A stretch of 64,000 bases of DNA, taken from the NCBI GenBank assembly GCA_002070115.1, contig MWCO01000026.1, forward strand, positions 1 through 64,000, in the 5' to 3' direction. Origin of the DNA: Deltaproteobacteria bacterium ADurb.Bin207 (GTDB lineage Bacteria; Myxococcota_A; Polyangia; Polyangiales; Polyangiaceae). How positions within the stretch are numbered: position 1 is the stretch's first letter; each line of letters begins with the position of its first letter. Of this stretch, positions 1 through 64,000 are shown piece by piece. The translations under genes were made by a program, and so were the position numbers. The notes beneath the pieces are model-generated. The model was not told the DNA's origin. It ran no database searches and saw only the letters and a list, made by a program, of their open reading frames with translations.

Positions 1-1
1 A

Positions 2-226
2 GAGCAAAAACGGCTGAAAGAAGAGGCGGAACGCAAGAAGGTCGAAGAGCAAAAACGGCTGAAAGAAGAGGCGGAGCGCAAGAAGGCCGAAGAGCAAAAA
101 CGGCTGAAAGAAGAGGCGGAACGCAAGAAGGCCGAAGAGCCAAAGCGCTCTGAAAAACAGGCGAAGAGCAAGAAGACCGAAGAGCCAAAGCGGTTGAAAG
201 AAGACGAAACCAAGCCATCCCCTGTT
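2..226. repeat. 45-bp tandem repeat inside the coiled-coil gene
   Basis: Units start at 2, 47, 92, 137 and 182. The first three are nearly identical (a few substitutions such as gtc/gcc and gaa/gag); the fourth and fifth have diverged. The array probably continues to the left of the window. Near-identity at DNA level points to recent duplication, so copy number may vary between strains. Confidence 0.85.
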
Positions 227-328
227 CCGCCTGTTTCTGAGAACAACAAGAGTATGGCTTTTGGTGTGGCCGTGGTTGCCATCGTGATTGTGTTGGTGGC
301 GCTGATGGCATGGTATTTCCGAAACTAA
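2..328 (+). CDS. C-terminal part of a charged coiled-coil protein with a C-terminal membrane anchor (cut by window edge)
   Basis: The reading frame is open from the first base to the TAA at 326-328, so the start lies outside the window. The visible part begins with a 15-residue Lys/Glu/Arg repeat (EQKRLKEEAERKKVE and variants, five copies, the last two degenerate). A Pro-rich linker (KPSPVPPV) follows, then about 20 hydrophobic residues (MAFGVAVVAIVIVLVALMAW) and the basic end YFRN. This is the pattern of a tail-anchored or TolA-like protein with a long rigid helix. A 15-residue period is not a multiple of the coiled-coil heptad, so the helix may be a single charged alpha-helix rather than a classic dimeric coiled coil. 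The function cannot be told from this fragment. Confidence 0.75.
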   Translation, partial: EQKRLKEEAERKKVEEQKRLKEEAERKKAEEQKRLKEEAERKKAEEPKRSEKQAKSKKTEEPKRLKEDETKPSPVPPVSENNKSMAFGVAVVAIVIVLVALMAWYFRN

Positions 329-401
329 TCGGAAAATGATGCACGACGATCATGCTTATCGGATGCGTATGCTTCGGTCGGGGGGTATCGGCGTGTGGAG
401 G

Positions 402-1034
402 TTATGGGAACGGTTGTCCCGGTTGACCTCGTTCGAAATAGAATTGGAACCAACCCGTTACCCGTGACAGGTATTGTTCAGGAATTGGGCCTCCCCCCGC
501 GGGTTGTTTGCGTGGATCTGCCACCGTGACATCGAAGGCCGCGGAAGAAAGGCGTTCGCCGGCATTCGTTTCGTTCGGGTCGCCATTGAACAGGTGTTCG
601 AATGTGATGACCCCTCGGATCGCATGCAAGGTGGAGACATGCTCACGGCATGTATTGTGCAGGTACAGCGCCATATGCACTTGGGGAGGGTTGGGATCGG
701 GCGTGAGAGGCACTCCGGGCGGAGTTACTTCAGGTGATAGACCCACAGCGATTGGCAAGCCCAACTGGGCGCGAATCTGATTCACATCATCGACCATGAT
801 CGCCAAACCATCGGACATTTCCGCCTGATCCCCGCCCCGTTGGATGCGAATCTGAAACGAATCGCGGTAAGGGACCCCCGCAAAAAAATCAGGAAGCATA
901 TCGTAGGGACCATCCCAGCAGGATTCGAGACGCAGCCGTTGGCTAACCACCTCTCCTGAACCTTCGCCCAAGGCGCATCCAGTGCAGCAGCTCATCACAA
1001 GGATTTGGGTCGAAATCAGCCAAGGCAGTCGCAT
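402..1034 (-). CDS. Hypothetical lipoprotein
   Basis: A 210-residue frame beginning MRLPWLIST with a hydrophobic stretch ending in a Cys-rich lipobox-like site (SCCTGC, then ALGEG). It is therefore probably exported and lipidated. An in-frame start 12 codons upstream (1070) would place charged and polar residues before the signal, so the ATG at 1034 is preferred. The mature part contains CWDGPYDMLPDFFAGVPY and FQIRIQRG and has no cysteine-rich or catalytic motif I recognise. The C-terminal region is Gly/Pro-rich. It is convergent with the upstream coiled-coil gene, and the downstream neighbour on the same strand side is the Ptb-Buk fusion at 1108. I do not recognise the family. Confidence 0.6.
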   Translation of the reverse strand: MRLPWLISTQILVMSCCTGCALGEGSGEVVSQRLRLESCWDGPYDMLPDFFAGVPYRDSFQIRIQRGGDQAEMSDGLAIMVDDVNQIRAQLGLPIAVGLSPEVTPPGVPLTPDPNPPQVHMALYLHNTCREHVSTLHAIRGVITFEHLFNGDPNETNAGERLSSAAFDVTVADPRKQPAGGGPIPEQYLSRVTGWFQFYFERGQPGQPFP

Positions 1035-1107
1035 GGTATTATCTTGCCATGGTTTGCAACCGGAAGGCATCCGTTCCCGTCACGAAAAGCCCAAGGAACG
1101 ACCGAGA

Positions 1108-3318
1108 TTATGCTTCATATTCCTTTGCTGGCTCCCGTCCTTCCAGAACCCGTAACGCCCCTTGCGCCAAGGCCATCATCTCGCTCTCCCCGGGATACAC
1201 GTCCATCCCACATCCAAGTGCGGCGCATGCCTTATCTATGAGTAAAACGAGAGGTTTCGAACGTGCCATCCCTCCCGTAAGCAACACGCGATCCACCGGT
1301 TGCCCATCGAAGGCCGCGACCAACGAACAAATCGATTTGCCGATTTGATACCCGAGGGCTTCGAATACGGGAACGACTTCCGGATCCTGCTGAACATATC
1401 GTTGTTCGATCGCTTTCAGATCCGACGTGCCCAACAGATCGATGAGCCCTCCTCTTCCCTTGTTTAGCTTCAGCATTTGCTCTTTCGTCACATTTTCACT
1501 GAAACAAAGTCGGATGAGATCGCCTACCGGCAAGGAGCCCGAACGTTGTGGAGTAAACGGTCCTTCCCCGTCGAGCGCATTGTTGACGTCGACCAGACGT
1601 CCTTTGCGGTGTGCCCCAATCGATATCCCTCCGCCCATGTGGCAAACGATCAGATTGAGGTATTCGTAAAACGTTTCGTGATCGCGCGCATAACGATGAG
1701 CGGTTGCGATTTGGTTGAGCGCATGACTGATCGGTTTGCGTCGAAGTGACTTGATACCCGTCACGCGGCATCGTTCTTCCATTTCATCGACGACGACGGG
1801 GTCGACGATAAAGGCGGGTTTGTTTGTCCCTTCGACGAGCGCGTAGGCGATAAGTGCGCCAAGGTTCGAGGCGTGATCGGTCAGAGAGCCTTCGAGCAGA
1901 TCTTTGCGCATGGCGTCGTTGACCGAATAGGTGCCGTGAGGGATTGGTCGCAGAAGGCCACCGCGCGCACTGACCGCTTCGATGGATTCGATGGTTACGT
2001 CATGTTGTTGCAAGGTTCGTTCGACGACTTGTTTTCGCATTTCGAATTGCGTCACGATGCGCTTTCCCTCGAACGGCTCCAACTCACTGGCCGAATGTTG
2101 GAGTTCCTCGGAAAAAATCTCCTCTTCGCCTTGGAAGACCGCGACTTTGGTGGAAGTGGAACCGGGATTGATCGTGAGGATGCGTGGTCGGGCAAAAAAC
2201 GTGTCTCGAGGTGTTCGCACCCATTGTCCGTAACGGTGTAGCCGAAGCAAGTTCGCTTTGACCGCTAGCACGGCGTCTTCTGATTCGACATCCATCGGCA
2301 GGTCGACGCCGCGGAATCGAATTCCATGCACGATGCTGAAGGTTTTTGCTTCGGGATACCGTGTGGCAAACAGGTGAAACAGCAAGTTTCCCGTGTCCAG
2401 GTTCGGCGTGATCAGCACGTTGGTGCCCCGGTAGCGATCCGTTTGATCGACACCCCCATGATAGAATCGCTCGGAACGTCGGCTGAGAGCCACGTTGATC
2501 TTCACCTCCCCCTGAATCGAAATCGAACGATATCGCTCGTTGTTTCGATATTGCTCCTCGATGATTTCGGGCACCAGACGGTTGGCTTTTCGCACGAGTT
2601 CTGGGGAAGGTCCTTCATCCCCTCCATGGTTCGAATAGCTAACCATCACCCCACTGATTTCGGGAAGCTCGGCCTCGGGAATGATATCCCGCGCCACGGT
2701 GCAAGTGGCGACCGCAATCCGTGCAAGCTTGTCCGGCGTCAGGGTTCCGTTGACCCCAACATCGCCTAAAATGAGGATGTTGTGCGGATACAAGCCTTGA
2801 GGATGATCGTCGGGCAAAATGATGACGCCAACTTCACAAAGCACAGGGGCCGCTTGCAGGGTTTTGAGCAAAGGTCGGAAGTATTGCCGTGGTTCATGAC
2901 GAGCGCCTCCCACCACCACGTCACAATGGCCGGAAACGGCAGCCATGATGCCGAAACCCGCGGGAGTCGACACCCAAGCGTAGGCTTCCTCGAGGTTGTT
3001 GACGACGCGTTGCTCGGGCGGGAGTTGCCATGCCGCATGCGCCAACTCTTCTCGCAGGCTCGTGGATTGCTCCAGGTTGCAAAACGCGGATTCCCCGAGG
3101 GCGAACGCAATATGAGCGGAGGCTAGATGTGGCAATTGCCGCTTGATGGTTTCTTCGACGCGCTCGCGTGGGGCGAGAAAAACGGGTTTCGCAACCCTTG
3201 GCAGGTGCAGGGCAGCTTCCAACACCCTCGGATCGTCGGGTTCGATGAACAATACCGTGGGCCGGCACTTCATGACGTTCAAGATTTCACGATCGAGCGA
3301 TGCGCCAATGTCGAACAT
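1108..3318 (-). CDS. Fused phosphate acyl(butyryl)transferase - butyrate kinase
   Basis: One uninterrupted 736-residue frame carries two enzymes that are normally separate. Residues about 15-370 are a PTA/PTB phosphotransacylase: motifs SYSNHGGDEGPSPELVRKA, SIQGEVKINVAL, and NVLITPNLDTGNLLFHL near the domain end. From about residue 379 a complete butyrate kinase follows: phosphate-binding ILTINPGSTSTKVAVF, the RGGLLRPI and HASNLGALIAY segments, HMGGGISIGAH, NNALDGEGPFTPQRSG, and VLLTGGMARS near the end. The family reactions are butyryl-CoA + Pi to butyryl-phosphate, then butyryl-phosphate + ADP to butyrate + ATP, so a fusion could channel the labile acyl-phosphate. Substrate could also be isobutyrate or isovalerate. 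The ATG at 3318 has GAAAGGA about 8 nt upstream; a GTG at 3393 would add 25 residues, but its AAAGGA sits too close. Confidence 0.9.
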   Translation of the reverse strand: MFDIGASLDREILNVMKCRPTVLFIEPDDPRVLEAALHLPRVAKPVFLAPRERVEETIKRQLPHLASAHIAFALGESAFCNLEQSTSLREELAHAAWQLPPEQRVVNNLEEAYAWVSTPAGFGIMAAVSGHCDVVVGGARHEPRQYFRPLLKTLQAAPVLCEVGVIILPDDHPQGLYPHNILILGDVGVNGTLTPDKLARIAVATCTVARDIIPEAELPEISGVMVSYSNHGGDEGPSPELVRKANRLVPEIIEEQYRNNERYRSISIQGEVKINVALSRRSERFYHGGVDQTDRYRGTNVLITPNLDTGNLLFHLFATRYPEAKTFSIVHGIRFRGVDLPMDVESEDAVLAVKANLLRLHRYGQWVRTPRDTFFARPRILTINPGSTSTKVAVFQGEEEIFSEELQHSASELEPFEGKRIVTQFEMRKQVVERTLQQHDVTIESIEAVSARGGLLRPIPHGTYSVNDAMRKDLLEGSLTDHASNLGALIAYALVEGTNKPAFIVDPVVVDEMEERCRVTGIKSLRRKPISHALNQIATAHRYARDHETFYEYLNLIVCHMGGGISIGAHRKGRLVDVNNALDGEGPFTPQRSGSLPVGDLIRLCFSENVTKEQMLKLNKGRGGLIDLLGTSDLKAIEQRYVQQDPEVVPVFEALGYQIGKSICSLVAAFDGQPVDRVLLTGGMARSKPLVLLIDKACAALGCGMDVYPGESEMMALAQGALRVLEGREPAKEYEA

Positions 3319-3846
3319 GGCTGAGGTCCTTTCGAGAGACGTTTCGATGGCCGGTTCCACCACGGCCGGTCTCAAACGTGGGTCTGATATCACGTCCTTT
3401 CGATCCTCGCTTTTGCGCGCTGCGCCGAAGCCTGGGAAGTAGGCAGACGTGAAATTCTAATAACCAATGGAATTTATTGATTAATAACGAGCTGCAAGAG
3501 GCTGTTGTCTCTTTCCTGGATATGCTGAAAAGGCATGCGGTTAGTTTCGGGAATCCGTGATGGGTGATGGTGTTATCGAAGGGAAAGCGATTACGGCGGT
3601 GTTTTGGGTGAGGTGTGAAGATTCGACTGTTTTCTGCTCCACGGGCCGGAGCGGTTCGTGTGCCGAAGGCTTGCGGAGAGATGGAAATTTTCCGAGAAAA
3701 TCCGTGCCAATTGCGATCCTGGGGGCTGTGGCCGCTTCTAACCTGGAGAAAGAATGAATTTTGTTATGGTCTAACCGACGGGTCCGTTGGCGCGGACCGT
3801 TGAAAGCACCACGTTGCGGAAGCTTGGCGTCTAAGGAGAACGACGA
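3319..3846. promoter_or_regulatory. Divergent intergenic region between the Ptb-Buk fusion and macA
   Basis: About 530 bases without a convincing gene. An AT-rich island lies at about 3455-3490. Just before macA there is an inverted repeat, GGTCCG (3781-3786) and CGGACC (3793-3798) with a 6-base loop, about 50 bases before the start codon, so it would fall in the leader if transcription begins further up. The macA ribosome binding site AAGGAG is at about 3833-3838. Promoters for both divergent genes should lie here, but I cannot place -35/-10 pairs with certainty. Confidence 0.45.
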
Positions 3847-5154
3847 ATGGAAGAGCCTGCCAGCCAACGGCCTTCACTGACGACTGCTCAAAATCTTGGA
3901 CTTGGAAAAGGACAACGCTGGTGGCGCTGGGTGCGCTGGTTGATTGTGCTTGCCGCGATTGCGGGGATTGTGGTGGGGGTTTTGTTGTGGAGAGCCAAGG
4001 CCAGTGAGGCGGCGAAACCGCATTTTGAAACGGCGGCCGCGGAAAAGGGGAATATTTTGGTGACGGTTTCGGTCACGGGGAAAATTCAGAGTGTCGACGC
4101 GGTAGAGATCGGTGCGGAGGTCTCGGGAAAAGTGGATGAAGTCCTGGTGGACTTCAACGATGCCGTGAAAAAGGGTCAGGAGTTGGCCCGGATCAACACC
4201 GAGCAGCTCGACGCTCGGGTCAAGGAAGTGCGAGCGCAATCCGCGGTTGCGGCGGCATCGTTGCTGAGTGCGAAAGCGACGGCGGCGGAGGCCAAGGCGA
4301 ATGTGGCTCGCATGAAGTCGTTGGCGGATCGGGGGCTTGTGTCTCAGAAAGATCTGGAGGCTGCGGTCGCAACGGCTGCGAGGGCGGAGGCATCCGTAGC
4401 GCAGGCCAACGCGCAGCAGGTGGTGAACGCGGCGTCCCTCGAGTCCGCGTTGTCGGCGCGAGACAAGGCGATCATTCGCTCTCCCATCGATGGGCTCGTG
4501 CTATCGCGTTCGGTCGAGCCGGGCCAGACGGTTGCGGCCTCGTTGCAGGCACCCGTGTTGTTCATCGTGGCGAAGGATTTGACCACGATGGTGCTTAAGG
4601 TCGACGTAGATGAAGCGGATGTGGGTAAGGTGCAAAAGGGTCAGCGGGCCACGTTCACGGTTGATGCGTATCCTGGAAAAAACTTTGAAGCATCGGTCAA
4701 ATCCCTGAAAAATGTGCCCACCTCTGGTCAAGACGTGGTGACGTACGAAGCGGAATTGAGCGTCGACAACCAGGAACGATTGTTGCGCCCTGGAATGACC
4801 GCCACGGCCACGATCATAACGTCGGAGAAAAAGGACGTGCTGGTCGTTCCCAACACGGCGTTGCGGTTCACGCCACCGGATGTGATTGCGTCTTCCACGG
4901 CGGCAACACCGCGTCCGGGAGGTGCGTTGCCAGGCTTTGGTCCGCCCAGGTTTGCACGTCCGTCCGGATCGGCCGGAGGCAATCGGCAAAAAGGCGCAGG
5001 TCAAATGGGCAAAGTCTGGGTGCTCGAAAACGGTGAGCCCAAAGCCATTCGATTGCGGACGGGAGCAACGGATGGCACCCGTACGGAGGTGGTGGGCGGA
5101 GAGTTGACAGAGGGTATGCAGGTATTGATCGACATCGTTACGGGTGCAAAGTGA
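3847..5154 (+). CDS. macA: MacA-like periplasmic adaptor of a tripartite ABC efflux pump
   Basis: A 435-residue membrane-fusion (HlyD/RND adaptor) protein. A cytoplasmic N-terminus with several tryptophans is followed by one membrane helix (VRWLIVLAAIAGIVVGVLLW, about residues 35-54). Next come the lipoyl half-motif (VSVTGKIQSVDAVEIGAEVSGKV), an Ala/Glu-rich alpha-hairpin with GLVSQKDLE, the second lipoyl half (IRSPIDGLVLSRSVEPGQTV) and beta-barrel segments. A Pro/Gly-rich insert (about 353-383) interrupts the C-terminal membrane-proximal region. It should bridge the ABC transporter in the inner membrane and the TolC-like channel. The start is supported by AAGGAG about 8 nt upstream. The stop overlaps the next start (GTGA), so the four genes form one translationally coupled operon. 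Confidence 0.9.
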   Translation: MEEPASQRPSLTTAQNLGLGKGQRWWRWVRWLIVLAAIAGIVVGVLLWRAKASEAAKPHFETAAAEKGNILVTVSVTGKIQSVDAVEIGAEVSGKVDEVLVDFNDAVKKGQELARINTEQLDARVKEVRAQSAVAAASLLSAKATAAEAKANVARMKSLADRGLVSQKDLEAAVATAARAEASVAQANAQQVVNAASLESALSARDKAIIRSPIDGLVLSRSVEPGQTVAASLQAPVLFIVAKDLTTMVLKVDVDEADVGKVQKGQRATFTVDAYPGKNFEASVKSLKNVPTSGQDVVTYEAELSVDNQERLLRPGMTATATIITSEKKDVLVVPNTALRFTPPDVIASSTAATPRPGGALPGFGPPRFARPSGSAGGNRQKGAGQMGKVWVLENGEPKAIRLRTGATDGTRTEVVGGELTEGMQVLIDIVTGAK

Positions 5155-5858
5155 CTGATCAGGCGAAACGCGCGCTTATCCACATGCTTGGCGTGACCAA
5201 GGTGTATGGCAAAGGCGAAGCGGAAGTGCGCGCTCTTGCCGGCATCGACCTGCGAGTCGATGAAGGGGAAATGATCGCCATCATGGGGCAGAGCGGTTCG
5301 GGAAAATCCACCTGCATGAACATCGTAGGATGCCTCGACGCTCCTACGTCGGGCACCTATCTGTTTCGCAATGTCAACGTGGGCGAATTGGATAACAACC
5401 AAAGGGCGCTGTTACGACGTCATTACATCGGTTTCGTGTTTCAAGGATTCAACCTATTGGCAAGGACGTCCGCGCAAGAAAACGTCGAATTGCCTTTGGT
5501 ATATCGTCGTGTTCCCGCCGCTCAACGTCGTGAAAAAGCGAAGGCCGCATTACAATTGGTTGGGCTTGCGGGAAGGGAATCCCACAAGCCCAATGAACTG
5601 TCGGGAGGGCAGCAACAACGGGTAGCCATCGCTCGCGCTCTTGCTTCCGACCCGTCGTTATTGTTGGCCGACGAACCCACGGGGAACTTGGATTCCGCGC
5701 GAAGTGCAGAGGTGATGGAACTACTCGTTCAGCTCAACCGCGAGCGAGGAATCACGGTCATGGTCATCACCCATGAGCCGGAGATGGCTGAGTTTTGTCA
5801 GAGAACGGTTGAGTTTCGCGACGGACGAATCTTATCGGACACGAGGAAGCCCTCATGA
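5151..5858 (+). CDS. macB: MacB/LolD-type ABC transporter ATPase
   Basis: A 235-residue ATP-binding subunit with every hallmark in order: Walker A GQSGSGKST, Q-loop VFQGFNLL, signature LSGGQQQRVAIARA, Walker B LLLADEPTGNLD and the H-loop VITHE. Family knowledge places it with the type VII (MacB/LolD/FtsE) exporters, where ATP hydrolysis drives a mechanotransmission cycle instead of substrate crossing the membrane directly. It starts with GTG at 5151, overlapping the macA stop by 4 nt, and its own TGA overlaps the permease ATG (ATGA). In Escherichia coli the ATPase and permease are fused in MacB; here they are two genes. Confidence 0.93.
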   Translation: MTDQAKRALIHMLGVTKVYGKGEAEVRALAGIDLRVDEGEMIAIMGQSGSGKSTCMNIVGCLDAPTSGTYLFRNVNVGELDNNQRALLRRHYIGFVFQGFNLLARTSAQENVELPLVYRRVPAAQRREKAKAALQLVGLAGRESHKPNELSGGQQQRVAIARALASDPSLLLADEPTGNLDSARSAEVMELLVQLNRERGITVMVITHEPEMAEFCQRTVEFRDGRILSDTRKPS

Positions 5859-7060
5859 TTACCGCCACGATCATCATGGCTTTGCGAGAGATTCGTCGGA
5901 ACTTGATGCGTTCCTCGCTCACGATGCTTGGCGTGGTCATTGGTGTTGGTGCGGTGGTGGCGTTGGTGAGTATTGGTCGAGGCGCCACCGAATCGGTGAC
6001 CGCGAGCATTGCCTCGATGGGGCACAACATGCTGACCATCTCGCCTGGAGCCGCGCGAAGGGGAGGGGCGCGAACTCCCTCCACACCCTTCAAAATGGAA
6101 GATGTGACCGCGATTCAAAATGATATTCGTGGACTAGCGGCGATCGCGCCGACGGGATCTCGCAGCCTCATGCTCGTTTATGGAAACAAGAACTGGCGTG
6201 CGAGCGTGACGGGGACCAACGAGGATTATGTTCGCGTTCGGAATTATGCGGTCGCGTATGGACGGGAGATGTCCGCCGCGGATGTTCGTTCGGGCCGCGC
6301 GGTTTGCATGCTTGGCGCGACCACGAAAAAAGAATTGTTTGGTTCACAAGACGCCATTGGTGAATCCATTCGGGTGGACAAGATTTCTTGCGAAGTCATT
6401 GCCGTTTTGAAACCCAAAGGCGAGGGGGGAATGGGGCAGGATCAGGATGATTTGGTCATCATGCCCCTTCTGACGTTTCAACGACGAATCGCGGGCAATA
6501 GAGATGTATCCACGATCTACGTTTCGGTGGACGAGGGGCGTCCGAGTTCGTTGGTGAAAGATCAAATCACCTCCTTGATGCGCGAGAAGCGGCGGACGGC
6601 CCGGGGAGCGGAAGATGACTTCAACGTTCGAGACATGGCGGAATTGATGGCGACGATGGAGTCGACCACCACCGCGCTGACGGCGTTGCTTGGAGCGATT
6701 GCGGCGGTGAGTTTGATCGTGGGGGGCATTGGGATCATGAATATCATGTTGGTTTCTGTTACGGAAAGGACGCGGGAAATCGGTACGCGTTTGGCCATTG
6801 GGGCAACCGGCAAAGAGGTATTGATGCAGTTTTTGGTCGAAGCGGTGATGCTATCGACGTTGGGTGGATGCATTGGCGTGGTGTTGGGTGTGGGCGGAGC
6901 GGGCATTGCTTCCAAGTATTTGAATATTCCATTTGTGGTTGTGCCGGAGATCATCATGGTTGCGTTCCTGTTTTCGGCCACTATCGGTGTGGTGTTTGGA
7001 TTTTTACCAGCACGCAAAGCTGCCAACCTCAATCCCATCGAGGCGCTTCGTCATGAATAG
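5855..7060 (+). CDS. macB: MacB-type ABC transporter permease (FtsX-like)
   Basis: A 401-residue permease with the type VII layout: one helix near the N-terminus (SLTMLGVVIGVGAVVALVSI), a large periplasmic domain (about 45-270), then three membrane helices. The FtsX segment contains GGIGIMNIMLVSVTERTREIG, and the protein ends in PARKAANLNPIEALRHE, both diagnostic of this family. It pairs with the ATPase encoded immediately before it and with the MacA adaptor. The start overlaps the ATPase stop as ATGA, and the last codons overlap the TolC-like gene by 8 nt. Substrate is unknown; family members export macrolides, peptides or lipoproteins. Confidence 0.92.
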   Translation: MITATIIMALREIRRNLMRSSLTMLGVVIGVGAVVALVSIGRGATESVTASIASMGHNMLTISPGAARRGGARTPSTPFKMEDVTAIQNDIRGLAAIAPTGSRSLMLVYGNKNWRASVTGTNEDYVRVRNYAVAYGREMSAADVRSGRAVCMLGATTKKELFGSQDAIGESIRVDKISCEVIAVLKPKGEGGMGQDQDDLVIMPLLTFQRRIAGNRDVSTIYVSVDEGRPSSLVKDQITSLMREKRRTARGAEDDFNVRDMAELMATMESTTTALTALLGAIAAVSLIVGGIGIMNIMLVSVTERTREIGTRLAIGATGKEVLMQFLVEAVMLSTLGGCIGVVLGVGGAGIASKYLNIPFVVVPEIIMVAFLFSATIGVVFGFLPARKAANLNPIEALRHE

Positions 7061-8564
7061 GATTCCTTCTCGAATATGCGGTGCGTTACGCGGTGTCGCA
7101 CTTGGCATGGCTATTTCTTGCACCGCTTCGATGGCATTGGGTCAGGAGTCCACACCGTTGCGTCGGCTCGATGAGCAACGTGCCGTTCGCGTTGCCATGG
7201 CGAACAACCCTTCGTTTCGAACAGCGGTTCTCGATTTGCAACGCGCCAACGAGAGCGTTCGATTCGAGGACGGAAGATATCCCTACACCCTGCAATTGGA
7301 AGCGGGAGTGACACGTTCTGCCACGCCGCGTGTGAACGCGGATTCCGTATCGATTTCGAAAAGCGATTCCGTGGACGTGGGAGCGCAAGTATCGAGGACG
7401 TTTGCCACGGGTACTCGAGCATCCCTGCGTGTGGAGGGATATCGAGACATGACCCGAGCGCCGGTGCAAAGCGGACCTGGGTATGGCACGAGCGCGCGGG
7501 CGACAGTGGCACAGCCTTTGATGCGTGGCGCGGGGGTTGAAGTCGGCGAGCAACAACTTCGGATTGCCAGGATCAACCGAACGGCTTCGGAACTGTCAAA
7601 AGATCGCGTTGCCAGTGAAGTGGCTCGCGAAGTGCTGCTTGCCTATTGGGAACTCTGGTATGCGGAAGCGGCTGTCGATATCGAAGGCAACGCACGGGAC
7701 CTGGCCAAACGTCAGCGCGACGAGGCGCAGCAACGTGTCAATGACGGTGCGTTGGCGCCGGTGGAGGTTCTTCCTTTCGAAACGAGATTGGCGAGCCTCG
7801 AAGAGAGTGTGATCAGCGCGCAAACGGATCAGCGACGCCGTAGTCTTGCCTTGGCACGCCAAATGGGAACGATGGAAGGGGGTGAAACGGATCTGGCGGC
7901 TGAAATCCGGCAGCAACCGCAGGTGTCGCTTACGCCCATGCGAACGGCTGCGGTGCAGCAAGCTCTTTCGAGTTCACCGGAGATCAAGGAACTGGAAGCG
8001 CAGCTTCGTCTCGCCCAAGAGCAGATTCGAACGTCGGGTGATTCGTATCGCCCTCGGCTCGATGTGGAGGGATATGTGCAAGTAGCGGGTGTGGGAAACC
8101 AAGAGGTATCCCCGGCGTTCGAGCAGGTAGCCACGGCACGAGCCACGAGCGTCCACGTTGGGTTGGTGTATGAGCTGCCGCTCGATGATGCAAGAAAGTC
8201 CTCCGAGCGGGCGCGGGACTTGCTCGCGGTGCAGATAGCGGAGCAAAGGCTGCTTGCGGCGCGTCAACGAATTCAAACGGAAGTCGAGACGTTGTTGGAG
8301 CAAGAGCGAGCCGCTCGAATTCGACTCGAAATGGCGGAAAAAACCGCAGAAATCGCAGAGAAACAGGTCGCCGCCGCCACGGAACGTTTCGAGATTGGCG
8401 TCGGGATTTCCGTGGAAGTCCAGCAGGCGGAAGACGAACTCCGAAAAGCCAAGCTCCGCGCTGTTCGCGCTCGGATCGATCTGGTCGAAGCGGAAGTGCA
8501 ACGGCATCATTCCACCGGCCAACTGCTTTCGCGTATTGCTGACCTTCTAGCCTCTTCGCGCTAA
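7053..8564 (+). CDS. TolC-like outer-membrane efflux protein
   Basis: A 503-residue outer membrane factor of the OEP family. It opens with a signal peptide (MNRIPSRICGALRGVALGMAISCTASMALGQ, cleavage probably after ALG or AGQ). The mature part shows two related halves with long Ala/Gln/Glu/Arg-rich helices and short strand segments, as in TolC. Examples are LLAYWELWYAEAAVDIE in the first half and the pattern around RPRLDVEGYVQVAG in the second. The start at 7053 overlaps the permease end by 8 nt; a longer in-frame start at 6933 lies wholly inside the permease and is rejected. It completes the pump by forming the outer-membrane duct. It meets tamB tail to tail with only 7 bases between. Confidence 0.88.
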   Translation: MNRIPSRICGALRGVALGMAISCTASMALGQESTPLRRLDEQRAVRVAMANNPSFRTAVLDLQRANESVRFEDGRYPYTLQLEAGVTRSATPRVNADSVSISKSDSVDVGAQVSRTFATGTRASLRVEGYRDMTRAPVQSGPGYGTSARATVAQPLMRGAGVEVGEQQLRIARINRTASELSKDRVASEVAREVLLAYWELWYAEAAVDIEGNARDLAKRQRDEAQQRVNDGALAPVEVLPFETRLASLEESVISAQTDQRRRSLALARQMGTMEGGETDLAAEIRQQPQVSLTPMRTAAVQQALSSSPEIKELEAQLRLAQEQIRTSGDSYRPRLDVEGYVQVAGVGNQEVSPAFEQVATARATSVHVGLVYELPLDDARKSSERARDLLAVQIAEQRLLAARQRIQTEVETLLEQERAARIRLEMAEKTAEIAEKQVAAATERFEIGVGISVEVQQAEDELRKAKLRAVRARIDLVEAEVQRHHSTGQLLSRIADLLASSR

Positions 8565-8571
8565 TCAAGCG

Positions 8572-11500
8572 TCACTCGAAGCTTATTCGAAACCGCACAT
8601 CGGCCCCCAAGTTGCCAAGCGCCGAGTTCGATACGTTGTTGACGTTATCCCAACTTCCCAACAACGAAGAAGCTCCGGTGAGCTGCCATTCGAGGTTGGA
8701 ACGTACTTCTCGAGTATCACTCAAACCGCTAGTCACGTTGGCGCGCACTCTTTCGGTCATTCGTTTTCCAACCGTAACCGTCGGTTCGGTCCGTCCAGAC
8801 CTGGACGAATAAGCGCTTCCAAAACGAAAATCATCGATGACCGGCAGTGACTGCCGCACCATGGTATCCGCACCCGTCAGTGTAGACAGCGCTTCGAGGG
8901 CTGCTGTTTCGCCCAGACTCGACGCTTGCATCTGGTCGAGTTCAGCGCGTGTGACGCCCAAAGTCAGCAGCAGAACGATATCCTCTTGGGATAAGGCGGG
9001 CTCACTCGTGAGATCGAGGCGAAGGTTATCCGTATCGCCATGGGCATGTAATTGGATACGCCATTGCCCCCCCGCCCGCGATACCTCTGTCCCAGAGGCT
9101 GCTCCGGACATCTCTAACCCACTGGAATAACGTCGAAATTCAGTTGTCGCCGTCACGTCCAGATTCGGTGCCAGACGCGTAGCGTCATCAAACCGCAATA
9201 GACCATCTCGTACTTCGAACTCGTTGGCTCGAAGTCGTACGCGGCTTCCAGGCTGAACGCGCAAGTCACCCCGCAACCCCACACGTTGATTGGAGCCCGA
9301 TAAGGTGAGCACCGGTGAATCCAAGGTGAGCTTCAGGTCCGCCAGATTGTTCCGAATCCACAACGGTCGGGGAGCGTGAACACGTACTTCGAAATCCACC
9401 ACGTCTTGCGATGGGTCATAGAGTTCGAAAGTCGTCTTTCGTGCTTTCTCGGCCAAAGAAGGAAGATCGGCTTCCATGCGAAATGGACGGGAATACTCAA
9501 AGGATAGCAGTCGCACGTCGCCGACCACACGAGGGATATTGCCCATCTCTCGCGCAAGCCTTGCGTTCCATGAAGCGGTCAAGTCCGCATCGATGGTTGC
9601 CTTGACTCCATCTAGGAAGGCAAGATGAACATCCCGTGCGGTTAGGGTGGCCGATGCGGTCCCGAAGTCGAACCCCTCGAGGGGAAGGGTTCCCACCGCG
9701 GTGATCCGTCCACCGCCCACGCGGGCATTGGCACGGACCAACTGAATCTGTCGCTCATCGATACGAACCAGTACATCGATACCGTCGATGGCCATCGGTA
9801 TGTCCGTGATTGCGAGCGACCCTTCTTGCAACGATGCTTGTCCTCGATAGCGGGGGGCCTGCCAGTCTCCGAAAACATCGATGGATGCCTGAACGACGCC
9901 TCGCGCTCGTTCGATTCGTGGCACGATGTTGGCGAGAGCTGATAAGTCCGTGGGTGTCAGTTGCGCGTGCAAGTCGAGCTGTGGCGTGCCGCTGACTTTA
10001 TGCACTTGCCCATGAGCGAGGAAGGTTCCCGACAATCCTTTCGGGCTGTGGAAATCCAACAAAATTCCGGGAATTATCACATCATCTTGCTGTAAGGTGA
10101 TGGGAGGAGTGCCCTGACGGAGCCGTACGGACCCAGCGTTGGATTGTACTTCGAGAGCAGCGAGCACCAGCGACAGATCCGCATGGCGCCAGTCATCCAA
10201 GGGCAAGTACCTCATCTCGAGCGAACCGGATAACACGCCCTTGTGTACGTCCGTGGAGGCTGCCATTGTGGGCAACACCTGTGCGATCTTCCCAAGATCG
10301 AGAGCACGGGCCACGATCGTTCCTGTGGCCACTTTGCGGGTTTGCCGCGTCAGTTGCACGTCTTGCACGATGACCTGGCCGCCAAACAACTCCCCTTGCA
10401 CATCGAATACCCCAAGGGGAGCATCTTTCGCATATGCCACTGGATCGAAAGGCGCTCCAATGGGAAGCCCACATCGCGTGCGTCCGATGACGCGCACAGG
10501 TGGATCGATTGGTGTCAGCTTGACAAATACATGAGAGGCGGGAAGCGTAGCGGTTCCGAGTTGCAACGGACTCACTTGCACGTCGATGTCCGCTTCCAAT
10601 CGGTCGAGCGTGCCTCGCACATCTGCCACGGCTGATACCCGCGCGTCGAGCCAAGCGCCGAGGCTGCCCAGGGTATCGATGGTGGACAGGGGTACATGGG
10701 AAACCGCCGCTCGACCACGAATGATACCCCCGGGACGAATGGTGCCCTGGCCCAGGACAGTTCCTTTGCCTTTTCTCAATACGATCGATCGGATATCGGC
10801 GCTTACCCCCAGGTCTTGCGCTTCACGGTCGAACCATTCGTAATCGAGCTCGAACGAGCCACCATCGAATTTCTCTTCGAACAACTCGAGCTGTTTGATG
10901 GAACCATCGACCTGCACGCCGAGCCACCCGCCACCACACCGATCGCGCGGTCCTCCTTGTTCGTAATGAAGCTGCGCATTGGCCGCGGCGACACCAAAAA
11001 TATCCTTGAACCGTGGGTCTTTGTCGAAATGGAAGATGGCGAAAAAATCACGAATATCAAAAGCCGAAGATCGAAGGTTCGCGTCGGCGACAACGGGCGC
11101 CGGCCCCGTGAAGTCCACGCGCATCGTGGGAACATGATAAGCACTGTACCCTTTCACGCCGTGAACATCGGTGATGTCCATGACCATGGGTTGAAAACGA
11201 ACCTTTGCTCGCTGCAGATCCCCTAACGCCATATCCGCGAACTCAAACCCCTCGATGGCGACATCGCCCTGTATCAAAGGCTCATCAAACACACCTGTGA
11301 TGTCTGTCGTTACGTCTGCTTTGCCCTTCCACGGAATGTCGAGCAACGGGTTGATATCTTCGAGATCGATGCGCGAGCCTTTCGACACCACCAACCGAAA
11401 CTCGTTGGCAAAGCCGAGCGACGTGAAAACGTTGAGGCTCGATTTTCCGAACTCCACGCGGCTGTTCTGGAATTCCACGGCGTGAGGGCGAACGGCAAAC

Positions 11501-12945
11501 TTTGCACTCACACTACCTTGGGATATGCCAAGGACGTGTTTACGGGATGGATTGTCATAGGCTGCATCGAAGACTTCGAAATCCCGTACGTGGGTCATGA
11601 GATTGCTGTCGATGCGTAGCGGAACGATGGTTCCCTCGACCGCCGAAAGAGTGCCTTCTTGAAAATCCATGCGCACGTGGGTGTGTTCGGTGACGCCAAG
11701 GTCGCGCATGAGCCCGGGAAACTTCATCCCTCCGATGTCCAGGCGCTCGGCTCGCAAAGGTATTCCTTTTGCCAACGGCTGTACCTGTGCGTGGTGAATT
11801 GCGACCAGACCATCCGCGAAACCAATGTGGGCTTCCGGTACATAGACGATATCCGAATCGATTCTAGCTTTGAGAGATAGAGAACTAGCAATGCGATAGA
11901 TCCCCAGGGCGATTCCTTCTCCCTGCAATTGAGCGCCAGAAATACTGGGCAACGACTGACCTCGGCGCCATTCGCCTTGTACTTCCGCGCCAATCCATCC
12001 CTGCAAGGGAAGAAACTCAATCCAACGGTTGACCAGTCGTAAAGGCGCCCGTGCTTTGCCTCCACCACGGACCGACTTTAGCCCTTGATCATCCAGAACC
12101 GCATGCACCAAACGCATCTCGAGTTCGACCCGATGCGGATCATCGGTGGACAGTTGGCATGAAGGTCGTGTATCGGGATTCGGATCTAGATCCGCCGCGC
12201 CTACCGCGCGAAACCTTCTCACTTGCAGACCGTTGGGCTCCACACGCAACCGAGCGTCCAACTCACACACCACGTCTTCATGATGAGCCTGCACCGGTTC
12301 CGGCGCACCGTATCCCGTAAAAGAAAGAGGCTCTATGCTGGTGCCTTGGATTCGACCCGTACGCAACGCGATGTCGAACACAGGCCCTTGCGCCGCGGTA
12401 ATGTCCAGATCAATCTCTTTTCCCCGCAGCCTGCGCCCATCGACCGTGATGTCCACACGCGCATCGTTGATCACCAAAGAAGAGAAAAAAGCATCTTCGG
12501 ACGATGATGGCTCGTTGTCTTTCGTAGGCATATGCCAATAGAGATTGACTACCTTCCCCTTTTGGATGACCAGACGAACCATAGGGCGCTCGATTTCGAT
12601 TTCGCCCACGTTCAGCTTGCCTTGAAGCAAAGAAAACAATTGTGGACGAAGGGATACTCGGTCGATCGTCAGCGCCGGTCCCAAGTCATCCGATGCTTGA
12701 ACCTCGATGTCTGAAATGACAATGGTGGGCGGCCACACGTGAATGGTGGTTCTAAAAAGCCCATCGAGACCCGTGTCCTGGATCAACAGGGCTCTCACTC
12801 GTTGATCGGCCCAGTTCGTGACCGCTTCCGAGCGGACCAGCACCCCCGCAAGTACTGGAAAAATACCGATAATTGCGAATAAAAAACACAACACGCGGGC
12901 GATCCATCGACCCACTTGAACACGCTGGCGCCTGCGTTTCACCAT
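8572..12945 (-). CDS. tamB: TamB-like translocation/assembly module protein (AsmA superfamily)
   Basis: A giant 1457-residue protein with an N-terminal basic stretch (MVKRRRQRVQVGR) and one signal-anchor helix (VLCFLFAIIGIFPVLAGVLV). A long periplasmic body of repeating beta segments follows, as in the lipid-conducting groove proteins TamB and YhdP. The C-terminal 350 residues match the TamB domain, including the hallmark EPALSQEDIVLLLTLGVT and a terminal beta-rich end (VRFRISFE). TamB proteins span the periplasm and take part in phospholipid transport and assembly of some outer-membrane proteins. ATG at 12945 is preferred; a TTG at 12996 would add 17 residues before the basic stretch. No tamA sits next to it, but an Omp85-like gene is at 44908. 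Confidence 0.85.
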   Translation of the reverse strand: MVKRRRQRVQVGRWIARVLCFLFAIIGIFPVLAGVLVRSEAVTNWADQRVRALLIQDTGLDGLFRTTIHVWPPTIVISDIEVQASDDLGPALTIDRVSLRPQLFSLLQGKLNVGEIEIERPMVRLVIQKGKVVNLYWHMPTKDNEPSSSEDAFFSSLVINDARVDITVDGRRLRGKEIDLDITAAQGPVFDIALRTGRIQGTSIEPLSFTGYGAPEPVQAHHEDVVCELDARLRVEPNGLQVRRFRAVGAADLDPNPDTRPSCQLSTDDPHRVELEMRLVHAVLDDQGLKSVRGGGKARAPLRLVNRWIEFLPLQGWIGAEVQGEWRRGQSLPSISGAQLQGEGIALGIYRIASSLSLKARIDSDIVYVPEAHIGFADGLVAIHHAQVQPLAKGIPLRAERLDIGGMKFPGLMRDLGVTEHTHVRMDFQEGTLSAVEGTIVPLRIDSNLMTHVRDFEVFDAAYDNPSRKHVLGISQGSVSAKFAVRPHAVEFQNSRVEFGKSSLNVFTSLGFANEFRLVVSKGSRIDLEDINPLLDIPWKGKADVTTDITGVFDEPLIQGDVAIEGFEFADMALGDLQRAKVRFQPMVMDITDVHGVKGYSAYHVPTMRVDFTGPAPVVADANLRSSAFDIRDFFAIFHFDKDPRFKDIFGVAAANAQLHYEQGGPRDRCGGGWLGVQVDGSIKQLELFEEKFDGGSFELDYEWFDREAQDLGVSADIRSIVLRKGKGTVLGQGTIRPGGIIRGRAAVSHVPLSTIDTLGSLGAWLDARVSAVADVRGTLDRLEADIDVQVSPLQLGTATLPASHVFVKLTPIDPPVRVIGRTRCGLPIGAPFDPVAYAKDAPLGVFDVQGELFGGQVIVQDVQLTRQTRKVATGTIVARALDLGKIAQVLPTMAASTDVHKGVLSGSLEMRYLPLDDWRHADLSLVLAALEVQSNAGSVRLRQGTPPITLQQDDVIIPGILLDFHSPKGLSGTFLAHGQVHKVSGTPQLDLHAQLTPTDLSALANIVPRIERARGVVQASIDVFGDWQAPRYRGQASLQEGSLAITDIPMAIDGIDVLVRIDERQIQLVRANARVGGGRITAVGTLPLEGFDFGTASATLTARDVHLAFLDGVKATIDADLTASWNARLAREMGNIPRVVGDVRLLSFEYSRPFRMEADLPSLAEKARKTTFELYDPSQDVVDFEVRVHAPRPLWIRNNLADLKLTLDSPVLTLSGSNQRVGLRGDLRVQPGSRVRLRANEFEVRDGLLRFDDATRLAPNLDVTATTEFRRYSSGLEMSGAASGTEVSRAGGQWRIQLHAHGDTDNLRLDLTSEPALSQEDIVLLLTLGVTRAELDQMQASSLGETAALEALSTLTGADTMVRQSLPVIDDFRFGSAYSSRSGRTEPTVTVGKRMTERVRANVTSGLSDTREVRSNLEWQLTGASSLLGSWDNVNNVSNSALGNLGADVRFRISFE

Positions 12946-13164
12946 CAGCCTCACCAACACGCAAAGCGTTTCTGATGGGACGAAGGAGTGGAGCAACGAC
13001 GTGCAGCCATGCGAACCTAATGAGAAAGACTACTCGGGTTTCGTGGGTAGGCAAGCAAGCTCGCCCGATGAGCAATGACTGGCTCTCGAGCCTCGAACCC
13101 TCGTTTGGTGGATCGTCGGGCTGGTATCATCGAGCTGGTGTTCGTCCGCCATGCACAGGCCTGC

Positions 13165-13554
13165 TCATTGCGGCAAAGAACGAGCGTCCGTTCGCTTCGC
13201 GAAAGAGGTAGCGACTTCGACAATCAATCCGCCTCGCTTGCCGGGGCGTGCCACCACGACCACATCCGTCGCACAAGCCTCCTCGGAAGGATGAAAAACC
13301 ACGGTTTTCTTGGGCTCCAAACCCGCGGTTCGAAGAACGGTCCACGTGGATACCAGCAGAGACACCGGACAGGCCACGTAGACCGATCCTCGTGTCGCCA
13401 GGCAAAGACGCATGGACCGTGCTGCCATGATGTCGAGAGGTTCAGTGACTACGGTGGCGATGAGGCGCACACGCCGTTCGGAATCCAAACGAACCGAATA
13501 ACCATCGTTGCGCAAAGAATCGAAGCATTCGCTGGCACCCCCGAGCAACACCAT
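13165..13554 (-). CDS. Short frame resembling the C-terminus of a TrmN6-like methyltransferase
   Basis: The frame encodes up to about 150 residues after the adenosine deaminase stop; the first ATG gives 129. The tail (TAGLEPKKTVVFHPSEEACATDVVVVARPGKRGGLIVE) resembles the C-terminal end of tRNA1(Val) A37 methyltransferase-like proteins, with the AGLEPK and FHP segments. The SAM-binding glycine loop and the NPPY motif are not visible. No ribosome binding site is evident and the frame before the ATG is open back into the deaminase gene. It could be a degraded remnant, a diverged small protein, or translationally coupled from a non-ATG start. Uncertain. Confidence 0.4.
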   Translation of the reverse strand: MVLLGGASECFDSLRNDGYSVRLDSERRVRLIATVVTEPLDIMAARSMRLCLATRGSVYVACPVSLLVSTWTVLRTAGLEPKKTVVFHPSEEACATDVVVVARPGKRGGLIVEVATSFAKRTDARSLPQ

Positions 13555-13607
13555 CGGCTGGGATCGAGGGTGATCGCGAAGCAATTCGAGAAGAAGTCGA
13601 TGCGCCG

Positions 13608-14732
13608 TCAGCTTGCCACCACGTCGGAACTGGATCTTGGTCGGTCGATGTCGAAAGCTTCCTCGAGAATTCGGCCGTCGTCTGGAAACCTTTTCAGTTC
13701 TTTGTTCAGTCGTCGAAGGCTTTGCTGTTTGATGTGGAAGGGTAAGAAAGCGGATTTGAAACCTGCAACGATCATGGATTTGATGTCGGCGACGGTGAAT
13801 CCCATTTTGGTATGGCAAAGCCAAAGCTCTTTGGAAACGGATGTATCGGTGACGAGGCGATTGTCGGTGTTGACGGTCACGCGCAGGCCAAGATTGTAAT
13901 AGAGCTTGATGGGATGGGCGGACAGGTCGCGCACGGCACCGGTTTGTACGTTGGACGAGGGGCAGCATTCGATGGGGATGCGGTGATCGTTGACGTAGTG
14001 AAGGAGGTCGCCGTTTTCGCGAAGACGAACGGCATGTCCGATGCGATGGGCCCCGCAGACATGGATGGCCTGTGCAATGGATTCGGGTCCGTAGGCCTCG
14101 CCCGCGTGAATGGTGGTATTGATGTTGTTGTCGCGCACGAGTTGAAAAGCATCTTTGTGGTGTTTGGCGGGATGATCGTATTCGGCTCCCGCAAGGTCGA
14201 ATCCGACGACACCACGGTTTTTGTATGCTACGGCGAGTTCTGCCATCTCGAGGGAGGACTCAGGAGAGATGTTTCGGATTCCGCAAACGATGATATTGCT
14301 CTCGATTCCGAATTGTTCCCGTGCTGTGCCCAACCCTTCGAGCACCGCTTCGATGACAGTGGTAAGACGCAGTCCACGACGCGTATGCAGCATCGGAGAG
14401 TATCGCACTTCCATGTAGCGAACGTTTTCGCGCGCCGCATCTTCCGCTAGCTCGTATGCCGCTCGGAAAAGAGATTCCTTGGTCTGCAGTACACTCAACG
14501 TCACATCGAATGTCTTGAGGTACTCCACCAAAGAACCGTAATTGGTGCCAAATCGTAATAACCTGCGCAGTCCATCCGCATCATCCGCGGGAAGCGTTAC
14601 GCCCTGTTCCCGCGCTAAATCCAAAATGGTGTCGACGCGCATCGAACCGTCGAGGTGAACATGGAGATCGGTCTTGGGGAGCTTTTCGAAGAACTCGAGA
14701 GGGAGCTTGATATCTTGGGTTGTGTCGGCCAT
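13608..14732 (-). CDS. add: Adenosine deaminase
   Basis: A 374-residue amidohydrolase of the ADA family, which hydrolyses adenosine or deoxyadenosine to inosine and ammonia in purine salvage. The metal-binding HVHLDG opens the barrel (about residue 24), followed by VGFDLAGAE, the catalytic HAGEAYGPESI, HRIGHAVRL, ECCPSSNVQTG and the metal-binding Asp in VNTDNRLV. All catalytic positions are present. The ATG at 14732 has TAGGG about 7 nt upstream; an in-frame start at 14777 adds 15 residues with no motif. Divergent from the acyl-CoA dehydrogenase at 14906, so the 170 bases between hold both promoters. The frame at 13165-13554 follows downstream. Confidence 0.93.
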   Translation of the reverse strand: MADTTQDIKLPLEFFEKLPKTDLHVHLDGSMRVDTILDLAREQGVTLPADDADGLRRLLRFGTNYGSLVEYLKTFDVTLSVLQTKESLFRAAYELAEDAARENVRYMEVRYSPMLHTRRGLRLTTVIEAVLEGLGTAREQFGIESNIIVCGIRNISPESSLEMAELAVAYKNRGVVGFDLAGAEYDHPAKHHKDAFQLVRDNNINTTIHAGEAYGPESIAQAIHVCGAHRIGHAVRLRENGDLLHYVNDHRIPIECCPSSNVQTGAVRDLSAHPIKLYYNLGLRVTVNTDNRLVTDTSVSKELWLCHTKMGFTVADIKSMIVAGFKSAFLPFHIKQQSLRRLNKELKRFPDDGRILEEAFDIDRPRSSSDVVAS

Positions 14733-14905
14733 ACGGGACCCTATCACAACTTCGGACGTCGTCAGCCGTTGACTCATCGCGTCAATCGCTTCATGCTGCG
14801 CCCAGTTGAAAAACTGGTGAATTGGCCCCCATGGCTCCCTATTCGCGCGGGCCTAGGGGGCGAGGAATGTCTTTTACCTGCACGGAAGCACAAGGAGACG
14901 GACCC

Positions 14906-16744
14906 ATGGCGACTGCCCCGCAGAATTTGTACAAGGCGGACCTGCGAGACGTGATGTTCGTTCTGTTCGAGCAATTCAAGCTCGGAGAGTTGCTGGGCAA
15001 AGAACCCTATGAGGCATGGGGAAGCGAAGAAGTTCGCATGGTGATCAACGAGTGCTATCGCTTTTGTTGCGAAGTGCTCGGACCCGTCAATGCTCTTGGC
15101 GACACGCAAGGATGCACCATCGAAAACGGCCAGGCCAAAGTGCCCCCCTGCTTCAAGACCGCCCATGCGCAACTCTATGAAGCAGGCTGGAAAGCCGTCG
15201 GAGTGAGCCCTCACTTCGATGGCCAGGGGGCCCCCAAGGCCGTCTATATGGCGGTGGAGGAATTCATCACAGGCGCCAATACCTCGTTGAGCATGTATCC
15301 GGGGCTCGCTCACGGCGCGGCGGAACTCATCGAAACCTTTGGTACGGAAGAGCAAAAAGCGCGCTACTGCCACAAGATTTTTCACGGCACCTGGGGGGGG
15401 ACCATGTGTCTGACCGAGCCAGAAGCCGGCTCAGACGTGGGTGCGGCCCGCTCCAAAGCCTTCAAAAATCCCGATGGAACCTACCGAATCGAGGGAACGA
15501 AACTGTTCATCTCCAGCGGTGACTCGGACATGGTGGAAAATGTCATCCATCTGGTCCTCGCTCGTATCGACGGTGCCGCCGCTGGCACCAAAGGACTAAG
15601 CCTATTTATCGTTCCGAAACTCCGTATCAAGGAAGATGGTTCTTGCGGTGAACCCAACGATGTCGTGCTCGCGGGCCTCGAACACAAAATGGGCATCAAA
15701 GGATCAACCACCGCGCTGCTGAACTTCGGTGAGAACGGCCAGTGCATCGGTGAACTCGTGGGCGGTGTCGAGCACGAAGGCATGAAGCAGATGTTCATGA
15801 TGATGAATGGCGCGCGCATCTTCGTCGGTATCCAAGGGCTCGCCAACGCCTCCAGCGCCTATCTCAATGCCCTCACTTTCTGCCGCGACCGAAAACAAGG
15901 ATCTTCTATCGATAATTTCAAGGACCCCAATGCCCCTCGTGTACCGATTATCCAGCATCCAGATGTCCGACGCATGTTGCTCGACATGAAATCACGGGTG
16001 GAAGGCATTCGCGCGCTCGCCATCAAGTTGTCCATGCATCAAGATTTGGCTCGTGTCGCTTCCGACGAAAAAGCCAAAGACCACCATCAGGGGCAAGTCG
16101 ACCTGTTGACACCGATCGTGAAAGCGTATGGCACCGATGAAGCCTACCGCGTGTGCGTGACAGCGATGCAGGCCATGGGAGGCGCCGGCTACATCAGCGA
16201 TTATGGTGTCGAGCAATATTGCCGAGACTCGCGCATCTTCACCATCTACGAGGGAACCAACCACATCCAAGCCATGGACTTGGTCGGACGGAAACTGAGT
16301 CAGCGAAAAGGTGCCAATTTTCAAGAGCTTGTGGGAGATATCGCCAAGTTCGTGGCGAAACATAAAGAGCATCCCCGGCTCGGCGCACCGGTCCAACTCC
16401 TCGCCAAAGCACAAGAAACCATCGCTGCTACAGCCATGCTCTTGTTCAAATGGTCACAGTCCGGAAAACTGAAATATGTTGATCTGCACGCTAACCGATT
16501 CCTTGAAATGATGGGCGCCACCACCGTGGCATGGCTGCTGTTGGAAGCCGCCCTCATCGCGGAAGAAGCCTTGCAAAACGTGCAAAACGATCATCCCGAT
16601 CGCTTCTTTTACGAAGGAAAAATTCAGGCCGCCCGGTTTTTTGCCCACAATAACCTGCCCCTCGTTCCTGCCCTCGGCGCCATGATGCAAACGGACGACG
16701 ATTCGGCGATGGCCATTCCGGAAGAAGCTTTCTCCACGATCTGA
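14906..16744 (+). CDS. Large acyl-CoA dehydrogenase (DmdC/AidB-type, with C-terminal extension)
   Basis: A 612-residue flavoprotein, about 200 residues longer than a classic acyl-CoA dehydrogenase. FAD/substrate signature GGTMCLTEPEAGSDVG lies in the first third, GGAGYISDYGVEQYCRDSRI further on, and the catalytic Glu in IYEGTNHIQ at about residue 449. The extra N-terminal helices and the C-terminal domain with QLLAKAQETI match the group that includes 3-methylmercaptopropionyl-CoA dehydrogenase DmdC; the true substrate is unknown and could be a medium- or long-chain acyl-CoA. AAGGAG lies 8 nt before the ATG at 14906, which settles the start over an upstream frame extension at 14822. Monocistronic by appearance. 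Confidence 0.9.
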   Translation: MATAPQNLYKADLRDVMFVLFEQFKLGELLGKEPYEAWGSEEVRMVINECYRFCCEVLGPVNALGDTQGCTIENGQAKVPPCFKTAHAQLYEAGWKAVGVSPHFDGQGAPKAVYMAVEEFITGANTSLSMYPGLAHGAAELIETFGTEEQKARYCHKIFHGTWGGTMCLTEPEAGSDVGAARSKAFKNPDGTYRIEGTKLFISSGDSDMVENVIHLVLARIDGAAAGTKGLSLFIVPKLRIKEDGSCGEPNDVVLAGLEHKMGIKGSTTALLNFGENGQCIGELVGGVEHEGMKQMFMMMNGARIFVGIQGLANASSAYLNALTFCRDRKQGSSIDNFKDPNAPRVPIIQHPDVRRMLLDMKSRVEGIRALAIKLSMHQDLARVASDEKAKDHHQGQVDLLTPIVKAYGTDEAYRVCVTAMQAMGGAGYISDYGVEQYCRDSRIFTIYEGTNHIQAMDLVGRKLSQRKGANFQELVGDIAKFVAKHKEHPRLGAPVQLLAKAQETIAATAMLLFKWSQSGKLKYVDLHANRFLEMMGATTVAWLLLEAALIAEEALQNVQNDHPDRFFYEGKIQAARFFAHNNLPLVPALGAMMQTDDDSAMAIPEEAFSTI

Positions 16745-16800
16745 ATCTCACCCCCTGCGCATGAGCATCGAGACTCCCCGCTCCGTGCTAGCATCCGAGC

Positions 16801-17568
16801 ATGCACACCATTCGACTCTCCACGCTTTCCCTTGCCGCTTGCTGCTTTTCGCTTCCAGCATCCGCTCAATCATCACCGCCTGCCCATGATGATTTTCAAT
16901 CGGGTGGGCTGGCTCCCCCTACCGCTCCCCCTCCCATCCAAACGCAACATCCTGGATTTCAAAGTGAAACCGAGAGAACCCTCGATGAATCCGAAAAAGA
17001 AGATGCAGGAAGAAACCTCGATTGGGTCTACTTCGATGTGGAAGGCGGCTACGAAGTCGTGGGGTTGGAAACATTGAAAAGCAAAGGTCTGACCTACGAT
17101 GATGCGCAAACTTCGGACGGCGGGTTGATGCTGGGAACGGGTCTTGGACTGCGTTTGATCTACATGACCGTGGGTGCTCGCGCCCGCGTCGGAATGCTTT
17201 CGCTCGGTAACCTCGGAACCATCAACGGAGAATTTGGGGTCAATTTGCCCCTCGGCGACCTCGAACCGTCCTTCCACGTCGGTGCCGGTTATGCCTTCTT
17301 GGCTTCTCCCGATGCCGATCGTTGGGGCGGCGACCCCACGATCCATGGTTGGAACACCCGGCTCGGCGCAGGCTTCGATTATTATGTGACACCCGCGTTT
17401 TCCGTAGGCGCGCGGTTATCCGGCGATGTCCTTTTCCTGTCTCGAAAAGCCATGACCCTAGAGCCAACCTCGAATCTCGGTGCAAACGCACGACAAGCCG
17501 CTTCCTCCAAAGGCAACGGGATCGGCGCCGCTTTCTCCGCTTCCCTCGGCTTGGCTCTGCACTTATGA
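16801..17568 (+). CDS. Outer-membrane beta-barrel-like protein, unknown function
   Basis: A 255-residue protein with a signal peptide (MHTIRLSTLSLAACCFSLPASAQS). A Pro-rich spacer with acidic residues follows, then alternating hydrophobic/aromatic strands (WVYFDVEGGYEVVGL, LMLGTGLGLRLIYMTVGARARVGML, FHVGAGYAFLA, RLGAGFDYYVTPAFSVGARLSGDVLFL) that end AAFSASLGLALHL. This is the look of an eight-stranded outer-membrane barrel. The strand pattern resembles secreted barrel proteins common in Myxococcota; no named family is recognised. It lies 20 bases before the PrsW-like gene. Confidence 0.6.
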   Translation: MHTIRLSTLSLAACCFSLPASAQSSPPAHDDFQSGGLAPPTAPPPIQTQHPGFQSETERTLDESEKEDAGRNLDWVYFDVEGGYEVVGLETLKSKGLTYDDAQTSDGGLMLGTGLGLRLIYMTVGARARVGMLSLGNLGTINGEFGVNLPLGDLEPSFHVGAGYAFLASPDADRWGGDPTIHGWNTRLGAGFDYYVTPAFSVGARLSGDVLFLSRKAMTLEPTSNLGANARQAASSKGNGIGAAFSASLGLALHL

Positions 17569-17587
17569 CGTCTCGCGCGAAGTGGAT

Positions 17588-18757
17588 ATGACAGCTTGGA
17601 TCGCCCCTGCATCCGTGTGGCTCATCCTATGCGCTATCCCTTGCGTAGCATGGCTGTACTTCCTCTGGCGCCTGCCCCCTCATCGCACGTCTGCATTCGC
17701 CGCATGGGGCACCGCGGTATTGGGCGCCTTCATGGGCGTCGCTTCCTCCTGGATTCAACGATTCGTCGTCGAACTTACCGGGTTGGAACAAGCCGTCTCC
17801 ACGTTCGGCGCTCCCAGCGGGTTGCTGTATTTTCTCGTCTTCGCGGCTCCCTTGGCCGAAGGCGCCAAAGTCTTGGCAGCGTGGCCGGCCTTGCGCTCCG
17901 CTCATGTCGATGAGCGATACGACGGTTTTCTCTTCGCTTCGGCCTCGTCCTGCGGCTTCGCGGCAAGCCAAAGCGCGGTCGCGCTGCTCAGTGCCCGCAT
18001 CGATATCGACGTCATGTTGCGGGTCATGCTGCTACTCATCGCTCATCCACTGATGTCTTCGTTCTGGGGACACGCCCTTGGAAAAATGCGGCGCTTCCGT
18101 ATTCCTACCGGCAGCTTCATCCTTTCTTGGACACTCGCCACGCTCGTACACGGTCTGTTGTTGCACTTGACTCGATCCACCTCATGGTTCGCTTTGGTAG
18201 CCGCTTTTCCCGTGCTTGGAGGCCTTGCCTTTGCCACCGGGTGGGCAGCGCGAGATCTGCTCGCTCGATTTGCGGTTTCCGCACGCCCCTCCAGGCAAAG
18301 CATGCTTTCCCTGTTGCCGTCTCCCTCGTTGCATGCCGTTCGACACGCCCTTCGAAGAACCGATCGACCCATCATGGTGCATTGGATCGTGGTTGGCGCG
18401 CTGACCACAACCGGAGTCATGTTAACCATGGTGGTCTTGGCGGTGTGGTTCGGTCATCAAGTGGGGTTGGATTTTTCCGCCATCGAACGGGAAGACACCA
18501 CCGCTCGCGCCATCGTTCCCTTGGTGTTGATCACCGTTTCCATCCTCGCCGCATTCCCCGTGTCAGGCTACTTAATCACGAAAGCAAGTGGTTCGGATAA
18601 CGTTCTCGAACCCGCTCTCTCCGCGACCTTGGCCATTGCCGCTGTGCTCATCATGCTCGGCATCGCGGCTCCTGTTGCACTCGTATTTGCTCTCGCCTTC
18701 GCGCCTATCGCCTTCGGACTCGCCTGCTCGGGAGCTTGGTTCGGGCTCGATAAATGA
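17588..18757 (+). CDS. PrsW-like polytopic membrane protein with altered catalytic residues
   Basis: A 389-residue protein of about nine to ten hydrophobic segments. The order of motifs follows PrsW intramembrane metallo/glutamic proteases: AEGAK at residues 90-94 (family EExxK), YDGFLFASASSCGFAASQS at 112-130 (family DGxxYxxxxxxGFxxxEN), HPLMSSFWGHALG near 153-165, and LVHGLLLHL after it. The first Glu of EExxK is Ala and the Glu of the ExN motif is Gln (Q128), while E91, K94 and H153 remain. It may therefore be inactive, or use a different active-site geometry. ATG at 17588 lies 20 bases after the beta-barrel gene; a longer frame starting at 17480 lies inside that gene. It ends three bases before the convergent HEAT-repeat gene. 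Confidence 0.65.
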   Translation: MTAWIAPASVWLILCAIPCVAWLYFLWRLPPHRTSAFAAWGTAVLGAFMGVASSWIQRFVVELTGLEQAVSTFGAPSGLLYFLVFAAPLAEGAKVLAAWPALRSAHVDERYDGFLFASASSCGFAASQSAVALLSARIDIDVMLRVMLLLIAHPLMSSFWGHALGKMRRFRIPTGSFILSWTLATLVHGLLLHLTRSTSWFALVAAFPVLGGLAFATGWAARDLLARFAVSARPSRQSMLSLLPSPSLHAVRHALRRTDRPIMVHWIVVGALTTTGVMLTMVVLAVWFGHQVGLDFSAIEREDTTARAIVPLVLITVSILAAFPVSGYLITKASGSDNVLEPALSATLAIAAVLIMLGIAAPVALVFALAFAPIAFGLACSGAWFGLDK

Positions 18758-18760
18758 CGT

Positions 18761-19693
18761 TCACCGACTCGCTTGCAGCCTTTGCTTCAAACGTAGCCAG
18801 GCACGACGCTCCTGTTCATTGGTCAATGAATCGATGACTTGCTCCACCCGGCTGAGCGTGTCCGGATGCTCTACCATCGACAACGAACGTGCGATTGGCT
18901 CGCGTAATGCCTCCCCACGTCGCGAAAACGCATCGAGAAGAGCCTCTGCACACTTGCCGCGGATTGGCATCTCGTACTCTTTTTTACCTGCTCGACCGGT
19001 TCGCCACGCCCAGGAAGAACCCATGTACCCCAAAGCACGCGCCGCCAGCTTCGCCGTTGGTTCCGATGAGTCCATGAGCCAGGGAACCACAGCGTCGACC
19101 GCTCTGAGATCACGTACGTAACGCAGCCCCCATAACGCCGCGTCTCTTCTCTGTCCTTTGCGCTGCAATGCATTGATTAACAACGTTTTTTCACTCTCGC
19201 CCCCCAACCTTCCCAAACCGATTGCCGCCCCTCGTAACGCAATCCAATCCGAATTCTCGTGCGTAAATATCGCGCGAAATACCGGACTCGCTTCCGGCAT
19301 TTCCCGTTCTCCGAGGGCGATGATGATCCCTTCCCGTACGGCATCCCACTCTCGTTGGGTGGCCTCTCCCCGCTCCGGTGCTCGAAAGGATACCGCTTCC
19401 AGCAAGGCCCATCCCGCCCCAGGTCCCAACGATTGAAGCTCAGCGAGAACGCTCGGCTGCTGAGATCGAAACTGTCGATACACCTGCGGACGATGACCTT
19501 GCAGTGTCTCCAAGCGCTGAAATGATACTGGATCCAGCGTTTTGTAACGGGCTACCTGCTGTTGTATCGCCTCTCGATCGTTGCGAGACAAACGAGTCGA
19601 CGGCATGAACAAGCCATCGGCCCAGGCCGCTCGCGATAGCATCAGCAAGGTCAGACCGACTCCAAGGATTGGGAATATGGCTTGCGCTCTCAT
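18761..19693 (-). CDS. Secreted HEAT-repeat protein, partner gene of the arginine deiminase
   Basis: A 310-residue protein with a signal peptide (MRAQAIFPILGVGLTLLMLSRAAWA) followed by mature alpha-helical repeats. HEAT-like helix pairs are visible in the middle and C-terminal part, for example ASPVFRAIFTHENSDWIALRGAAIGLGRLG, LINALQRKGQRRDAALWGLRYVRDL and VVPWLMDSSEPTAKLAARALGYMG. Such repeats are protein-binding scaffolds. The start ATG at 19693 overlaps the stop of the arginine deiminase by 4 nt (ATGA), which ties its expression to that gene. A possible role is binding or presenting substrate to the deiminase, but this is inference; nothing in the repeat itself identifies the ligand. Confidence 0.7.
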   Translation of the reverse strand: MRAQAIFPILGVGLTLLMLSRAAWADGLFMPSTRLSRNDREAIQQQVARYKTLDPVSFQRLETLQGHRPQVYRQFRSQQPSVLAELQSLGPGAGWALLEAVSFRAPERGEATQREWDAVREGIIIALGEREMPEASPVFRAIFTHENSDWIALRGAAIGLGRLGGESEKTLLINALQRKGQRRDAALWGLRYVRDLRAVDAVVPWLMDSSEPTAKLAARALGYMGSSWAWRTGRAGKKEYEMPIRGKCAEALLDAFSRRGEALREPIARSLSMVEHPDTLSRVEQVIDSLTNEQERRAWLRLKQRLQASR

Positions 19694-21567
19694 CGTCCGC
19701 TCTCCCACCACGGATGTTGATGGGGCACCACCCGAAGCACATTCGTGGCGCAATGCACCTCGCCGTTATTTCGATGATATGTGTTCCAATCATCCACGTA
19801 GTGGGTCACAAGCCCCGTCGCGCTCAATCGGGTGTCCAGATCCTGTTTGAATACATCCACTCCCCCCACATTCGGACCAAAAGGATCGGCGATGAGCACA
19901 TGACCATCGAAGTGCAATAAATTCACGGTTCCCGGCTGATAGGCCACCGATCCTTCCGGAATCGATTGCTCCAGAAATGGCATATCGATGATCTCGTCGT
20001 CTTGTAGATCGAGTTCGTCTTTGAGCTGCAGCAAAATGCCATCCAGGATCGCTTGATCCTCCTGGTTGGTCGCCATCAAGTTCGCATTGCCGAGCACTTG
20101 ATCCACCGTCCGGGACGCCGGCCCTCCCCACCACCACTTGCCTTCATGCATTTTGGCCGATCCATGTCCCGCTTTTTGCAAGGACATCAACATATCCACC
20201 GCCATCTTTGGGCGCGCGAACAGCATTCGCCAGCCGCGCTCGCTATTCGCAGGAACGAAAGACAGAATCTCGTCCACGTGACCCACGGCAAGCCAGGAAG
20301 TATCCACCCGAATCAACGGCTGCACCCGCTGTGCTTGCACAAACTCCTCCGCCACGGGATCGGGATGACGCTCCGCCGTGGAACCTAGAATGAATCTTCC
20401 CTGGGGATACGACACCCCATGCGCTCGATGGGGGGGAACCGTATCCCAATTCCCTGTGGAATCCAGAGAACGCGTCGCTTGGTCATACGGCTGATCGTGA
20501 ACGTGAATCGCGCCGAAATCCTTGCCAAGAAACTCGACAAACACCACGTCCGCTGACGTGCGCTTCACCCGCGGCGTGCGAAACGCCACCAACATCGTAT
20601 GCATCCCTTCCTTCGACGGCATCGATGCATATCCCATCTCGAAATGATCTTGCGTCCATTGATCGAAATCATGGTTCGCATATCCCGGCGCATCGTAGTT
20701 CAGCACATCGACCGCCACGGCGGCTGCCGTCGCGGCCGCTTTCAAACCCTTGATGAATTCCCCATCAAAACCACCTACCCAAATCTTCTCTGTTTTCATC
20801 AGGTTATGCATGAATACCAGGGGTGCGACGCGCATGCGAACCTGGTCTCTGCTCAACTCTTCGTGCCCGTTGGTGACGATATGTTCGATGTCCACGAATC
20901 CAGACCACGCCCCCGCCGCTGTCGAAGTCGGGAAAAATTTCGCCTCAATGGCAAACTCAACTCCGTGAGCAAGATCGTCCGCCGTCACAACCACATGCGT
21001 GGGATCCTCGAGAACAAACTCATCTGCTTGAACACGAAAGAGACGAACCCAAGGGGCCGCTTCCGGATCGACCGATATGATCCCCTGCGCATTGGCAGGT
21101 ACGTCCTCAAATCCCACAACGTGGATGCGCGCCAGGTCCTTCGCATCCTCAGGACCGTTGACCACCTCATCAAGGTGATCGCCCACCCCGTCTCCATCGT
21201 CATCATCCACATTCGCCAACAAAATCGCGCCGATTGACTCGTTCCATTGATCCTCGAACGTCTGCTCCTCAAACGAGTCGGGCTCAATCACCCCATTGCG
21301 GTTGGCATCGACCACGAGATCGCCAAGAACCCTACGAGTCACGGGTTCATCGCTGTCGCCTTGCCCATCCTGCCCATCGATCCCTTGAACGTCTTGGGTC
21401 CCCTCATCCTTGTCCTCAGCGTCATGGCCTCCAGCATCGCTTACAGGGGCCGAAGGCTTCATCAAGTCCATGGTCTCTTCGGAACTTGAACAGCCCTGGG
21501 CCAGTATCAACCCCAATCCCAAGGCTATCGACCCATGGAACCGCAATGGGCTTTTCGGTTCGAACAT
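19690..21567 (-). CDS. Lipoprotein peptidyl-arginine deiminase (PAD)
   Basis: A 625-residue enzyme that should convert peptidyl-arginine to peptidyl-citrulline. The C-terminal 340 residues match vertebrate PAD: WTQDHFEMGY with the catalytic Asp (D307), VEFLGKDFGA, WLAVGHVDEILSFVPA with the catalytic His and Asp (H430, D432), ADPFGPN, and GEVHCATNVLR with the catalytic Cys (C606). A Trp-Trp pair ends the protein as in PAD4. The arginine that follows DFGYVT in PAD4 is not seen here. The N-terminus is a lipoprotein signal (GLGLILAQGC). It is followed by an acidic linker and EF-hand-like loops DANRNGVIEPDS and DDDDGDGVGDHLDE, so calcium dependence is likely. ATG at 21567 gives the best signal; upstream in-frame starts exist at 21585 and 21606. 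Confidence 0.93.
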   Translation of the reverse strand: MFEPKSPLRFHGSIALGLGLILAQGCSSSEETMDLMKPSAPVSDAGGHDAEDKDEGTQDVQGIDGQDGQGDSDEPVTRRVLGDLVVDANRNGVIEPDSFEEQTFEDQWNESIGAILLANVDDDDGDGVGDHLDEVVNGPEDAKDLARIHVVGFEDVPANAQGIISVDPEAAPWVRLFRVQADEFVLEDPTHVVVTADDLAHGVEFAIEAKFFPTSTAAGAWSGFVDIEHIVTNGHEELSRDQVRMRVAPLVFMHNLMKTEKIWVGGFDGEFIKGLKAAATAAAVAVDVLNYDAPGYANHDFDQWTQDHFEMGYASMPSKEGMHTMLVAFRTPRVKRTSADVVFVEFLGKDFGAIHVHDQPYDQATRSLDSTGNWDTVPPHRAHGVSYPQGRFILGSTAERHPDPVAEEFVQAQRVQPLIRVDTSWLAVGHVDEILSFVPANSERGWRMLFARPKMAVDMLMSLQKAGHGSAKMHEGKWWWGGPASRTVDQVLGNANLMATNQEDQAILDGILLQLKDELDLQDDEIIDMPFLEQSIPEGSVAYQPGTVNLLHFDGHVLIADPFGPNVGGVDVFKQDLDTRLSATGLVTHYVDDWNTYHRNNGEVHCATNVLRVVPHQHPWWESGR

Positions 21568-21722
21568 AGACAGCACACGAAGCATCGTAAGACGTTCTAG
21601 CACCAAGCTGACGTCATGTCCTGATGCGATCTTCGGGGGAACAATGCCTTTTGTCGATGGACACGGTCACTCGAGCGGTGGTGTTTTCTCTGAACACGCA
21701 TTCCGTGCTAGGCAACGGACCC

Positions 21723-23525
21723 ATGGACGCGCGAGGTCGATACGACGCCCGAATTCGAACGATCGAACAGCAGACGAATACGCTGCAGCGACGATATGAC
21801 CTATTGGCCTGGTCCCGGCTTTCCGTGTTCATCCTCGCCATGGCTTCCGCGATCGGCACGCTTTGGAAAGATCTCGGTTCTTCCGGTTGGTCCGTGACGC
21901 TCGGTGCTTCCGTGCTCTTTGCCGTACTCGTTTCGTATCACGCTCGCATCGCCCAGCAACGCGATCGGTTACAGGCGGCGCGACGTCACAACGAACGAGG
22001 AATCGATCGTCTCGATGGGAAATGGGTGGATTTCGAAGATGATGGGGCTCGTTATCTCCGCGATGAGCATGCGTATGCTTTGGACCTTGATATTTTCGGC
22101 AAGGCTTCTTTGTTTCAACTCTTGAACGATACGGCCACACGGATGGGCGCGCGACGGCTTGCCACGTGGCTGGCGGGTCCGGCGCAAGACGACACACTAC
22201 GGATTCGACAACAGGCAGTGCAGGAATTGGCGACGTTGCACTCGTGGCGTGAAAGCCTTGCCGTGGCGGGCGCGCATGCCGACGATACCTTGCCGGATCC
22301 CGAACCGTTGTTGGTTTGGATGGAGCGTTCCCCCACGTTCAAAACTCCAACGATTCCGCGTATTTGTGCGTGGATTGGGACGTGTTTGGTCTTGGGGGCG
22401 GCGGTGTTGTGCTCCGTGCTTTCTCTTTCCGCATGGGTGTTTCTCCTGCCGTACTTGGTGAACATCCTAGTTTCGATAGCGTTGTCACGAAGACTGCAGC
22501 CCATCATCGACGCTGTATCCGAACGCGCTAGCGATCTTGAACGTCACGGCGAGATGTTCGAGTTGATGGAACGACAAGCCTTTCGTTCGGAAGGTCTTGT
22601 TGCCCTTCAGCAGAAACTCAAAGCCTCCGGCCGCTTGGCTTCCGCGGAGACACGACAGCTTGCGCGGATCGTGTCGTTCTTGGACGCGAGGAGAAATGGC
22701 GCTTTTCGAGCGCTGATTGGATCGGCGCTGCTCTGGGATCTTCATTGCGTTTTCGCGTTGGAACGTTGGCAGAGGAGGGTGGGACCTTCCGCTCGGGGAT
22801 GGATGCGTGTGCTTGCGGATCTGGAAGCGCTGTCTTGCTTTGCGACATTCAGCTTCGAGCATCCCGATTTCGCGTTTCCGTCGATGGATCCGGGGGAACT
22901 GCATTTCGAGGCGCAGGGGCTAGGACACCCGCTGATTAGCGATGACGAGCGGGTCGTCAACGATGTATCGCTGCCTGGGCCCGGCTCCCTGTTGCTGGTT
23001 ACGGGTTCCAATATGTCCGGAAAAAGCACGTTGTTGCGCTCGATTGGCGTAGCCGCGGTGCTTGGCTTGGCTGGCGCGCCGGTTTGTGCTCGCTGTCTGC
23101 GAATGTCCGCATGTACCGTCATGTCAAGCATGCGCGTGAGTGATTCGCTCAAAGACGGTATCTCGCGGTTTTACGCGGAGTTGATGAAGATCAAACGGGT
23201 GACCGAAACGGCAGAGAAAACTCCGGTGCTGTTTTTGCTCGACGAAATCTTACATGGAACGAATTCCCGCGAAAGACACGTCGGCGCCCGATCCATTCTC
23301 CGAATGCTCATCGACAACGGTGCCATGGGCGCGGTTTCGACCCATGATTTGGCACTCGCATCGCTTGCCGATGAACTCCCCGACCGCGTGCGGCTCGTGC
23401 ATCTGCAAGAACAAGTGGTGGATGATAAAATGATTTTTGACTATCTCTTGCGAGATGGAGTCGTGAAAAGCGGGAACGCGCTACGCTGGATGCGGTTCGT
23501 CGGACTGAGAGTGGATGAACCCTGA
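21723..23525 (+). CDS. Membrane-anchored MutS-family ATPase
   Basis: A 600-residue protein with two N-terminal hydrophobic helices (around LSVFILAMASAIGTLW and VTLGASVLFAVLVSY) and two more near residue 220-270 (CAWIGTCLVLGAAVLCSVL, WVFLLPYLVNILVSIALS). A MutS-type lever and ATPase domain follow: Walker A TGSNMSGKSTLLRSIGV near 427, the SSMRVSDSLKDGISRFYAE stretch, Walker B LFLLDEILHGTNSRERH, and VSTHDLALASL. It lacks the mismatch-recognition and connector domains of true MutS. Such membrane MutS-like proteins are a known but functionally undefined group. ATG at 21723 is taken as start; in-frame Met codons at 21624 and 21657 would give a longer N-terminus. Divergent from the arginine deiminase. 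Confidence 0.75.
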   Translation: MDARGRYDARIRTIEQQTNTLQRRYDLLAWSRLSVFILAMASAIGTLWKDLGSSGWSVTLGASVLFAVLVSYHARIAQQRDRLQAARRHNERGIDRLDGKWVDFEDDGARYLRDEHAYALDLDIFGKASLFQLLNDTATRMGARRLATWLAGPAQDDTLRIRQQAVQELATLHSWRESLAVAGAHADDTLPDPEPLLVWMERSPTFKTPTIPRICAWIGTCLVLGAAVLCSVLSLSAWVFLLPYLVNILVSIALSRRLQPIIDAVSERASDLERHGEMFELMERQAFRSEGLVALQQKLKASGRLASAETRQLARIVSFLDARRNGAFRALIGSALLWDLHCVFALERWQRRVGPSARGWMRVLADLEALSCFATFSFEHPDFAFPSMDPGELHFEAQGLGHPLISDDERVVNDVSLPGPGSLLLVTGSNMSGKSTLLRSIGVAAVLGLAGAPVCARCLRMSACTVMSSMRVSDSLKDGISRFYAELMKIKRVTETAEKTPVLFLLDEILHGTNSRERHVGARSILRMLIDNGAMGAVSTHDLALASLADELPDRVRLVHLQEQVVDDKMIFDYLLRDGVVKSGNALRWMRFVGLRVDEP

Positions 23526-23566
23526 AGGCAGAAGAAAAAGTCCGTCCTCCGGTCAACCCAGAGACG

Positions 23567-24187
23567 CTAGAACGAGTAGCCGATCGTGAATAGCAACCGA
23601 GGAATCGTACCGCTGAACTTCACGGTGGAACTCGTGTTACTCACGCTCGATGATGTCTTCAAGTACATGGCACCACCACCCACGCCGATGGTGAATCCGC
23701 TGTTTGCCACATATTGATACCCAAGGTCGATCGCCACACCGTAAGCCGAAAACGAAGCTTCTGCATCGTCAAGGACACAACCATTGGATTTGCATTCGTC
23801 CTTCGCTTTCGAAGTCAGAAACACGAACTGGGGGCCCACAAAGAAACCATCTGCACCGCAATCCCCAAGATAAAAATGATACCCCAACTCCGCACCGAAA
23901 GACGTATACGTCGTCTTGATGTCCGAGCCTTCGGCACTGGCCGACGAAAAATAGGGATTCAACATGATGCCGTGATGGGGCGCGGGAAGATACTCAACGT
24001 TGAGTCCAAATCGGCCAAGAATTAGGGTGAGCGGGTTGAGCGTCAGGGCGACAGGTTTGAAGTCTTCTTGAACCGATGAAGCCTTGGCTTCCTCTTGCCC
24101 TTCTTCAGCACTTGCACTCCAGGTTGTCGTCGAAATGGCAAGTGACGTCGCCACACAACAAACGATTCCAACTCCACGTTTTTTCAT
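23567..24187 (-). CDS. Outer-membrane beta-barrel-like protein, unknown function
   Basis: A 206-residue protein with a signal peptide (MKKRGVGIVCCVATSLAISTTTWSASA), an acidic spacer, then a barrel-like series of strands. FGLNVEYLPAPHHGIMLNPYFSS, TSFGAELGYHFYLG, FFVGPQFVFLTS and SAYGVAIDLGYQYVANSGFTIGVGGGAMYL run to a terminal aromatic strand RLLFTIGYSF. A terminal Phe is the usual BAM recognition end. The Cys pair (DECKSNGC) may form a disulphide in a loop. Family not recognised; the function is unknown. Tail to tail with the MutS-like gene. Confidence 0.6.
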   Translation of the reverse strand: MKKRGVGIVCCVATSLAISTTTWSASAEEGQEEAKASSVQEDFKPVALTLNPLTLILGRFGLNVEYLPAPHHGIMLNPYFSSASAEGSDIKTTYTSFGAELGYHFYLGDCGADGFFVGPQFVFLTSKAKDECKSNGCVLDDAEASFSAYGVAIDLGYQYVANSGFTIGVGGGAMYLKTSSSVSNTSSTVKFSGTIPRLLFTIGYSF

Positions 24188-24459
24188 GTGATACTTCTCT
24201 TTCGCTAGGTTGATGCCCGATCGAATAAGATGAACGAAAACGTCTACGCTCTCTTGGCCAAGGAAAGCGATCAGCCCGCGCCGAGCTTACTACGGAGCCT
24301 TTCGACTGAGTCCTCCGTCTGCCCAACGCTTTCACACCTATGGGTCGTCCTACGTCGACCCCCCACAACTCATTCCCTGACACGAGACGAATTTTTGTAT
24401 TGTTTTCACCACGATCGCGCGTTTGGTGCAAATCCCGTCAGAACATCATCCATCGCCCA
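24188..24459. other. Intergenic stretch between two outer-membrane protein genes
   Basis: About 270 bases on which I see no supported gene, RNA or clear terminator. It would contain the promoter for the minus-strand barrel gene at 24187 and the transcript end of the OmpA-family gene at 24460. A T-rich run (attttgtattgtttt) lies near 24390. Confidence 0.3.
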
Positions 24460-26271
24460 TCAACGGATGGTGGGTGAAGGCTCCTCATCCACCGTTGCAC
24501 GCTTTTTGATATGAAACTCGACCCTACGATTACGAGCCATTCCCTCCGGTGTGTCATTGCTTGCAATAGGTCGGTCTTTTCCATATCCCACGCTCGTCAA
24601 CCGTGCGGGCGCCACTTTGCCTCGCTGCACCAACCACTTCTGCACCGACGCGGCTCGCCACGTGGATAGTTGCTGGTTGAAGTAAGCGTTGTCTCGACTA
24701 TCCGTATGCCCCTCGATCGATACGAGCAATATCTCTGGATGGTCCTGTAACAATTCTGCGATCTGCCCGAGCAACGCATCGGACTCGGGAAGGATGCGCG
24801 CGCTGCGCGTCGCAAAGTGAATCGTTTCCGTAATCCGAATCTCGTCCGCCACGATCGCCACCGGAGGGCATCCGTTCTTATCCTTGTCTTCATGCGCTTG
24901 CCCAGGCGTGTCCGGACACGCATCCAGCTCATCCACGATACCATCCCCATCCCGATCCGCGGGACAACCATGTCGACCAGGATCCTCGCTAGCCACCCCG
25001 GGCACGTCTACGCACGCGTCCAAAGCATCGATAATGCCATCCCCATCCGAATCGCGAGGGCAGCCATGCTTCGACGGCTCTTCGCTTGGTTCGCCAACCG
25101 TATCCGGACACGCATCCAGCTCATCCACGATACCATCCCCATCCCGATCCGGTGGACATCCGTGTTTCCAAGGGTCATCGCTGGAAACTCCCGCAGTTTC
25201 GATACACGCATCCCGATCATCGGCAATCCCATCGCCATCTCGATCCGAGGGGATAATATCCGGAAATGGACACCCATGTTTTCTGGGATCCGAATTGGCC
25301 AATCCAGGGGTTCGGGGACATGCGTCTCGGCCATCCTCGATCCCATCCCCATCCCAATCCGAAGGCCCCACGGTGATGGAAGCCACCGTGGCCACGCTCA
25401 GTTCGACGCGGAATCTTGCGGTCCCAGGCGTTGGTGTCAAACCCGTACCGAGCAGCCCGCCTAGCAACCACCGTCCGACACGCACTCGCGTGGTGGCCGA
25501 CCCCTCCACGGGCACTGACCTCGACCATCCCGTGTCGACCCCGTCGCCCGGCAGCACGAAATGACCCGCTATTTCCGGACCCAGCCACACCAAATCACGC
25601 ACGAGACCAAAGGAGGCTCCAGCACCAAAGGTGATGGCGGGACCGATCGTCAAATTCCCTACGTCGGCTTTTTTTCGATGCAGCCACCCAAGCGAGGCCG
25701 TGTAATCCACCGCATCCCGTCGGCCACTGACAATTCCGCGAATATGAACGCGACTGCTGCCATCGCTGGTCCCCTTATCTTCATTTCCTGTTGGAATCCA
25801 AATACTTAGCTCTCCTCCGAGAAGATCCGTTTCTGTCAGCGGTCCAATCGAAGCCCTGGTTCCCACCCGCGTGTCGACGAGGCTAGCGCCGGTTTCTTTC
25901 GACATCGCCGCGGTAGACGCGAGTCGAAGGGGTTGGGCGATATCGAAAGCGAGCCGATTCCACAACGCGTACGACGCCCCAAGGAGTGTGAATATTTCCG
26001 CTCCCTCCCACAGACCTTTTTCTTCTCGCTCATCGAAGACGCTTCGCGGCCGATAGGCGTAGTCCCAGGACCAGCCAACCCAGGGTTCACCATCTCCCCG
26101 AACCATGGCATCTGGAACGAGACGAAATCGGTCGCCGGGGCTCGTGGGCTCGAAAATCCGTGTCGAAGCACCCGGTTGGGCGGACACGGGTGCAGACACC
26201 AACCCCACGGCAACCAACCATGCAATAGCCCGCCGTTTGGAAAACGCCGAGGACCGAATCAAGGGATTCAT
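24460..26271 (-). CDS. OmpA-family outer-membrane protein with thrombospondin type 3 repeats
   Basis: A 603-residue protein. A signal peptide (AIAWLVAVGLVSAPVSAQP) is followed by about 280 residues of beta-barrel-like sequence. Five Ca-binding TSP3-type repeats then follow (DRDGDGIVDELDACP type). The C-terminal OmpA domain anchors to peptidoglycan: IHFATRSARILPES, ILLVSIEGHTDSRDNAYFNQQLSTWRA and VGYGKDRPIASNDTPEGMARNRRVEFHI. The layout is barrel, stalk, wall anchor. ATG at 26271 is taken; two in-frame Met codons lie up to 36 bases upstream. Divergent from the lipoprotein phosphohydrolase gene, with 86 bases between. Its repeats are nearly identical at DNA level. Confidence 0.85.
   Translation of the reverse strand: MNPLIRSSAFSKRRAIAWLVAVGLVSAPVSAQPGASTRIFEPTSPGDRFRLVPDAMVRGDGEPWVGWSWDYAYRPRSVFDEREEKGLWEGAEIFTLLGASYALWNRLAFDIAQPLRLASTAAMSKETGASLVDTRVGTRASIGPLTETDLLGGELSIWIPTGNEDKGTSDGSSRVHIRGIVSGRRDAVDYTASLGWLHRKKADVGNLTIGPAITFGAGASFGLVRDLVWLGPEIAGHFVLPGDGVDTGWSRSVPVEGSATTRVRVGRWLLGGLLGTGLTPTPGTARFRVELSVATVASITVGPSDWDGDGIEDGRDACPRTPGLANSDPRKHGCPFPDIIPSDRDGDGIADDRDACIETAGVSSDDPWKHGCPPDRDGDGIVDELDACPDTVGEPSEEPSKHGCPRDSDGDGIIDALDACVDVPGVASEDPGRHGCPADRDGDGIVDELDACPDTPGQAHEDKDKNGCPPVAIVADEIRITETIHFATRSARILPESDALLGQIAELLQDHPEILLVSIEGHTDSRDNAYFNQQLSTWRAASVQKWLVQRGKVAPARLTSVGYGKDRPIASNDTPEGMARNRRVEFHIKKRATVDEEPSPTIR
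24864..25359. repeat. Thrombospondin type 3 repeat array in the OmpA-family gene
   Basis: Five repeats of about 34-37 codons, each with the Asp-rich core D.DGDGI.D..DAC and ending HGCP or NGCP. Stretches around 24925-24960 and 25108-25150 are identical for more than 20 bases. This favours slippage or gene conversion, and so length variation. Confidence 0.85.
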
Positions 26272-26357
26272 GACAATGGTGAAACCTACCATGACCTTAC
26301 GCCGCATCGGTAAGAACGCCTTGACGATCCCTGCTCCTGCGGCAACGGTTGAAGGAC

Positions 26358-27551
26358 ATGCACAATAGTCTTTTTCGTTGGATTCCGTGGTTGTTGTGGT
26401 TGGTCAGCGCGTGTGGAAGTGATGAACAGGCCGATGGGCCCTTTCACGGTGGTGGAAGCGGTGGCGCGGATTCGGGCGCCGATACCGGGGATGCGGTAGC
26501 CGATGCGCGGGAGGATGCCAAGGACACGGGCGGTTCTGCAGGCACCGGCGGAAGCGCAGGCGCTGGGGGAAGCGCAGGTGCTGGCGGAAACGCGGGTGCT
26601 GGCGGAAACGCTGGCGTTGGCGGCAATGCAGGCGTGGCCGGTGTCGGAGGCGAAGCTGGTTCTAGCGGCTCCGCAGGGGCCGCGGCGGGTGGAGCAGGCG
26701 GTTCGAGTGGCTCGTCAGGCTCCGCCGGTGCCGGCGCCAACGCTGGTGCCGCTGGCAGTTCCCCCACCGAACCCGTCACCCTGAGAATCGTCGCGGCAAA
26801 CCTATCGAGTGGAAACAACCAATCCTATGACCCTGGACACGGAAAACGCATCCTCCAAGGCCTCAAACCCGATATCGTCTTGATTCAGGAGTTCAACTAC
26901 GGCTCCAATTCCTCGGCCGATCTGCAAAACTTCGTCGATTCTACCTTTGGACCCGGGTTTTCCTACGCTCGGGAAGCAGGACAAATCCCCAACGGCGTCA
27001 TCAGCCGCTACCCCATCATCGCTTCCGGCGAATGGGATGACCCCGAAGCACCCAATCGAGACTTCTGCTGGGCTCGTATCGACCTGCCCGGTCCGATCGA
27101 CTTATGGGCCATCAGTGTCCACCTGCTCACCAGTTCGGGTTCAAATCGTGTGAAAGAAGCCAACGCCCTCATGGCAAAGGTGCAAACCCATGTTCCACAG
27201 GGACAATACGTCGTCGTAGGCGGCGACTTCAACACGGGAAGCCGTAATGAAGGTTGCATCGATAAATTATCGGCGCGATTCGTTACCGATGGCCCTTACC
27301 CCGTGGATCAAAGCGGCAACGGCAACACCAATGCCCACCGAAACAGTCCATACGATTGGGTGTTGGCCAGTCCGGAACTGGATTCCCTAGCTATCCCAAC
27401 ACGGATAGCCTCACAAAGCTTTTCGAATGGTCTGGTTTTCGATAGCCGCGTGTACACGCCCCTGAGCGATGTTCCCCCGGTTCTCGTAGGTGATTCGGGC
27501 GCTTCCCAAATGCAGCACATGGCCGTGGTGCGGGACTTCGAGATCCCCTAA
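26358..27551 (+). CDS. Exported lipoprotein of the endonuclease/exonuclease/phosphatase (EEP) family
   Basis: A 397-residue protein. The lipoprotein signal (LFRWIPWLLWLVSACGSDEQ) has a clear lipobox VSAC. Acidic residues and a roughly 75-residue Gly/Ala/Ser/Asn repeat linker follow. The C-terminal domain shows EEP motifs in order: RIVAANLSSG (Asn), IVLIQEF (metal-binding Glu), ISVHLLTSSGSN (His), VVVGGDFNTG (Asp/Asn), YDWVLAS, and the final His in QMQHMAVVRDF. It may be a phosphodiesterase, sphingomyelinase-like or nuclease activity at the cell surface. ATG 26358 preferred; a TTG at 26349 has AAGGA directly after it and is doubtful. The next gene starts 9 bases after its stop. Confidence 0.85.
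   Translation: MHNSLFRWIPWLLWLVSACGSDEQADGPFHGGGSGGADSGADTGDAVADAREDAKDTGGSAGTGGSAGAGGSAGAGGNAGAGGNAGVGGNAGVAGVGGEAGSSGSAGAAAGGAGGSSGSSGSAGAGANAGAAGSSPTEPVTLRIVAANLSSGNNQSYDPGHGKRILQGLKPDIVLIQEFNYGSNSSADLQNFVDSTFGPGFSYAREAGQIPNGVISRYPIIASGEWDDPEAPNRDFCWARIDLPGPIDLWAISVHLLTSSGSNRVKEANALMAKVQTHVPQGQYVVVGGDFNTGSRNEGCIDKLSARFVTDGPYPVDQSGNGNTNAHRNSPYDWVLASPELDSLAIPTRIASQSFSNGLVFDSRVYTPLSDVPPVLVGDSGASQMQHMAVVRDFEIP
26526..26760. repeat. Gly/Ala-rich low-complexity repeat encoding the linker of the EEP lipoprotein
   Basis: Imperfect 9- to 18-base units coding GGSAGAG, GGNAGAG and GGNAGVG variants. The result is a flexible spacer between the lipid anchor and the catalytic domain. Such spacers are frequent in myxobacterial surface lipoproteins. 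Confidence 0.75.
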
Positions 27552-27560
27552 GCTCTCGCC

Positions 27561-28460
27561 ATGCCTGCCTCGGACGCGATCGCCACCATCGTGAGCGTCG
27601 GACGCCTACACATCGTTGCCATCGCGGCGTTGGGTACGCTCACCTTCGGATGGTTGTTTACCGGTCATCATCCGTGGATTCTCGCGCTGATCTGCGCCAC
27701 GGATTGGTTCGTCGTCAACCTGCTCAACCGTATCGTCGATATCAAAGAAGACAGTGCCAATCGTATCCGAGGCACGGCGTTTGTTGCTCGCTACCGGCAT
27801 GTCGTGTTTGCCTTTGGTTTGCTTCTTCTTTTCGGAACGATGGCGTGGACCCACGGGTGGGAACCCCATCTGACACCCTTGCGCCTTGCCTATCATGTCC
27901 TGGGATTTGCCTATAACTGGCCCCTCATCCCTTGGGTTGGGCGTATCAAGACCTTGTATTTTTGGAAAAATACAGCCTCCGCGATCGGGTTTCTGATAAC
28001 CGTATTCGGATACCCACTGGCGACCGTTTCATGGGGACTCGATGCCGCCCTGGTTCCTTCCGGAATCACTCCCATCACAGTGGTATTCGCCGCGATTTTC
28101 TTTTTCCTGTTCGAAATCAGTTATGAAATCATCTACGACCTTCGTGACGCGCAAGGCGATGCCCTTGCCGGAGTACGAACCTACCCCGTCGTTCACGGAG
28201 AAGCAGTCTCTTTGCGGATCATCGATGCCTTGTTGATCACGTCCTGCGTCGTGCTGTGCGGAGGCTACGCCATGGGTCATGTCCCCTGGCGCATGGTGGT
28301 CATGGTGTTGGCACCTTGTCTTCAAGGAGTGCTGTACAAGCGCGCCTATCGACGCGGCATCACGTCCGGCGATTGCATTCGGCTAACCTGGGTCGGCGCT
28401 GGGTTGCTGCTCGGTTATCATCTGTGGATTTTCGTCGGACTTCCCGGAGTCGATTCATGA
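27561..28460 (+). CDS. UbiA-family membrane prenyltransferase
   Basis: A 299-residue polytopic protein with the two Asp-rich motifs of intramembrane prenyltransferases: NRIVDIKED (form NxxxDxxED, with about eight membrane helices around it) and YDLRDAQGD further on. Members attach or transfer prenyl groups to aromatic, carotenoid or porphyrin acceptors. It starts 9 bases after the EEP gene and overlaps the following CruF-like gene by 4 nt (ATGA). That coupling and the carotenoid-type partner make a carotenoid-elongating or quinone/tocopherol-type reaction plausible. The acceptor cannot be deduced from the sequence. Confidence 0.8.
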   Translation: MPASDAIATIVSVGRLHIVAIAALGTLTFGWLFTGHHPWILALICATDWFVVNLLNRIVDIKEDSANRIRGTAFVARYRHVVFAFGLLLLFGTMAWTHGWEPHLTPLRLAYHVLGFAYNWPLIPWVGRIKTLYFWKNTASAIGFLITVFGYPLATVSWGLDAALVPSGITPITVVFAAIFFFLFEISYEIIYDLRDAQGDALAGVRTYPVVHGEAVSLRIIDALLITSCVVLCGGYAMGHVPWRMVVMVLAPCLQGVLYKRAYRRGITSGDCIRLTWVGAGLLLGYHLWIFVGLPGVDS

Positions 28461-29284
28461 TGGTGCTCGAATGGGTAGCCTACGCTATCGTCGCAACGTT
28501 CGTGGTGGTCCGAAGCCGCTTCGGTCCGCGCCCGGATGCCTTTCTCCGACGTTTGGCTTTGCTCGTGGTCGCAAGCTTTTTGGTCGAAGACACCGCGATT
28601 CACGCCTTCGGATTCTATCAATACTCACCCGATTGGAGCGTGTTCGTCGACCAGGTTCCTCTGGCGGTTCTGTTGATCTGGCCCATTGTGATTCATTCGT
28701 CGTGGGAACTGGCGCGCGCGCTGCTTGGTTCCGATCATCGTGCCGTTCCCATCGCAGGCGGAGCGCTCGTTTGCGCCGATGCATCGCTGATCGAACCCAT
28801 CTGTTCCCGCGCGGGCTTGTGGTCCTGGAACGAACCCGGTCTGTTCGATGTGCCCGCCATTGGCATCTTGGGATGGGCATTTTACGCCTCCTTATGCATG
28901 GTCGCGTTTCAATGGGCGGAGATTCGCCGTGCCCCACGTTGGGAATGGGCTTGCTGGTTGTTGGCTCCCGCGGGAACCCATCTGTTGCTGCTGGTGGCGT
29001 GGTGGGCACTGTTTCGCTGGGTGAACACCCCGTGGCCTTCTTGGCCCATCGTGGGAGCCGCATGGTGCGTTTCGCTGGGATTGATGCTTCATGCGTGGAA
29101 AACGCACGCAAGACAGCGCATTCATCCACGCGATTTGCTGATACGTATCCCAGCCGCACTGTTTTTTTTCGTGCTTCTCGCCCTGCGGGGACGTGACGAT
29201 CCCGCTCTCGTTGCCTACGCCCTGGCTTTTGCCCCCCCTTACCTGGCTTTGATGCAAAATCCCCGCGCATGGCGATGGGCTTGA
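28457..29284 (+). CDS. Carotenoid biosynthesis protein of the CruF-like (DUF422) type
   Basis: A 275-residue protein with about seven to eight membrane helices. The segment ASLIEPICSRAGLWSWNEPGLFDVPAIGILGWAFYA resembles the CruF/DUF422 pattern (EP, GxWxW, fxVPxxxxLGW). CruF enzymes hydrate the 1',2' end of a carotenoid, and in haloarchaea a related enzyme works with a UbiA-type lycopene elongase. Here the start ATG overlaps the prenyltransferase stop (ATGA), a matching gene pair. The assignment rests on motif resemblance by eye; a generic membrane protein cannot be excluded. The gene ends at 29284 and may overlap the small minus frame at 29239-29475. Confidence 0.6.
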   Translation: MMVLEWVAYAIVATFVVVRSRFGPRPDAFLRRLALLVVASFLVEDTAIHAFGFYQYSPDWSVFVDQVPLAVLLIWPIVIHSSWELARALLGSDHRAVPIAGGALVCADASLIEPICSRAGLWSWNEPGLFDVPAIGILGWAFYASLCMVAFQWAEIRRAPRWEWACWLLAPAGTHLLLLVAWWALFRWVNTPWPSWPIVGAAWCVSLGLMLHAWKTHARQRIHPRDLLIRIPAALFFFVLLALRGRDDPALVAYALAFAPPYLALMQNPRAWRWA

Positions 29285-29475
29285 TTCGTTTCAGCCCCGA
29301 TCTTGCGCCCTTTTTCGGCATCGTGTTTCCACCACATCCGGCAAGCCCAAAAGAGCGCTTGTGTTATCGATGGCCCGCTTGACCACACGAACGTAACGAA
29401 CTCGGCCTCTTTGTGATAACCATCCAAGACCCAAAGGAAAAAGGCCATGGTGCCATCCCATGACCCAGCCGACAT
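29239..29475 (-). CDS. Possible small protein, function unknown
   Basis: A 78-residue frame in the otherwise empty gap before the methyltransferase. It begins MSAGSWDGTMAFFLWVLDG, contains an aromatic-rich middle (FVTFVWSSGPSITQALFWACRMWWKHDAEKG) and ends HARGFCIKAR. It overlaps the end of the CruF-like gene by 46 bases. No good ribosome binding site is visible, and in-frame starts upstream would run into the methyltransferase gene. The composition looks protein-like, but this may be chance. Confidence 0.3.
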   Translation of the reverse strand: MSAGSWDGTMAFFLWVLDGYHKEAEFVTFVWSSGPSITQALFWACRMWWKHDAEKGRKIGAETNQAHRHARGFCIKAR

Positions 29476-29520
29476 AATCGCCGAAATCGCCAATCCCGTC
29501 CCATCTGTCCGGAGCCCAGT

Positions 29521-32500
29521 GTGAAGCGCCGCCGCCACACCAACCCCCACGAGCCCGAACTCACCATCGAAACCCTCTCGATGGAAGGCAACTTGCTTTT
29601 TCCAGAATGGCTTTCGAAAATTGCCCAACGTCAGGCCGATAAGCAGACCGATGCGGATTATCGCATCCCCCAAGGGCAACGTCTTCACCACGAAATCGAC
29701 CGCTGCTGGCACATCGCCCAAACGCTTTGGACAACCTTTTCCGCAGACCCCAAGAAAAACACCATCACCAAGGCTGAACTCTTCGTAAGCGCCTTGCTCC
29801 GCAGCGCCTTTGGGTTCGAATCCCTCGCGCCCGTCAAACCCGCCTCATTAAAAAACGGTTTATTTTCAATATCTTATGCCGCCGTCGACGGACGCGTTCC
29901 CATCGTCGTCGCCCCCGCTCCCAGCGGATTAGACACGTTGCTCGACGCCTTTGGCGATGCCAACCGAAAACCTTGCGCTTACGGTCTCCTACAAGAATAC
30001 CTTCACGCGCGGAACGACGCCCTATGGGGCATCGCCAGCGATGGTGCAAGGTTGCGCATCGTGCGTCATGATGAGGGTCTAACGCGTCCCGCGTGGATCG
30101 AAGCAGACCTTCGACGCATATTCGTCGAAAAGCGCGAGGCCGATTTCGCGGCTTTATGGCTGCTTTGCCATGAAACACGCTTTGGTCCACCCAATCGGCC
30201 CGTCGCCGAGGGTATCCTTGAAAAATGGTGCGAGGCAGGGAAACAACAACGCTTGCAAGCTCGCGAGCAGTTGCGCCGCGGCGCTCAGCAGGCCCTGATT
30301 GCCCTCGGCCAGGGCTTCCTTTCCCATCCACGGAACGAGGATTTGCGCGCGGCACTGCAAAACGGCACCCTTTCCGAAAAAAGCTATTTCAACCAACTCC
30401 TGCGCCTTGTGTACCGATTCATCTTCCTTTTCACCGCCGAAGAACGAGGGCTCTTGCACCCGGAAAAAACGCCTGAGCCCATAAAAACCCTGTACGAAAA
30501 TAGCTACGGCATGGGTCGCCTGCGTGAACTCGCGCGAAAACGCGGTGCCGTGGACCACGTTTCCGACCTTTGGGCCACAACCCTTGCCGTTTGTCGCGGA
30601 CTCGCGCAGGGAGAGCCGCGCCTCGGTCTTCCCGCCCTCGCCGGGATCTTCGCCACCAATCAATGCCCCGACCTCGACCGCGCCAGCCTTGACAACCATG
30701 CCCTGCTTGCCGCCGTGTTCCACCTCGCCTGGCGAAAAGACGACGATCGCCTCTACCGCATCGACTGGCACCTCATCGACTCGGAACAACTGGGTTCAGT
30801 CTACGAAAGCCTGCTCGAACTCGTTGCGCAAACCCTGCCACAACCACCCTATTTCTCTTTCGTCACCGACGACGATACCCAAGGCAATACGCGCAAAACC
30901 ACGGGAAGCTACTATACGCCCGACACCCTCGTGCGGGTGCTGCTCGATCATGCCCTCGAACCCGCCATCGCCCGCACCATCGCCGACCATCCCAGCCAAC
31001 CCACCGAGGCATTGCTGCGTCTGACTATCTGCGATCCCGCGTGCGGATCAGGCCATTTCCTGCTTGCCGCCGCCCATCGACTGGCATCCCATGCCGCTCG
31101 TCGAAAGGCAAACGGCACTGCCAGCCCCGCGCAATACCAATCCGCCCTGCGGCACGTCATCCGCCAATGCCTTTTCGGCGTCGACCTCAACCCAATGGCC
31201 GTGGAACTATGCAAAATCGGCCTCTGGCTGGAAACCGCCGAACCTGGCTTGCCGCTTACTTTCCTCGATTCCCATATCCAACACGGCAACGCAATCCTGG
31301 GTGCCACCGCCGAACGAATGGCCAACGGCATTCCCGACGCCGCGTGGGATCCGGTGGAGGGCGACGACAAAAGAACGTCTCGTTTGCTAAAAAAACGTAA
31401 TAAATTCGCACATAAAGAATATGTTTCTACCATCTCCCCCAAGCGCGCTTCCGCGGGTTCTGGCCCGCAATCGATCCGAAGCGCCGCGACCAACCCCGGC
31501 ATGGTGGACGATCTATGGCTCGAACACCCCGGGAAAAAACAAGAAGGCCGGGAAGCTACCCTCGATTCGTCACTGATTCGCCGCCAAAAACTCGTCGCCG
31601 ATGCCTGGTGCGCCGCTTTCGTCTGGCCCAAACAGCCGGGGCAACTCGCCGAGGCCGCACCTACCAACGACGTTTGGCTACGACTTCGCGACGGACTGGA
31701 AGCGGCGTCCGCCCTTACCGAAAAAACCGTACACGAACTGGCGGAGCAATATTGTATTTTTCATTGGCACCTTCAATTTCCGCAAATTTTCAAAAAAGGC
31801 GGCTTCGATGTGGTCCTCGGCAATCCTCCGTGGATTGCTCATGCGGGGCGCGCCGCCCAGCCATTGCCCCCCGGCGTCAGGCGCTTTTTTGAAACCAATT
31901 GCGAAGCCTTCGCCGATTACCCCACCACCCACGGGCTTTTTGCCAGCGTCATCCCGGAGATGGTACGAATAGGCGGCCATGTCGGCCTGGTGGTGCCGTC
32001 GTCGATGTCCGAACTGCAAGGATATGCTCCAACCCGCTCGGCGCACGACCGGCTATGCGAATTCTTCAATGAAATGACGGATTTTGGGGAAGGGCGCTTC
32101 GAAGGAGTCACGCAGCCTTGTATGGCGCTCGTGTCGCGCCGCAGCGAGAAGGGACGGCAAGACGCCGCGCCGGGGGAGCCCTGGCCGATGGCTCGGCCTG
32201 AATTGAGCGCGATCGACCAACGACTTCTCGAGCGACTGCTGCGGCTGCCGCCCATGGCTCCAGAGCTTTTTGGCGAACGGGGCGTCCAGTCGGATAAAAC
32301 GCTGACCCAGCATTTCGTCCGATCCGCGCAACCCATAGGTCGGTTCACGACGCCGATTCGCGAAGGCACCGATGTCCGCGAGTTCAACCTATTGCCGCCG
32401 CGATTTCATGTCGACTCCGAAGCGTTAGGCCCTCGGATTCGCTCAGCCCAGGAATTTGCCACCGTTCGCGTGGTCCTTCGCCAAACCGCTCGATATCCGA

Positions 32501-32943
32501 TTGCGGCGCTTTCCGATGGCCTGCCCTTTCGTAATTCCTTGCTAGCTGCTTTCGAATCCTCCACGTGGCCCGCTACCGCCATCGTGGCGCTCTTGAATTC
32601 CGCGTTGATTCGATGGTGGCACTACCAACGATTCCGCGATGCCCGGCAACCGGTCATGCCCCAAGTAAAAATAGGACATCTTCGCGCGATCCCGATGCCT
32701 CCCTCCGTCCTGGCATCGGATGTATCGGGCTTGGCCGATGTCGGAAGGCGAATGAGCGCATCGAGGGGCGATGAGGGAAGAGAGCAGCTCGACTCGCTCG
32801 TAGCCGACCTGTATGGTCTGACTCACGAAGAGCGAGCCACCGTGGAGCAATGGCACCAGAACATGGGTCCCAAAGGCCCTGGCAGCTCCAAGCTAGCGAA
32901 TTTCAAAGGAAAACCTCCTCGACGCCACGCCAAAAATAGCTGA
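29521..32943 (+). CDS. Large Eco57I-type adenine-specific DNA methyltransferase (solitary, DISARM DrmMI-like)
   Basis: A 1140-residue protein. The N-terminal third has the nuclease-like or regulatory pattern of these enzymes (ALWGIASDGARLRIVRHDEG, ADLRRIFVEKREADFAALWLLCHETRF). The SAM-binding motif ICDPACGSGHFLLAAAH lies near residue 500, GVDLNPMAVELCKIGLWLE follows, and the catalytic NPPW is in DVVLGNPPWIAHAG near 760. The C-terminal part looks like a target-recognition region. Family members methylate adenine in type IIG, BREX or DISARM systems. GTG at 29521 has GGAG six bases upstream. An AT-rich insert (31375-31440, RNKFAHKEYVSTI) interrupts the gene. No helicase, nuclease or DISARM partner is next to it. 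Confidence 0.85.
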   Translation: MKRRRHTNPHEPELTIETLSMEGNLLFPEWLSKIAQRQADKQTDADYRIPQGQRLHHEIDRCWHIAQTLWTTFSADPKKNTITKAELFVSALLRSAFGFESLAPVKPASLKNGLFSISYAAVDGRVPIVVAPAPSGLDTLLDAFGDANRKPCAYGLLQEYLHARNDALWGIASDGARLRIVRHDEGLTRPAWIEADLRRIFVEKREADFAALWLLCHETRFGPPNRPVAEGILEKWCEAGKQQRLQAREQLRRGAQQALIALGQGFLSHPRNEDLRAALQNGTLSEKSYFNQLLRLVYRFIFLFTAEERGLLHPEKTPEPIKTLYENSYGMGRLRELARKRGAVDHVSDLWATTLAVCRGLAQGEPRLGLPALAGIFATNQCPDLDRASLDNHALLAAVFHLAWRKDDDRLYRIDWHLIDSEQLGSVYESLLELVAQTLPQPPYFSFVTDDDTQGNTRKTTGSYYTPDTLVRVLLDHALEPAIARTIADHPSQPTEALLRLTICDPACGSGHFLLAAAHRLASHAARRKANGTASPAQYQSALRHVIRQCLFGVDLNPMAVELCKIGLWLETAEPGLPLTFLDSHIQHGNAILGATAERMANGIPDAAWDPVEGDDKRTSRLLKKRNKFAHKEYVSTISPKRASAGSGPQSIRSAATNPGMVDDLWLEHPGKKQEGREATLDSSLIRRQKLVADAWCAAFVWPKQPGQLAEAAPTNDVWLRLRDGLEAASALTEKTVHELAEQYCIFHWHLQFPQIFKKGGFDVVLGNPPWIAHAGRAAQPLPPGVRRFFETNCEAFADYPTTHGLFASVIPEMVRIGGHVGLVVPSSMSELQGYAPTRSAHDRLCEFFNEMTDFGEGRFEGVTQPCMALVSRRSEKGRQDAAPGEPWPMARPELSAIDQRLLERLLRLPPMAPELFGERGVQSDKTLTQHFVRSAQPIGRFTTPIREGTDVREFNLLPPRFHVDSEALGPRIRSAQEFATVRVVLRQTARYPIAALSDGLPFRNSLLAAFESSTWPATAIVALLNSALIRWWHYQRFRDARQPVMPQVKIGHLRAIPMPPSVLASDVSGLADVGRRMSASRGDEGREQLDSLVADLYGLTHEERATVEQWHQNMGPKGPGSSKLANFKGKPPRRHAKNS

Positions 32944-33007
32944 CGATACGCGAGCGTAGCCCGCTCCAATCTCTCTTTTTCGCCGTCATTGAGCATGCCA
33001 TCAGCGT

Positions 33008-33244
33008 ATGCCGGGAGCACCGGATCGATACGTTTTTCTTGAAAGCGGTGACGTCGAGCCAGCGCCCGGCACCGAACCACCGATTGCTTTGCCGCTGTCT
33101 GTCGAAGACCCGGTCTTTTCACGCGATAAGGATTCAGGCAGGCGTCCTTTCGCGCTCAACCCACGGTTCGCATGTTCGGACTGTCACAACGGATTTGTGG
33201 GGAAGGCGGGGAATGGAATGTGGTTCAGTCCCTTGAACCCGTGA
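33008..33244 (+). CDS. Possible small protein with a CxxCH motif
   Basis: A 78-residue frame between the methyltransferase and the Bax-inhibitor gene, overlapping the latter by 20 bases at the 3' ends. It ends FACSDCHNGFVGKAGNGMWFSPLNP. CSDCH fits a haem c site, but there is no signal peptide, so cytochrome maturation is unlikely; a metal site is an alternative. No clear ribosome binding site. Weak support. Confidence 0.3.
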   Translation: MPGAPDRYVFLESGDVEPAPGTEPPIALPLSVEDPVFSRDKDSGRRPFALNPRFACSDCHNGFVGKAGNGMWFSPLNP

Positions 33245-33995
33245 AGATCCGCAACAAGAACAAAAACAGGTTCAAGAAGTTCAAAAACAGCGAGATCGTG
33301 GCGCCTACGGGATCCATCTGATCGGCAGGGGTACGCATCAATCGCGAGGTATCGTAAAGAACGAAGCCGCCGAAAAGCAGCACGCCCCCGCTCGCCACCG
33401 CTAGGCCAAAGACGCTCGATTGCACAAAGAATCCCAGGATCAAAGCGCCCAAAACGACCCACAGACCAATCGACAGAAACCCGCGAAGAAATGAAAAATC
33501 CCGTTTGCTGGTCAACGCGGTGAACGTCAGCCCCGTAAACCCGGCCACCGCTAACAGGAAAGCGTCACGAACCGGGTTCAACGTCAGTGCCGTGCCACTT
33601 GTCGCCGCAAGCTGCGCCACGAAAACCGCGGGGCCCGCGATCAAGCCGCTCATGAAACCCATTCCCAATAGCGCCGCCAGGTTGATGCCTGGGCGATGGC
33701 GCACGAACGATGCTCCAAACACCGAGCCCAAAAACAAAATACCTCCTATAATCCAATGGTTGGCAAAAAATGCCACCAGAGGAGGCACGATGACCTCTCC
33801 TCCCGAAGCCGTGGCCACCGCGAGCTGAGACGTTCCAGCCCCAAGGTATAACGATGCAAAAGCACCCAGCGCCGCCGTCAACACCGTGACGGTCAGCAAA
33901 CTGTAAACCTTCTTCAAAAACGCAAGTCGAACTTGCACTTCGTCGGCGACGATGGAACCGCCATAAGGCGTGGGACGAGATGTCATCGGTTGCAT
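33225..33995 (-). CDS. Bax inhibitor-1 / YccA family membrane protein
   Basis: A 256-residue protein with seven hydrophobic helices, in the TMBIM/YccA family. Its N-terminus (EVQVRLAFLKKVYSLLTVTVLTAALGAFASL) and the segments GFVLYDTSRLM and ATISLFLNFLNLFLFLLRIF match the family, in which conserved Asp residues near the C-terminus sense pH and conduct calcium. The ATG at 33995 has GAGGAAA about 6 nt upstream. In bacteria, relatives associate with FtsH or membrane stress; the role here is inferred from family only. Confidence 0.88.
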   Translation of the reverse strand: MQPMTSRPTPYGGSIVADEVQVRLAFLKKVYSLLTVTVLTAALGAFASLYLGAGTSQLAVATASGGEVIVPPLVAFFANHWIIGGILFLGSVFGASFVRHRPGINLAALLGMGFMSGLIAGPAVFVAQLAATSGTALTLNPVRDAFLLAVAGFTGLTFTALTSKRDFSFLRGFLSIGLWVVLGALILGFFVQSSVFGLAVASGGVLLFGGFVLYDTSRLMRTPADQMDPVGATISLFLNFLNLFLFLLRIFTGSRD

Positions 33996-34106
33996 GAGAT
34001 TTTCCTCATTGGGTCCAAGGATAGCTGAGCCGGTTACCCGCGTTGGAGCTTATAGCTCATAACCGCTGTTTTGCCTCAGTCAACAGGCGGTTTGCCAAGG
34101 TTGCGC

Positions 34107-36281
34107 TCAGGGTTCCACCGCATCGAGACGTTTCAGACTCTTCTGCAGATGAGTATCCAGTTGATTGCGAAGCGAAATCGCTTGATCCGGACGCTCTTGC
34201 CGCAAATCCGTCTGCTCCCGTGGGTCCGCCCGCAAATCGAATAACCGCGTTCTTTCCCCTTCCCGCCATGCATACAGCACGTACTTCACTCGACTGTCGA
34301 GCCAACCGTAGGCCGGCGCTTGGCCGTGAAGACCGTCGTAAGCCACAAGGAGCATCGGACGCTCTTTTACCTCCGACACCTTTTCCTGGACCAGGTCCAC
34401 CAACGACACGCCAGAACAGTCCTTGGCCTCGCCCGTTGCCAACGAAAGCACCGTCGCGGGAACATCCAGCACGCTGACGACCGCGTCCGTAACGCGTCGA
34501 CCCTTGATCCCTGGCGCTTGAATAAGCAACGGCACGCGAAGGACCTCTTCGAATAGCTTGGGGGGATGGCCCCGAAATCCGTGCTCTCCAAACGCTTCGC
34601 CGTGAGAACCATGCACGATCCACACGGTTTTGGCGGAACGGGGGGCCTGGCTCACATGCGTGAGCAAACGCGACAGCTCGTTGTCTAAATAGGCGATTTC
34701 ACTGTCATAACGGTCGATGTCCCGCTTTCCGAAATCAAACGACTCATGGTTGAGGTACGATTCATGGGCGTCGAATAAGTGAACCCATAAAAATAAGGGT
34801 TTGTCTCCGGCGGCCATCTGGTCATAGGCCGCCATCGCTTGCGCTACCGCATGCGCTCCGGTCATATCCTTTTCGGGACGAACGCGTTTGAAAGGGGCCT
34901 CGTCGAAAACGTCGAAACCTTGGTCGAAGCCCCGGGCTTTCGAAAGCCATTGGAACGAAGATACGGCGGCTGTCGCATATCCCCCCGCACGCAATCGCTC
35001 GGCCACGGTTTCATTCGCCCGCAACAAGGTGGGCCAGGGGCGACTGTCGCGCACGCTTTCGACAAGGTGCTTGCACGTCACGAGCGGAGCCATGGCCGTG
35101 CGTGTCTCCGGCCCCGCGGCATAAGCGCGTTCGAAAACCACGGCCTTGGCCGCTAGCGCATCGAGCCCCGGACTGGTCTTTCGCTCATAGCCGTAACAAC
35201 CCAGATGGTCTGCCCGTACCGCGTCGAGGGTCACCACAATGATGTCGGGTTTTTCGGGGAGTGTTGCCGCGGCAGAAGCTTGTTTTTCTGCCTTTTCCGA
35301 TGTTTGGGGGGCAACAACCGGAGCGGATGTCGAAGCCGACGACGATGCGTTGGCGGTGGGCGTTTCGGTCGAAGACGCCATGGCGGGTTCGTTCGTGTTT
35401 TTGGGCTTCGAGCGCCGTTTGGGTCGGGTATCGGGTTCGGCGATGAGGTCCAGCGCTGGGGATACGATCAAACATTGGTCTCGAACCCCTGGAGCCACGG
35501 CCAATCGGTGCAACAGCGAAATGCCTCCCGCGATGAGCAGCACCAGAAAAACGACCGTGATAGGGACCCATACGCGCTTGTGGACCGATGGCAATCGGAT
35601 GCGAGAGGTGGCAATGGCCGCGCCCAAGAAAATACCGGCATCGGCGACCGCGTGGGCAACTTCCGGCTGACCGGATTCTCGCCGCGTTGCGACATAAACC
35701 GCTGCTCCCACCGCTACACAAGCCAACACAAAGGCCGTCCACGCTACCACGGGCCGCTGGCTGATGCTCCTCACCCCCGCAGCCAATCGCCATGCCACCA
35801 AGGCGCAAACGGCCACCACGCCACCGCCCACGACCGCAAACGTGGTGGCGCCCAGACCGCGATGATGGGTGACGGCGCTCAACACCGAACCAAACCCACT
35901 GAGCAATGCGACCGACAGGATAATCCAAATGGCGCCGGCAAAAAGCAAGGTCGCACGGCTGGAGGGATCTGGAAATGCCTTGTGTAATCCACCAGTTGCG
36001 GTTCTCAGGAAAAAAATGATCACGACGGCCAGAGCGGCCCAGACCCCCGCCAACGAAAGCCAGGCAACCCCGAACCCCGCTTGTTGCGCCACGCGCGATG
36101 ACATGGCAACGGCAGCGCCACTGCCGGTCAAAATCGATGCCAGCGCGATCTCTCCGCTAATATGCGCGAAGAGGTCCCGCGTAGGAAGGGGCCAAGTCGA
36201 ATCTGCCACGCCCCATTGCATAGCAAAGCAAAGCCCAAGGACCAAATCCCCGGCGCAAAAAGCCCCTCCCACCCCCTGCAT
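34107..36281 (-). CDS. Membrane sulfatase/alkaline phosphatase-fold protein with altered active site
   Basis: A 724-residue protein. The first half has about eight membrane helices, then a Ser/Thr/Ala-rich linker. The sulfatase-type domain starts at PDIIVVTLDAVRADHLGCYGYERKTSPGLDALA. The usual CxPSR-type nucleophile region reads GPETRTAMAPL, so no cysteine or serine is present at that place. The metal site usually DHGE is SHGE (S559), followed by EHGFRGHPPKLFEEVLRVPLL. The fold and the GEHG end are kept, so it could be a catalytically altered or inactive family member. Its role is probably in envelope polysaccharide or lipid modification, but this is a guess. The ATG at 36281 has no evident ribosome site; a Met at 36221 is an alternative. 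Confidence 0.75.
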   Translation of the reverse strand: MQGVGGAFCAGDLVLGLCFAMQWGVADSTWPLPTRDLFAHISGEIALASILTGSGAAVAMSSRVAQQAGFGVAWLSLAGVWAALAVVIIFFLRTATGGLHKAFPDPSSRATLLFAGAIWIILSVALLSGFGSVLSAVTHHRGLGATTFAVVGGGVVAVCALVAWRLAAGVRSISQRPVVAWTAFVLACVAVGAAVYVATRRESGQPEVAHAVADAGIFLGAAIATSRIRLPSVHKRVWVPITVVFLVLLIAGGISLLHRLAVAPGVRDQCLIVSPALDLIAEPDTRPKRRSKPKNTNEPAMASSTETPTANASSSASTSAPVVAPQTSEKAEKQASAAATLPEKPDIIVVTLDAVRADHLGCYGYERKTSPGLDALAAKAVVFERAYAAGPETRTAMAPLVTCKHLVESVRDSRPWPTLLRANETVAERLRAGGYATAAVSSFQWLSKARGFDQGFDVFDEAPFKRVRPEKDMTGAHAVAQAMAAYDQMAAGDKPLFLWVHLFDAHESYLNHESFDFGKRDIDRYDSEIAYLDNELSRLLTHVSQAPRSAKTVWIVHGSHGEAFGEHGFRGHPPKLFEEVLRVPLLIQAPGIKGRRVTDAVVSVLDVPATVLSLATGEAKDCSGVSLVDLVQEKVSEVKERPMLLVAYDGLHGQAPAYGWLDSRVKYVLYAWREGERTRLFDLRADPREQTDLRQERPDQAISLRNQLDTHLQKSLKRLDAVEP

Positions 36282-36430
36282 CCCGTTGTCCGCTCACGCA
36301 ATCTTTCCCGTGAGTTATCCCCGTCGAACCCATCGAAGCTTCACCGTCGCGACCGTGGTCCAGTGCCAATAGGCAAGCCAATAGGCATACGCACCCATCG
36401 AAAGACGACAAAGAGGATGCCCTCGATGAT

Positions 36431-38074
36431 TCAGGCTTTGCGCGTGACTTTTCGAAACGCCTCGAGACGAAGGGCTTCTTCTTTCGTTTTGGGAATCCTT
36501 CCCCGCCAGGCGGGCGCGTTGGGCGGAGCTTGTTGTGGACGCCACGATGCCTGGGCCAAAGCCGATGCCGATGCTCGTGGGCCAAGTTTCCTCACTTCGT
36601 AGTCGACGGCTTCCACCGCCTGTTCGACGGTCGAGAATCGTTCGACCACCTTACCGTCCATGCTCACTTCCCAACGCTTGCCGTGACCCGCGCGAGCGAG
36701 CACGAGCACTTCCGTGATTTGTCCCGCGCGCTTTTCGAAATGCAGCGCCAACCCTCGACTGCCAAGAGAAACCCAGCCGTGATTGGAGATGGCTCGTACT
36801 TCGCCGGGGAGTTGCAAGCCTAGCGGATCGAATTGCTTCGCTCGCTGCTGGATTTCCCTCAGCGTGATCTCTCCGGCCTCCCATTCGAATCCCGGATAAT
36901 CAAAAACGATGCGTTCATAACGCTGGCTCGCTCCTAGCGCCTCTTCCCCCAATAGATTCAATTCGTAGGGCATGCCGAATAGCGACGGCAGCGTACACAA
37001 ACGCAGCTTCGACACATCGACGAAATCGAGGATCATACAGTCGCGTTTGCCTGGAAATAGCCTTGTGCCACGACCCACACACTGGGCGTACATCCCTTCC
37101 GAGCGTGTGGGACGAGCCATCGCCACACACGACACCCCAGGGTCGTCGAAACCTTCCGTGAGCACCGCGACATTGGTCAATACGGTCGTTTTGCCTTGTC
37201 GAAAACTCGCCAGTTCGCTGGCTCGACGCTCTGATGGCATCTGTCCGTGGACCATCCCCGATGGAACACCGAGATGATTGAGTGCTTTGCATAGCGCGCG
37301 AGCGTGAGCGACGGTGACGCAAAAGGCGATGGTACGACGATCTCGCGCGAGTTCCTGGATCGACCGGGCGACCAGAGCGTTGCGCTCCTCGACATTGATC
37401 ACGGCCTCCAATTCGTCTTCTCGAAAGTCCTGACCGGAATTGGATAGTTCTCGAAGATCCGAGGCCGTCGAGATTCGAAAGCCCCGCAATGGGCAAAGAT
37501 AGCCGTCGCGAATCATCTCCGGAAGCGTTCGCGTATAGACGATTCGCTCGAAGATCTCGTGGAGCCCCTGGCCATCGCCCCGTGTGGTCGTGGCCGTGAA
37601 ACCGAGCAAGGTCCCTTGCCAATCCGGTTCGAATACACCGAGTTGGGACAGCACGCGACGATTGTCTTGTGCGGCGGCATGATGGCATTCGTCATAGATC
37701 ACAAGGCCAAAATGACGATCTTGCATCACGCGCGAAAGCCGCTGTTCATGAAGCGAGCGAATCGAGCAAACGAGCACGTGAGCATCGGCCGAAGCCCGAT
37801 CCATTCCGCGTTCGATGGCAACCACCCGATGGTCGCCAAGGGCGTTTTGAATCTTGTCCCTGGCTTGCGTCAGCAACTCCTCGCGATGAGCCAGCACCAG
37901 TACCGGACGTCGCGCCAGACTTGCAAGATGTGAAAATATAACAGTTTTTCCTGATCCCGTGGGCAGGCATACCAGCATGCGCTTGCATCCCTGTCGTCGC
38001 GCTTCAATCACCGCGGTCACCGTTTCGCGCTGGTAAGGCCGAAGTGTCATCGGGAAGGCGGACCGCGGGACCAT
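36431..38074 (-). CDS. SF2 DEAD/DEAH-type helicase (ResIII/UvrB-like)
   Basis: A 547-residue helicase. Motif I is LPTGSGKTVIF, motif II YDECHHAA, motif III GFTATTTRGDG, then a second RecA domain with TNVAVLTEGFDDPGVSCVAMARPTRS and motif VI QCVGRGTRLFPGKRD. The N-terminus starts with a Q-motif-like LRPYQRETVTAVIEARR. It is the common bacterial form of about 550 residues with an additional C-terminal region (about 400-547). ATG at 38074 has GAGG about 5 nt upstream, favouring it over Met at 38050. The neighbours give no hint of a restriction complex, so a repair or replication role is assumed. Confidence 0.85.
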   Translation of the reverse strand: MVPRSAFPMTLRPYQRETVTAVIEARRQGCKRMLVCLPTGSGKTVIFSHLASLARRPVLVLAHREELLTQARDKIQNALGDHRVVAIERGMDRASADAHVLVCSIRSLHEQRLSRVMQDRHFGLVIYDECHHAAAQDNRRVLSQLGVFEPDWQGTLLGFTATTTRGDGQGLHEIFERIVYTRTLPEMIRDGYLCPLRGFRISTASDLRELSNSGQDFREDELEAVINVEERNALVARSIQELARDRRTIAFCVTVAHARALCKALNHLGVPSGMVHGQMPSERRASELASFRQGKTTVLTNVAVLTEGFDDPGVSCVAMARPTRSEGMYAQCVGRGTRLFPGKRDCMILDFVDVSKLRLCTLPSLFGMPYELNLLGEEALGASQRYERIVFDYPGFEWEAGEITLREIQQRAKQFDPLGLQLPGEVRAISNHGWVSLGSRGLALHFEKRAGQITEVLVLARAGHGKRWEVSMDGKVVERFSTVEQAVEAVDYEVRKLGPRASASALAQASWRPQQAPPNAPAWRGRIPKTKEEALRLEAFRKVTRKA

Positions 38075-38276
38075 CACGACCTCAGACTGTCTCGAAGCTG
38101 CCGCACTGTCATCAGGAAATCAGCAAGAGCCGTTGCTTTCGGGGATGGACGATTCCCATGGGGCAGGCTTACGAAGCGAGCACAACGAGATGGCACCGAG
38201 ACGGCCACGAGTGCTATCCGTATCCGGTTAGAAAGAGGCGCGGCTGGCCACGGCATTTCGCGCGATCGGCCATGGC

Positions 38277-39284
38277 TTACGGTACATAGCCGTGAACGCG
38301 ATAATAGGTCACGGAACGCAACAGCGCCTCCCGGGCCGAACGAGGCGCGTATCCGAACTGTTTCGAGGCCTTTTCCGAGGATACCCACACGTATTTGCCT
38401 ACGAAATCCCTTGCCATCTTGTACGTCAAAGGGGGCTCTCCCCCCCAAAGCCTTGCGCCTTGTTCCAAAACCCACCCCATCGCGCTCGCCACCCCCGCCG
38501 ACGCTTTCCATCCAGGTCCGGGTTTTCCGGTCAACTCCGACAAGATCTGAAACATCTGCGCAAACGTCAGGTTTTCCCCTCCCAAGATATAGCGTTCGCC
38601 GACCTTGCCCTTGTCCATCGCGCCAAGATGCCCCGCTACCACGTCATCCACATCCACGACGTTGATTCCTCCCTCGCTCGTGGGAAATCCAAACGGCAGA
38701 TTCCACCTCAAGTACTGCAAGATCGTGCTGCCCGATGGGGTGGGTTTCCAATCACCGGGGCCAAAAATGCCCGTGGGATTGACAACGACTACGGGCAAGC
38801 CGCGAGCGACGAAAGAAAGCGCTTTTTGCTCGGAGCGCCACTTCGCCACGATATACGTTTCCGTGTTTTCGACATTGAAGTCCCAGGTCTCGTCCATGGG
38901 CTCGGGCCGTGGGTTGACCCCAATGGCGGCGACGCTCGAAGTGACCACTACTTTTTTTGTTCCACGCTTTCGCGCCGCCTCGAGGGCCGTCTCCGTACCG
39001 AGGATCGCGGGCTCCAACACCTGCCGCGGATCCGGTGAATACATCTTGTACACCGCCGCCACGTGGAACATCCGATCACAACCCGCAAGCCCACGGTAAA
39101 CCTCGTGCTCGACCGTGATATCCCCAGGGCAATACTCGATGCGATCTTGCGGTAGGTCCTGCAAACTGCCGATCGAACTACCGGGGCGAACCAAGGCCCG
39201 CACGATTTCGCCGCGGTCGACCAGGGCCCGCACCAGCCGCGATCCCACGAACCCATTGGCACCCGTGACGAATATTTTTCCCAT
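38277..39284 (-). CDS. NAD-dependent epimerase/dehydratase (HpnA/dihydroflavonol reductase-like)
   Basis: A 335-residue short-chain dehydrogenase of the extended type. The NAD-binding motif is VTGANGFVGS at the N-terminus, followed by GCDRMFHVAAVYKMY, VVVTSSVAAIG, the active-site Tyr-Lys pair in ETYIVAKWRSE, and VVNPTGIFGPGDW. It resembles hopanoid-associated sugar epimerases and dihydroflavonol-4-reductases. The ATG at 39284 has AAGGA 4-5 nt upstream. Divergent from the Clp gene. Confidence 0.8.
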   Translation of the reverse strand: MGKIFVTGANGFVGSRLVRALVDRGEIVRALVRPGSSIGSLQDLPQDRIEYCPGDITVEHEVYRGLAGCDRMFHVAAVYKMYSPDPRQVLEPAILGTETALEAARKRGTKKVVVTSSVAAIGVNPRPEPMDETWDFNVENTETYIVAKWRSEQKALSFVARGLPVVVVNPTGIFGPGDWKPTPSGSTILQYLRWNLPFGFPTSEGGINVVDVDDVVAGHLGAMDKGKVGERYILGGENLTFAQMFQILSELTGKPGPGWKASAGVASAMGWVLEQGARLWGGEPPLTYKMARDFVGKYVWVSSEKASKQFGYAPRSAREALLRSVTYYRVHGYVP

Positions 39285-39610
39285 GAGTCCTTGGGTATCA
39301 CGGCCCCCGCAAGAAAGGGAGACTTCATGTAACAATGTGAAAATATTGCATTTTCATTCCTTCCTTGGCCGAGCTTCGACCCACCCCATGAGGCAATACC
39401 CCGGGATTCATCAGCCCGATCCTCCCCCCTTTCATGCGCGTCGAAGGCTTGCCCGGTGCAATTTCTCCTCGACGTTCCGAGCTATCGCTTGATTGCCCTC
39501 TTAAATTTATTGTATTTCGTGATAAAAACGAAATCGACGCCGCCAATCCTCAACCGAGTAGGAGACAAACTTGGCCCGGAGCCCCCGCTATTGCGACATA
39601 TCCCCTACCC
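39285..39610. promoter_or_regulatory. Divergent promoter region with an inverted repeat upstream of the ClpA-like gene
   Basis: About 325 bases between the epimerase and the Clp gene. An AT-rich patch (39500-39530) contains ATTTCG at 39514-39519 and CGAAAT at 39529-39534, an inverted repeat with a nine-base spacer. A possible -35 is TTGATT (39489-39494) with TGTATT (39511-39516) sixteen bases on. The geometry recalls heat-shock operators with a 9-base spacer but the sequence is not the CIRCE consensus. Weak. Confidence 0.35.
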
Positions 39611-42109
39611 ATGACTGTCGAATCCGCCGAGAGTGAGGTCGTCTCCCTGCGCAAATTGGCCAAGCAAATCGCCGATAACCGTCGAGAAAGCTTGACCACC
39701 GCGCATTTATTGGTCGCCATCGCGTCAAGAACCAGTCCCGCGGCGGATCTTCTCATGGACCGCAAGCTGGATGTGGAAACTCTGATGCGTCTGGCCCGAG
39801 CTTCGACGGAAGACTCCGAGGACGCCATCGGTCGAGTCATACGGGAATCCACGACCATCGCTCGGAACACCGGTTTCCGTGAGCCTGGTGCCATCCACCT
39901 GCTCGTGGCCTTGCTTCGCAATCGGAAGCTCGGTGCCCACCGCGCCCTTTTGCAAAGCGGTATCGATATGGCCCGGCTGCATGCCTCTTCGCTGGCGATT
40001 GCCAACGGTTTCGTGGAACCCCGGAGGGTAGTCGCTCGTGAGGCTCGTCGTGCTTCGCCCCACGTTCATCAGCACAGCGTGCCGGAATCGGCGCCCGCGG
40101 CCGAGTCGACGCGATCACGAGTGGGCAAGGGCGTCATCGTGCCGTTGTTCCCTCCGCGTCCAACGCCCACGGCGGTGGCGACGCCTTTGCCTAGAACGAC
40201 GGAGCCGCCTGCCCAGACCCTGGAGGAACGCCCGACAGCCCACGGTAAATCGGCTCTGAAACCGCATCGGCCAGGGAATCGAAAGGCCAAGCAGCAGGAC
40301 CTTCGGCTTTCTTCCACCCCAGAAGAGCGGTATCAGCTCGACCCCAAGGTTTTTCCGACGCTGGCGGCGATCTCACGCAATCTCACGCTAGCCGCCCTGG
40401 CCGGGCAACTCGATCCGGTACTGTGCCGAGATATGGAAATGGAGCAAGCGTTGGACGTTTTGGCCAAACGTCGCGCCAACAACCCCTTGCTCCTCGGCCC
40501 CCCAGGCGTGGGAAAAACCACGATTGCACGGGGATTGGCCGGCCATATCGTCGATACGGCTTCTTCGGATCCTCGGGTTTTGTTGGAAATCCCAGTTTCC
40601 CACTTGCTTTCAGGCACCGCGGCCCGCGGTTCCCTTGCGGAACGCATGGCCGCCATCGGCAAGGAAGTCAGTGCGGCCCAGGGCAAAATCGTCTTGGTGA
40701 TCGATGAAATAATTCAATTATTTCAAATGGATAACGGAGAGGTGAGCAACGATCTGAAACTCGCTCTTGCCCAGGGGCAACTTCCCCTCATCGGTACCTG
40801 TACGCCTGAAGAATACCGAAAAATCGTGGAAGTCGACCCTACCCTTGCCAAAGGATTCACGGTCGTGGAGATCGAAGAGCCAGATGCTTCCCGTGCCGTG
40901 GAGATGGTGCTGGGGGTATGCGCGGGCCTCGAAGACCATCATGGCTTGCCTGTCGAAAAAGAGGCGGTCGCGGCGGCCGTGGGATGGTCCGTTCGATACC
41001 TTCGAGGGTCGGCGCTTCCCGAAAAAGCGCTTTCCGTGCTCGATCTAGCCGGCGCTAGAGCCAAACGCCGCGGCAATACCTCCATCGACGACGCCGTGGT
41101 GGCGGAAGTGGTTTCCGAGATGGCCGATATTCCCATCGAACGGCTATTGCAGACCGACCGGGACCGAATGCTTGCGCTCGACACCCTTCTCGCCCAAAAC
41201 GTGGTCGGGCATAGCGAAGCCCTGGCGCGGATTGCGACCATCTTGCGACGCAATGCAGCCGGGTTGCGTAGCCAGCGGCCCATCGGTTCGTTTCTATTGC
41301 TCGGGCCGACCGGGGTGGGCAAAACCGAAACCGCCAAGGCCATCGCTCATGCATTATTCCACGGTTTCGATGCCATGACGCGGCTGGATTTTTCTGAATT
41401 TGCGGAACCGCATGCGTTGGCACGACTCATTGGCGCACCCCCAGGCTATGTGGGGCACGAATCCGGTGGACAACTCACCGAAGCGGTACGCCGACGACCC
41501 TATCAAGTCCTTCTGCTCGATGAATTCGAGAAAGCCCATCGGGAGGTTCAACAGGCGTTTTTGCAGGTATTCGACGAAGGACGCATGACCGATGGTCGCG
41601 GTCGTACGGTCGACTTCTCCCATACGGTGATCGTGATGACGTCGAATCTTGGTGCGATGGAGGCTCGGGAAGCGGCAGAAAGCCGTTCCATAGGGTTTTC
41701 GTCGAATAAGGGGTCACGGTCCACGGCCGTGCAGGACGTCGTGATGACAGCGGCGAAAAACGCGCTCCCACCGGAATTGTACAATCGAATCGACGAAATC
41801 CTATTTTTCCAACCACTTACGAGAGATGAGGTGAAACAGGTAGCCCATCGTCAACTCGAAGCGTTGTCTCGACGCCTGATGGAGGCGCGGGAGGTGCAAA
41901 TCGTGTGGACGGAAGAGGGGATCGACATGCTTTTGGAACGGGGCGGATACGAACCGAGTCTTGGGGCGCGTCCGGTCAAACGAGCCATCGCGAGACTGGT
42001 GGAGGCTCCGCTGGCGGAGATGCTGTTGCGCGAGGAATTGAAAGCCGGAGATGCGGTGCAGGTGGGAGCGACCACGGATGGAAAGATAGAATTGTTGGTG
42101 CTCGACTGA
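39611..42109 (+). CDS. ClpA-like AAA+ unfoldase with ClpP-docking loop
   Basis: An 832-residue ATPase. An N-terminal Clp_N-type double repeat (about 1-150) is followed by a proline-rich linker (about 165-220). The first AAA+ module has Walker A GPPGVGKTT near residue 295 and Walker B VLVIDEI near 362; the second has Walker A GPTGVGKTETAKAI near 566 and Walker B VLLLDEFEKAH. No ClpB-type M-domain is present. An SIGF tripeptide motif near 693 lies where ClpA and ClpC carry the IGL/IGF loop that docks on ClpP. The first module reads VDPTLAKGFTVVEI, lacking the usual Arg-Arg finger (LERRF), while the second keeps NRID. The ATG at 39611 is chosen because the upstream frame lacks Clp sequence. No clpP or clpS is next to it. 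Confidence 0.85.
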   Translation: MTVESAESEVVSLRKLAKQIADNRRESLTTAHLLVAIASRTSPAADLLMDRKLDVETLMRLARASTEDSEDAIGRVIRESTTIARNTGFREPGAIHLLVALLRNRKLGAHRALLQSGIDMARLHASSLAIANGFVEPRRVVAREARRASPHVHQHSVPESAPAAESTRSRVGKGVIVPLFPPRPTPTAVATPLPRTTEPPAQTLEERPTAHGKSALKPHRPGNRKAKQQDLRLSSTPEERYQLDPKVFPTLAAISRNLTLAALAGQLDPVLCRDMEMEQALDVLAKRRANNPLLLGPPGVGKTTIARGLAGHIVDTASSDPRVLLEIPVSHLLSGTAARGSLAERMAAIGKEVSAAQGKIVLVIDEIIQLFQMDNGEVSNDLKLALAQGQLPLIGTCTPEEYRKIVEVDPTLAKGFTVVEIEEPDASRAVEMVLGVCAGLEDHHGLPVEKEAVAAAVGWSVRYLRGSALPEKALSVLDLAGARAKRRGNTSIDDAVVAEVVSEMADIPIERLLQTDRDRMLALDTLLAQNVVGHSEALARIATILRRNAAGLRSQRPIGSFLLLGPTGVGKTETAKAIAHALFHGFDAMTRLDFSEFAEPHALARLIGAPPGYVGHESGGQLTEAVRRRPYQVLLLDEFEKAHREVQQAFLQVFDEGRMTDGRGRTVDFSHTVIVMTSNLGAMEAREAAESRSIGFSSNKGSRSTAVQDVVMTAAKNALPPELYNRIDEILFFQPLTRDEVKQVAHRQLEALSRRLMEAREVQIVWTEEGIDMLLERGGYEPSLGARPVKRAIARLVEAPLAEMLLREELKAGDAVQVGATTDGKIELLVLD

Positions 42110-42191
42110 CATCAATCGGTGCTACAAAACCTATCCGTGCGCTTCGAACCGGACCCGGCCTCCCATCCCCACCTCGCCCGCGAGAGCAAAT

Positions 42192-42209
42192 ATCGGCTCC
42201 AGAGCCGAT
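42192..42209. terminator. Perfect short palindrome after the Clp-like gene; possible terminator or operator
   Basis: ATCGGCTC followed by CA and then GAGCCGAT. A two-base loop is too tight, so in RNA it would open to a loop of four or six. Only a short T-rich tail (cttcgttctt) follows, 83 bases after the Clp stop. The 292-base gap 42110-42401 holds no gene I can support. Confidence 0.3.
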
Positions 42210-42401
42210 CTTCGTTCTTGCGACCCTCCCTTCTCCTGACTACAAACCCCGACCAAAGGGCTGAACCGGAACCACCGGGGATGCAACCAATGGTATCCAA
42301 TGATTTCGGAGTCCACGGCATCATCTTCAGGGTAGAACCGAAGCCGATGTGCGGGCACCACATCCAATGACACACGATATCAAGACGTTTTTGGACTTTC
42401 C

Positions 42402-44687
42402 GTGAATCACGAATCCAACCATCCGGCTTCTATTGCCCCCGATGATGAACAGGGGATCGACATCTTTGCAATCTTGCGCACCGTGCGCAAACGCTGGATG
42501 TCCATCGCGGCCATCACCCTGGCCATATCCCTCGCTGTCACCTTCTATTCCCTCGGGCAGACCAAAATCTACGAAGCTCAAACCATGATGCTTTTCGACC
42601 CCAATCCCCCTCGTCCCCTCGGACGTCAGGTCGAGACCGTGGTCGATATGGGCAATAATAACTATTGGAATAATCAAGAATATTATGAAACTCAGTATCG
42701 TCTGCTGAAATCCCTGCGCTTGGGAAAAGCAGTGGTGGAAGCCCTTGGATTGCAACACGATTTGGCATTTTTGCAAATGGTGCCGGCCGACGGCAAAACC
42801 GTTCCGATGGATCCGATGCCTTCGGTCGAGGACGCCGCTCAGATTCTTGTCAATCGCGTGACGGTTACCCCTGTCAAAGACAGCCGTCTTGCCACGGTTG
42901 CCTATCAGGACGCCGATCCGGCTCGTGCGCAACGTATCGTGATGACCTTGGCCGAGACGTTTGTGGCTTTCAACTTGTCGGATGCCCAACAATCCACGAG
43001 TACGGCCGTGGATTGGCTCAACAGCCAGCTCGACAAGCTCAAAGAGGGGCTCGACTCGAGCGAGCTTGCGCTGCACGAGTATAAGCTAGACAAAAAGATC
43101 CTCTCTACCGACCTGGATGCCCAATCCAATATCCTTCGTGAGGAAATGCAGCAGCTCAGCTCGGCTTTGACCGCGGCGCGAATCAAGCGAGAGGAATTGG
43201 CCGCGCGCCATGGCGAGTTGGCCAAAGTCAATCCGGAAGACCCTTCCGACCTGCCCGCCACGGAACTTCTCCAAAGTTCCGTGTTGCAAAGGCTTCGAAC
43301 CGAATACATCAACGCCCTTCGAGAACGGGATGCGCTGCTAGCGACAGGCAAAGGCATAAACCATCCGGATGTTCGCGCCGCCGAAGGAAACGTCGCCACC
43401 AACCGCGCTGCCGTCATCGCGGAAATCCGCAATATCCAAGGCTCCGTAGCGCGCGATCTTGCCGTCGTGCGACGACAAGAAGCCGGGCTGTCGGGATTGC
43501 TCCAAACGGCAAAAAATAACGCCTTCGACCTGAATCTTCTCGCCATCGAGTACAATCGCCTCAACCGTACGAAAGAAAATAGCGAAAAACTCTATTCCGT
43601 CGTGCTGGAGCGTTCGAAAGAGGGCGATCTTGCCCGCATGCTTCAGGTCAACAACATCCGTGTCGTAGAACCTCCTACCTTGCCTCGGGCTCCCATCCGT
43701 CCACGAATGCTCATCAATACGCTCGTGGGCATCCTCGCGGGATTGGTCCTTGGTCTTGGCGCCGCGTTTGGAAGGGAAATGCTCGACCGGTCCGTGAAAA
43801 CCCAGGCCGATCTCGAAGGAATTCTCGGCCTCAACTTCCTGGGTCTCATTCCCGCCGTCTCCTCCGATGAGGCCAATAAATCTAAGTATTATGGGTACGG
43901 GCGACGACGAAGGCATGGGAAAACCGAGCCGGCTCCCACTTCCTTGCAGCCGGACTTGATCGTTCACCAGGCCCCTCTCAGTGGACCTGCGGAAGCCGCG
44001 CGCGCCATTCGAACCAACCTGCGTTTCATGTCCGCCGATGAGCCTTTTCGCGTGGTGCTCATCACCAGCGCCAGCCCATCGGAAGGTAAAACCACGGTGG
44101 CCAGCAACCTCGCCATCGCCATGGCTCAGGCAGGGCAAAAAACCCTGTTGCTCGACGCGGACTTACGAAAACCCCGGGTCCACCGGATTTTCGGAAAATC
44201 AAACGATCGGGGGCTCACGGTGGCTTTGCTCGATCGAACCAGCCTCACCGACGACTTGCTCTGCACGGAGATTCCGGATCTATTCGTGCTCCCGGCGGGG
44301 CCAATTCCCCCTAACCCAGCGGAATTATTACAGAGCGAGAAGTTCGCCGAACTTCTTGCCGAGCTTCGAAACCGTTTCGACCGCATCGTGATCGATAGCT
44401 CTCCCGTGGGTCCCGTGACCGACGCCGCCATCCTCACCACCCAGGTCGATGGCACCGTCATGGTCGTTCGCGCTTTCAAAACCACCCGCGACGTGGTGGC
44501 CGATGCAAAACGAACCCTCCAAACCGTCGGAGGACGCGTCGTGGGTGCGGTGCTCAACGCGGTAAATCTGGATCGGTCGGAATATAAGGGATATGTGTAT
44601 TATTCGAGCCGGGGGTACTATAGAAGCACCGAGGAGAAATCAGAGAGCCAACCCGCTGCCTCGAATCCCGAAACCAAGCAGTCCTAG
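42402..44687 (+). CDS. Wzc-like polysaccharide co-polymerase and tyrosine autokinase (BY-kinase)
   Basis: A 761-residue protein. A Wzz-type domain with its first membrane helix near residues 33-52 is followed by long coiled-coil hairpins. The second membrane helix is near 435-455 (MLINTLVGILAGLVLGLGAAFG). A CpsD-type kinase domain follows: Walker A SPSEGKTTVASNLA near 560, Walker A' LLLDADLRKPRVH, and Walker B IVIDSSPVGP. The C-terminus has a Tyr cluster (EYKGYVYYSSRGYY), the usual autophosphorylation site. It should control chain length and export of a capsular or exopolysaccharide. It starts with GTG and has no visible ribosome binding site. No Wza, Wzb or glycosyltransferase gene is adjacent. 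Confidence 0.9.
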   Translation: MNHESNHPASIAPDDEQGIDIFAILRTVRKRWMSIAAITLAISLAVTFYSLGQTKIYEAQTMMLFDPNPPRPLGRQVETVVDMGNNNYWNNQEYYETQYRLLKSLRLGKAVVEALGLQHDLAFLQMVPADGKTVPMDPMPSVEDAAQILVNRVTVTPVKDSRLATVAYQDADPARAQRIVMTLAETFVAFNLSDAQQSTSTAVDWLNSQLDKLKEGLDSSELALHEYKLDKKILSTDLDAQSNILREEMQQLSSALTAARIKREELAARHGELAKVNPEDPSDLPATELLQSSVLQRLRTEYINALRERDALLATGKGINHPDVRAAEGNVATNRAAVIAEIRNIQGSVARDLAVVRRQEAGLSGLLQTAKNNAFDLNLLAIEYNRLNRTKENSEKLYSVVLERSKEGDLARMLQVNNIRVVEPPTLPRAPIRPRMLINTLVGILAGLVLGLGAAFGREMLDRSVKTQADLEGILGLNFLGLIPAVSSDEANKSKYYGYGRRRRHGKTEPAPTSLQPDLIVHQAPLSGPAEAARAIRTNLRFMSADEPFRVVLITSASPSEGKTTVASNLAIAMAQAGQKTLLLDADLRKPRVHRIFGKSNDRGLTVALLDRTSLTDDLLCTEIPDLFVLPAGPIPPNPAELLQSEKFAELLAELRNRFDRIVIDSSPVGPVTDAAILTTQVDGTVMVVRAFKTTRDVVADAKRTLQTVGGRVVGAVLNAVNLDRSEYKGYVYYSSRGYYRSTEEKSESQPAASNPETKQS

Positions 44688-44907
44688 CCATGGGCAAGCC
44701 GTGTGGAGCCACGGCGCGCGCCTTCCATTCCCATCGTGCTCCGTACTTATGTAACCTCCCTAGATATTCCCCTCTTCGACCACACCAATTTCCGCCTTCC
44801 CTCCAAACACCAAGGTTCGTCAAGGCCCTGACCCCCTTGTGCTTCCGCCGGACTTTCTCGAAATCCCGTCCCCTTGCCCGCAACCTCGTCTATCATGACT
44901 CCACGGA

Positions 44908-46677
44908 ATGAACCTTCTGCTTATCTTTTCCCTCCTTGCCGCGGCTGTTCTCTTTCCGCTCGACGCTTTTGCTGAAACGCCTCGCTCCGCCACGTACGAT
45001 TACTCTCCTTATGAACAACAGGCCATCGATCTCACCCTCGAGCGCCTCGGTCTCACCATCGAACCGTATCCCGAAGGAAAAACCATCGAGCGAATCGAAA
45101 TCGTATCCCTCGAAGTCATCGAGCCACGGGATCCAGCTCCAGGATTTTTGAATATTTTCCATACGTTATCGCGTCGCTCCACCATCGAGCGGGAGCTTCT
45201 CCTGCACCCGGGCTCTGCCTTCCGGAAGGTCGTCGTCGACGAAACGGCTCGTAATCTCCGCGCCCTGCCCCAATTGTCCGTCGTGCTATGCGTGCCTGTT
45301 CGGGGCACCTCCCCCAACCACGTGGGGCTTGTGGTCATTACCAAAGATATTTGGAGCCTTCGTCTCAACTCCGATATTCAGGTTTCCAGCGGTGGGCTTG
45401 AGTTATTTGTGGTGCAACCCTCGGAAATCAACCTATTCGGCTCGCATCATACCGCTTCCGCTCGATTCGAACTCAACCCCGCCGCCTGGTCCACGGGCGC
45501 TTTGTATATCGTTCCTCGCCTGACCGATCACCTGCTTTCCGCGAGTGCAAGCGCCAATATCATCGTCAATCGGGATAGTGGGCAAACCGAAGGCTCTTTT
45601 GGAGGAATCTCGCTGGGCCGTCCGCTCATCATGAGCCAAACCCCATGGTCATGGCAGACCAGCACCTCCTGGCGTGTGCAAACTACCCGGCGATTCGTGG
45701 CCGCCCGTCTGGCCACCTTCGATGCCACGGTGACCCCGGAGGACGACGAGATACCCTACGAATATCGGACAAGGCGATGGCTGCACCGTTCGAGTGTGAC
45801 ACGGTCCTACGGATGGGCCGTGAAGAATGATGTGTCTTTCGGTGCGGAATATGATCGTCGCCAGTACGCGCTGCCCCCTTCCCACGCGAGAGCAGAGGCG
45901 TTGCAGGAGTTTCGAGATAAGCGGATGCCGACCAGTTTCACGCGTCTGAGCCCGTTTGTGGAATATGCCGGGTATACGACGGACTTCATGCGGGTGCTGG
46001 ACTTTGAAACCCTTGGATTACAAGAAGATTTTCGGTTGGGGCATTCCGCTATCGTCAAGCTATATCCTGCTTCGGAAGCGCTTGGGTCCACCCGTACCCT
46101 TTTTGGTGCGTTCGCTGCGGCGCAGTATACGCTGCCGTTTGTCGATGGGCTCGTGCGGGCGAATATTGAGAGTGCCACGGAATGGGAGCCCGACGGTCTT
46201 GCGAGCGGTTCGATTCAAGGCCGTTGGCGAGTGATCACGCCGCGTCTAGGCTTTGGGCGTCTGTTGGTCGATGCGTTGGTTCTTCATCGATATCGAAATT
46301 TCCTCAATGAATTGGAGATCTTGGGTGGGCAAGGGCGATTGCGGGGGTATCCGAGCAATTATTTCGTGGGGCAGGACGTGGTCGTCAACAACCTTGAATT
46401 CCGGAGCCGCCCCCTCGAGATCCTCACCTTACAACTTGGGGGCGCGGTGTTTTATGATGCTGGGGTGATACGGGATCGTGGCAAACCCTTCGACGTCTAC
46501 CAATCCACGGGTTTTGGCATGCGTGCGCTTTTTCCCCAACTCGATCGGGTCGTTTTCCGGGTCGATGTTGGCTTTCCTTTGGCAGAAGGGGGACTGCCCG
46601 CAGGGGTGGCCCCGGCTGCGTTCTATGCCGCTTTGGAGCAGGCCTTTCCGATGCCCAACATCACCTCGCCCCCTTGA
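44908..46677 (+). CDS. Omp85-family outer-membrane protein (BamA/TamA-like, single POTRA-like region)
   Basis: A 589-residue protein with signal peptide (LLIFSLLAAAVLFPLDAFAE). Residues about 55-145 look like a POTRA domain (IERIEIVSLEVIEPRD, then STIERELLLHPGSAF.., VVDETARNLRALPQLSVVLCVPV). A long barrel follows, with the conserved LRGYPSN near residue 477 (the Omp85 family VRGY/F motif of strand 16 vicinity) and a final aromatic-rich region. Its length is below BamA (about 800) and near TamA or patatin-linked barrels. The likely role is insertion or translocation of outer-membrane or secreted proteins, or lipid transport. The last residues do not end in Phe or Trp (NITSPP), which is unusual. 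Confidence 0.75.
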   Translation: MNLLLIFSLLAAAVLFPLDAFAETPRSATYDYSPYEQQAIDLTLERLGLTIEPYPEGKTIERIEIVSLEVIEPRDPAPGFLNIFHTLSRRSTIERELLLHPGSAFRKVVVDETARNLRALPQLSVVLCVPVRGTSPNHVGLVVITKDIWSLRLNSDIQVSSGGLELFVVQPSEINLFGSHHTASARFELNPAAWSTGALYIVPRLTDHLLSASASANIIVNRDSGQTEGSFGGISLGRPLIMSQTPWSWQTSTSWRVQTTRRFVAARLATFDATVTPEDDEIPYEYRTRRWLHRSSVTRSYGWAVKNDVSFGAEYDRRQYALPPSHARAEALQEFRDKRMPTSFTRLSPFVEYAGYTTDFMRVLDFETLGLQEDFRLGHSAIVKLYPASEALGSTRTLFGAFAAAQYTLPFVDGLVRANIESATEWEPDGLASGSIQGRWRVITPRLGFGRLLVDALVLHRYRNFLNELEILGGQGRLRGYPSNYFVGQDVVVNNLEFRSRPLEILTLQLGGAVFYDAGVIRDRGKPFDVYQSTGFGMRALFPQLDRVVFRVDVGFPLAEGGLPAGVAPAAFYAALEQAFPMPNITSPP

Positions 46678-47023
46678 TGGGCCTCTGCATAGCCGTCGGA
46701 TTCAACCATCTTCCGCCCTGACAGATCCCCTCATTTTTTCCTGAATGGGAAAGGGATACGAGCTGAGGATTCTTGGGTCTTGATTTGGGCTCGGTCCTTG
46801 ACTCCCCCCTTGGAGCACCCCCAACAGTTGCCCTGGGCTCATAAGCATTGGACTGGTGTTCTGCGGTGAACGATATGGGATGACCGTGACCGGTTTTGTG
46901 TGGCGTGCGCCGTGACCGTGACCGGTTTTGTGTGGCGTGCGCCGTGACCGTGACCGGTTTTGTGTGGCGTGCGCCGTGACCGTAACCGTGAAGGAAAGCC
47001 CCGGGAAAAATAGAGGGGGTGGC
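46678..47023. other. Convergent intergenic region containing a 32-bp tandem repeat
   Basis: About 345 bases between the ends of two convergent genes (Omp85-like and recJ). Apart from the tandem repeat at 46881-46988 no gene or RNA is evident. Two T-rich runs occur near 46730. Any transcription end for both genes would lie here. Confidence 0.4.
46881..46988. repeat. Perfect 32-bp direct tandem repeat, three copies plus a partial one
   Basis: Units at 46881-46912, 46913-46944 and 46945-46976 are identical and begin TGACCGTGACCGGTTTTGTG. A partial unit (TGACCGTAACCG) ends at about 46988. Each unit holds the repeated sub-motif TGACCG twice. No spacers occur, so this is not a CRISPR array. The open frame across it (minus strand) has an unnatural repetitive composition. 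Confidence 0.9.
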
Positions 47024-48709
47024 TCAGTCTTCCACCAGGCTCAACAATCCCAAAGCCACCGCATCCCCCCCCCGAAACCCGTCCCGTCGCAGCGTCCCCG
47101 TAGCACAAACCGGCATTCCGGCCCGGAGCTTTCGCGCCCAATCCCCCATACGCGGCCCAAATCCGTAAAGCACTTCTCCCGAGGGCCGTGCGAGCTGCAC
47201 TTGCAGATGCCCTCCCCGGACCTCCTGAGAGCGCACCACTTGTATCCCCCTTACCGCGATTTTGGGGATTTCATTCGAAGCCCCGCAGGGTTCGAGCCAT
47301 TGTAGGTCGTTGACGACATCCGTGGCCTTGTCATCGTCGTCGAGCAAAACCTCCGCCCCGACAGCAGGTATCATCGCCCCCTGGGGCATGACTCTGGCCG
47401 CGGCCGCCATGAATAGGTCACGAAATTTCGATACCGCGGATGGGGCAATGGAGATCCCCGCGGCTGCATGATGTCCTCCAAAGGTGATCGGCGCATCTTG
47501 GCTCGCGGCGAGTAATTCGAACACCGAGATGCCTTCCGGTCCCCGGACAGAGCCGCGGCCAACACCCGCATCGAATCCAATGACGACCGCGGGACGGCCA
47601 AATTGCTCCACCAATTGGGAAGCCACGATCCCCACCACGCCGGGGTGCCAGGACGGTCTTGCGAGCACCAGGGCCGGGGCCTTCTGCCATTGATTTTCCT
47701 CGATATCTTTCATCGCCTCGAGCAGGATCTGTTCCTGGATTCTCTTGCGTTCCGTCCGGGCCGCTTCGAGTTTGGCTGCCAAACCCCGAGCCTGCATCGC
47801 ATCGGTACTAAGGAGAAGGTCAAGGGCATCTTGGGGATGGCCCAGACGCCCCGGCGCGTTGATGCGCGGGGCCACATCAAAGGACAGAGTCTCCGAGGTG
47901 ATATTCGCCAACGAAATGCGCGCTAATTCTGCAAGTGCTTGAAATCCAATACGATTTCCTTGCTCCAACACCCGCATCCCCGCGCGCACCAAAGCCCGGT
48001 TATCGCCGTCGAGGGGCACCATATCCGCAACCGTACCGACCGCCACGAGATCGAGCCATTGGCGAACATCGAGTCCGGGAGATAGTTTGGCCCGCAATCC
48101 AGCAGCCAAGCTGAGCGCGAGACCGCAAGAGGCCAGGTGCTTGTAAGGAAAGGCACAATCTGGTCTTCGGGGATTGAGGAAAGCTACCGCGGGAAGCCGC
48201 TCCTCGGGGACCAGGTGGTGGTCGATCACCACCGTATCGACGCCATGTTTTTTCAAGCGCTCGAGACGTTCGTGGTCGCTCGAGCCGCAATCGCATGTGA
48301 TCAACAGCGAAGGGGTGCGGGACAACACCCTATCTACTGCGATATCGCTCAACCCGTAGCCGCCTTGGAACCGGTTGGCGATGCAAGGCTGCACACGTCC
48401 GCCAAGGGCGCGAATGATCTCCGTGAGGATGGTGACGGAAGTAATACCATCGCAATCGTAATCGCCAAATAAAACCATGGATTCGGAGGTGCGGATGGCG
48501 TGGACGATGCGATCGATGGCCGCATCTCGATCGGCCATTGGTGTGGGAAGGGTGAGCTGGCCGAGTTTCGGGTTCAAAAAGGAACGTGTGCGCTCGTCAT
48601 CGCCAAAGCCTCGACGCTCCAGCAAGTCGGCGAAGGTAGTGGTGATGCGCAATGCGGAAGCAAGACGCCGGGCGGATTCGGAGGCGGCAGACGGGAGCAT
48701 GAATCCCAT
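47024..48709 (-). CDS. recJ: Single-stranded-DNA-specific exonuclease RecJ
   Basis: A 561-residue DHH-family 5'-3' exonuclease acting in recombination and mismatch or base-excision repair. Metal motif VLFGDYDCDGITSVTIL is near the N-terminal third, then CDCGSSDHE, VVIDHHLVPEE, the SLAAGLR-type helix, and DHHA1 motif FGGHHAAAGISIAPSA. The start is placed at MGFMLPSAASESARRL (48709), because the frame upstream overlaps the end of secF and lacks RecJ features; the ATG at 48700 is equally possible. It is the last gene of a yajC-secD-secF-recJ run and lies 37 bases after secF. Confidence 0.92.
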   Translation of the reverse strand: MGFMLPSAASESARRLASALRITTTFADLLERRGFGDDERTRSFLNPKLGQLTLPTPMADRDAAIDRIVHAIRTSESMVLFGDYDCDGITSVTILTEIIRALGGRVQPCIANRFQGGYGLSDIAVDRVLSRTPSLLITCDCGSSDHERLERLKKHGVDTVVIDHHLVPEERLPAVAFLNPRRPDCAFPYKHLASCGLALSLAAGLRAKLSPGLDVRQWLDLVAVGTVADMVPLDGDNRALVRAGMRVLEQGNRIGFQALAELARISLANITSETLSFDVAPRINAPGRLGHPQDALDLLLSTDAMQARGLAAKLEAARTERKRIQEQILLEAMKDIEENQWQKAPALVLARPSWHPGVVGIVASQLVEQFGRPAVVIGFDAGVGRGSVRGPEGISVFELLAASQDAPITFGGHHAAAGISIAPSAVSKFRDLFMAAAARVMPQGAMIPAVGAEVLLDDDDKATDVVNDLQWLEPCGASNEIPKIAVRGIQVVRSQEVRGGHLQVQLARPSGEVLYGFGPRMGDWARKLRAGMPVCATGTLRRDGFRGGDAVALGLLSLVED

Positions 48710-48746
48710 CGAAGCGTTGGACGGAGGGGAAGGGGGATGAGCCAGG

Positions 48747-49985
48747 CTACACCACCGCTGCTTCGCGTTTGCGTGGGCGCGATTTCTGGCCTGGTGAGGA
48801 TTTGGCTCCCCCGAAAATGCGACGGTCAATGACTTCTGTAAGCGGAGAGGCGATGTAGATAGACGAGTAAGTTCCCACGATGATGCCGAGGAAAAGGGCG
48901 AAGGCGAAGTCCTTGATGGCGCCGGAGCCGAGAATCAAAAACGACATCAACGACAGCAAGGTTGTGGTCGACGTCAAGATCGTTCGGGAAATGACTTCGG
49001 AAACACTGATGTTGATGATGGTGGTGAAGGTTTTTCCTCGGTGTTTCCCGAGGTTCTCCCGGATGCGGTCATAGACCACCACCGTATCGTTGATGGAGTA
49101 TCCAACGAGGGTGAGGAGCGCCGCGACGGTGGTCAGGGTGAACTCACGACCGGTGACGACGAAAATGCCAGTGACGATGAGTACATCGTGGGCGAGCGCG
49201 ACGATAGCGCCTGGTGCGAAGCGCATATCGAATCGGAAGGCGACGTAAGCCATCATAAGCAAAAGAGAGATACCCACGCTTTTGAGGGCGGCGTCGCGCA
49301 GAAGCTTTCCGGCTTTGGGTCCTACCCATTCGACTCGCATGGGATCGTCGGGGACGGTTTCGGCACCAAGGGATGAGCGAAGCCCGTCCATGAGTTGGTC
49401 GCCTTTGGACTTGAGCTGGATCTCCACTTTCATGTCCCGGGGGCTCACGATCTGCGGATTGTTTTCTGCTGCGCGGAGTTCCACCCCTTCCACGGTTTTG
49501 ATGGCGGCGGCGATTTGTGCCAGATCGGGCTCTTTGTCATAGCGCAGGGAGATTTTGTCGCCTCCGGGTGAGATTTTCAGTTCGGTGGGTTGCTTGTCTT
49601 TGGGGCAGCGGTCGGCGGGCAATTCGCCACCGGAGGCGGAAGCGAAGCAGAGAGCGTCTTGAATTTTGGTCTGCATCGCGTCATCGATGGTGGACACTTC
49701 CTGAACACGAAGCATGAAGCGGTAAGGGTTGGTTTCGTCGGTCACGTGAATCACGTCGGGAGCGCTGAAACCGAGCTTTTGGACCGCATTTCGAATATCG
49801 TTGGGGGCGATTTCCTTTTTGAAGGCGATCTCGATTTCGGTACCGCCGCGGAAGTCGGTTCCAAAGTTCAAGCCTTTGGTGAAGAACATGACGAGCGAGG
49901 TCAGGCACAATACGACACTGACGGCGAACCAGATATTTTTCTGGCCCATGAAGTCGAAGTAGCGACCGGGTTTGAAGAATTCCAT
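48747..49985 (-). CDS. secF: Protein-export membrane subunit SecF
   Basis: A 412-residue protein of the SecDF proton-driven export motor. It starts MEFFKPGRYFDFMGQKNIWF with the first membrane helix and the conserved DFRGGTEIEI just after. A periplasmic P1-like domain carries an insert of about 110 residues (RCPKDKQPTELKISPGGDK..). The five C-terminal helices contain AYVAFRFDMRFAPGAIVALAHDVLI and NDTVVVYDRIREN. GAGGGAG precedes the ATG by seven bases. It follows secD after 12 bases. Confidence 0.93.
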   Translation of the reverse strand: MEFFKPGRYFDFMGQKNIWFAVSVVLCLTSLVMFFTKGLNFGTDFRGGTEIEIAFKKEIAPNDIRNAVQKLGFSAPDVIHVTDETNPYRFMLRVQEVSTIDDAMQTKIQDALCFASASGGELPADRCPKDKQPTELKISPGGDKISLRYDKEPDLAQIAAAIKTVEGVELRAAENNPQIVSPRDMKVEIQLKSKGDQLMDGLRSSLGAETVPDDPMRVEWVGPKAGKLLRDAALKSVGISLLLMMAYVAFRFDMRFAPGAIVALAHDVLIVTGIFVVTGREFTLTTVAALLTLVGYSINDTVVVYDRIRENLGKHRGKTFTTIINISVSEVISRTILTSTTTLLSLMSFLILGSGAIKDFAFALFLGIIVGTYSSIYIASPLTEVIDRRIFGGAKSSPGQKSRPRKREAAVV

Positions 49986-49997
49986 GGTCTGGCTCCC

Positions 49998-52085
49998 TCA
50001 TCCCATCCGCAGCGTCTTGATCTTCCTGAATCGAACCAGAAAGTCGAATACGACACGGGTAAAGAACACAGCAGTAAATAGGTTGGACACCAAGCCGACC
50101 ATCAACGTGATGGCAAATCCCTTGATGGCTCCTGTACCGTATTGCGCGAGAATGAGCGCGGAGATCAAGGTCGTCAAGTTGCCGTCGATGATGGCGGAAA
50201 AAGCTTTTTCGTAGCCTGCCTCGACGGCGGCCCGTGGGCTTTTCCCTGCTCGTTGCTCTTCGCGGATACGTTCGTTGATGAGCACGTTGGCGTCGACGGA
50301 CATACCGATGGTCAAGGCGAGGCCGGCGATGCCTGGCAGCGTCATGGAAGCGCCGAAGCTTGCCAGAACGGCGAGTTGCAAAAAGAGGTTGGCTACCACG
50401 GCGAGGTTCGCGATGAGGCCGGCGCGAGAGTAGTACATGAACATGAAGCCGAGCACCAAGATGGATCCGACCAGAGCGGCTTTCACACCTTGGTCGATCG
50501 AGTCTCGTCCGAGGGAAGGGCCGATGCGCTGCTCGTTGGAAGGCATGATGGGAGCGGGCAAGGCGCCGGAACGAAGCACCAATTCGAGTTTTCGCGAGTC
50601 TTCGAGCTGGGTTTGCGGGTCCGAAGCACCCATGGTGATCTGAGCATGGCCGCCGGCGATGCGTGTTTGAATGACAGGGGCGCTTTCGACCTTTTCATCG
50701 AGGATGATGGCGAATCTTCGTTTGACGTTGGCGCCTGTGATTTCTTCGAAACGATCGCCACCGGAGTCCGTGAAGGTCAAGGTGACGTGCCAGCCACCGA
50801 GAGAGGAATCCTGGTCTGGCATGGCGGCCGCATCGCGGATCTGGTCACCCGTGATATCCGCGCGGGAATACAAGAAGTAAGTCCGCCATCCCTTTTCGGT
50901 TTGTCGATAAGTATCCGGATCCGTATCGTAAATGACGCCGTAACCAAGTTCGCGATCGTTGGGGACTTCATGCTTCTCGAGGAAGGCTTTGAGACGACCC
51001 CGCGCTTCTTGCATCGTCTCTCCTTGCTTCTTGGTCACCGTCGCGTAATGGATCGGGTTGGTCTTGCCCTTACCGACCGGAGCGCTTTCCATGTTGTCGA
51101 GAGAGACGCCTTCGGGCAGTTGGTCGTCGCTGATTTTGCTTTTGAGGGAACCGATATAATCCGTGTCGTCATCGAGGATTTTGAACTCGAGGCGAGCGGT
51201 TCTGCTGATGATGTCGCGAATTTCTTGAAACGCTTTTTCGTCTTCGCCCGGCACTTCGATGATGATGTCTTCGTCGCGCACGACCACGGAAGCTTCTCGC
51301 AACCCGAGTTCGTCGACGCGTCGGTTGATGGTTTCCTTGGCCTGGGTGACGGCGCGCTCGCGGATATGGGACTCGATGTCGGTCTTGATTTTGTAGGTGA
51401 ATTCGGTCCCTGAGGGGTCTTTGATCATCTGCATGTCGTATTGGAAACGACGATTGAAAGCCTCATCGATTTTGGAGGCGTCGGCGGGGTCTTTGAATTT
51501 GAGAACGATGACGCTGGCATCGTTTTTGGGTTTGATCATTTCGACTTTGTCGACGAGTTTGGCGAGGGCTTCGCGGGAAGGCAGCTTGTCGCCTTCATGG
51601 AAGCCGAAGGATGTGGCGAGCATGCCGCGCATTTCGTCGTAGAAACGGTCTCGTTTGTCTCGGATGGCCTCGGCGACATCGACAGTGTAGACGAGTCGCA
51701 AGCCGCCTCGCAGGTCGAGTCCCGCCACGAGCCGGAAGGAGACATTGTCCCGGATATATTGTGGACACGGGACTTTTCCGCCGCTCATGGTCCACGCGGT
51801 GGGCCAGAAGCTGAGCACGGCGAAGAGAAAGACGGTGACGACCATTCCTGCTTTGAATCGCCACGCGAAGTCGATGACTTTCATGGCGGTGATGGCGGCC
51901 CAGAGCATGATCAACACGAGGGTGACCATGGTCCAGAAGGACTCGTAATGCGCCGCGACACCGGCGAGGATCCCCGCGATGGCGGCGGTCCAGAGCGAGG
52001 AACGACGAGGTTTGCTGAGGTAGCCGCCGACGGCGCAGGCGAGGCCGAGAGCGGGAAAACCGAATTGCAGAATATGTTGCAACAT
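49998..52085 (-). CDS. secD: Protein-export membrane subunit SecD with extra N-terminal helices
   Basis: A 695-residue SecD. After the canonical segment (MKVIDFAWRFKAGMVVTVFLFAVLSFWPTAW), it has LVAGLDLRGGLRLVYTVD and a large P1 region. The C-terminal helices carry LGFMFMYYSRAGLIANLAVVANLFLQLAVL and SVDANVLINERIREE. Before the canonical start, 67 additional residues form two or three further helices. These look coding: they are hydrophobic in the correct frame and have normal codon use. Classical SecD has one helix before P1. It works with SecF and YajC to complete protein translocation using the proton gradient. Confidence 0.92.
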   Translation of the reverse strand: MLQHILQFGFPALGLACAVGGYLSKPRRSSLWTAAIAGILAGVAAHYESFWTMVTLVLIMLWAAITAMKVIDFAWRFKAGMVVTVFLFAVLSFWPTAWTMSGGKVPCPQYIRDNVSFRLVAGLDLRGGLRLVYTVDVAEAIRDKRDRFYDEMRGMLATSFGFHEGDKLPSREALAKLVDKVEMIKPKNDASVIVLKFKDPADASKIDEAFNRRFQYDMQMIKDPSGTEFTYKIKTDIESHIRERAVTQAKETINRRVDELGLREASVVVRDEDIIIEVPGEDEKAFQEIRDIISRTARLEFKILDDDTDYIGSLKSKISDDQLPEGVSLDNMESAPVGKGKTNPIHYATVTKKQGETMQEARGRLKAFLEKHEVPNDRELGYGVIYDTDPDTYRQTEKGWRTYFLYSRADITGDQIRDAAAMPDQDSSLGGWHVTLTFTDSGGDRFEEITGANVKRRFAIILDEKVESAPVIQTRIAGGHAQITMGASDPQTQLEDSRKLELVLRSGALPAPIMPSNEQRIGPSLGRDSIDQGVKAALVGSILVLGFMFMYYSRAGLIANLAVVANLFLQLAVLASFGASMTLPGIAGLALTIGMSVDANVLINERIREEQRAGKSPRAAVEAGYEKAFSAIIDGNLTTLISALILAQYGTGAIKGFAITLMVGLVSNLFTAVFFTRVVFDFLVRFRKIKTLRMG

Positions 52086-52109
52086 GGCGAGGAAGCCGTC
52101 AGTGGGCGA

Positions 52110-52571
52110 TTATTTTTTGTTTTCGAGCTTGTCTTTATCAGTCTTGTCCGAGGTGTCTTTCGACAGCGCGGCGACGTCTCCCGTATCGAGGCCTTGAATC
52201 GCGCTTTTGAGCATCTCGATCTTTACCCCGGAGGTGACCTCGAGCTTGATGTATTTGGAATTGGGAGAGATTTCCACCAGACGACCGATGATGCCACCCG
52301 AGGTGATCACGCGGTCGCCTTTTTTCAGTTTCGATTCGAGTTCCCGTTGCTTCTTGGAATTGGATCGATTGAGCAGGAAGATGATGAGGATCATGGGCAG
52401 GAACATGATCAGCAACATGCCCATGCCGCCAAACGGTCCACCTGCACCGACGGGGGGAGCATCCCCGTGCGTGGGGGGGGCTGCGCTTTCGGTATGCTGG
52501 GCAGGTTGAGGGGCCTCGCCCCGCCCGGGCGCATCCGGAACGGTCTGAAGATCCATGGTAAAATGACTCAC
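52110..52571 (-). CDS. yajC: Preprotein translocase auxiliary subunit YajC
   Basis: A 153-residue YajC. A proline/alanine-rich segment (PAQHTESAAPPTHGDAPPVG) precedes one membrane helix (GMLLIMFLPMILIIFLLN). The conserved KKGDRVITSGGIIGRL and VEISPNSKYIKLEV motifs follow. It starts with GTG, supported by GGAGGAA about five bases upstream. It is the first gene of the yajC-secD-secF run, 24 bases before secD. Confidence 0.92.
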   Translation of the reverse strand: MSHFTMDLQTVPDAPGRGEAPQPAQHTESAAPPTHGDAPPVGAGGPFGGMGMLLIMFLPMILIIFLLNRSNSKKQRELESKLKKGDRVITSGGIIGRLVEISPNSKYIKLEVTSGVKIEMLKSAIQGLDTGDVAALSKDTSDKTDKDKLENKK

Positions 52572-52665
52572 GATTCCTCCGGGGAGTGCGGGCTATAGCG
52601 GCTTCCGTGGCGACGTGCAACCCGACGCAATGGGGGGGATGAAAAAACTGGCCGAGACGCGGACG

Positions 52666-53223
52666 TTAGCGGTTCGTGCGGAACGGTACCAGAAGCCGTT
52701 CCCCGGACCTCATCAAAATGGACTCATCTAATTCTTCCAATCCCTGGCAGACGAAACGACGGTTGCGCAGGCGGGTACTGAGGACGAGAAAGGGGGAATC
52801 TTGCGGGCCGAGCCATACGGGGGCCTCGTCCAAAGGGCCGGTCAAATGCCCCAATCGAATGGCCGAAGCTTCAAAAAAAGGGTCGGATTCCGGGTCGAGA
52901 TAGATCAACCATCGCGCCGTCCGTAGCGAAGGTATCTGCGTTTCGAGCCGTCGTCGCAGATCCACCACCGTCAGCGCCAACGGATTGGTGCTGGTAAGCA
53001 CCACCATCACCTGTTCCGTACCTTCGCGAATCCCTTTGATTCTGAGGATATAGGAGGCGAAGGCGTTCACCGAGGCGCTGGGTGAATCGATGACCCGTCC
53101 GATATCCCCTCCGCACCACAATACCAATTCGCTGCATCGGGCCCGGTGTTCAGCACGCGAGGCCTGGCCTTGCGGGTACAAGACGAGTCGACGGTCAAAC
53201 GCTACGGACAGCGCAAAGGGCAC
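52666..53223 (-). CDS. Hypothetical protein, unknown function
   Basis: A 185-residue soluble-looking protein with no signal peptide. It carries VDLRRRLETQIPSLRTARWLIYLDPESDPFF and ends SGERLLVPFRTNR. It starts with GTG, supported by GAGGA eight bases upstream. It lies 94 bases before yajC and on the same strand, so it may be the first gene of that transcript or an independent unit. I do not recognise a family. Confidence 0.6.
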   Translation of the reverse strand: MPFALSVAFDRRLVLYPQGQASRAEHRARCSELVLWCGGDIGRVIDSPSASVNAFASYILRIKGIREGTEQVMVVLTSTNPLALTVVDLRRRLETQIPSLRTARWLIYLDPESDPFFEASAIRLGHLTGPLDEAPVWLGPQDSPFLVLSTRLRNRRFVCQGLEELDESILMRSGERLLVPFRTNR

Positions 53224-53706
53224 GACAGCAATCCTCGAGGTTGAATCGGTGATTAATATAAGAATATGGAATAATCAGAATATAAGACTTAAAGTATGCT
53301 GTAGGATTGATTTCTGCGTTCGTTGAATTCATCATGCCATAATCCATCGGTTGTTCAAACATTTATGAAGCCCCATCGAGGTGCTGGCCGGAACCATACG
53401 TTCATCTTGGTTACCCAAACTATCTCTCGAGTATTTGGTAAAATATGACTATTATTCTGCTCCACGGATGCGGTTAGTCAACGAAACCAGGGGTTTTGGT
53501 TGGTTTCCGTGATCGCCTGCGGCGAGTGTGCTCACTCTTTCGATACCGAAAGGAACTCCGATCCTATCGTCGATGGGCAGAGCAGCGGCATGGCTGGGCG
53601 CCAACCCGATTGCATCGTTTAACCGACGGGGGTACAAAACCGCTTTCGTCGTGTCGGCTGCTCTGGCAATTCGTGGGAGTTCGACGACATGAAACGAGGA
53701 GGGCTC
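53224..53706. other. AT-rich intergenic region before the acyl-CoA dehydrogenase
   Basis: About 480 bases. An AT-rich island covers about 53248-53310, and there is a second AT-rich stretch at about 53435-53455 (TGGTAAAATATGAC). No gene or RNA structure I can support. The second stretch could host a promoter, and GAGGAGG sits just before the next start. Confidence 0.4.
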
Positions 53707-54870
53707 ATGAACAAGGCTTTCGATATTTTCAACCCCACCGAAGAGCATCAGCAGTTGCGTGAGAACGTGCGACGTTTCGCGGAGGCTGAAATGGACGGGC
53801 AGGCCGCGTCGTACGATGAAAAAGAATCGTTCAACGAGGCCTTATTCCGAAAATTTGCCACGCAGCTCGGCCTGTTTGGCCTCACGGTTTCGGAAAAAGA
53901 CGGTGGTGCGGGTATGGACGTGACCGCGAGCGTGTTGGTTCACGAAGAGCTTTCTCGATTCGATCCGGCGTTGACGCTCTCCTTTCTCGCCCACGAGGTG
54001 CTTTTCGTTAACAATTTCTATCACTGTAGCAACGAGCAGCAGCGCGAACGGTATCTCGGAAAAGTCATTGATGGCACGTGGATTGCCGGCATGGCGATGA
54101 CGGAGCCGGAGGCAGGAACCGACGTGCTTGCCATGCGCACCCGGGCCCTTCGAAAAGGCGATCGATTCGTGCTCAATGGCACCAAGCAATTCATCACCAA
54201 TGGCCCTTACGGCAACGTTTTTTTGGTCTATGCCAAAACCGGCGACGGGCCCAAAGACGTAAGTGCTTTTGTCGTGGAAAGCTCATTTGCTGGGTTTTCC
54301 GTCGGAAAAAAAGAATCAAAAATGGGCATGCGCGCTTCGCCGACCTCGTGCCTCGTCTTCGAAGACATGGAGGTTCCCGCCAGCAACCTTCTCGGTTCGG
54401 AAGGAGGCGCGCTCGTTCACATGATGCGCAACCTGGAGATCGAACGTCTTACCCTAGCCGCTCAATCGGTGGGTATCGCGCTTCGTTGCTGTGACGTCAT
54501 GACGCAATACGCGGTGGCGGAGCGAAAAGCTTTTGGTCAACCGCTGGCGGAATTCGGGCAAATCCAACGCCTCCTTTCCGAGTCTTATGCCCATACCCAG
54601 GCAGCCCGCGCCCTCGTCTACGCAACCGCCCTTCGCATTTCTCCCGAGCATCGCGAAAGCCTCGGAGCCGCCGCCTCCAAACTCGTCGCCACGACCATCG
54701 GGGAAACGGTCGCGCGAAATGCCATTCAGGTGCTCGGTGGGTACGGCTACACACGGGACTATCCCGTGGAACGGTTGTTGCGTGACGCCATCCTTTTATC
54801 GATTGGGGGGGGAACCAACGAGGCCATGCAAAAAAACATCACCCGGGACCTGGCGAGGGCCTATCGATAA
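53707..54870 (+). CDS. Acyl-CoA dehydrogenase of the isovaleryl/long-chain type
   Basis: A 387-residue flavoprotein. Signatures are MAMTEPEAGTDVLAM and QVLGGYGYTRDYPVERLLRDA. The last loop reads SIGGGTNEAM, with Gly where medium-chain enzymes have the catalytic Glu. The matching Glu instead lies in NLEIERLTLAAQ (E246), as in isovaleryl-CoA and long-chain dehydrogenases (DLERLVLA type). This points to branched- or long-chain acyl-CoA substrates, possibly leucine catabolism. AGGAGG lies six bases before the ATG at 53707, which is therefore the start instead of the Met at 53689. Confidence 0.92.
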   Translation: MNKAFDIFNPTEEHQQLRENVRRFAEAEMDGQAASYDEKESFNEALFRKFATQLGLFGLTVSEKDGGAGMDVTASVLVHEELSRFDPALTLSFLAHEVLFVNNFYHCSNEQQRERYLGKVIDGTWIAGMAMTEPEAGTDVLAMRTRALRKGDRFVLNGTKQFITNGPYGNVFLVYAKTGDGPKDVSAFVVESSFAGFSVGKKESKMGMRASPTSCLVFEDMEVPASNLLGSEGGALVHMMRNLEIERLTLAAQSVGIALRCCDVMTQYAVAERKAFGQPLAEFGQIQRLLSESYAHTQAARALVYATALRISPEHRESLGAAASKLVATTIGETVARNAIQVLGGYGYTRDYPVERLLRDAILLSIGGGTNEAMQKNITRDLARAYR

Positions 54871-55084
54871 GCAGCGTCCCACCGTCTGCGCCGCGAGAAC
54901 GAAGGTTTCCGGTAGCCTATAATGTCTAATAATTACGAATAGTTATCTTGGAAACGCCCCTCTTTTTCCCCCGCGCTTTCGCCCGCTCGACCCTCGATGG
55001 TTTGCGCAACTCACCTGCTGGCGGACATCCTCCTACCGGATGGCGGACTATATCCCCTGCTGCCGGAAAGATAAGGTACCGCGG

Positions 55085-55492
55085 ATGACCTTTGACGAAA
55101 TCGAAGCCTGTCTGCGTGCCGATGGATGGCCTGTCGAAACGCTTCGCGACCATTCCCTTCGCACGGGTTTCCAAGGAATATCCAAGGCTTTCCCCGTCTT
55201 CGTCTATACCGAAGGCTCTTATGTGGTCTTTGCCATCGTTCCGTATCGAAAGCTACCTGGGGACGAGGCGCTTGCTCGAACCCTGATGGATACGCTGCTT
55301 CGGCTCAACGATCAGATGGTATTCGCCAAGTTTTCCGTGGACGAGGATGGGGATGCCATCCTGTCGGTCGAGTATCCGATGAGTTATTTGAACGAAAGCA
55401 GTCTGCGCGACGCTCTCGATGTGCTGGCTTACTACGCCAATCAGCATTGGGAGCCGCTGTCCGCCATGGGAGCCGTCCCAGCGTTGCGGTGA
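55085..55492 (+). CDS. YbjN-like/type III secretion chaperone-fold protein
   Basis: A 135-residue soluble protein with MTFDEIEACLRADGWPVE, then VVFAIVPYRKLP, LMDTLLRLNDQMVFAKFSVDEDGDAILSVEYPMSYLNESSLRDALDVLAYYANQHW. This is the alternating sheet-helix pattern of YbjN and secretion-chaperone-like domains. AAGG lies eight bases before the ATG at 55085, favouring it over Met at 55040. The function is unknown. Ends five bases before the convergent M3 peptidase gene. Confidence 0.6.
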   Translation: MTFDEIEACLRADGWPVETLRDHSLRTGFQGISKAFPVFVYTEGSYVVFAIVPYRKLPGDEALARTLMDTLLRLNDQMVFAKFSVDEDGDAILSVEYPMSYLNESSLRDALDVLAYYANQHWEPLSAMGAVPALR

Positions 55493-55496
55493 ATCG

Positions 55497-57626
55497 TCAT
55501 TGAGCGCGAAGATACCGTCCGTAGGCTTCGAGGCTGTGGGGGCGTCCTAGAAATCGCTCCACAAGCTTGTTTTCATCATCGCCCGCGCCTTGTTCGAGCA
55601 CGGTGCGGCGCCACTCTCCCGCGACTTTGGCGTTGGTATAGCCTTCTTTTTCGAAGCGTGTCAGTGCATCGAGGGCAATGACGAGCGCCCATTGGTAGCT
55701 GTAGTATCCGGCGTCGTAGCCCATCAGATGTCCGAAGGTAGCCTGGAAATGGGTGTTGGGTAAGTATGCGAATTTCTGTGTTTTAGCCATGACTTCTGCG
55801 AAGACGCGATCGGTTTCCATCGGGGTGGGGCGCGAGTGGTAGGCAAGGTCGAGGGATGCCAGGGACACTTGGCGCTGTGTGTGAAGGGCTCGACCGAAGG
55901 CTCGAGAGCGGATCAAGGCGTTGAATAGGCTGTCGGGAATGGGCTTTCCGGTTTGATGGTGTTTGGCAAAGGTATCGAGGATTTCGCGTCGAAAGGCCCA
56001 TTCCTCGAACATTTGCGAAGGCGTTTCCACGAAGTCCCTTGCGGTGTTGGTGCCGGCATACGAGGCGAGGGGCTGGCGAGTGAGTATGTGATGCAGCACG
56101 TGTCCAAACTCGTGGAAAAACGTAGTGACCTCGTTGTGGGTCATGAGCGCGGGGGATTGACCCGGTTTGGGGAAATTGCAGACCAGCGCCGCGATGGGGC
56201 TCAGGTATCGTCCATTGCCAAGGTCCTTGCCTGGACGGATTTCGAACATGGCCGCGTGTTTGTACTTACCTTCCCGCGGGTAGAGGTCGAGGTAGATTCG
56301 TCCGATCGTTCGTTCATGATCGACCACATCATAGGCTTTGACGTCTTGGTGCCACGTGGGAGCGGCGGCATTGGGGGCGAGGCGGATGTCGTACATGGTT
56401 TCGACGATACGCAGTAGCCCTTGGGTGACGGCGGCGACTTCGAGGTATTGGCTCAGTTCTTTGGCGTCGAACCCATATTTGCGTTCTCGCAGTTTTTGTT
56501 CGATGTACAAGCGTTCGTAATTGGGGATGGCGGCGCCGGGGTTATGTCCGAGGCGACGATATTCCGCGGCAAATTCTTGGTATTCTTTGCGGGCGGGTTC
56601 TTGCAATTCGTGGGATAAGCGGTCCAGGAAATCACGTACGGTGTGTGCGGTTTTCGCCATTCGAGGTTCGATGGCGTAATCCGCCCACGTTTCATAGCCG
56701 AGGAGTTTGGCTTTTTCGTTTCGCAGGGCGAGGACTCGGTCGAGGATGGACAGATTTTTGTCTGCGGCGCGGCTGTCGAATTTTGCAGTCAAGTCACGGG
56801 CGACGGTGCGGTCTTCGCAGTAGGTGACGACGGGGAAGTAGTCGGGGTAGTTGGTGTTGAGGGTGACGAGTCCGTCGGGGCCGGGTTTATGCTGTTCGAC
56901 GAAGGAGTCGGGCAAGCCTCGGAGTTGGGCGGGTTTCACCTGAATGGTGAGCACGGCATCGGAGATATTGGAGGAGAAGTCCTGTTGGAGTTTTGATAAT
57001 TCCTCGTTGATTTTGCGCAGGCGGGCTTGTGCGTCCGCGGGCAGTTCGAGCCCGTAGCGTCGAAGATCGCGGAGCAGCTCGCGGAGTAATCGTTCTCGAA
57101 CGCTTTGCAGGGGTGGTTTTTGGTCCGCGTATCGGCGGATGACGGTGGCAAAGCGCGTATCGAGCATGAGGTCGGTGCGGAATTTTTCGATTTTTGGTTC
57201 GCAGTCTTTGGCGGCATCGCGCAGGGTTTTGTCGGGATGACCAAGCGCCATGAGCGAAGGGAAGCCGCCTGCGACGGATAGCTCGAGCACGATTTCGTCG
57301 TATCGTCCGATGGTATTGTCCCAGTTCAGCGATTGCGCCGGGGCGTTGTCCAGCGATTGGATGGATTCGAGAAGGGATTGGGCGCGTTCGAGGTGCTCGT
57401 CACACAGCGACTGGATTCCTCGTACGGTCAATCCGGAAGCGACTGGGTCGACATCGGCCGTTGGCGTTTTTTTGGGGGGGTCGGGCAGTGGTTGGGAAGT
57501 AGGCGTGGGTTCTGGCATGGCTGGAGGTGGTGGGATTCGCAGGGGGTTGTTGGGGGAGCCGCATCCCAACGCGACCGCTAATCCCAGGCAAAGGGTGAGT
57601 GATATCGAGCGCATGGGCGTGGTCAT
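55497..57626 (-). CDS. M3-family zinc metallopeptidase, lipoprotein
   Basis: A 709-residue oligopeptidase/peptidyl-dipeptidase-type enzyme. A lipoprotein signal (MRSISLTLCLGLAVALGCGS) is followed by a Pro-rich linker. The zinc site HEFGHVLHH is near residue 505, the third ligand in FVETPSQMFEEW, and the terminal segments AFGRALHTQRQVSLASLD and FGHLMGYDAGYYSYQW. It should cleave short oligopeptides at or outside the membrane. Starts at 57626 and 57614 are both possible. A long N-terminal extension of the frame (up to 58016) shows no family similarity. Divergent from the penicillin-binding gene. Confidence 0.88.
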   Translation of the reverse strand: MTTPMRSISLTLCLGLAVALGCGSPNNPLRIPPPPAMPEPTPTSQPLPDPPKKTPTADVDPVASGLTVRGIQSLCDEHLERAQSLLESIQSLDNAPAQSLNWDNTIGRYDEIVLELSVAGGFPSLMALGHPDKTLRDAAKDCEPKIEKFRTDLMLDTRFATVIRRYADQKPPLQSVRERLLRELLRDLRRYGLELPADAQARLRKINEELSKLQQDFSSNISDAVLTIQVKPAQLRGLPDSFVEQHKPGPDGLVTLNTNYPDYFPVVTYCEDRTVARDLTAKFDSRAADKNLSILDRVLALRNEKAKLLGYETWADYAIEPRMAKTAHTVRDFLDRLSHELQEPARKEYQEFAAEYRRLGHNPGAAIPNYERLYIEQKLRERKYGFDAKELSQYLEVAAVTQGLLRIVETMYDIRLAPNAAAPTWHQDVKAYDVVDHERTIGRIYLDLYPREGKYKHAAMFEIRPGKDLGNGRYLSPIAALVCNFPKPGQSPALMTHNEVTTFFHEFGHVLHHILTRQPLASYAGTNTARDFVETPSQMFEEWAFRREILDTFAKHHQTGKPIPDSLFNALIRSRAFGRALHTQRQVSLASLDLAYHSRPTPMETDRVFAEVMAKTQKFAYLPNTHFQATFGHLMGYDAGYYSYQWALVIALDALTRFEKEGYTNAKVAGEWRRTVLEQGAGDDENKLVERFLGRPHSLEAYGRYLRAQ

Positions 57627-57759
57627 ACCTCGGAAGTGGGTGCCGACAAACCCCGGTTTGCACGGAAATTGAACGGTATCATAGCGATCGAGGCGATGGG
57701 GCGTGGAATTTGCCAAGGAATTTGGCCCATTGGACGATGCCGTCCTAGGTGAAAAGGTG

Positions 57760-58941
57760 ATGCAAGCGTTGAGAGTCCAAGCAAGGCGTGTCGCGTGGCA
57801 CGCGGCCCTGTTGGTGACCTTTTTGAGCCTGCATGCCTTGGCTCGTCCCGCGGTGGATATGTCGGGGGCACGGCGCAGGGGTGGGCATTGGACGGCTCCG
57901 ACTTCGCAGGGGGCCGCGGTGTTGACCTTGGACCCGCATCTACAGAAAGACGTAGAAACATTGTTGCGGCAGGCCCGTGCGCCGGAAGCCGCGGCCGTTG
58001 TGATTGATGTTCGCACGGGCCGAATTTTGGCATGGACCAGTGTGGACGGGCAGGGGCGCGATCTGGTGTCCGAACCCTATGCGCCACCCGCGAGTCTATT
58101 CAAAGTGGTGACCGCGGCCGCGCTATTGGAGGATAAAGTGCCCGTAAGCGCGCGGCAGTGTTATGTCGGGGGGCATCGCAACGTTCACTTGCGCGACCTT
58201 CGATCGTCGGGTGCCGGCGGAGCCACTTGCTCCACGTTTTCCGAAGCGTTGGGGTACAGCTTGAACATGGTGATGGCGGGGCTTGCGAATCGGTATCTCG
58301 ATGCAAAAAAACTACAAGCTTTTGCGTTGCGGATGGGGTTCAACGGATCGGTGCCGATTGATGTCGAGGTGAGGGGTGGCTCGGCCAGAGTACCCACGAG
58401 TGAAGAGGGTATGGCTCGGGCAGCCGCTGGCTTTGGTCCTGGTACTTTGACACCGCTGGAAGCGGCTTATATGATGACGATCATCGCGCGTGACGGGGAG
58501 CGTCCAGCGCTACAGTTGATTGATGGCTGGGTGGATTCCGACAAGGCGTTGCGTCCGACTCCCGTAAGCGATCGTCGTGCGATTGGGGCTGCGACGGCTC
58601 GGACCCTTCGTGGTTTGCTCGAGGTGACACCGCGGGAAGGCACGGCGTTCAAAGCGTTTCGTGATCCATCAGGAAAACGGTATTTGGGATCTCATGGGGG
58701 TGGTGGGAAGACGGGAACGTTGACGCGCGGCCAGCAATCGCGGCTGTTTTCATGGTACGCGGGGTTTGCCCCCGCGCAAAATCCACAAGTCGCGGTAGCC
58801 GTCATGCTCGCCAACGAGCAGCGATGGTGGCGCAAAGGGTCGGAAGTAGCCCGTGACGTGCTGCGAGCTTACTTTGCCCATCAAAAAACGGCGGGCATCA
58901 CGCATCCTCTTCGATCGTCCACCGCCCGACGCTCACCATAA
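57760..58941 (+). CDS. Penicillin-binding protein (transpeptidase domain)
   Basis: A 393-residue protein with a signal/anchor (MQALRVQARRVAWHAALLVTFLSLHALA) and a serine transpeptidase domain: SxxK as SLFK at residue 112, SxN as SLN near 167, and KTG at 317 (GGKTGTLTRG). There is no glycosyltransferase or dimerisation domain, so it is a compact class B-like or D,D-transpeptidase protein. It would cross-link peptidoglycan. A GTG at 57703 would give 19 additional residues and is less fitting than the ATG that begins the signal. Confidence 0.85.
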   Translation: MQALRVQARRVAWHAALLVTFLSLHALARPAVDMSGARRRGGHWTAPTSQGAAVLTLDPHLQKDVETLLRQARAPEAAAVVIDVRTGRILAWTSVDGQGRDLVSEPYAPPASLFKVVTAAALLEDKVPVSARQCYVGGHRNVHLRDLRSSGAGGATCSTFSEALGYSLNMVMAGLANRYLDAKKLQAFALRMGFNGSVPIDVEVRGGSARVPTSEEGMARAAAGFGPGTLTPLEAAYMMTIIARDGERPALQLIDGWVDSDKALRPTPVSDRRAIGAATARTLRGLLEVTPREGTAFKAFRDPSGKRYLGSHGGGGKTGTLTRGQQSRLFSWYAGFAPAQNPQVAVAVMLANEQRWWRKGSEVARDVLRAYFAHQKTAGITHPLRSSTARRSP

Positions 58942-58944
58942 GCG

Positions 58945-59364
58945 TTATTCGCCGATGATTTTGACAAGTGCGCGCTTTCGTCGGCGCCCATCGAATTCCG
59001 CGTAAAAAATCTGCTCCCAGGGGCCAAAATCGAGGTCCCCGTCGGTGACTGCTACCACCACCTGTCGGCCCATGACTTGGCGTTTCAAATGGGCATCGCC
59101 ATTGTCTTCCCCCGTGCGGTTGTGACGATAGTGCGATGTGGGTTCATGGGGGGCGAGCTTCTCGAGCCAATCGTCGTAATCTTGAATCAAGCCCGATTCA
59201 TCATCGTTGATGTATACGCTGGCCGTGATGTGCATGGCGTTGACCAGGCATAACCCCTCGCGAATACCGCTTTCTCGCAATGCCTCGCGGACCCGTTGGG
59301 TGATGTTGATATACTCTCTGCGAGACTTGGTTTCGAACCAAAGTTCCTTGCGAAAGGATTTCAT
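58945..59364 (-). CDS. yjbQ: YjbQ/UPF0047 family protein
   Basis: A 139-residue protein of the UPF0047 family, some members of which have thiamine-phosphate synthase activity. Motifs are [49 protein letters not shown] and [18 protein letters not shown] lies five to six bases before the ATG at 59364; Met at 59400 is less supported. It is tail to tail with the penicillin-binding gene. Confidence 0.9.
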
Positions 59365-59442
59365 GAGCGCTCCCTTTTTTGAAAACGAGGCCAAGACCAT
59401 GCAGCGAGACCCCTGGCTTCGTCAATGCATCCAAGGATTGGC

Positions 59443-59733
59443 ATGATGGCTAACGATTCCGAACGAAACCATCCGCGAACCCTTCCCGTGTGGGAACAAC
59501 CCAGGGGTGATGAAGCCTGCACCACGTGCCAAAGCCAAACGTGGATTTGGGAAGAAGAAGTGCATCTGGTTCGTCAGATGATCGAAACGAAATACAAGGC
59601 AAGGCAAGCGCGTCGGGCAGGCGATGCCAACGCTGTCCATGCGTTGCGGCAACAATTCGAATCGCTGCGACAACAGATGGAAAAAGTACGACGGCAAAGA
59701 CTCGATAGCCTTGGCTACACGGATTACGATTGA
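59443..59733 (+). CDS. Small hypothetical protein with a CxxC motif
   Basis: A 96-residue protein. CTTCQSQTWIWEEE near the N-terminus contains a CxxC. The rest is a charged helix (ETKYKARQARRAGDANAVHALRQQFESLRQQMEKVRRQRLDSLG). AAGGA lies six bases before the ATG at 59443, and the next in-frame ATG follows directly. Divergent from yjbQ. It could be a small zinc- or nucleic-acid-binding protein; not recognised. Confidence 0.6.
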   Translation: MMANDSERNHPRTLPVWEQPRGDEACTTCQSQTWIWEEEVHLVRQMIETKYKARQARRAGDANAVHALRQQFESLRQQMEKVRRQRLDSLGYTDYD

Positions 59734-59923
59734 TGTCGTGGTGGCGGCGAACGCTTCGTTCGTTCTCGAGGGAGAAGTGAGTAATATGTTGATTTTATTG
59801 ATGAATTTCTTTTATGGCAGGCAAGGGTCCCGGTGGGAGGGGCAAGCGAGACGGGGTGAATTGGGCTGAGCGAGTGGGTATTGTGGGAAGACGGCAGGAT
59901 GGTGTTCCCAAATCCCCCTCGCG

Positions 59924-61018
59924 TTGGGATGCATTTTCGGTCATGTTCGCCGCGTGTCTCCTCGCTTATTGATTCGACCCAACGCGCGTTATGAGTGTCA
60001 TGGCGATGGCACCTGTTGCACCACGATTCACTTGCTTGGTCCGTTGACCAAAGGCGAGGCGAAGTTCGTCAGGGAAAAAGCTCCCATCGCGTTGCCGCGG
60101 AGCAAGCAAAAAACGGTTGTCTATCACGACGGCATCGAGGATTTGATATTTGCCACGCGCAAGCATCGCTGCGTTTTTTTGGATGACGATGCGCGCTGCC
60201 GTTTGCATGCGGTGGTGGGGGAAGCGCAAAAGCCGGCTGTATGTCGTCGATTTCCCGTGGGCGCGGCGAAAACTCCCCACGGCATTCGGGTTACCCTTTC
60301 TCATCGATGTCCGTGCGTATCCATTGGGGAGGGAGCGCCTTTGGATGAGCAACGGGCGATGGCCATCCTTGCCTCTCCGAAAACCGAACGAATAGCCCAT
60401 GATGTCAAGGTGGGGCGTCGTGTGATGTGGCGTGGTCACAAGGACATTCGTTTCGACGATTATGTGGCATGGGAGACCGTCTTGCTCGAGCAATTGGATG
60501 GGCCCGACCCTCAACCTCGGTTATGCGATGTTCTTGGGATGGATCATTCCCAGCAGCTTCCGCCACTTCGGAAAAAGACATGGCAAGCGATGGCGGAGCG
60601 GATGCTTGCCTGGGTGGAAGACGAGGATGAGGACGATGGTTTTTTCTGTGCGGTTCGATGGGCGGCTTTGGAGCTTCGGGACACGCGGCATCCTTGGACG
60701 GCGCCGCTTCGTCCGTGGGCCTGGACGTTGAGTCGAACGGCCGAAAGGGTACAAGAACCCTGTTCGACTCGTCGGATTTTTGGTTCCTGGCTGGCGGACT
60801 ACCTGTGGGCGATGTCATGGAGCGCGGAGGCGACGGTGTATCAAGCCAAAGCGGATATGGTAGCTCGTTATGCGCTTGCGCAACGTATTACGGAGCGATT
60901 GCACAAGACGGGGACACGGGTTGATTTGGCGGCGGCGGAAGCGATCATGATTGTGGACACGGTTGGGGCTTCCGACCCATGGGAATGGGTTCTGAAGCAG
61001 CTTGTCGAAGCGCCTTGA
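59924..61018 (+). CDS. YkgJ-type cysteine-cluster protein (putative metal-binding/FliB-like domain)
   Basis: A 364-residue protein. The N-terminal 130 residues carry the cysteine-cluster pattern of YkgJ/FliB-like proteins: YECHGDGTCCTTIHL, CVFLDDDARCRLH, and PAVCRRFPV followed by HRCPCVSIG. These form a zinc or iron-sulfur site. The rest is an alpha-helical region of unknown role. It starts at TTG 59924; a GTG at 59954 is an alternative and no ribosome binding site is clear. FliB-like proteins methylate lysine in flagellin, but with no flagellar genes here that is not claimed. Confidence 0.7.
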   Translation: MGCIFGHVRRVSPRLLIRPNARYECHGDGTCCTTIHLLGPLTKGEAKFVREKAPIALPRSKQKTVVYHDGIEDLIFATRKHRCVFLDDDARCRLHAVVGEAQKPAVCRRFPVGAAKTPHGIRVTLSHRCPCVSIGEGAPLDEQRAMAILASPKTERIAHDVKVGRRVMWRGHKDIRFDDYVAWETVLLEQLDGPDPQPRLCDVLGMDHSQQLPPLRKKTWQAMAERMLAWVEDEDEDDGFFCAVRWAALELRDTRHPWTAPLRPWAWTLSRTAERVQEPCSTRRIFGSWLADYLWAMSWSAEATVYQAKADMVARYALAQRITERLHKTGTRVDLAAAEAIMIVDTVGASDPWEWVLKQLVEAP

Positions 61019-61050
61019 CGAAACCTGGCAGTGTCTGACAAAGCGAGGTT

Positions 61051-62694
61051 GTGGGAACGAAAAAGTTTTTTGGGCGTATCACCCTCGTGGGTGGTGTCGT
61101 GGTGGCGCTATTCGGACCTGGTTGTTCAGGTGCGCCGAGCAAGCCTTCGGTCATGGTCGAGACGGAAGCCGAGGCCGATCGATATTTCGAAAAAGCCAAG
61201 GAGGCCAATACCATCGAAGCCTACGAAGCGGTCATCAAGCGATATCCGGATACGGATGCGTCGGGAAGGGCGCGCATCGAAGTGGCGAGGTTGAGCGCCG
61301 ATCTTGCGTTGGTGGCGGTGGGGCGTGGAGATTGGGAGGAAGCTCGCCTGCTTTCTTCCCGTGCGATCGAATTGGGCGATCCGATGATTGCCAAGTCGGC
61401 GCAGGCGACCTTGGAACAAGTCGATCGGGCCGACGCGCGAGCAGCGGCCGAGCGGGTAGAAGGCATCTTGAAGAAGGATGCATCATTGCCGGGGTGCGCG
61501 AAAGCCATCGGCATCGTGGGGCAAACGCTCGGAGATGCTCCCTCTGCGCAACTTTTACGGGACTTGCGCAAGGCCACGCTTCAACCGATCTCGGCTTGTA
61601 TGCAACGTGCGATCGAGGAGGCCAAACCGAACGATCAGTTTGCGCCGGTGCGCGAGGTGTTGACGAGCGCTGATGCGAAGCGAGCCTATGGGCAGGACAC
61701 TCAATTTTCGCTTCTTACGACCCTGAACGAGACGGTCGTGGGAGCGATGATCGAGCAAAGCGCGCGGGACATGGCCTCTGGGCGTTGGAAAGAGGTATTT
61801 GCTGCCTTTGATGCGTGGGGCAAGGATGGCAAAGCGGGCCCTGAGCAAGTCGAAGCGGCCAAGCAGTCTGCTCGCGACAGCATTACGGAAGGACTTCTTA
61901 CGAGGGGGAAGACCGCTCTTGGGAGTCGTGCGGCGGAGTCGCTCGTAGGGGATGTCCAGCGGGCTCTCGATGTGTTTTCGGGAATGAATGTCGCTCCTGA
62001 ACTCGAGCGTTTGCGGGATCATCTGCAAGGGTGGCTCGAGTGCAGCAAACTGCGCTGTGTGCCCGAGACCAAACCCAAACTGATGTACAGTTTCGGTGCG
62101 ACTTCGTTACACCCCATTACCTCTTCCTCGGCGGCGGCCACGGGCCGGATTGCTCACGGTTCGAAGCTTTGGGTCTTGGCTCGAAGTCCAAGCATGAGTT
62201 TGGTCACTTCCCAACAACCCGACGGCATTACCTCATGGGAACAACGCTTTCGGGCGGCGCAGGGATGGGTTCAGACCGCGGTGCTGAAAACGGAGGACAC
62301 CACCACTTGGTTGCCGGTAGGGCAAGCCCTCGTCGGTGAGCGTGTGTGGCTACCCACGGGAAGAGACGATGGATTGTATCTGCTTGGCACGGTCACGAAG
62401 GTCGAAGGCGACGAGATCACGGTCGAGAAGATATCCGATGGTCTACCGAGCAAGGTCAAGCGTACCGATCTTCGCAGTGGGGTATTGCTGGCGGGCACTC
62501 AGGTCCTGGCGTTTTGTCGAGATACGATTCATCTGACGGAGGCTCGTTTCGAGGCTGTGGTGGCGGGTGATGCGCGTGCGCCGCGAGGGGAAATCACTTG
62601 CCTGGAGGAAGACGGCGGTGAAGGTCGGAAGCGTCAGGAGCAGCTTGGCGCGCTTCGGGCCAAACCGTCATGGCTACCGCCTCGTCGCCCCTGA
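61051..62694 (+). CDS. Lipoprotein with TPR-like helices and a C-terminal beta domain
   Basis: A 547-residue protein. The signal FGRITLVGGVVVALFGPGC has a lipobox-like end (FGPGC). About residues 45-330 are tandem helices resembling TPR or Sel1 repeats (AYEAVIKRYPDTDASGRARIEV, RADARAAAERVEG). The C-terminal 130 residues are beta-rich, with Tudor/SH3-like features (GERVWLPTGRDDGLYLLGTVTKVEGDEITVEKI). It starts at GTG 61051, and GAGG lies two to three bases upstream. A scaffold role at the envelope is a guess. Confidence 0.65.
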   Translation: MGTKKFFGRITLVGGVVVALFGPGCSGAPSKPSVMVETEAEADRYFEKAKEANTIEAYEAVIKRYPDTDASGRARIEVARLSADLALVAVGRGDWEEARLLSSRAIELGDPMIAKSAQATLEQVDRADARAAAERVEGILKKDASLPGCAKAIGIVGQTLGDAPSAQLLRDLRKATLQPISACMQRAIEEAKPNDQFAPVREVLTSADAKRAYGQDTQFSLLTTLNETVVGAMIEQSARDMASGRWKEVFAAFDAWGKDGKAGPEQVEAAKQSARDSITEGLLTRGKTALGSRAAESLVGDVQRALDVFSGMNVAPELERLRDHLQGWLECSKLRCVPETKPKLMYSFGATSLHPITSSSAAATGRIAHGSKLWVLARSPSMSLVTSQQPDGITSWEQRFRAAQGWVQTAVLKTEDTTTWLPVGQALVGERVWLPTGRDDGLYLLGTVTKVEGDEITVEKISDGLPSKVKRTDLRSGVLLAGTQVLAFCRDTIHLTEARFEAVVAGDARAPRGEITCLEEDGGEGRKRQEQLGALRAKPSWLPPRRP

Positions 62695-62702
62695 ACCATG
62701 AC

Positions 62703-63632
62703 CTACTTACCGAGCAATCGTCGGAGCCCTTCGTGCATATCGGTGGCAGGGGTGGGCAGCCGATAGTGCGTCAGGAGCCTTTCGTTATTGGCGCGAGAAT
62801 GGCGGATGTCGCCTGGGCGGGGTGTCGTATAGTCCACGGTGGGCAGGTGACCGAGCACGCGTTGGATGATTTGCAGAAGTTGATTGAGCGAGGTTGCCTG
62901 ATTCCATCCCACGTTCATGGGTTGGTGGGTTGCGCGGGGGGCCTTTAAGGCTTGCATCAGCACGGCGACCAGATCTTGAACGAAAACGAAGTCGCGCGTT
63001 TGGTGTCCATCGCCAAACACGGTGATGGGCAAGCCTTTTTGCGCGCGTTCGGTGAAGATGCTGATGACGCCCGAGTACGGTGAGCTGGGGTCTTGTCGAG
63101 GACCGTAGATGTTGAAAAACCGAAAGATGACGGGATCGAGGCCGTGCTGTCGTCGGTAAAAATCCAGGTAGTATTCGCTGGCGAGTTTGTCGGCGGCATA
63201 GGGGGTCAAGGGTGCTTTGGGGGTGTCTTCATCGACGGCTTGTCCTTCTCCGTGGTTGCCGTAGACGGCGGCGCTTGAGGCAAAAACGATGCGCGATACG
63301 TTGGCAGCGCGCATGGCTTCGCAAAGTTGGATGGTTGCGACGAGGTTACTTTGGTGAGTGCCGATGGGGTCATCGACGGAAGCTTGTACGGAGGCGACGG
63401 CGGCGAGGTGGGCGACGGCTTGACAGTGTTGGGTGGCGCGCTGGACGACGTTAGGGTCTGCCACATCGCCGACGATCAATTCGACGTTGGGGTGATGTGG
63501 CAGGTTTTCGCGTTTTCCCGTGGAGAGGTTATCGAGCACACGAACGAGAAAGTTGTCGGCCAGCAGGGCTTCCACGAGATGGGAGCCGATGAATCCGGCG
63601 CCTCCCGTAACGAGGACGGTGGGTTGTGTCAT
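62703..63632 (-). CDS. NAD-dependent nucleotide-sugar epimerase (UDP-GlcNAc/UDP-Glc 4-epimerase type)
   Basis: A 309-residue SDR-family enzyme. The NAD-binding motif is VTGGAGFIGSHLVEALL, the region HLAAVASVQASVDDP follows, then SSAAVYGNHGEG, the active-site Tyr-Lys in PYAADKLASE, FRFFNIYGPRQDP, and GDGHQTRDFVFVQDL. It is close in length to the WbpP/GalE group and could make sugars for surface polysaccharide, matching the BY-kinase and other envelope genes. No ribosome binding site is evident. Convergent with the lipoprotein gene. Confidence 0.88.
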   Translation of the reverse strand: MTQPTVLVTGGAGFIGSHLVEALLADNFLVRVLDNLSTGKRENLPHHPNVELIVGDVADPNVVQRATQHCQAVAHLAAVASVQASVDDPIGTHQSNLVATIQLCEAMRAANVSRIVFASSAAVYGNHGEGQAVDEDTPKAPLTPYAADKLASEYYLDFYRRQHGLDPVIFRFFNIYGPRQDPSSPYSGVISIFTERAQKGLPITVFGDGHQTRDFVFVQDLVAVLMQALKAPRATHQPMNVGWNQATSLNQLLQIIQRVLGHLPTVDYTTPRPGDIRHSRANNERLLTHYRLPTPATDMHEGLRRLLGK

Positions 63633-64000
63633 GGTATCGCAGGTTTTCCGGGTAGATAGATGGGTCTAGGAAAGCCGAACGAAGTGTTGGAAGTCAAGTC
63701 ACCTGAGAGAATTGTCATTGAGCTGAGCGGAGGATTCCGAGCCGATTTCGTGGGAATATCCTTGCTTGTTCCGGAGGTTCGTTATCATATTTGGATATGT
63801 ATATATACTAAAAATAACTAATAAATCTAAATAGTTGTCTGTTGATTATATACACAAACGTATACTATGATCGGGAGCCGGTGGAAAACTCGAACATCAA
63901 CGACTTCACCCGCCAGAGCTATCACGCACAGAGCCCCTAACCACCTGCCACCCGTGCAACGAGGGGAATCTCGGGATAAAAGGATGCGTCACCGCCTTTG
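63633..64000. other. AT-rich intergenic region at the right window edge
   Basis: Nothing that looks like a gene in the last 368 bases. A strongly AT-rich block spans about 63780-63870 and contains the palindromic gtatatatac and, on the minus strand, a TATAAT at 63845-63850. It could hold the promoter of the epimerase or of a gene beyond the window. Confidence 0.35.

Follow-up and report, generated by a model that had tools for sequence, protein, structure and literature searches.

Protein citrullination has, to our knowledge, been studied almost only in vertebrates, in connection with arthritis and neutrophil traps, and in Porphyromonas. Bacterial PADs are related to those presumed to have been the source of the animal enzymes. 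The PPAD of Porphyromonas gingivalis is an exported bacterial citrullinating enzyme, and in this respect it resembles the enzyme described here. PPAD belongs to another family, phyletically distinct from PAD (PMC8826395). Bacterial PADs are already known, including two-domain forms in some proteobacteria; Cummings et al. 2021 listed 69 proteobacterial species, and a cyanobacterial PAD is active and calcium dependent (PMC8826395).

The stretch of DNA analysed here, called the window, comprises 64,000 nucleotides of Deltaproteobacteria bacterium ADurb.Bin207, a soil-type bacterium of the Polyangiaceae (contig MWCO01000026.1, positions 1 to 64,000). It carries a PAD gene that overlaps a gene for a secreted HEAT-repeat protein. 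We give about an even chance to the reading that the PAD is an extracytoplasmic, calcium-dependent citrullinating enzyme and that the HEAT protein binds it as a dedicated partner and controls its folding or its activity.

The PAD lipoprotein and its gene

The gene for a PAD-family protein-arginine deiminase lipoprotein of 625 amino acids lies at 19690..21567 on the reverse strand, with its ATG at 21567 and its stop codon at 19692-19690. The protein matched Pfam PAD (PF03068) with E=2.1e-92 and 310.6 bits against a cut-off of 25, over positions 2-395 of 395, and PAD_M (PF08527) with E=5e-8. By sequence, the nearest solved structures are human PAD3 and PAD4, and D307, H430, D432 and C606 align with their catalytic residues, which in PAD4 are D350, H471, D473 and C645. 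The catalytic D, H, D and C are invariant in the 96 aligned relatives (73/73 HEAT-linked and 23/23 other loci). The AF2 model has a mean pLDDT of 86 and is confident from residue 80 onward, with a disordered N-terminus; it superposes on human PAD4 (5n0m) with a Z of 50.2 and an rmsd of 1.6 Å over 511 residues at 30% identity. With a 311-bit domain score and Z=50 to PAD4, the match is not due to chance. The original prediction had assigned the protein to the PAD family with a full catalytic signature and proposed structure prediction with alignment to PAD4 as a check; both the residues and the model agree with it. In the orphan PAD of Pyxidicoccus (L119), N replaces the invariant E three residues ahead of the catalytic Cys (E603 in the window protein).

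The label "vertebrate-type" did not hold. The protein is not of the three-domain kind: Pfam gave no PAD_N match, residues 1-80 being signal and disordered linker, and the Ca2-site ligands are replaced. PAD_porph, the Porphyromonas-type PPAD family, was not among the Pfam matches of the window at E up to 0.01. The enzyme consists of a signal (1-25), the lipid-anchor Cys26, a disordered acidic linker (27-~80), PAD_M (84-~235) and PAD_C (238-622).

Because PAD chemistry is established and its residues are retained, deimination of proteins is the likely reaction; it would use C606 as nucleophile, with H430, D307 and D432. The modified proteins may be those of the cell itself, of prey or a host, or of the matrix. 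The wider superfamily also includes small-molecule deiminases, so the enzyme could act on free arginine or small guanidines instead of proteins, with an unrelated, structural role for the HEAT protein. We consider this quite unlikely. Sequence and fold are those of PAD proper, PAD_M is present, the substrate-site residues W304 and V428 are conserved, and the cyanobacterial relative citrullinates proteins (PMC8826395).

The two Asp loops that had been described as calcium-binding-like are real (87-DANRNGVIE and 119-NVDDDD...D130...D141..D144), but they are normal PAD_M sites and no extra feature, and additional calcium modules were thus ruled out. These segments are encoded at 21136..21309 on the reverse strand and comprise the loop D87-x-N89-R90-x-G92 and N119, D121-D123, D126, D130, D133, D141 and D144; the PAD_M ligands kept are this loop (D87, N89, R90, G92), N119, D121, D123, D130, D133, D141 and D144. 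In the alignment, the Ca1 ligands are kept by position as Q306, E310 and D375. At the Ca2 site, E351 of PAD4 is replaced by H308 and D369 by R330, and HEAT-linked relatives mostly have F/Y at the first position and R at the second. The calcium-switch Asp (PAD2 D389) corresponds to D350 and is D in 67/73 HEAT-linked relatives. The numbering of the PAD4 and PAD2 ligands follows common usage and PMC8826395. Binding of Ca2+ to the PAD_M domain and the Ca1 site would switch on arginine deimination. Loss of the Ca2 ligands was also considered as a sign that HEAT had replaced them; this found no support, as HEAT-less PADs of Streptomyces and Planctomycetes have lost them too.

The lipoprotein signal sequence and anchor, MFEPKSPLRFHGSIALGLGLILAQG followed by C26, are encoded at 21490..21567 on the reverse strand. 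The lipobox LAQGC satisfies the PROSITE PS51257-type rule (n-region, h-region, Cys at 15-35), in agreement with the lipoprotein originally predicted. The strict rule was passed by 54/73 HEAT-linked PADs and by 13/21 PADs of the other myxobacterial lineage, and among those that failed, many have a truncated start, a wrongly called one or a box that only just misses the rule. Relatives from Planctomycetes and Streptomyces have no lipobox. Two other Polyangiaceae PADs, L023 (match 1501-3231, reverse strand) and L068 (1-1895), carry one or two N-terminal somatomedin B domains (PF01033, 1.7e-17); somatomedin B is an extracellular module, rich in Cys and most familiar from animals.

The HEAT-repeat partner has 310 amino acids and is encoded at 18761..19693 on the reverse strand (ATG at 19693-19691, stop at 18763-18761). 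Its Sec signal peptide (1-~25) precedes an alpha-solenoid (~32-310), and a Sec-type signal is found in nearly all loci; the secretion that had been proposed is supported. Its start lies within the PAD stop codon, as had been noted, the exact overlap being the four nucleotides ATGA at 19690..19693 (reverse strand), and translation of the two genes is probably coupled through it. PAD and HEAT would form an operon and an extracytoplasmic protein-citrullination unit. The PAD would leave the cytoplasm through Sec, receive its lipid anchor at Cys26 and sit outside on its flexible acidic linker, and the HEAT protein, translated from the same mRNA, would be exported to the same compartment. A promoter-like site was looked for and none was found.

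Three neighbouring genes may be described. At 17480-18757 (forward strand), convergent with the HEAT gene, lies a gene whose 425-aa product is a multi-pass membrane protein that matched no Pfam family; by eye only, its pattern of an E..K and a later H motif is reminiscent of PrsW-type proteases. A MutS-family ATPase gene at 21624-23525 (forward strand), divergent from the PAD gene, matched MutS_V and MutS_III only and none of the N-terminal MutS domains, and has a predicted hydrophobic stretch. The gene at 24460-26307 (reverse strand) encodes an outer-membrane protein of the OmpA family that contains a series of calcium-binding repeats of the thrombospondin type-3 kind. An anti-phage defence function was dropped, since PADLOC gave no match to the PAD and only a weak generic HEAT match.

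Pairing of PAD and HEAT genes across genomes

Bacterial homologs had been described as few. This is not the case in Myxococcota, where a PAD is present in 94/379 genomes and nearly all of these PADs are lipoproteins, and at least 550 bacterial PAD loci of this type were found in a genome collection. Strong HEAT matches adjoin PAD matches in 59 relatives. Among the named PAD loci, the HEAT gene is directly adjacent in 73/80, and 43 of these 73 have a 4-nt overlap identical to that of the window. The seven without HEAT are two contig ends, two loci of Planctomycetes, one of Streptomyces, and one extra paralogue each in Pyxidicoccus and Labilithrix; the Pyxidicoccus genome also has one complete pair and the Labilithrix genome two. 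No PAD–HEAT fusion was present among the HEAT matches.

Retention of the catalytic residues and co-occurrence in related genomes had been set as the points on which the prediction would stand or fall, and both were found. A HEAT profile, with orthologues counted at 75 bits or more and generic HEAT proteins scoring under 52 bits, detected 66 orthologues in 56 of the 379 Myxococcota genomes. PAD is adjacent on the same strand in 64/66, HEAT being downstream in 62 and upstream in 2. The two non-adjacent orthologues (G043 and G016) are partial, covering about 106 and 125 profile positions, and the PAD matches of these genomes lie at a contig end, with their first bases at 71 and 9, respectively. 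None of the 379 genomes has a HEAT orthologue without a PAD, and 38 have a PAD without HEAT. Fisher's test gave p=6e-42 for this co-occurrence, which is only a rough guide because the genomes are related. Eight multi-copy genomes hold two to four pairs each, always with one HEAT per PAD (e.g. 4+4). On one contig (JALHOS010000008.1), two pairs (L103 and L104) lie about 11 kb apart, as if locally duplicated. In another genome, the HEAT partner (G371:C35:162798-163691) is interrupted by a single in-frame TAA, and the PAD gene next to it is open; the pair may be decaying, or the assembly may be in error.

An ancient neighbour might be retained simply through slow genome rearrangement. Many genes in bacterial operons overlap by four bases, which would be compatible with this, and for the same reason the overlap alone says little. 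Passive linkage was nevertheless rejected as extremely improbable, since other neighbours are not conserved and paralogues keep their partners. No other conserved flanking gene family was found across the loci: the largest flank cluster covers 19 loci at varied positions and strands and has a WD40-repeat member. Identity between pairs is low (mean 42% for PAD and 32% for HEAT), and in 3 named loci and 2 survey genomes the two genes have changed order but are still adjacent.

Myxococcota PADs form two lineages, and a HEAT partner occurs in only one of them. In a tree of 99 PADs, made by a quick method and with cyanobacterial and fungal rows absent, the HEAT-linked PADs group in a single clade with an SH-aLRT support of 99%, and the HEAT label changes 4 times compared with 23.8 in shuffles. 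A separate clade, with full support, holds the 21 myxobacterial PADs that have no HEAT partner. This second lineage (L129-L148) consists of shorter lipoprotein PADs of about 520-590 aa; they keep the E and D of the Ca2 site, have no D141 PAD_M ligand and often lack the D87 loop. Streptomyces lasiicapitis (L128, G406) has two PADs and no HEAT orthologue. One of the two lies within the myxobacterial HEAT clade without a partner, hinting at transfer between phyla. A plasmid search for cyanobacterial PADs returned only Streptomyces/Embleya matches. The distance matrices of PAD and HEAT are correlated (r=0.72, and 0.58 for distant pairs against a best of 0.20 in 1000 permutations), as any two genes inherited together, with no exchange of partners, would be expected to show.

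The HEAT partner and its possible role

The window HEAT protein matched HEAT_2 (PF13646) with E=4e-13 and 49.8 bits against a cut-off of 27.7, and 37/46 partners have such a match. AF2 models it with confidence as an alpha-solenoid (pLDDT 92.9), and the closest structures are artificial alphaRep binders (Z about 16). This likeness of a predicted model says only that the fold is of a protein-binding kind. The family is separated from generic HEAT proteins by a gap in profile-search scores (over 74 bits, at 75 or more, against under 52), and its defining residues are R76 (45/46 aligned partners; codon at 19466..19468, reverse strand), G-x-C-R-R at 191-195, SxWAW (WAW at 228-230, with W228 and W230), R245 and L252. 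The window protein has R-Y-V-R-D at 191-195 instead.

Mature PADs are acidic (median pI 4.6, below 6 in 67/67) and the HEAT partners are basic (median pI 9.7, above 8 in 62/67). Other secreted-like ORFs of the same loci, for which gene and signal calls were heuristic, have a median pI of 5.8 against 9.7 for HEAT (p=4e-15). A direct PAD–HEAT complex is likely because the two share an operon and a compartment, are paired one to one in a near-obligate manner and have opposite charges; each HEAT protein would bind its own PAD as a basic solenoid on an acidic enzyme. Forty PAD positions conserved in the HEAT-linked enzymes were considered as a docking patch and rejected; they are uninformative because most also occur in HEAT-less relatives.

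Since no PAD-less genome was found to have the HEAT gene, while PADs do occur without it, it is most likely the HEAT protein that serves the PAD rather than the other way round. The HEAT protein may be a dedicated partner that controls PAD folding or activity, like the cognate foldases or inhibitors of some other exported bacterial enzymes, and this role fits best. The PADs of the sister lineage, Streptomyces and Planctomycetes and the two orphan PADs of the HEAT clade have no HEAT, so PADs in general do not require a partner in order to fold.

Adaptor and substrate roles are live rivals, and the scaffold originally suggested is one among several possible roles. As an adaptor or scaffold, HEAT would bind targets on the cell's own surface, on prey or on neighbouring cells and present them to the tethered PAD, a role that the solenoid fold with its likeness to alphaRep binders, the strict pairing and the one-to-one copy number would all allow. 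A general adaptor could be shared among several PAD copies, but every copy has retained a HEAT partner of its own, and R76, CRR 193-195, WAW 228-230 and R245 are family-wide, whereas a face that binds diverse targets might be expected to diversify. We therefore regard this role as possible, although rather unlikely.

The basic charge and an Arg content of 9.9%, compared with 4.5% in the PADs, would also suit a main substrate or pseudo-substrate whose charge is tuned by citrullination, and the near-invariant R76 lies in a loop of the predicted structure. A high Arg content was rejected as a feature peculiar to the partner, since within the phylum generic HEAT regions are just as rich in Arg (median 11%). 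With a median pI of 7.6 (n=18) and similar Arg in these regions, the basic charge and not the Arg content marks the partner. A structural role would explain the conserved arginines equally well, and we consider the substrate role unlikely. Extended to the phylum, the proposal is a Myxococcota extracellular citrullination system that pairs every lipid-tethered PAD with a dedicated HEAT solenoid, which binds and controls it or offers the R76 loop as substrate; we hold this tentatively, at somewhat less than even chances.

Comparison with known systems

In the open literature, with subscription journals mostly outside it, no earlier report of a PAD–HEAT pair or of a myxobacterial (lipoprotein) PAD was found, and the main text of PMC8826395 mentions neither signal peptides nor HEAT proteins nor myxobacteria. 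Our data point to an undescribed bacterial protein-modification system with a built-in partner. The tight, phylum-wide gene pair and its cultured carriers, Polyangium fumosum and Myxococcus dinghuensis, offer a direct handle on the role of bacterial PADs. A natural PAD-binding protein could show how a protein controls PAD activity and, if the proposal is true, HEAT would be a protein partner that is encoded genetically and is specific to an enzyme of the PAD family.

The gene of a Lif/LipH foldase adjoins that of its enzyme. These lipase-specific foldases of Pseudomonas and Burkholderia are periplasmic proteins dedicated to one exported enzyme (PMC3352829, PMC13381987). The comparison concerns the way of working only and claims no sequence relation; the HEAT partner is a soluble solenoid that would act in a similar manner. 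HEAT_2 and alphaRep solenoids have a similar fold, and the partner is set apart from them by its score gap and by R76, CRR, SxWAW and R245.

The window PAD shares with vertebrate PAD1-PAD4 (PADI) the predicted fold, a PAD_C domain with the D/H/D/C residues, a PAD_M domain with residues kept at its calcium-ligand positions, the Ca1 residues by position and the calcium-switch Asp. It differs from them in having no PAD_N, in the loss of the Ca2 ligands, in being an exported lipoprotein and in having a dedicated HEAT partner gene. The two-domain bacterial and fungal PADs of Cummings et al. 2021 (PMC8826395) likewise have PAD_M and PAD_C without PAD_N, their Ca2 site is not conserved, and they share with most members of the present family a His pair that follows the PAD_M/PAD_C linker. 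The HEAT-linked PADs differ in mostly retaining the calcium-switch Asp, for which glycine is given in actinobacteria and fungi (PMC8826395). As judged from its sequence, the architecture of the window PAD places it with the two-domain bacterial type and not with the three-domain cyanobacterial/animal clade (PMC8826395).
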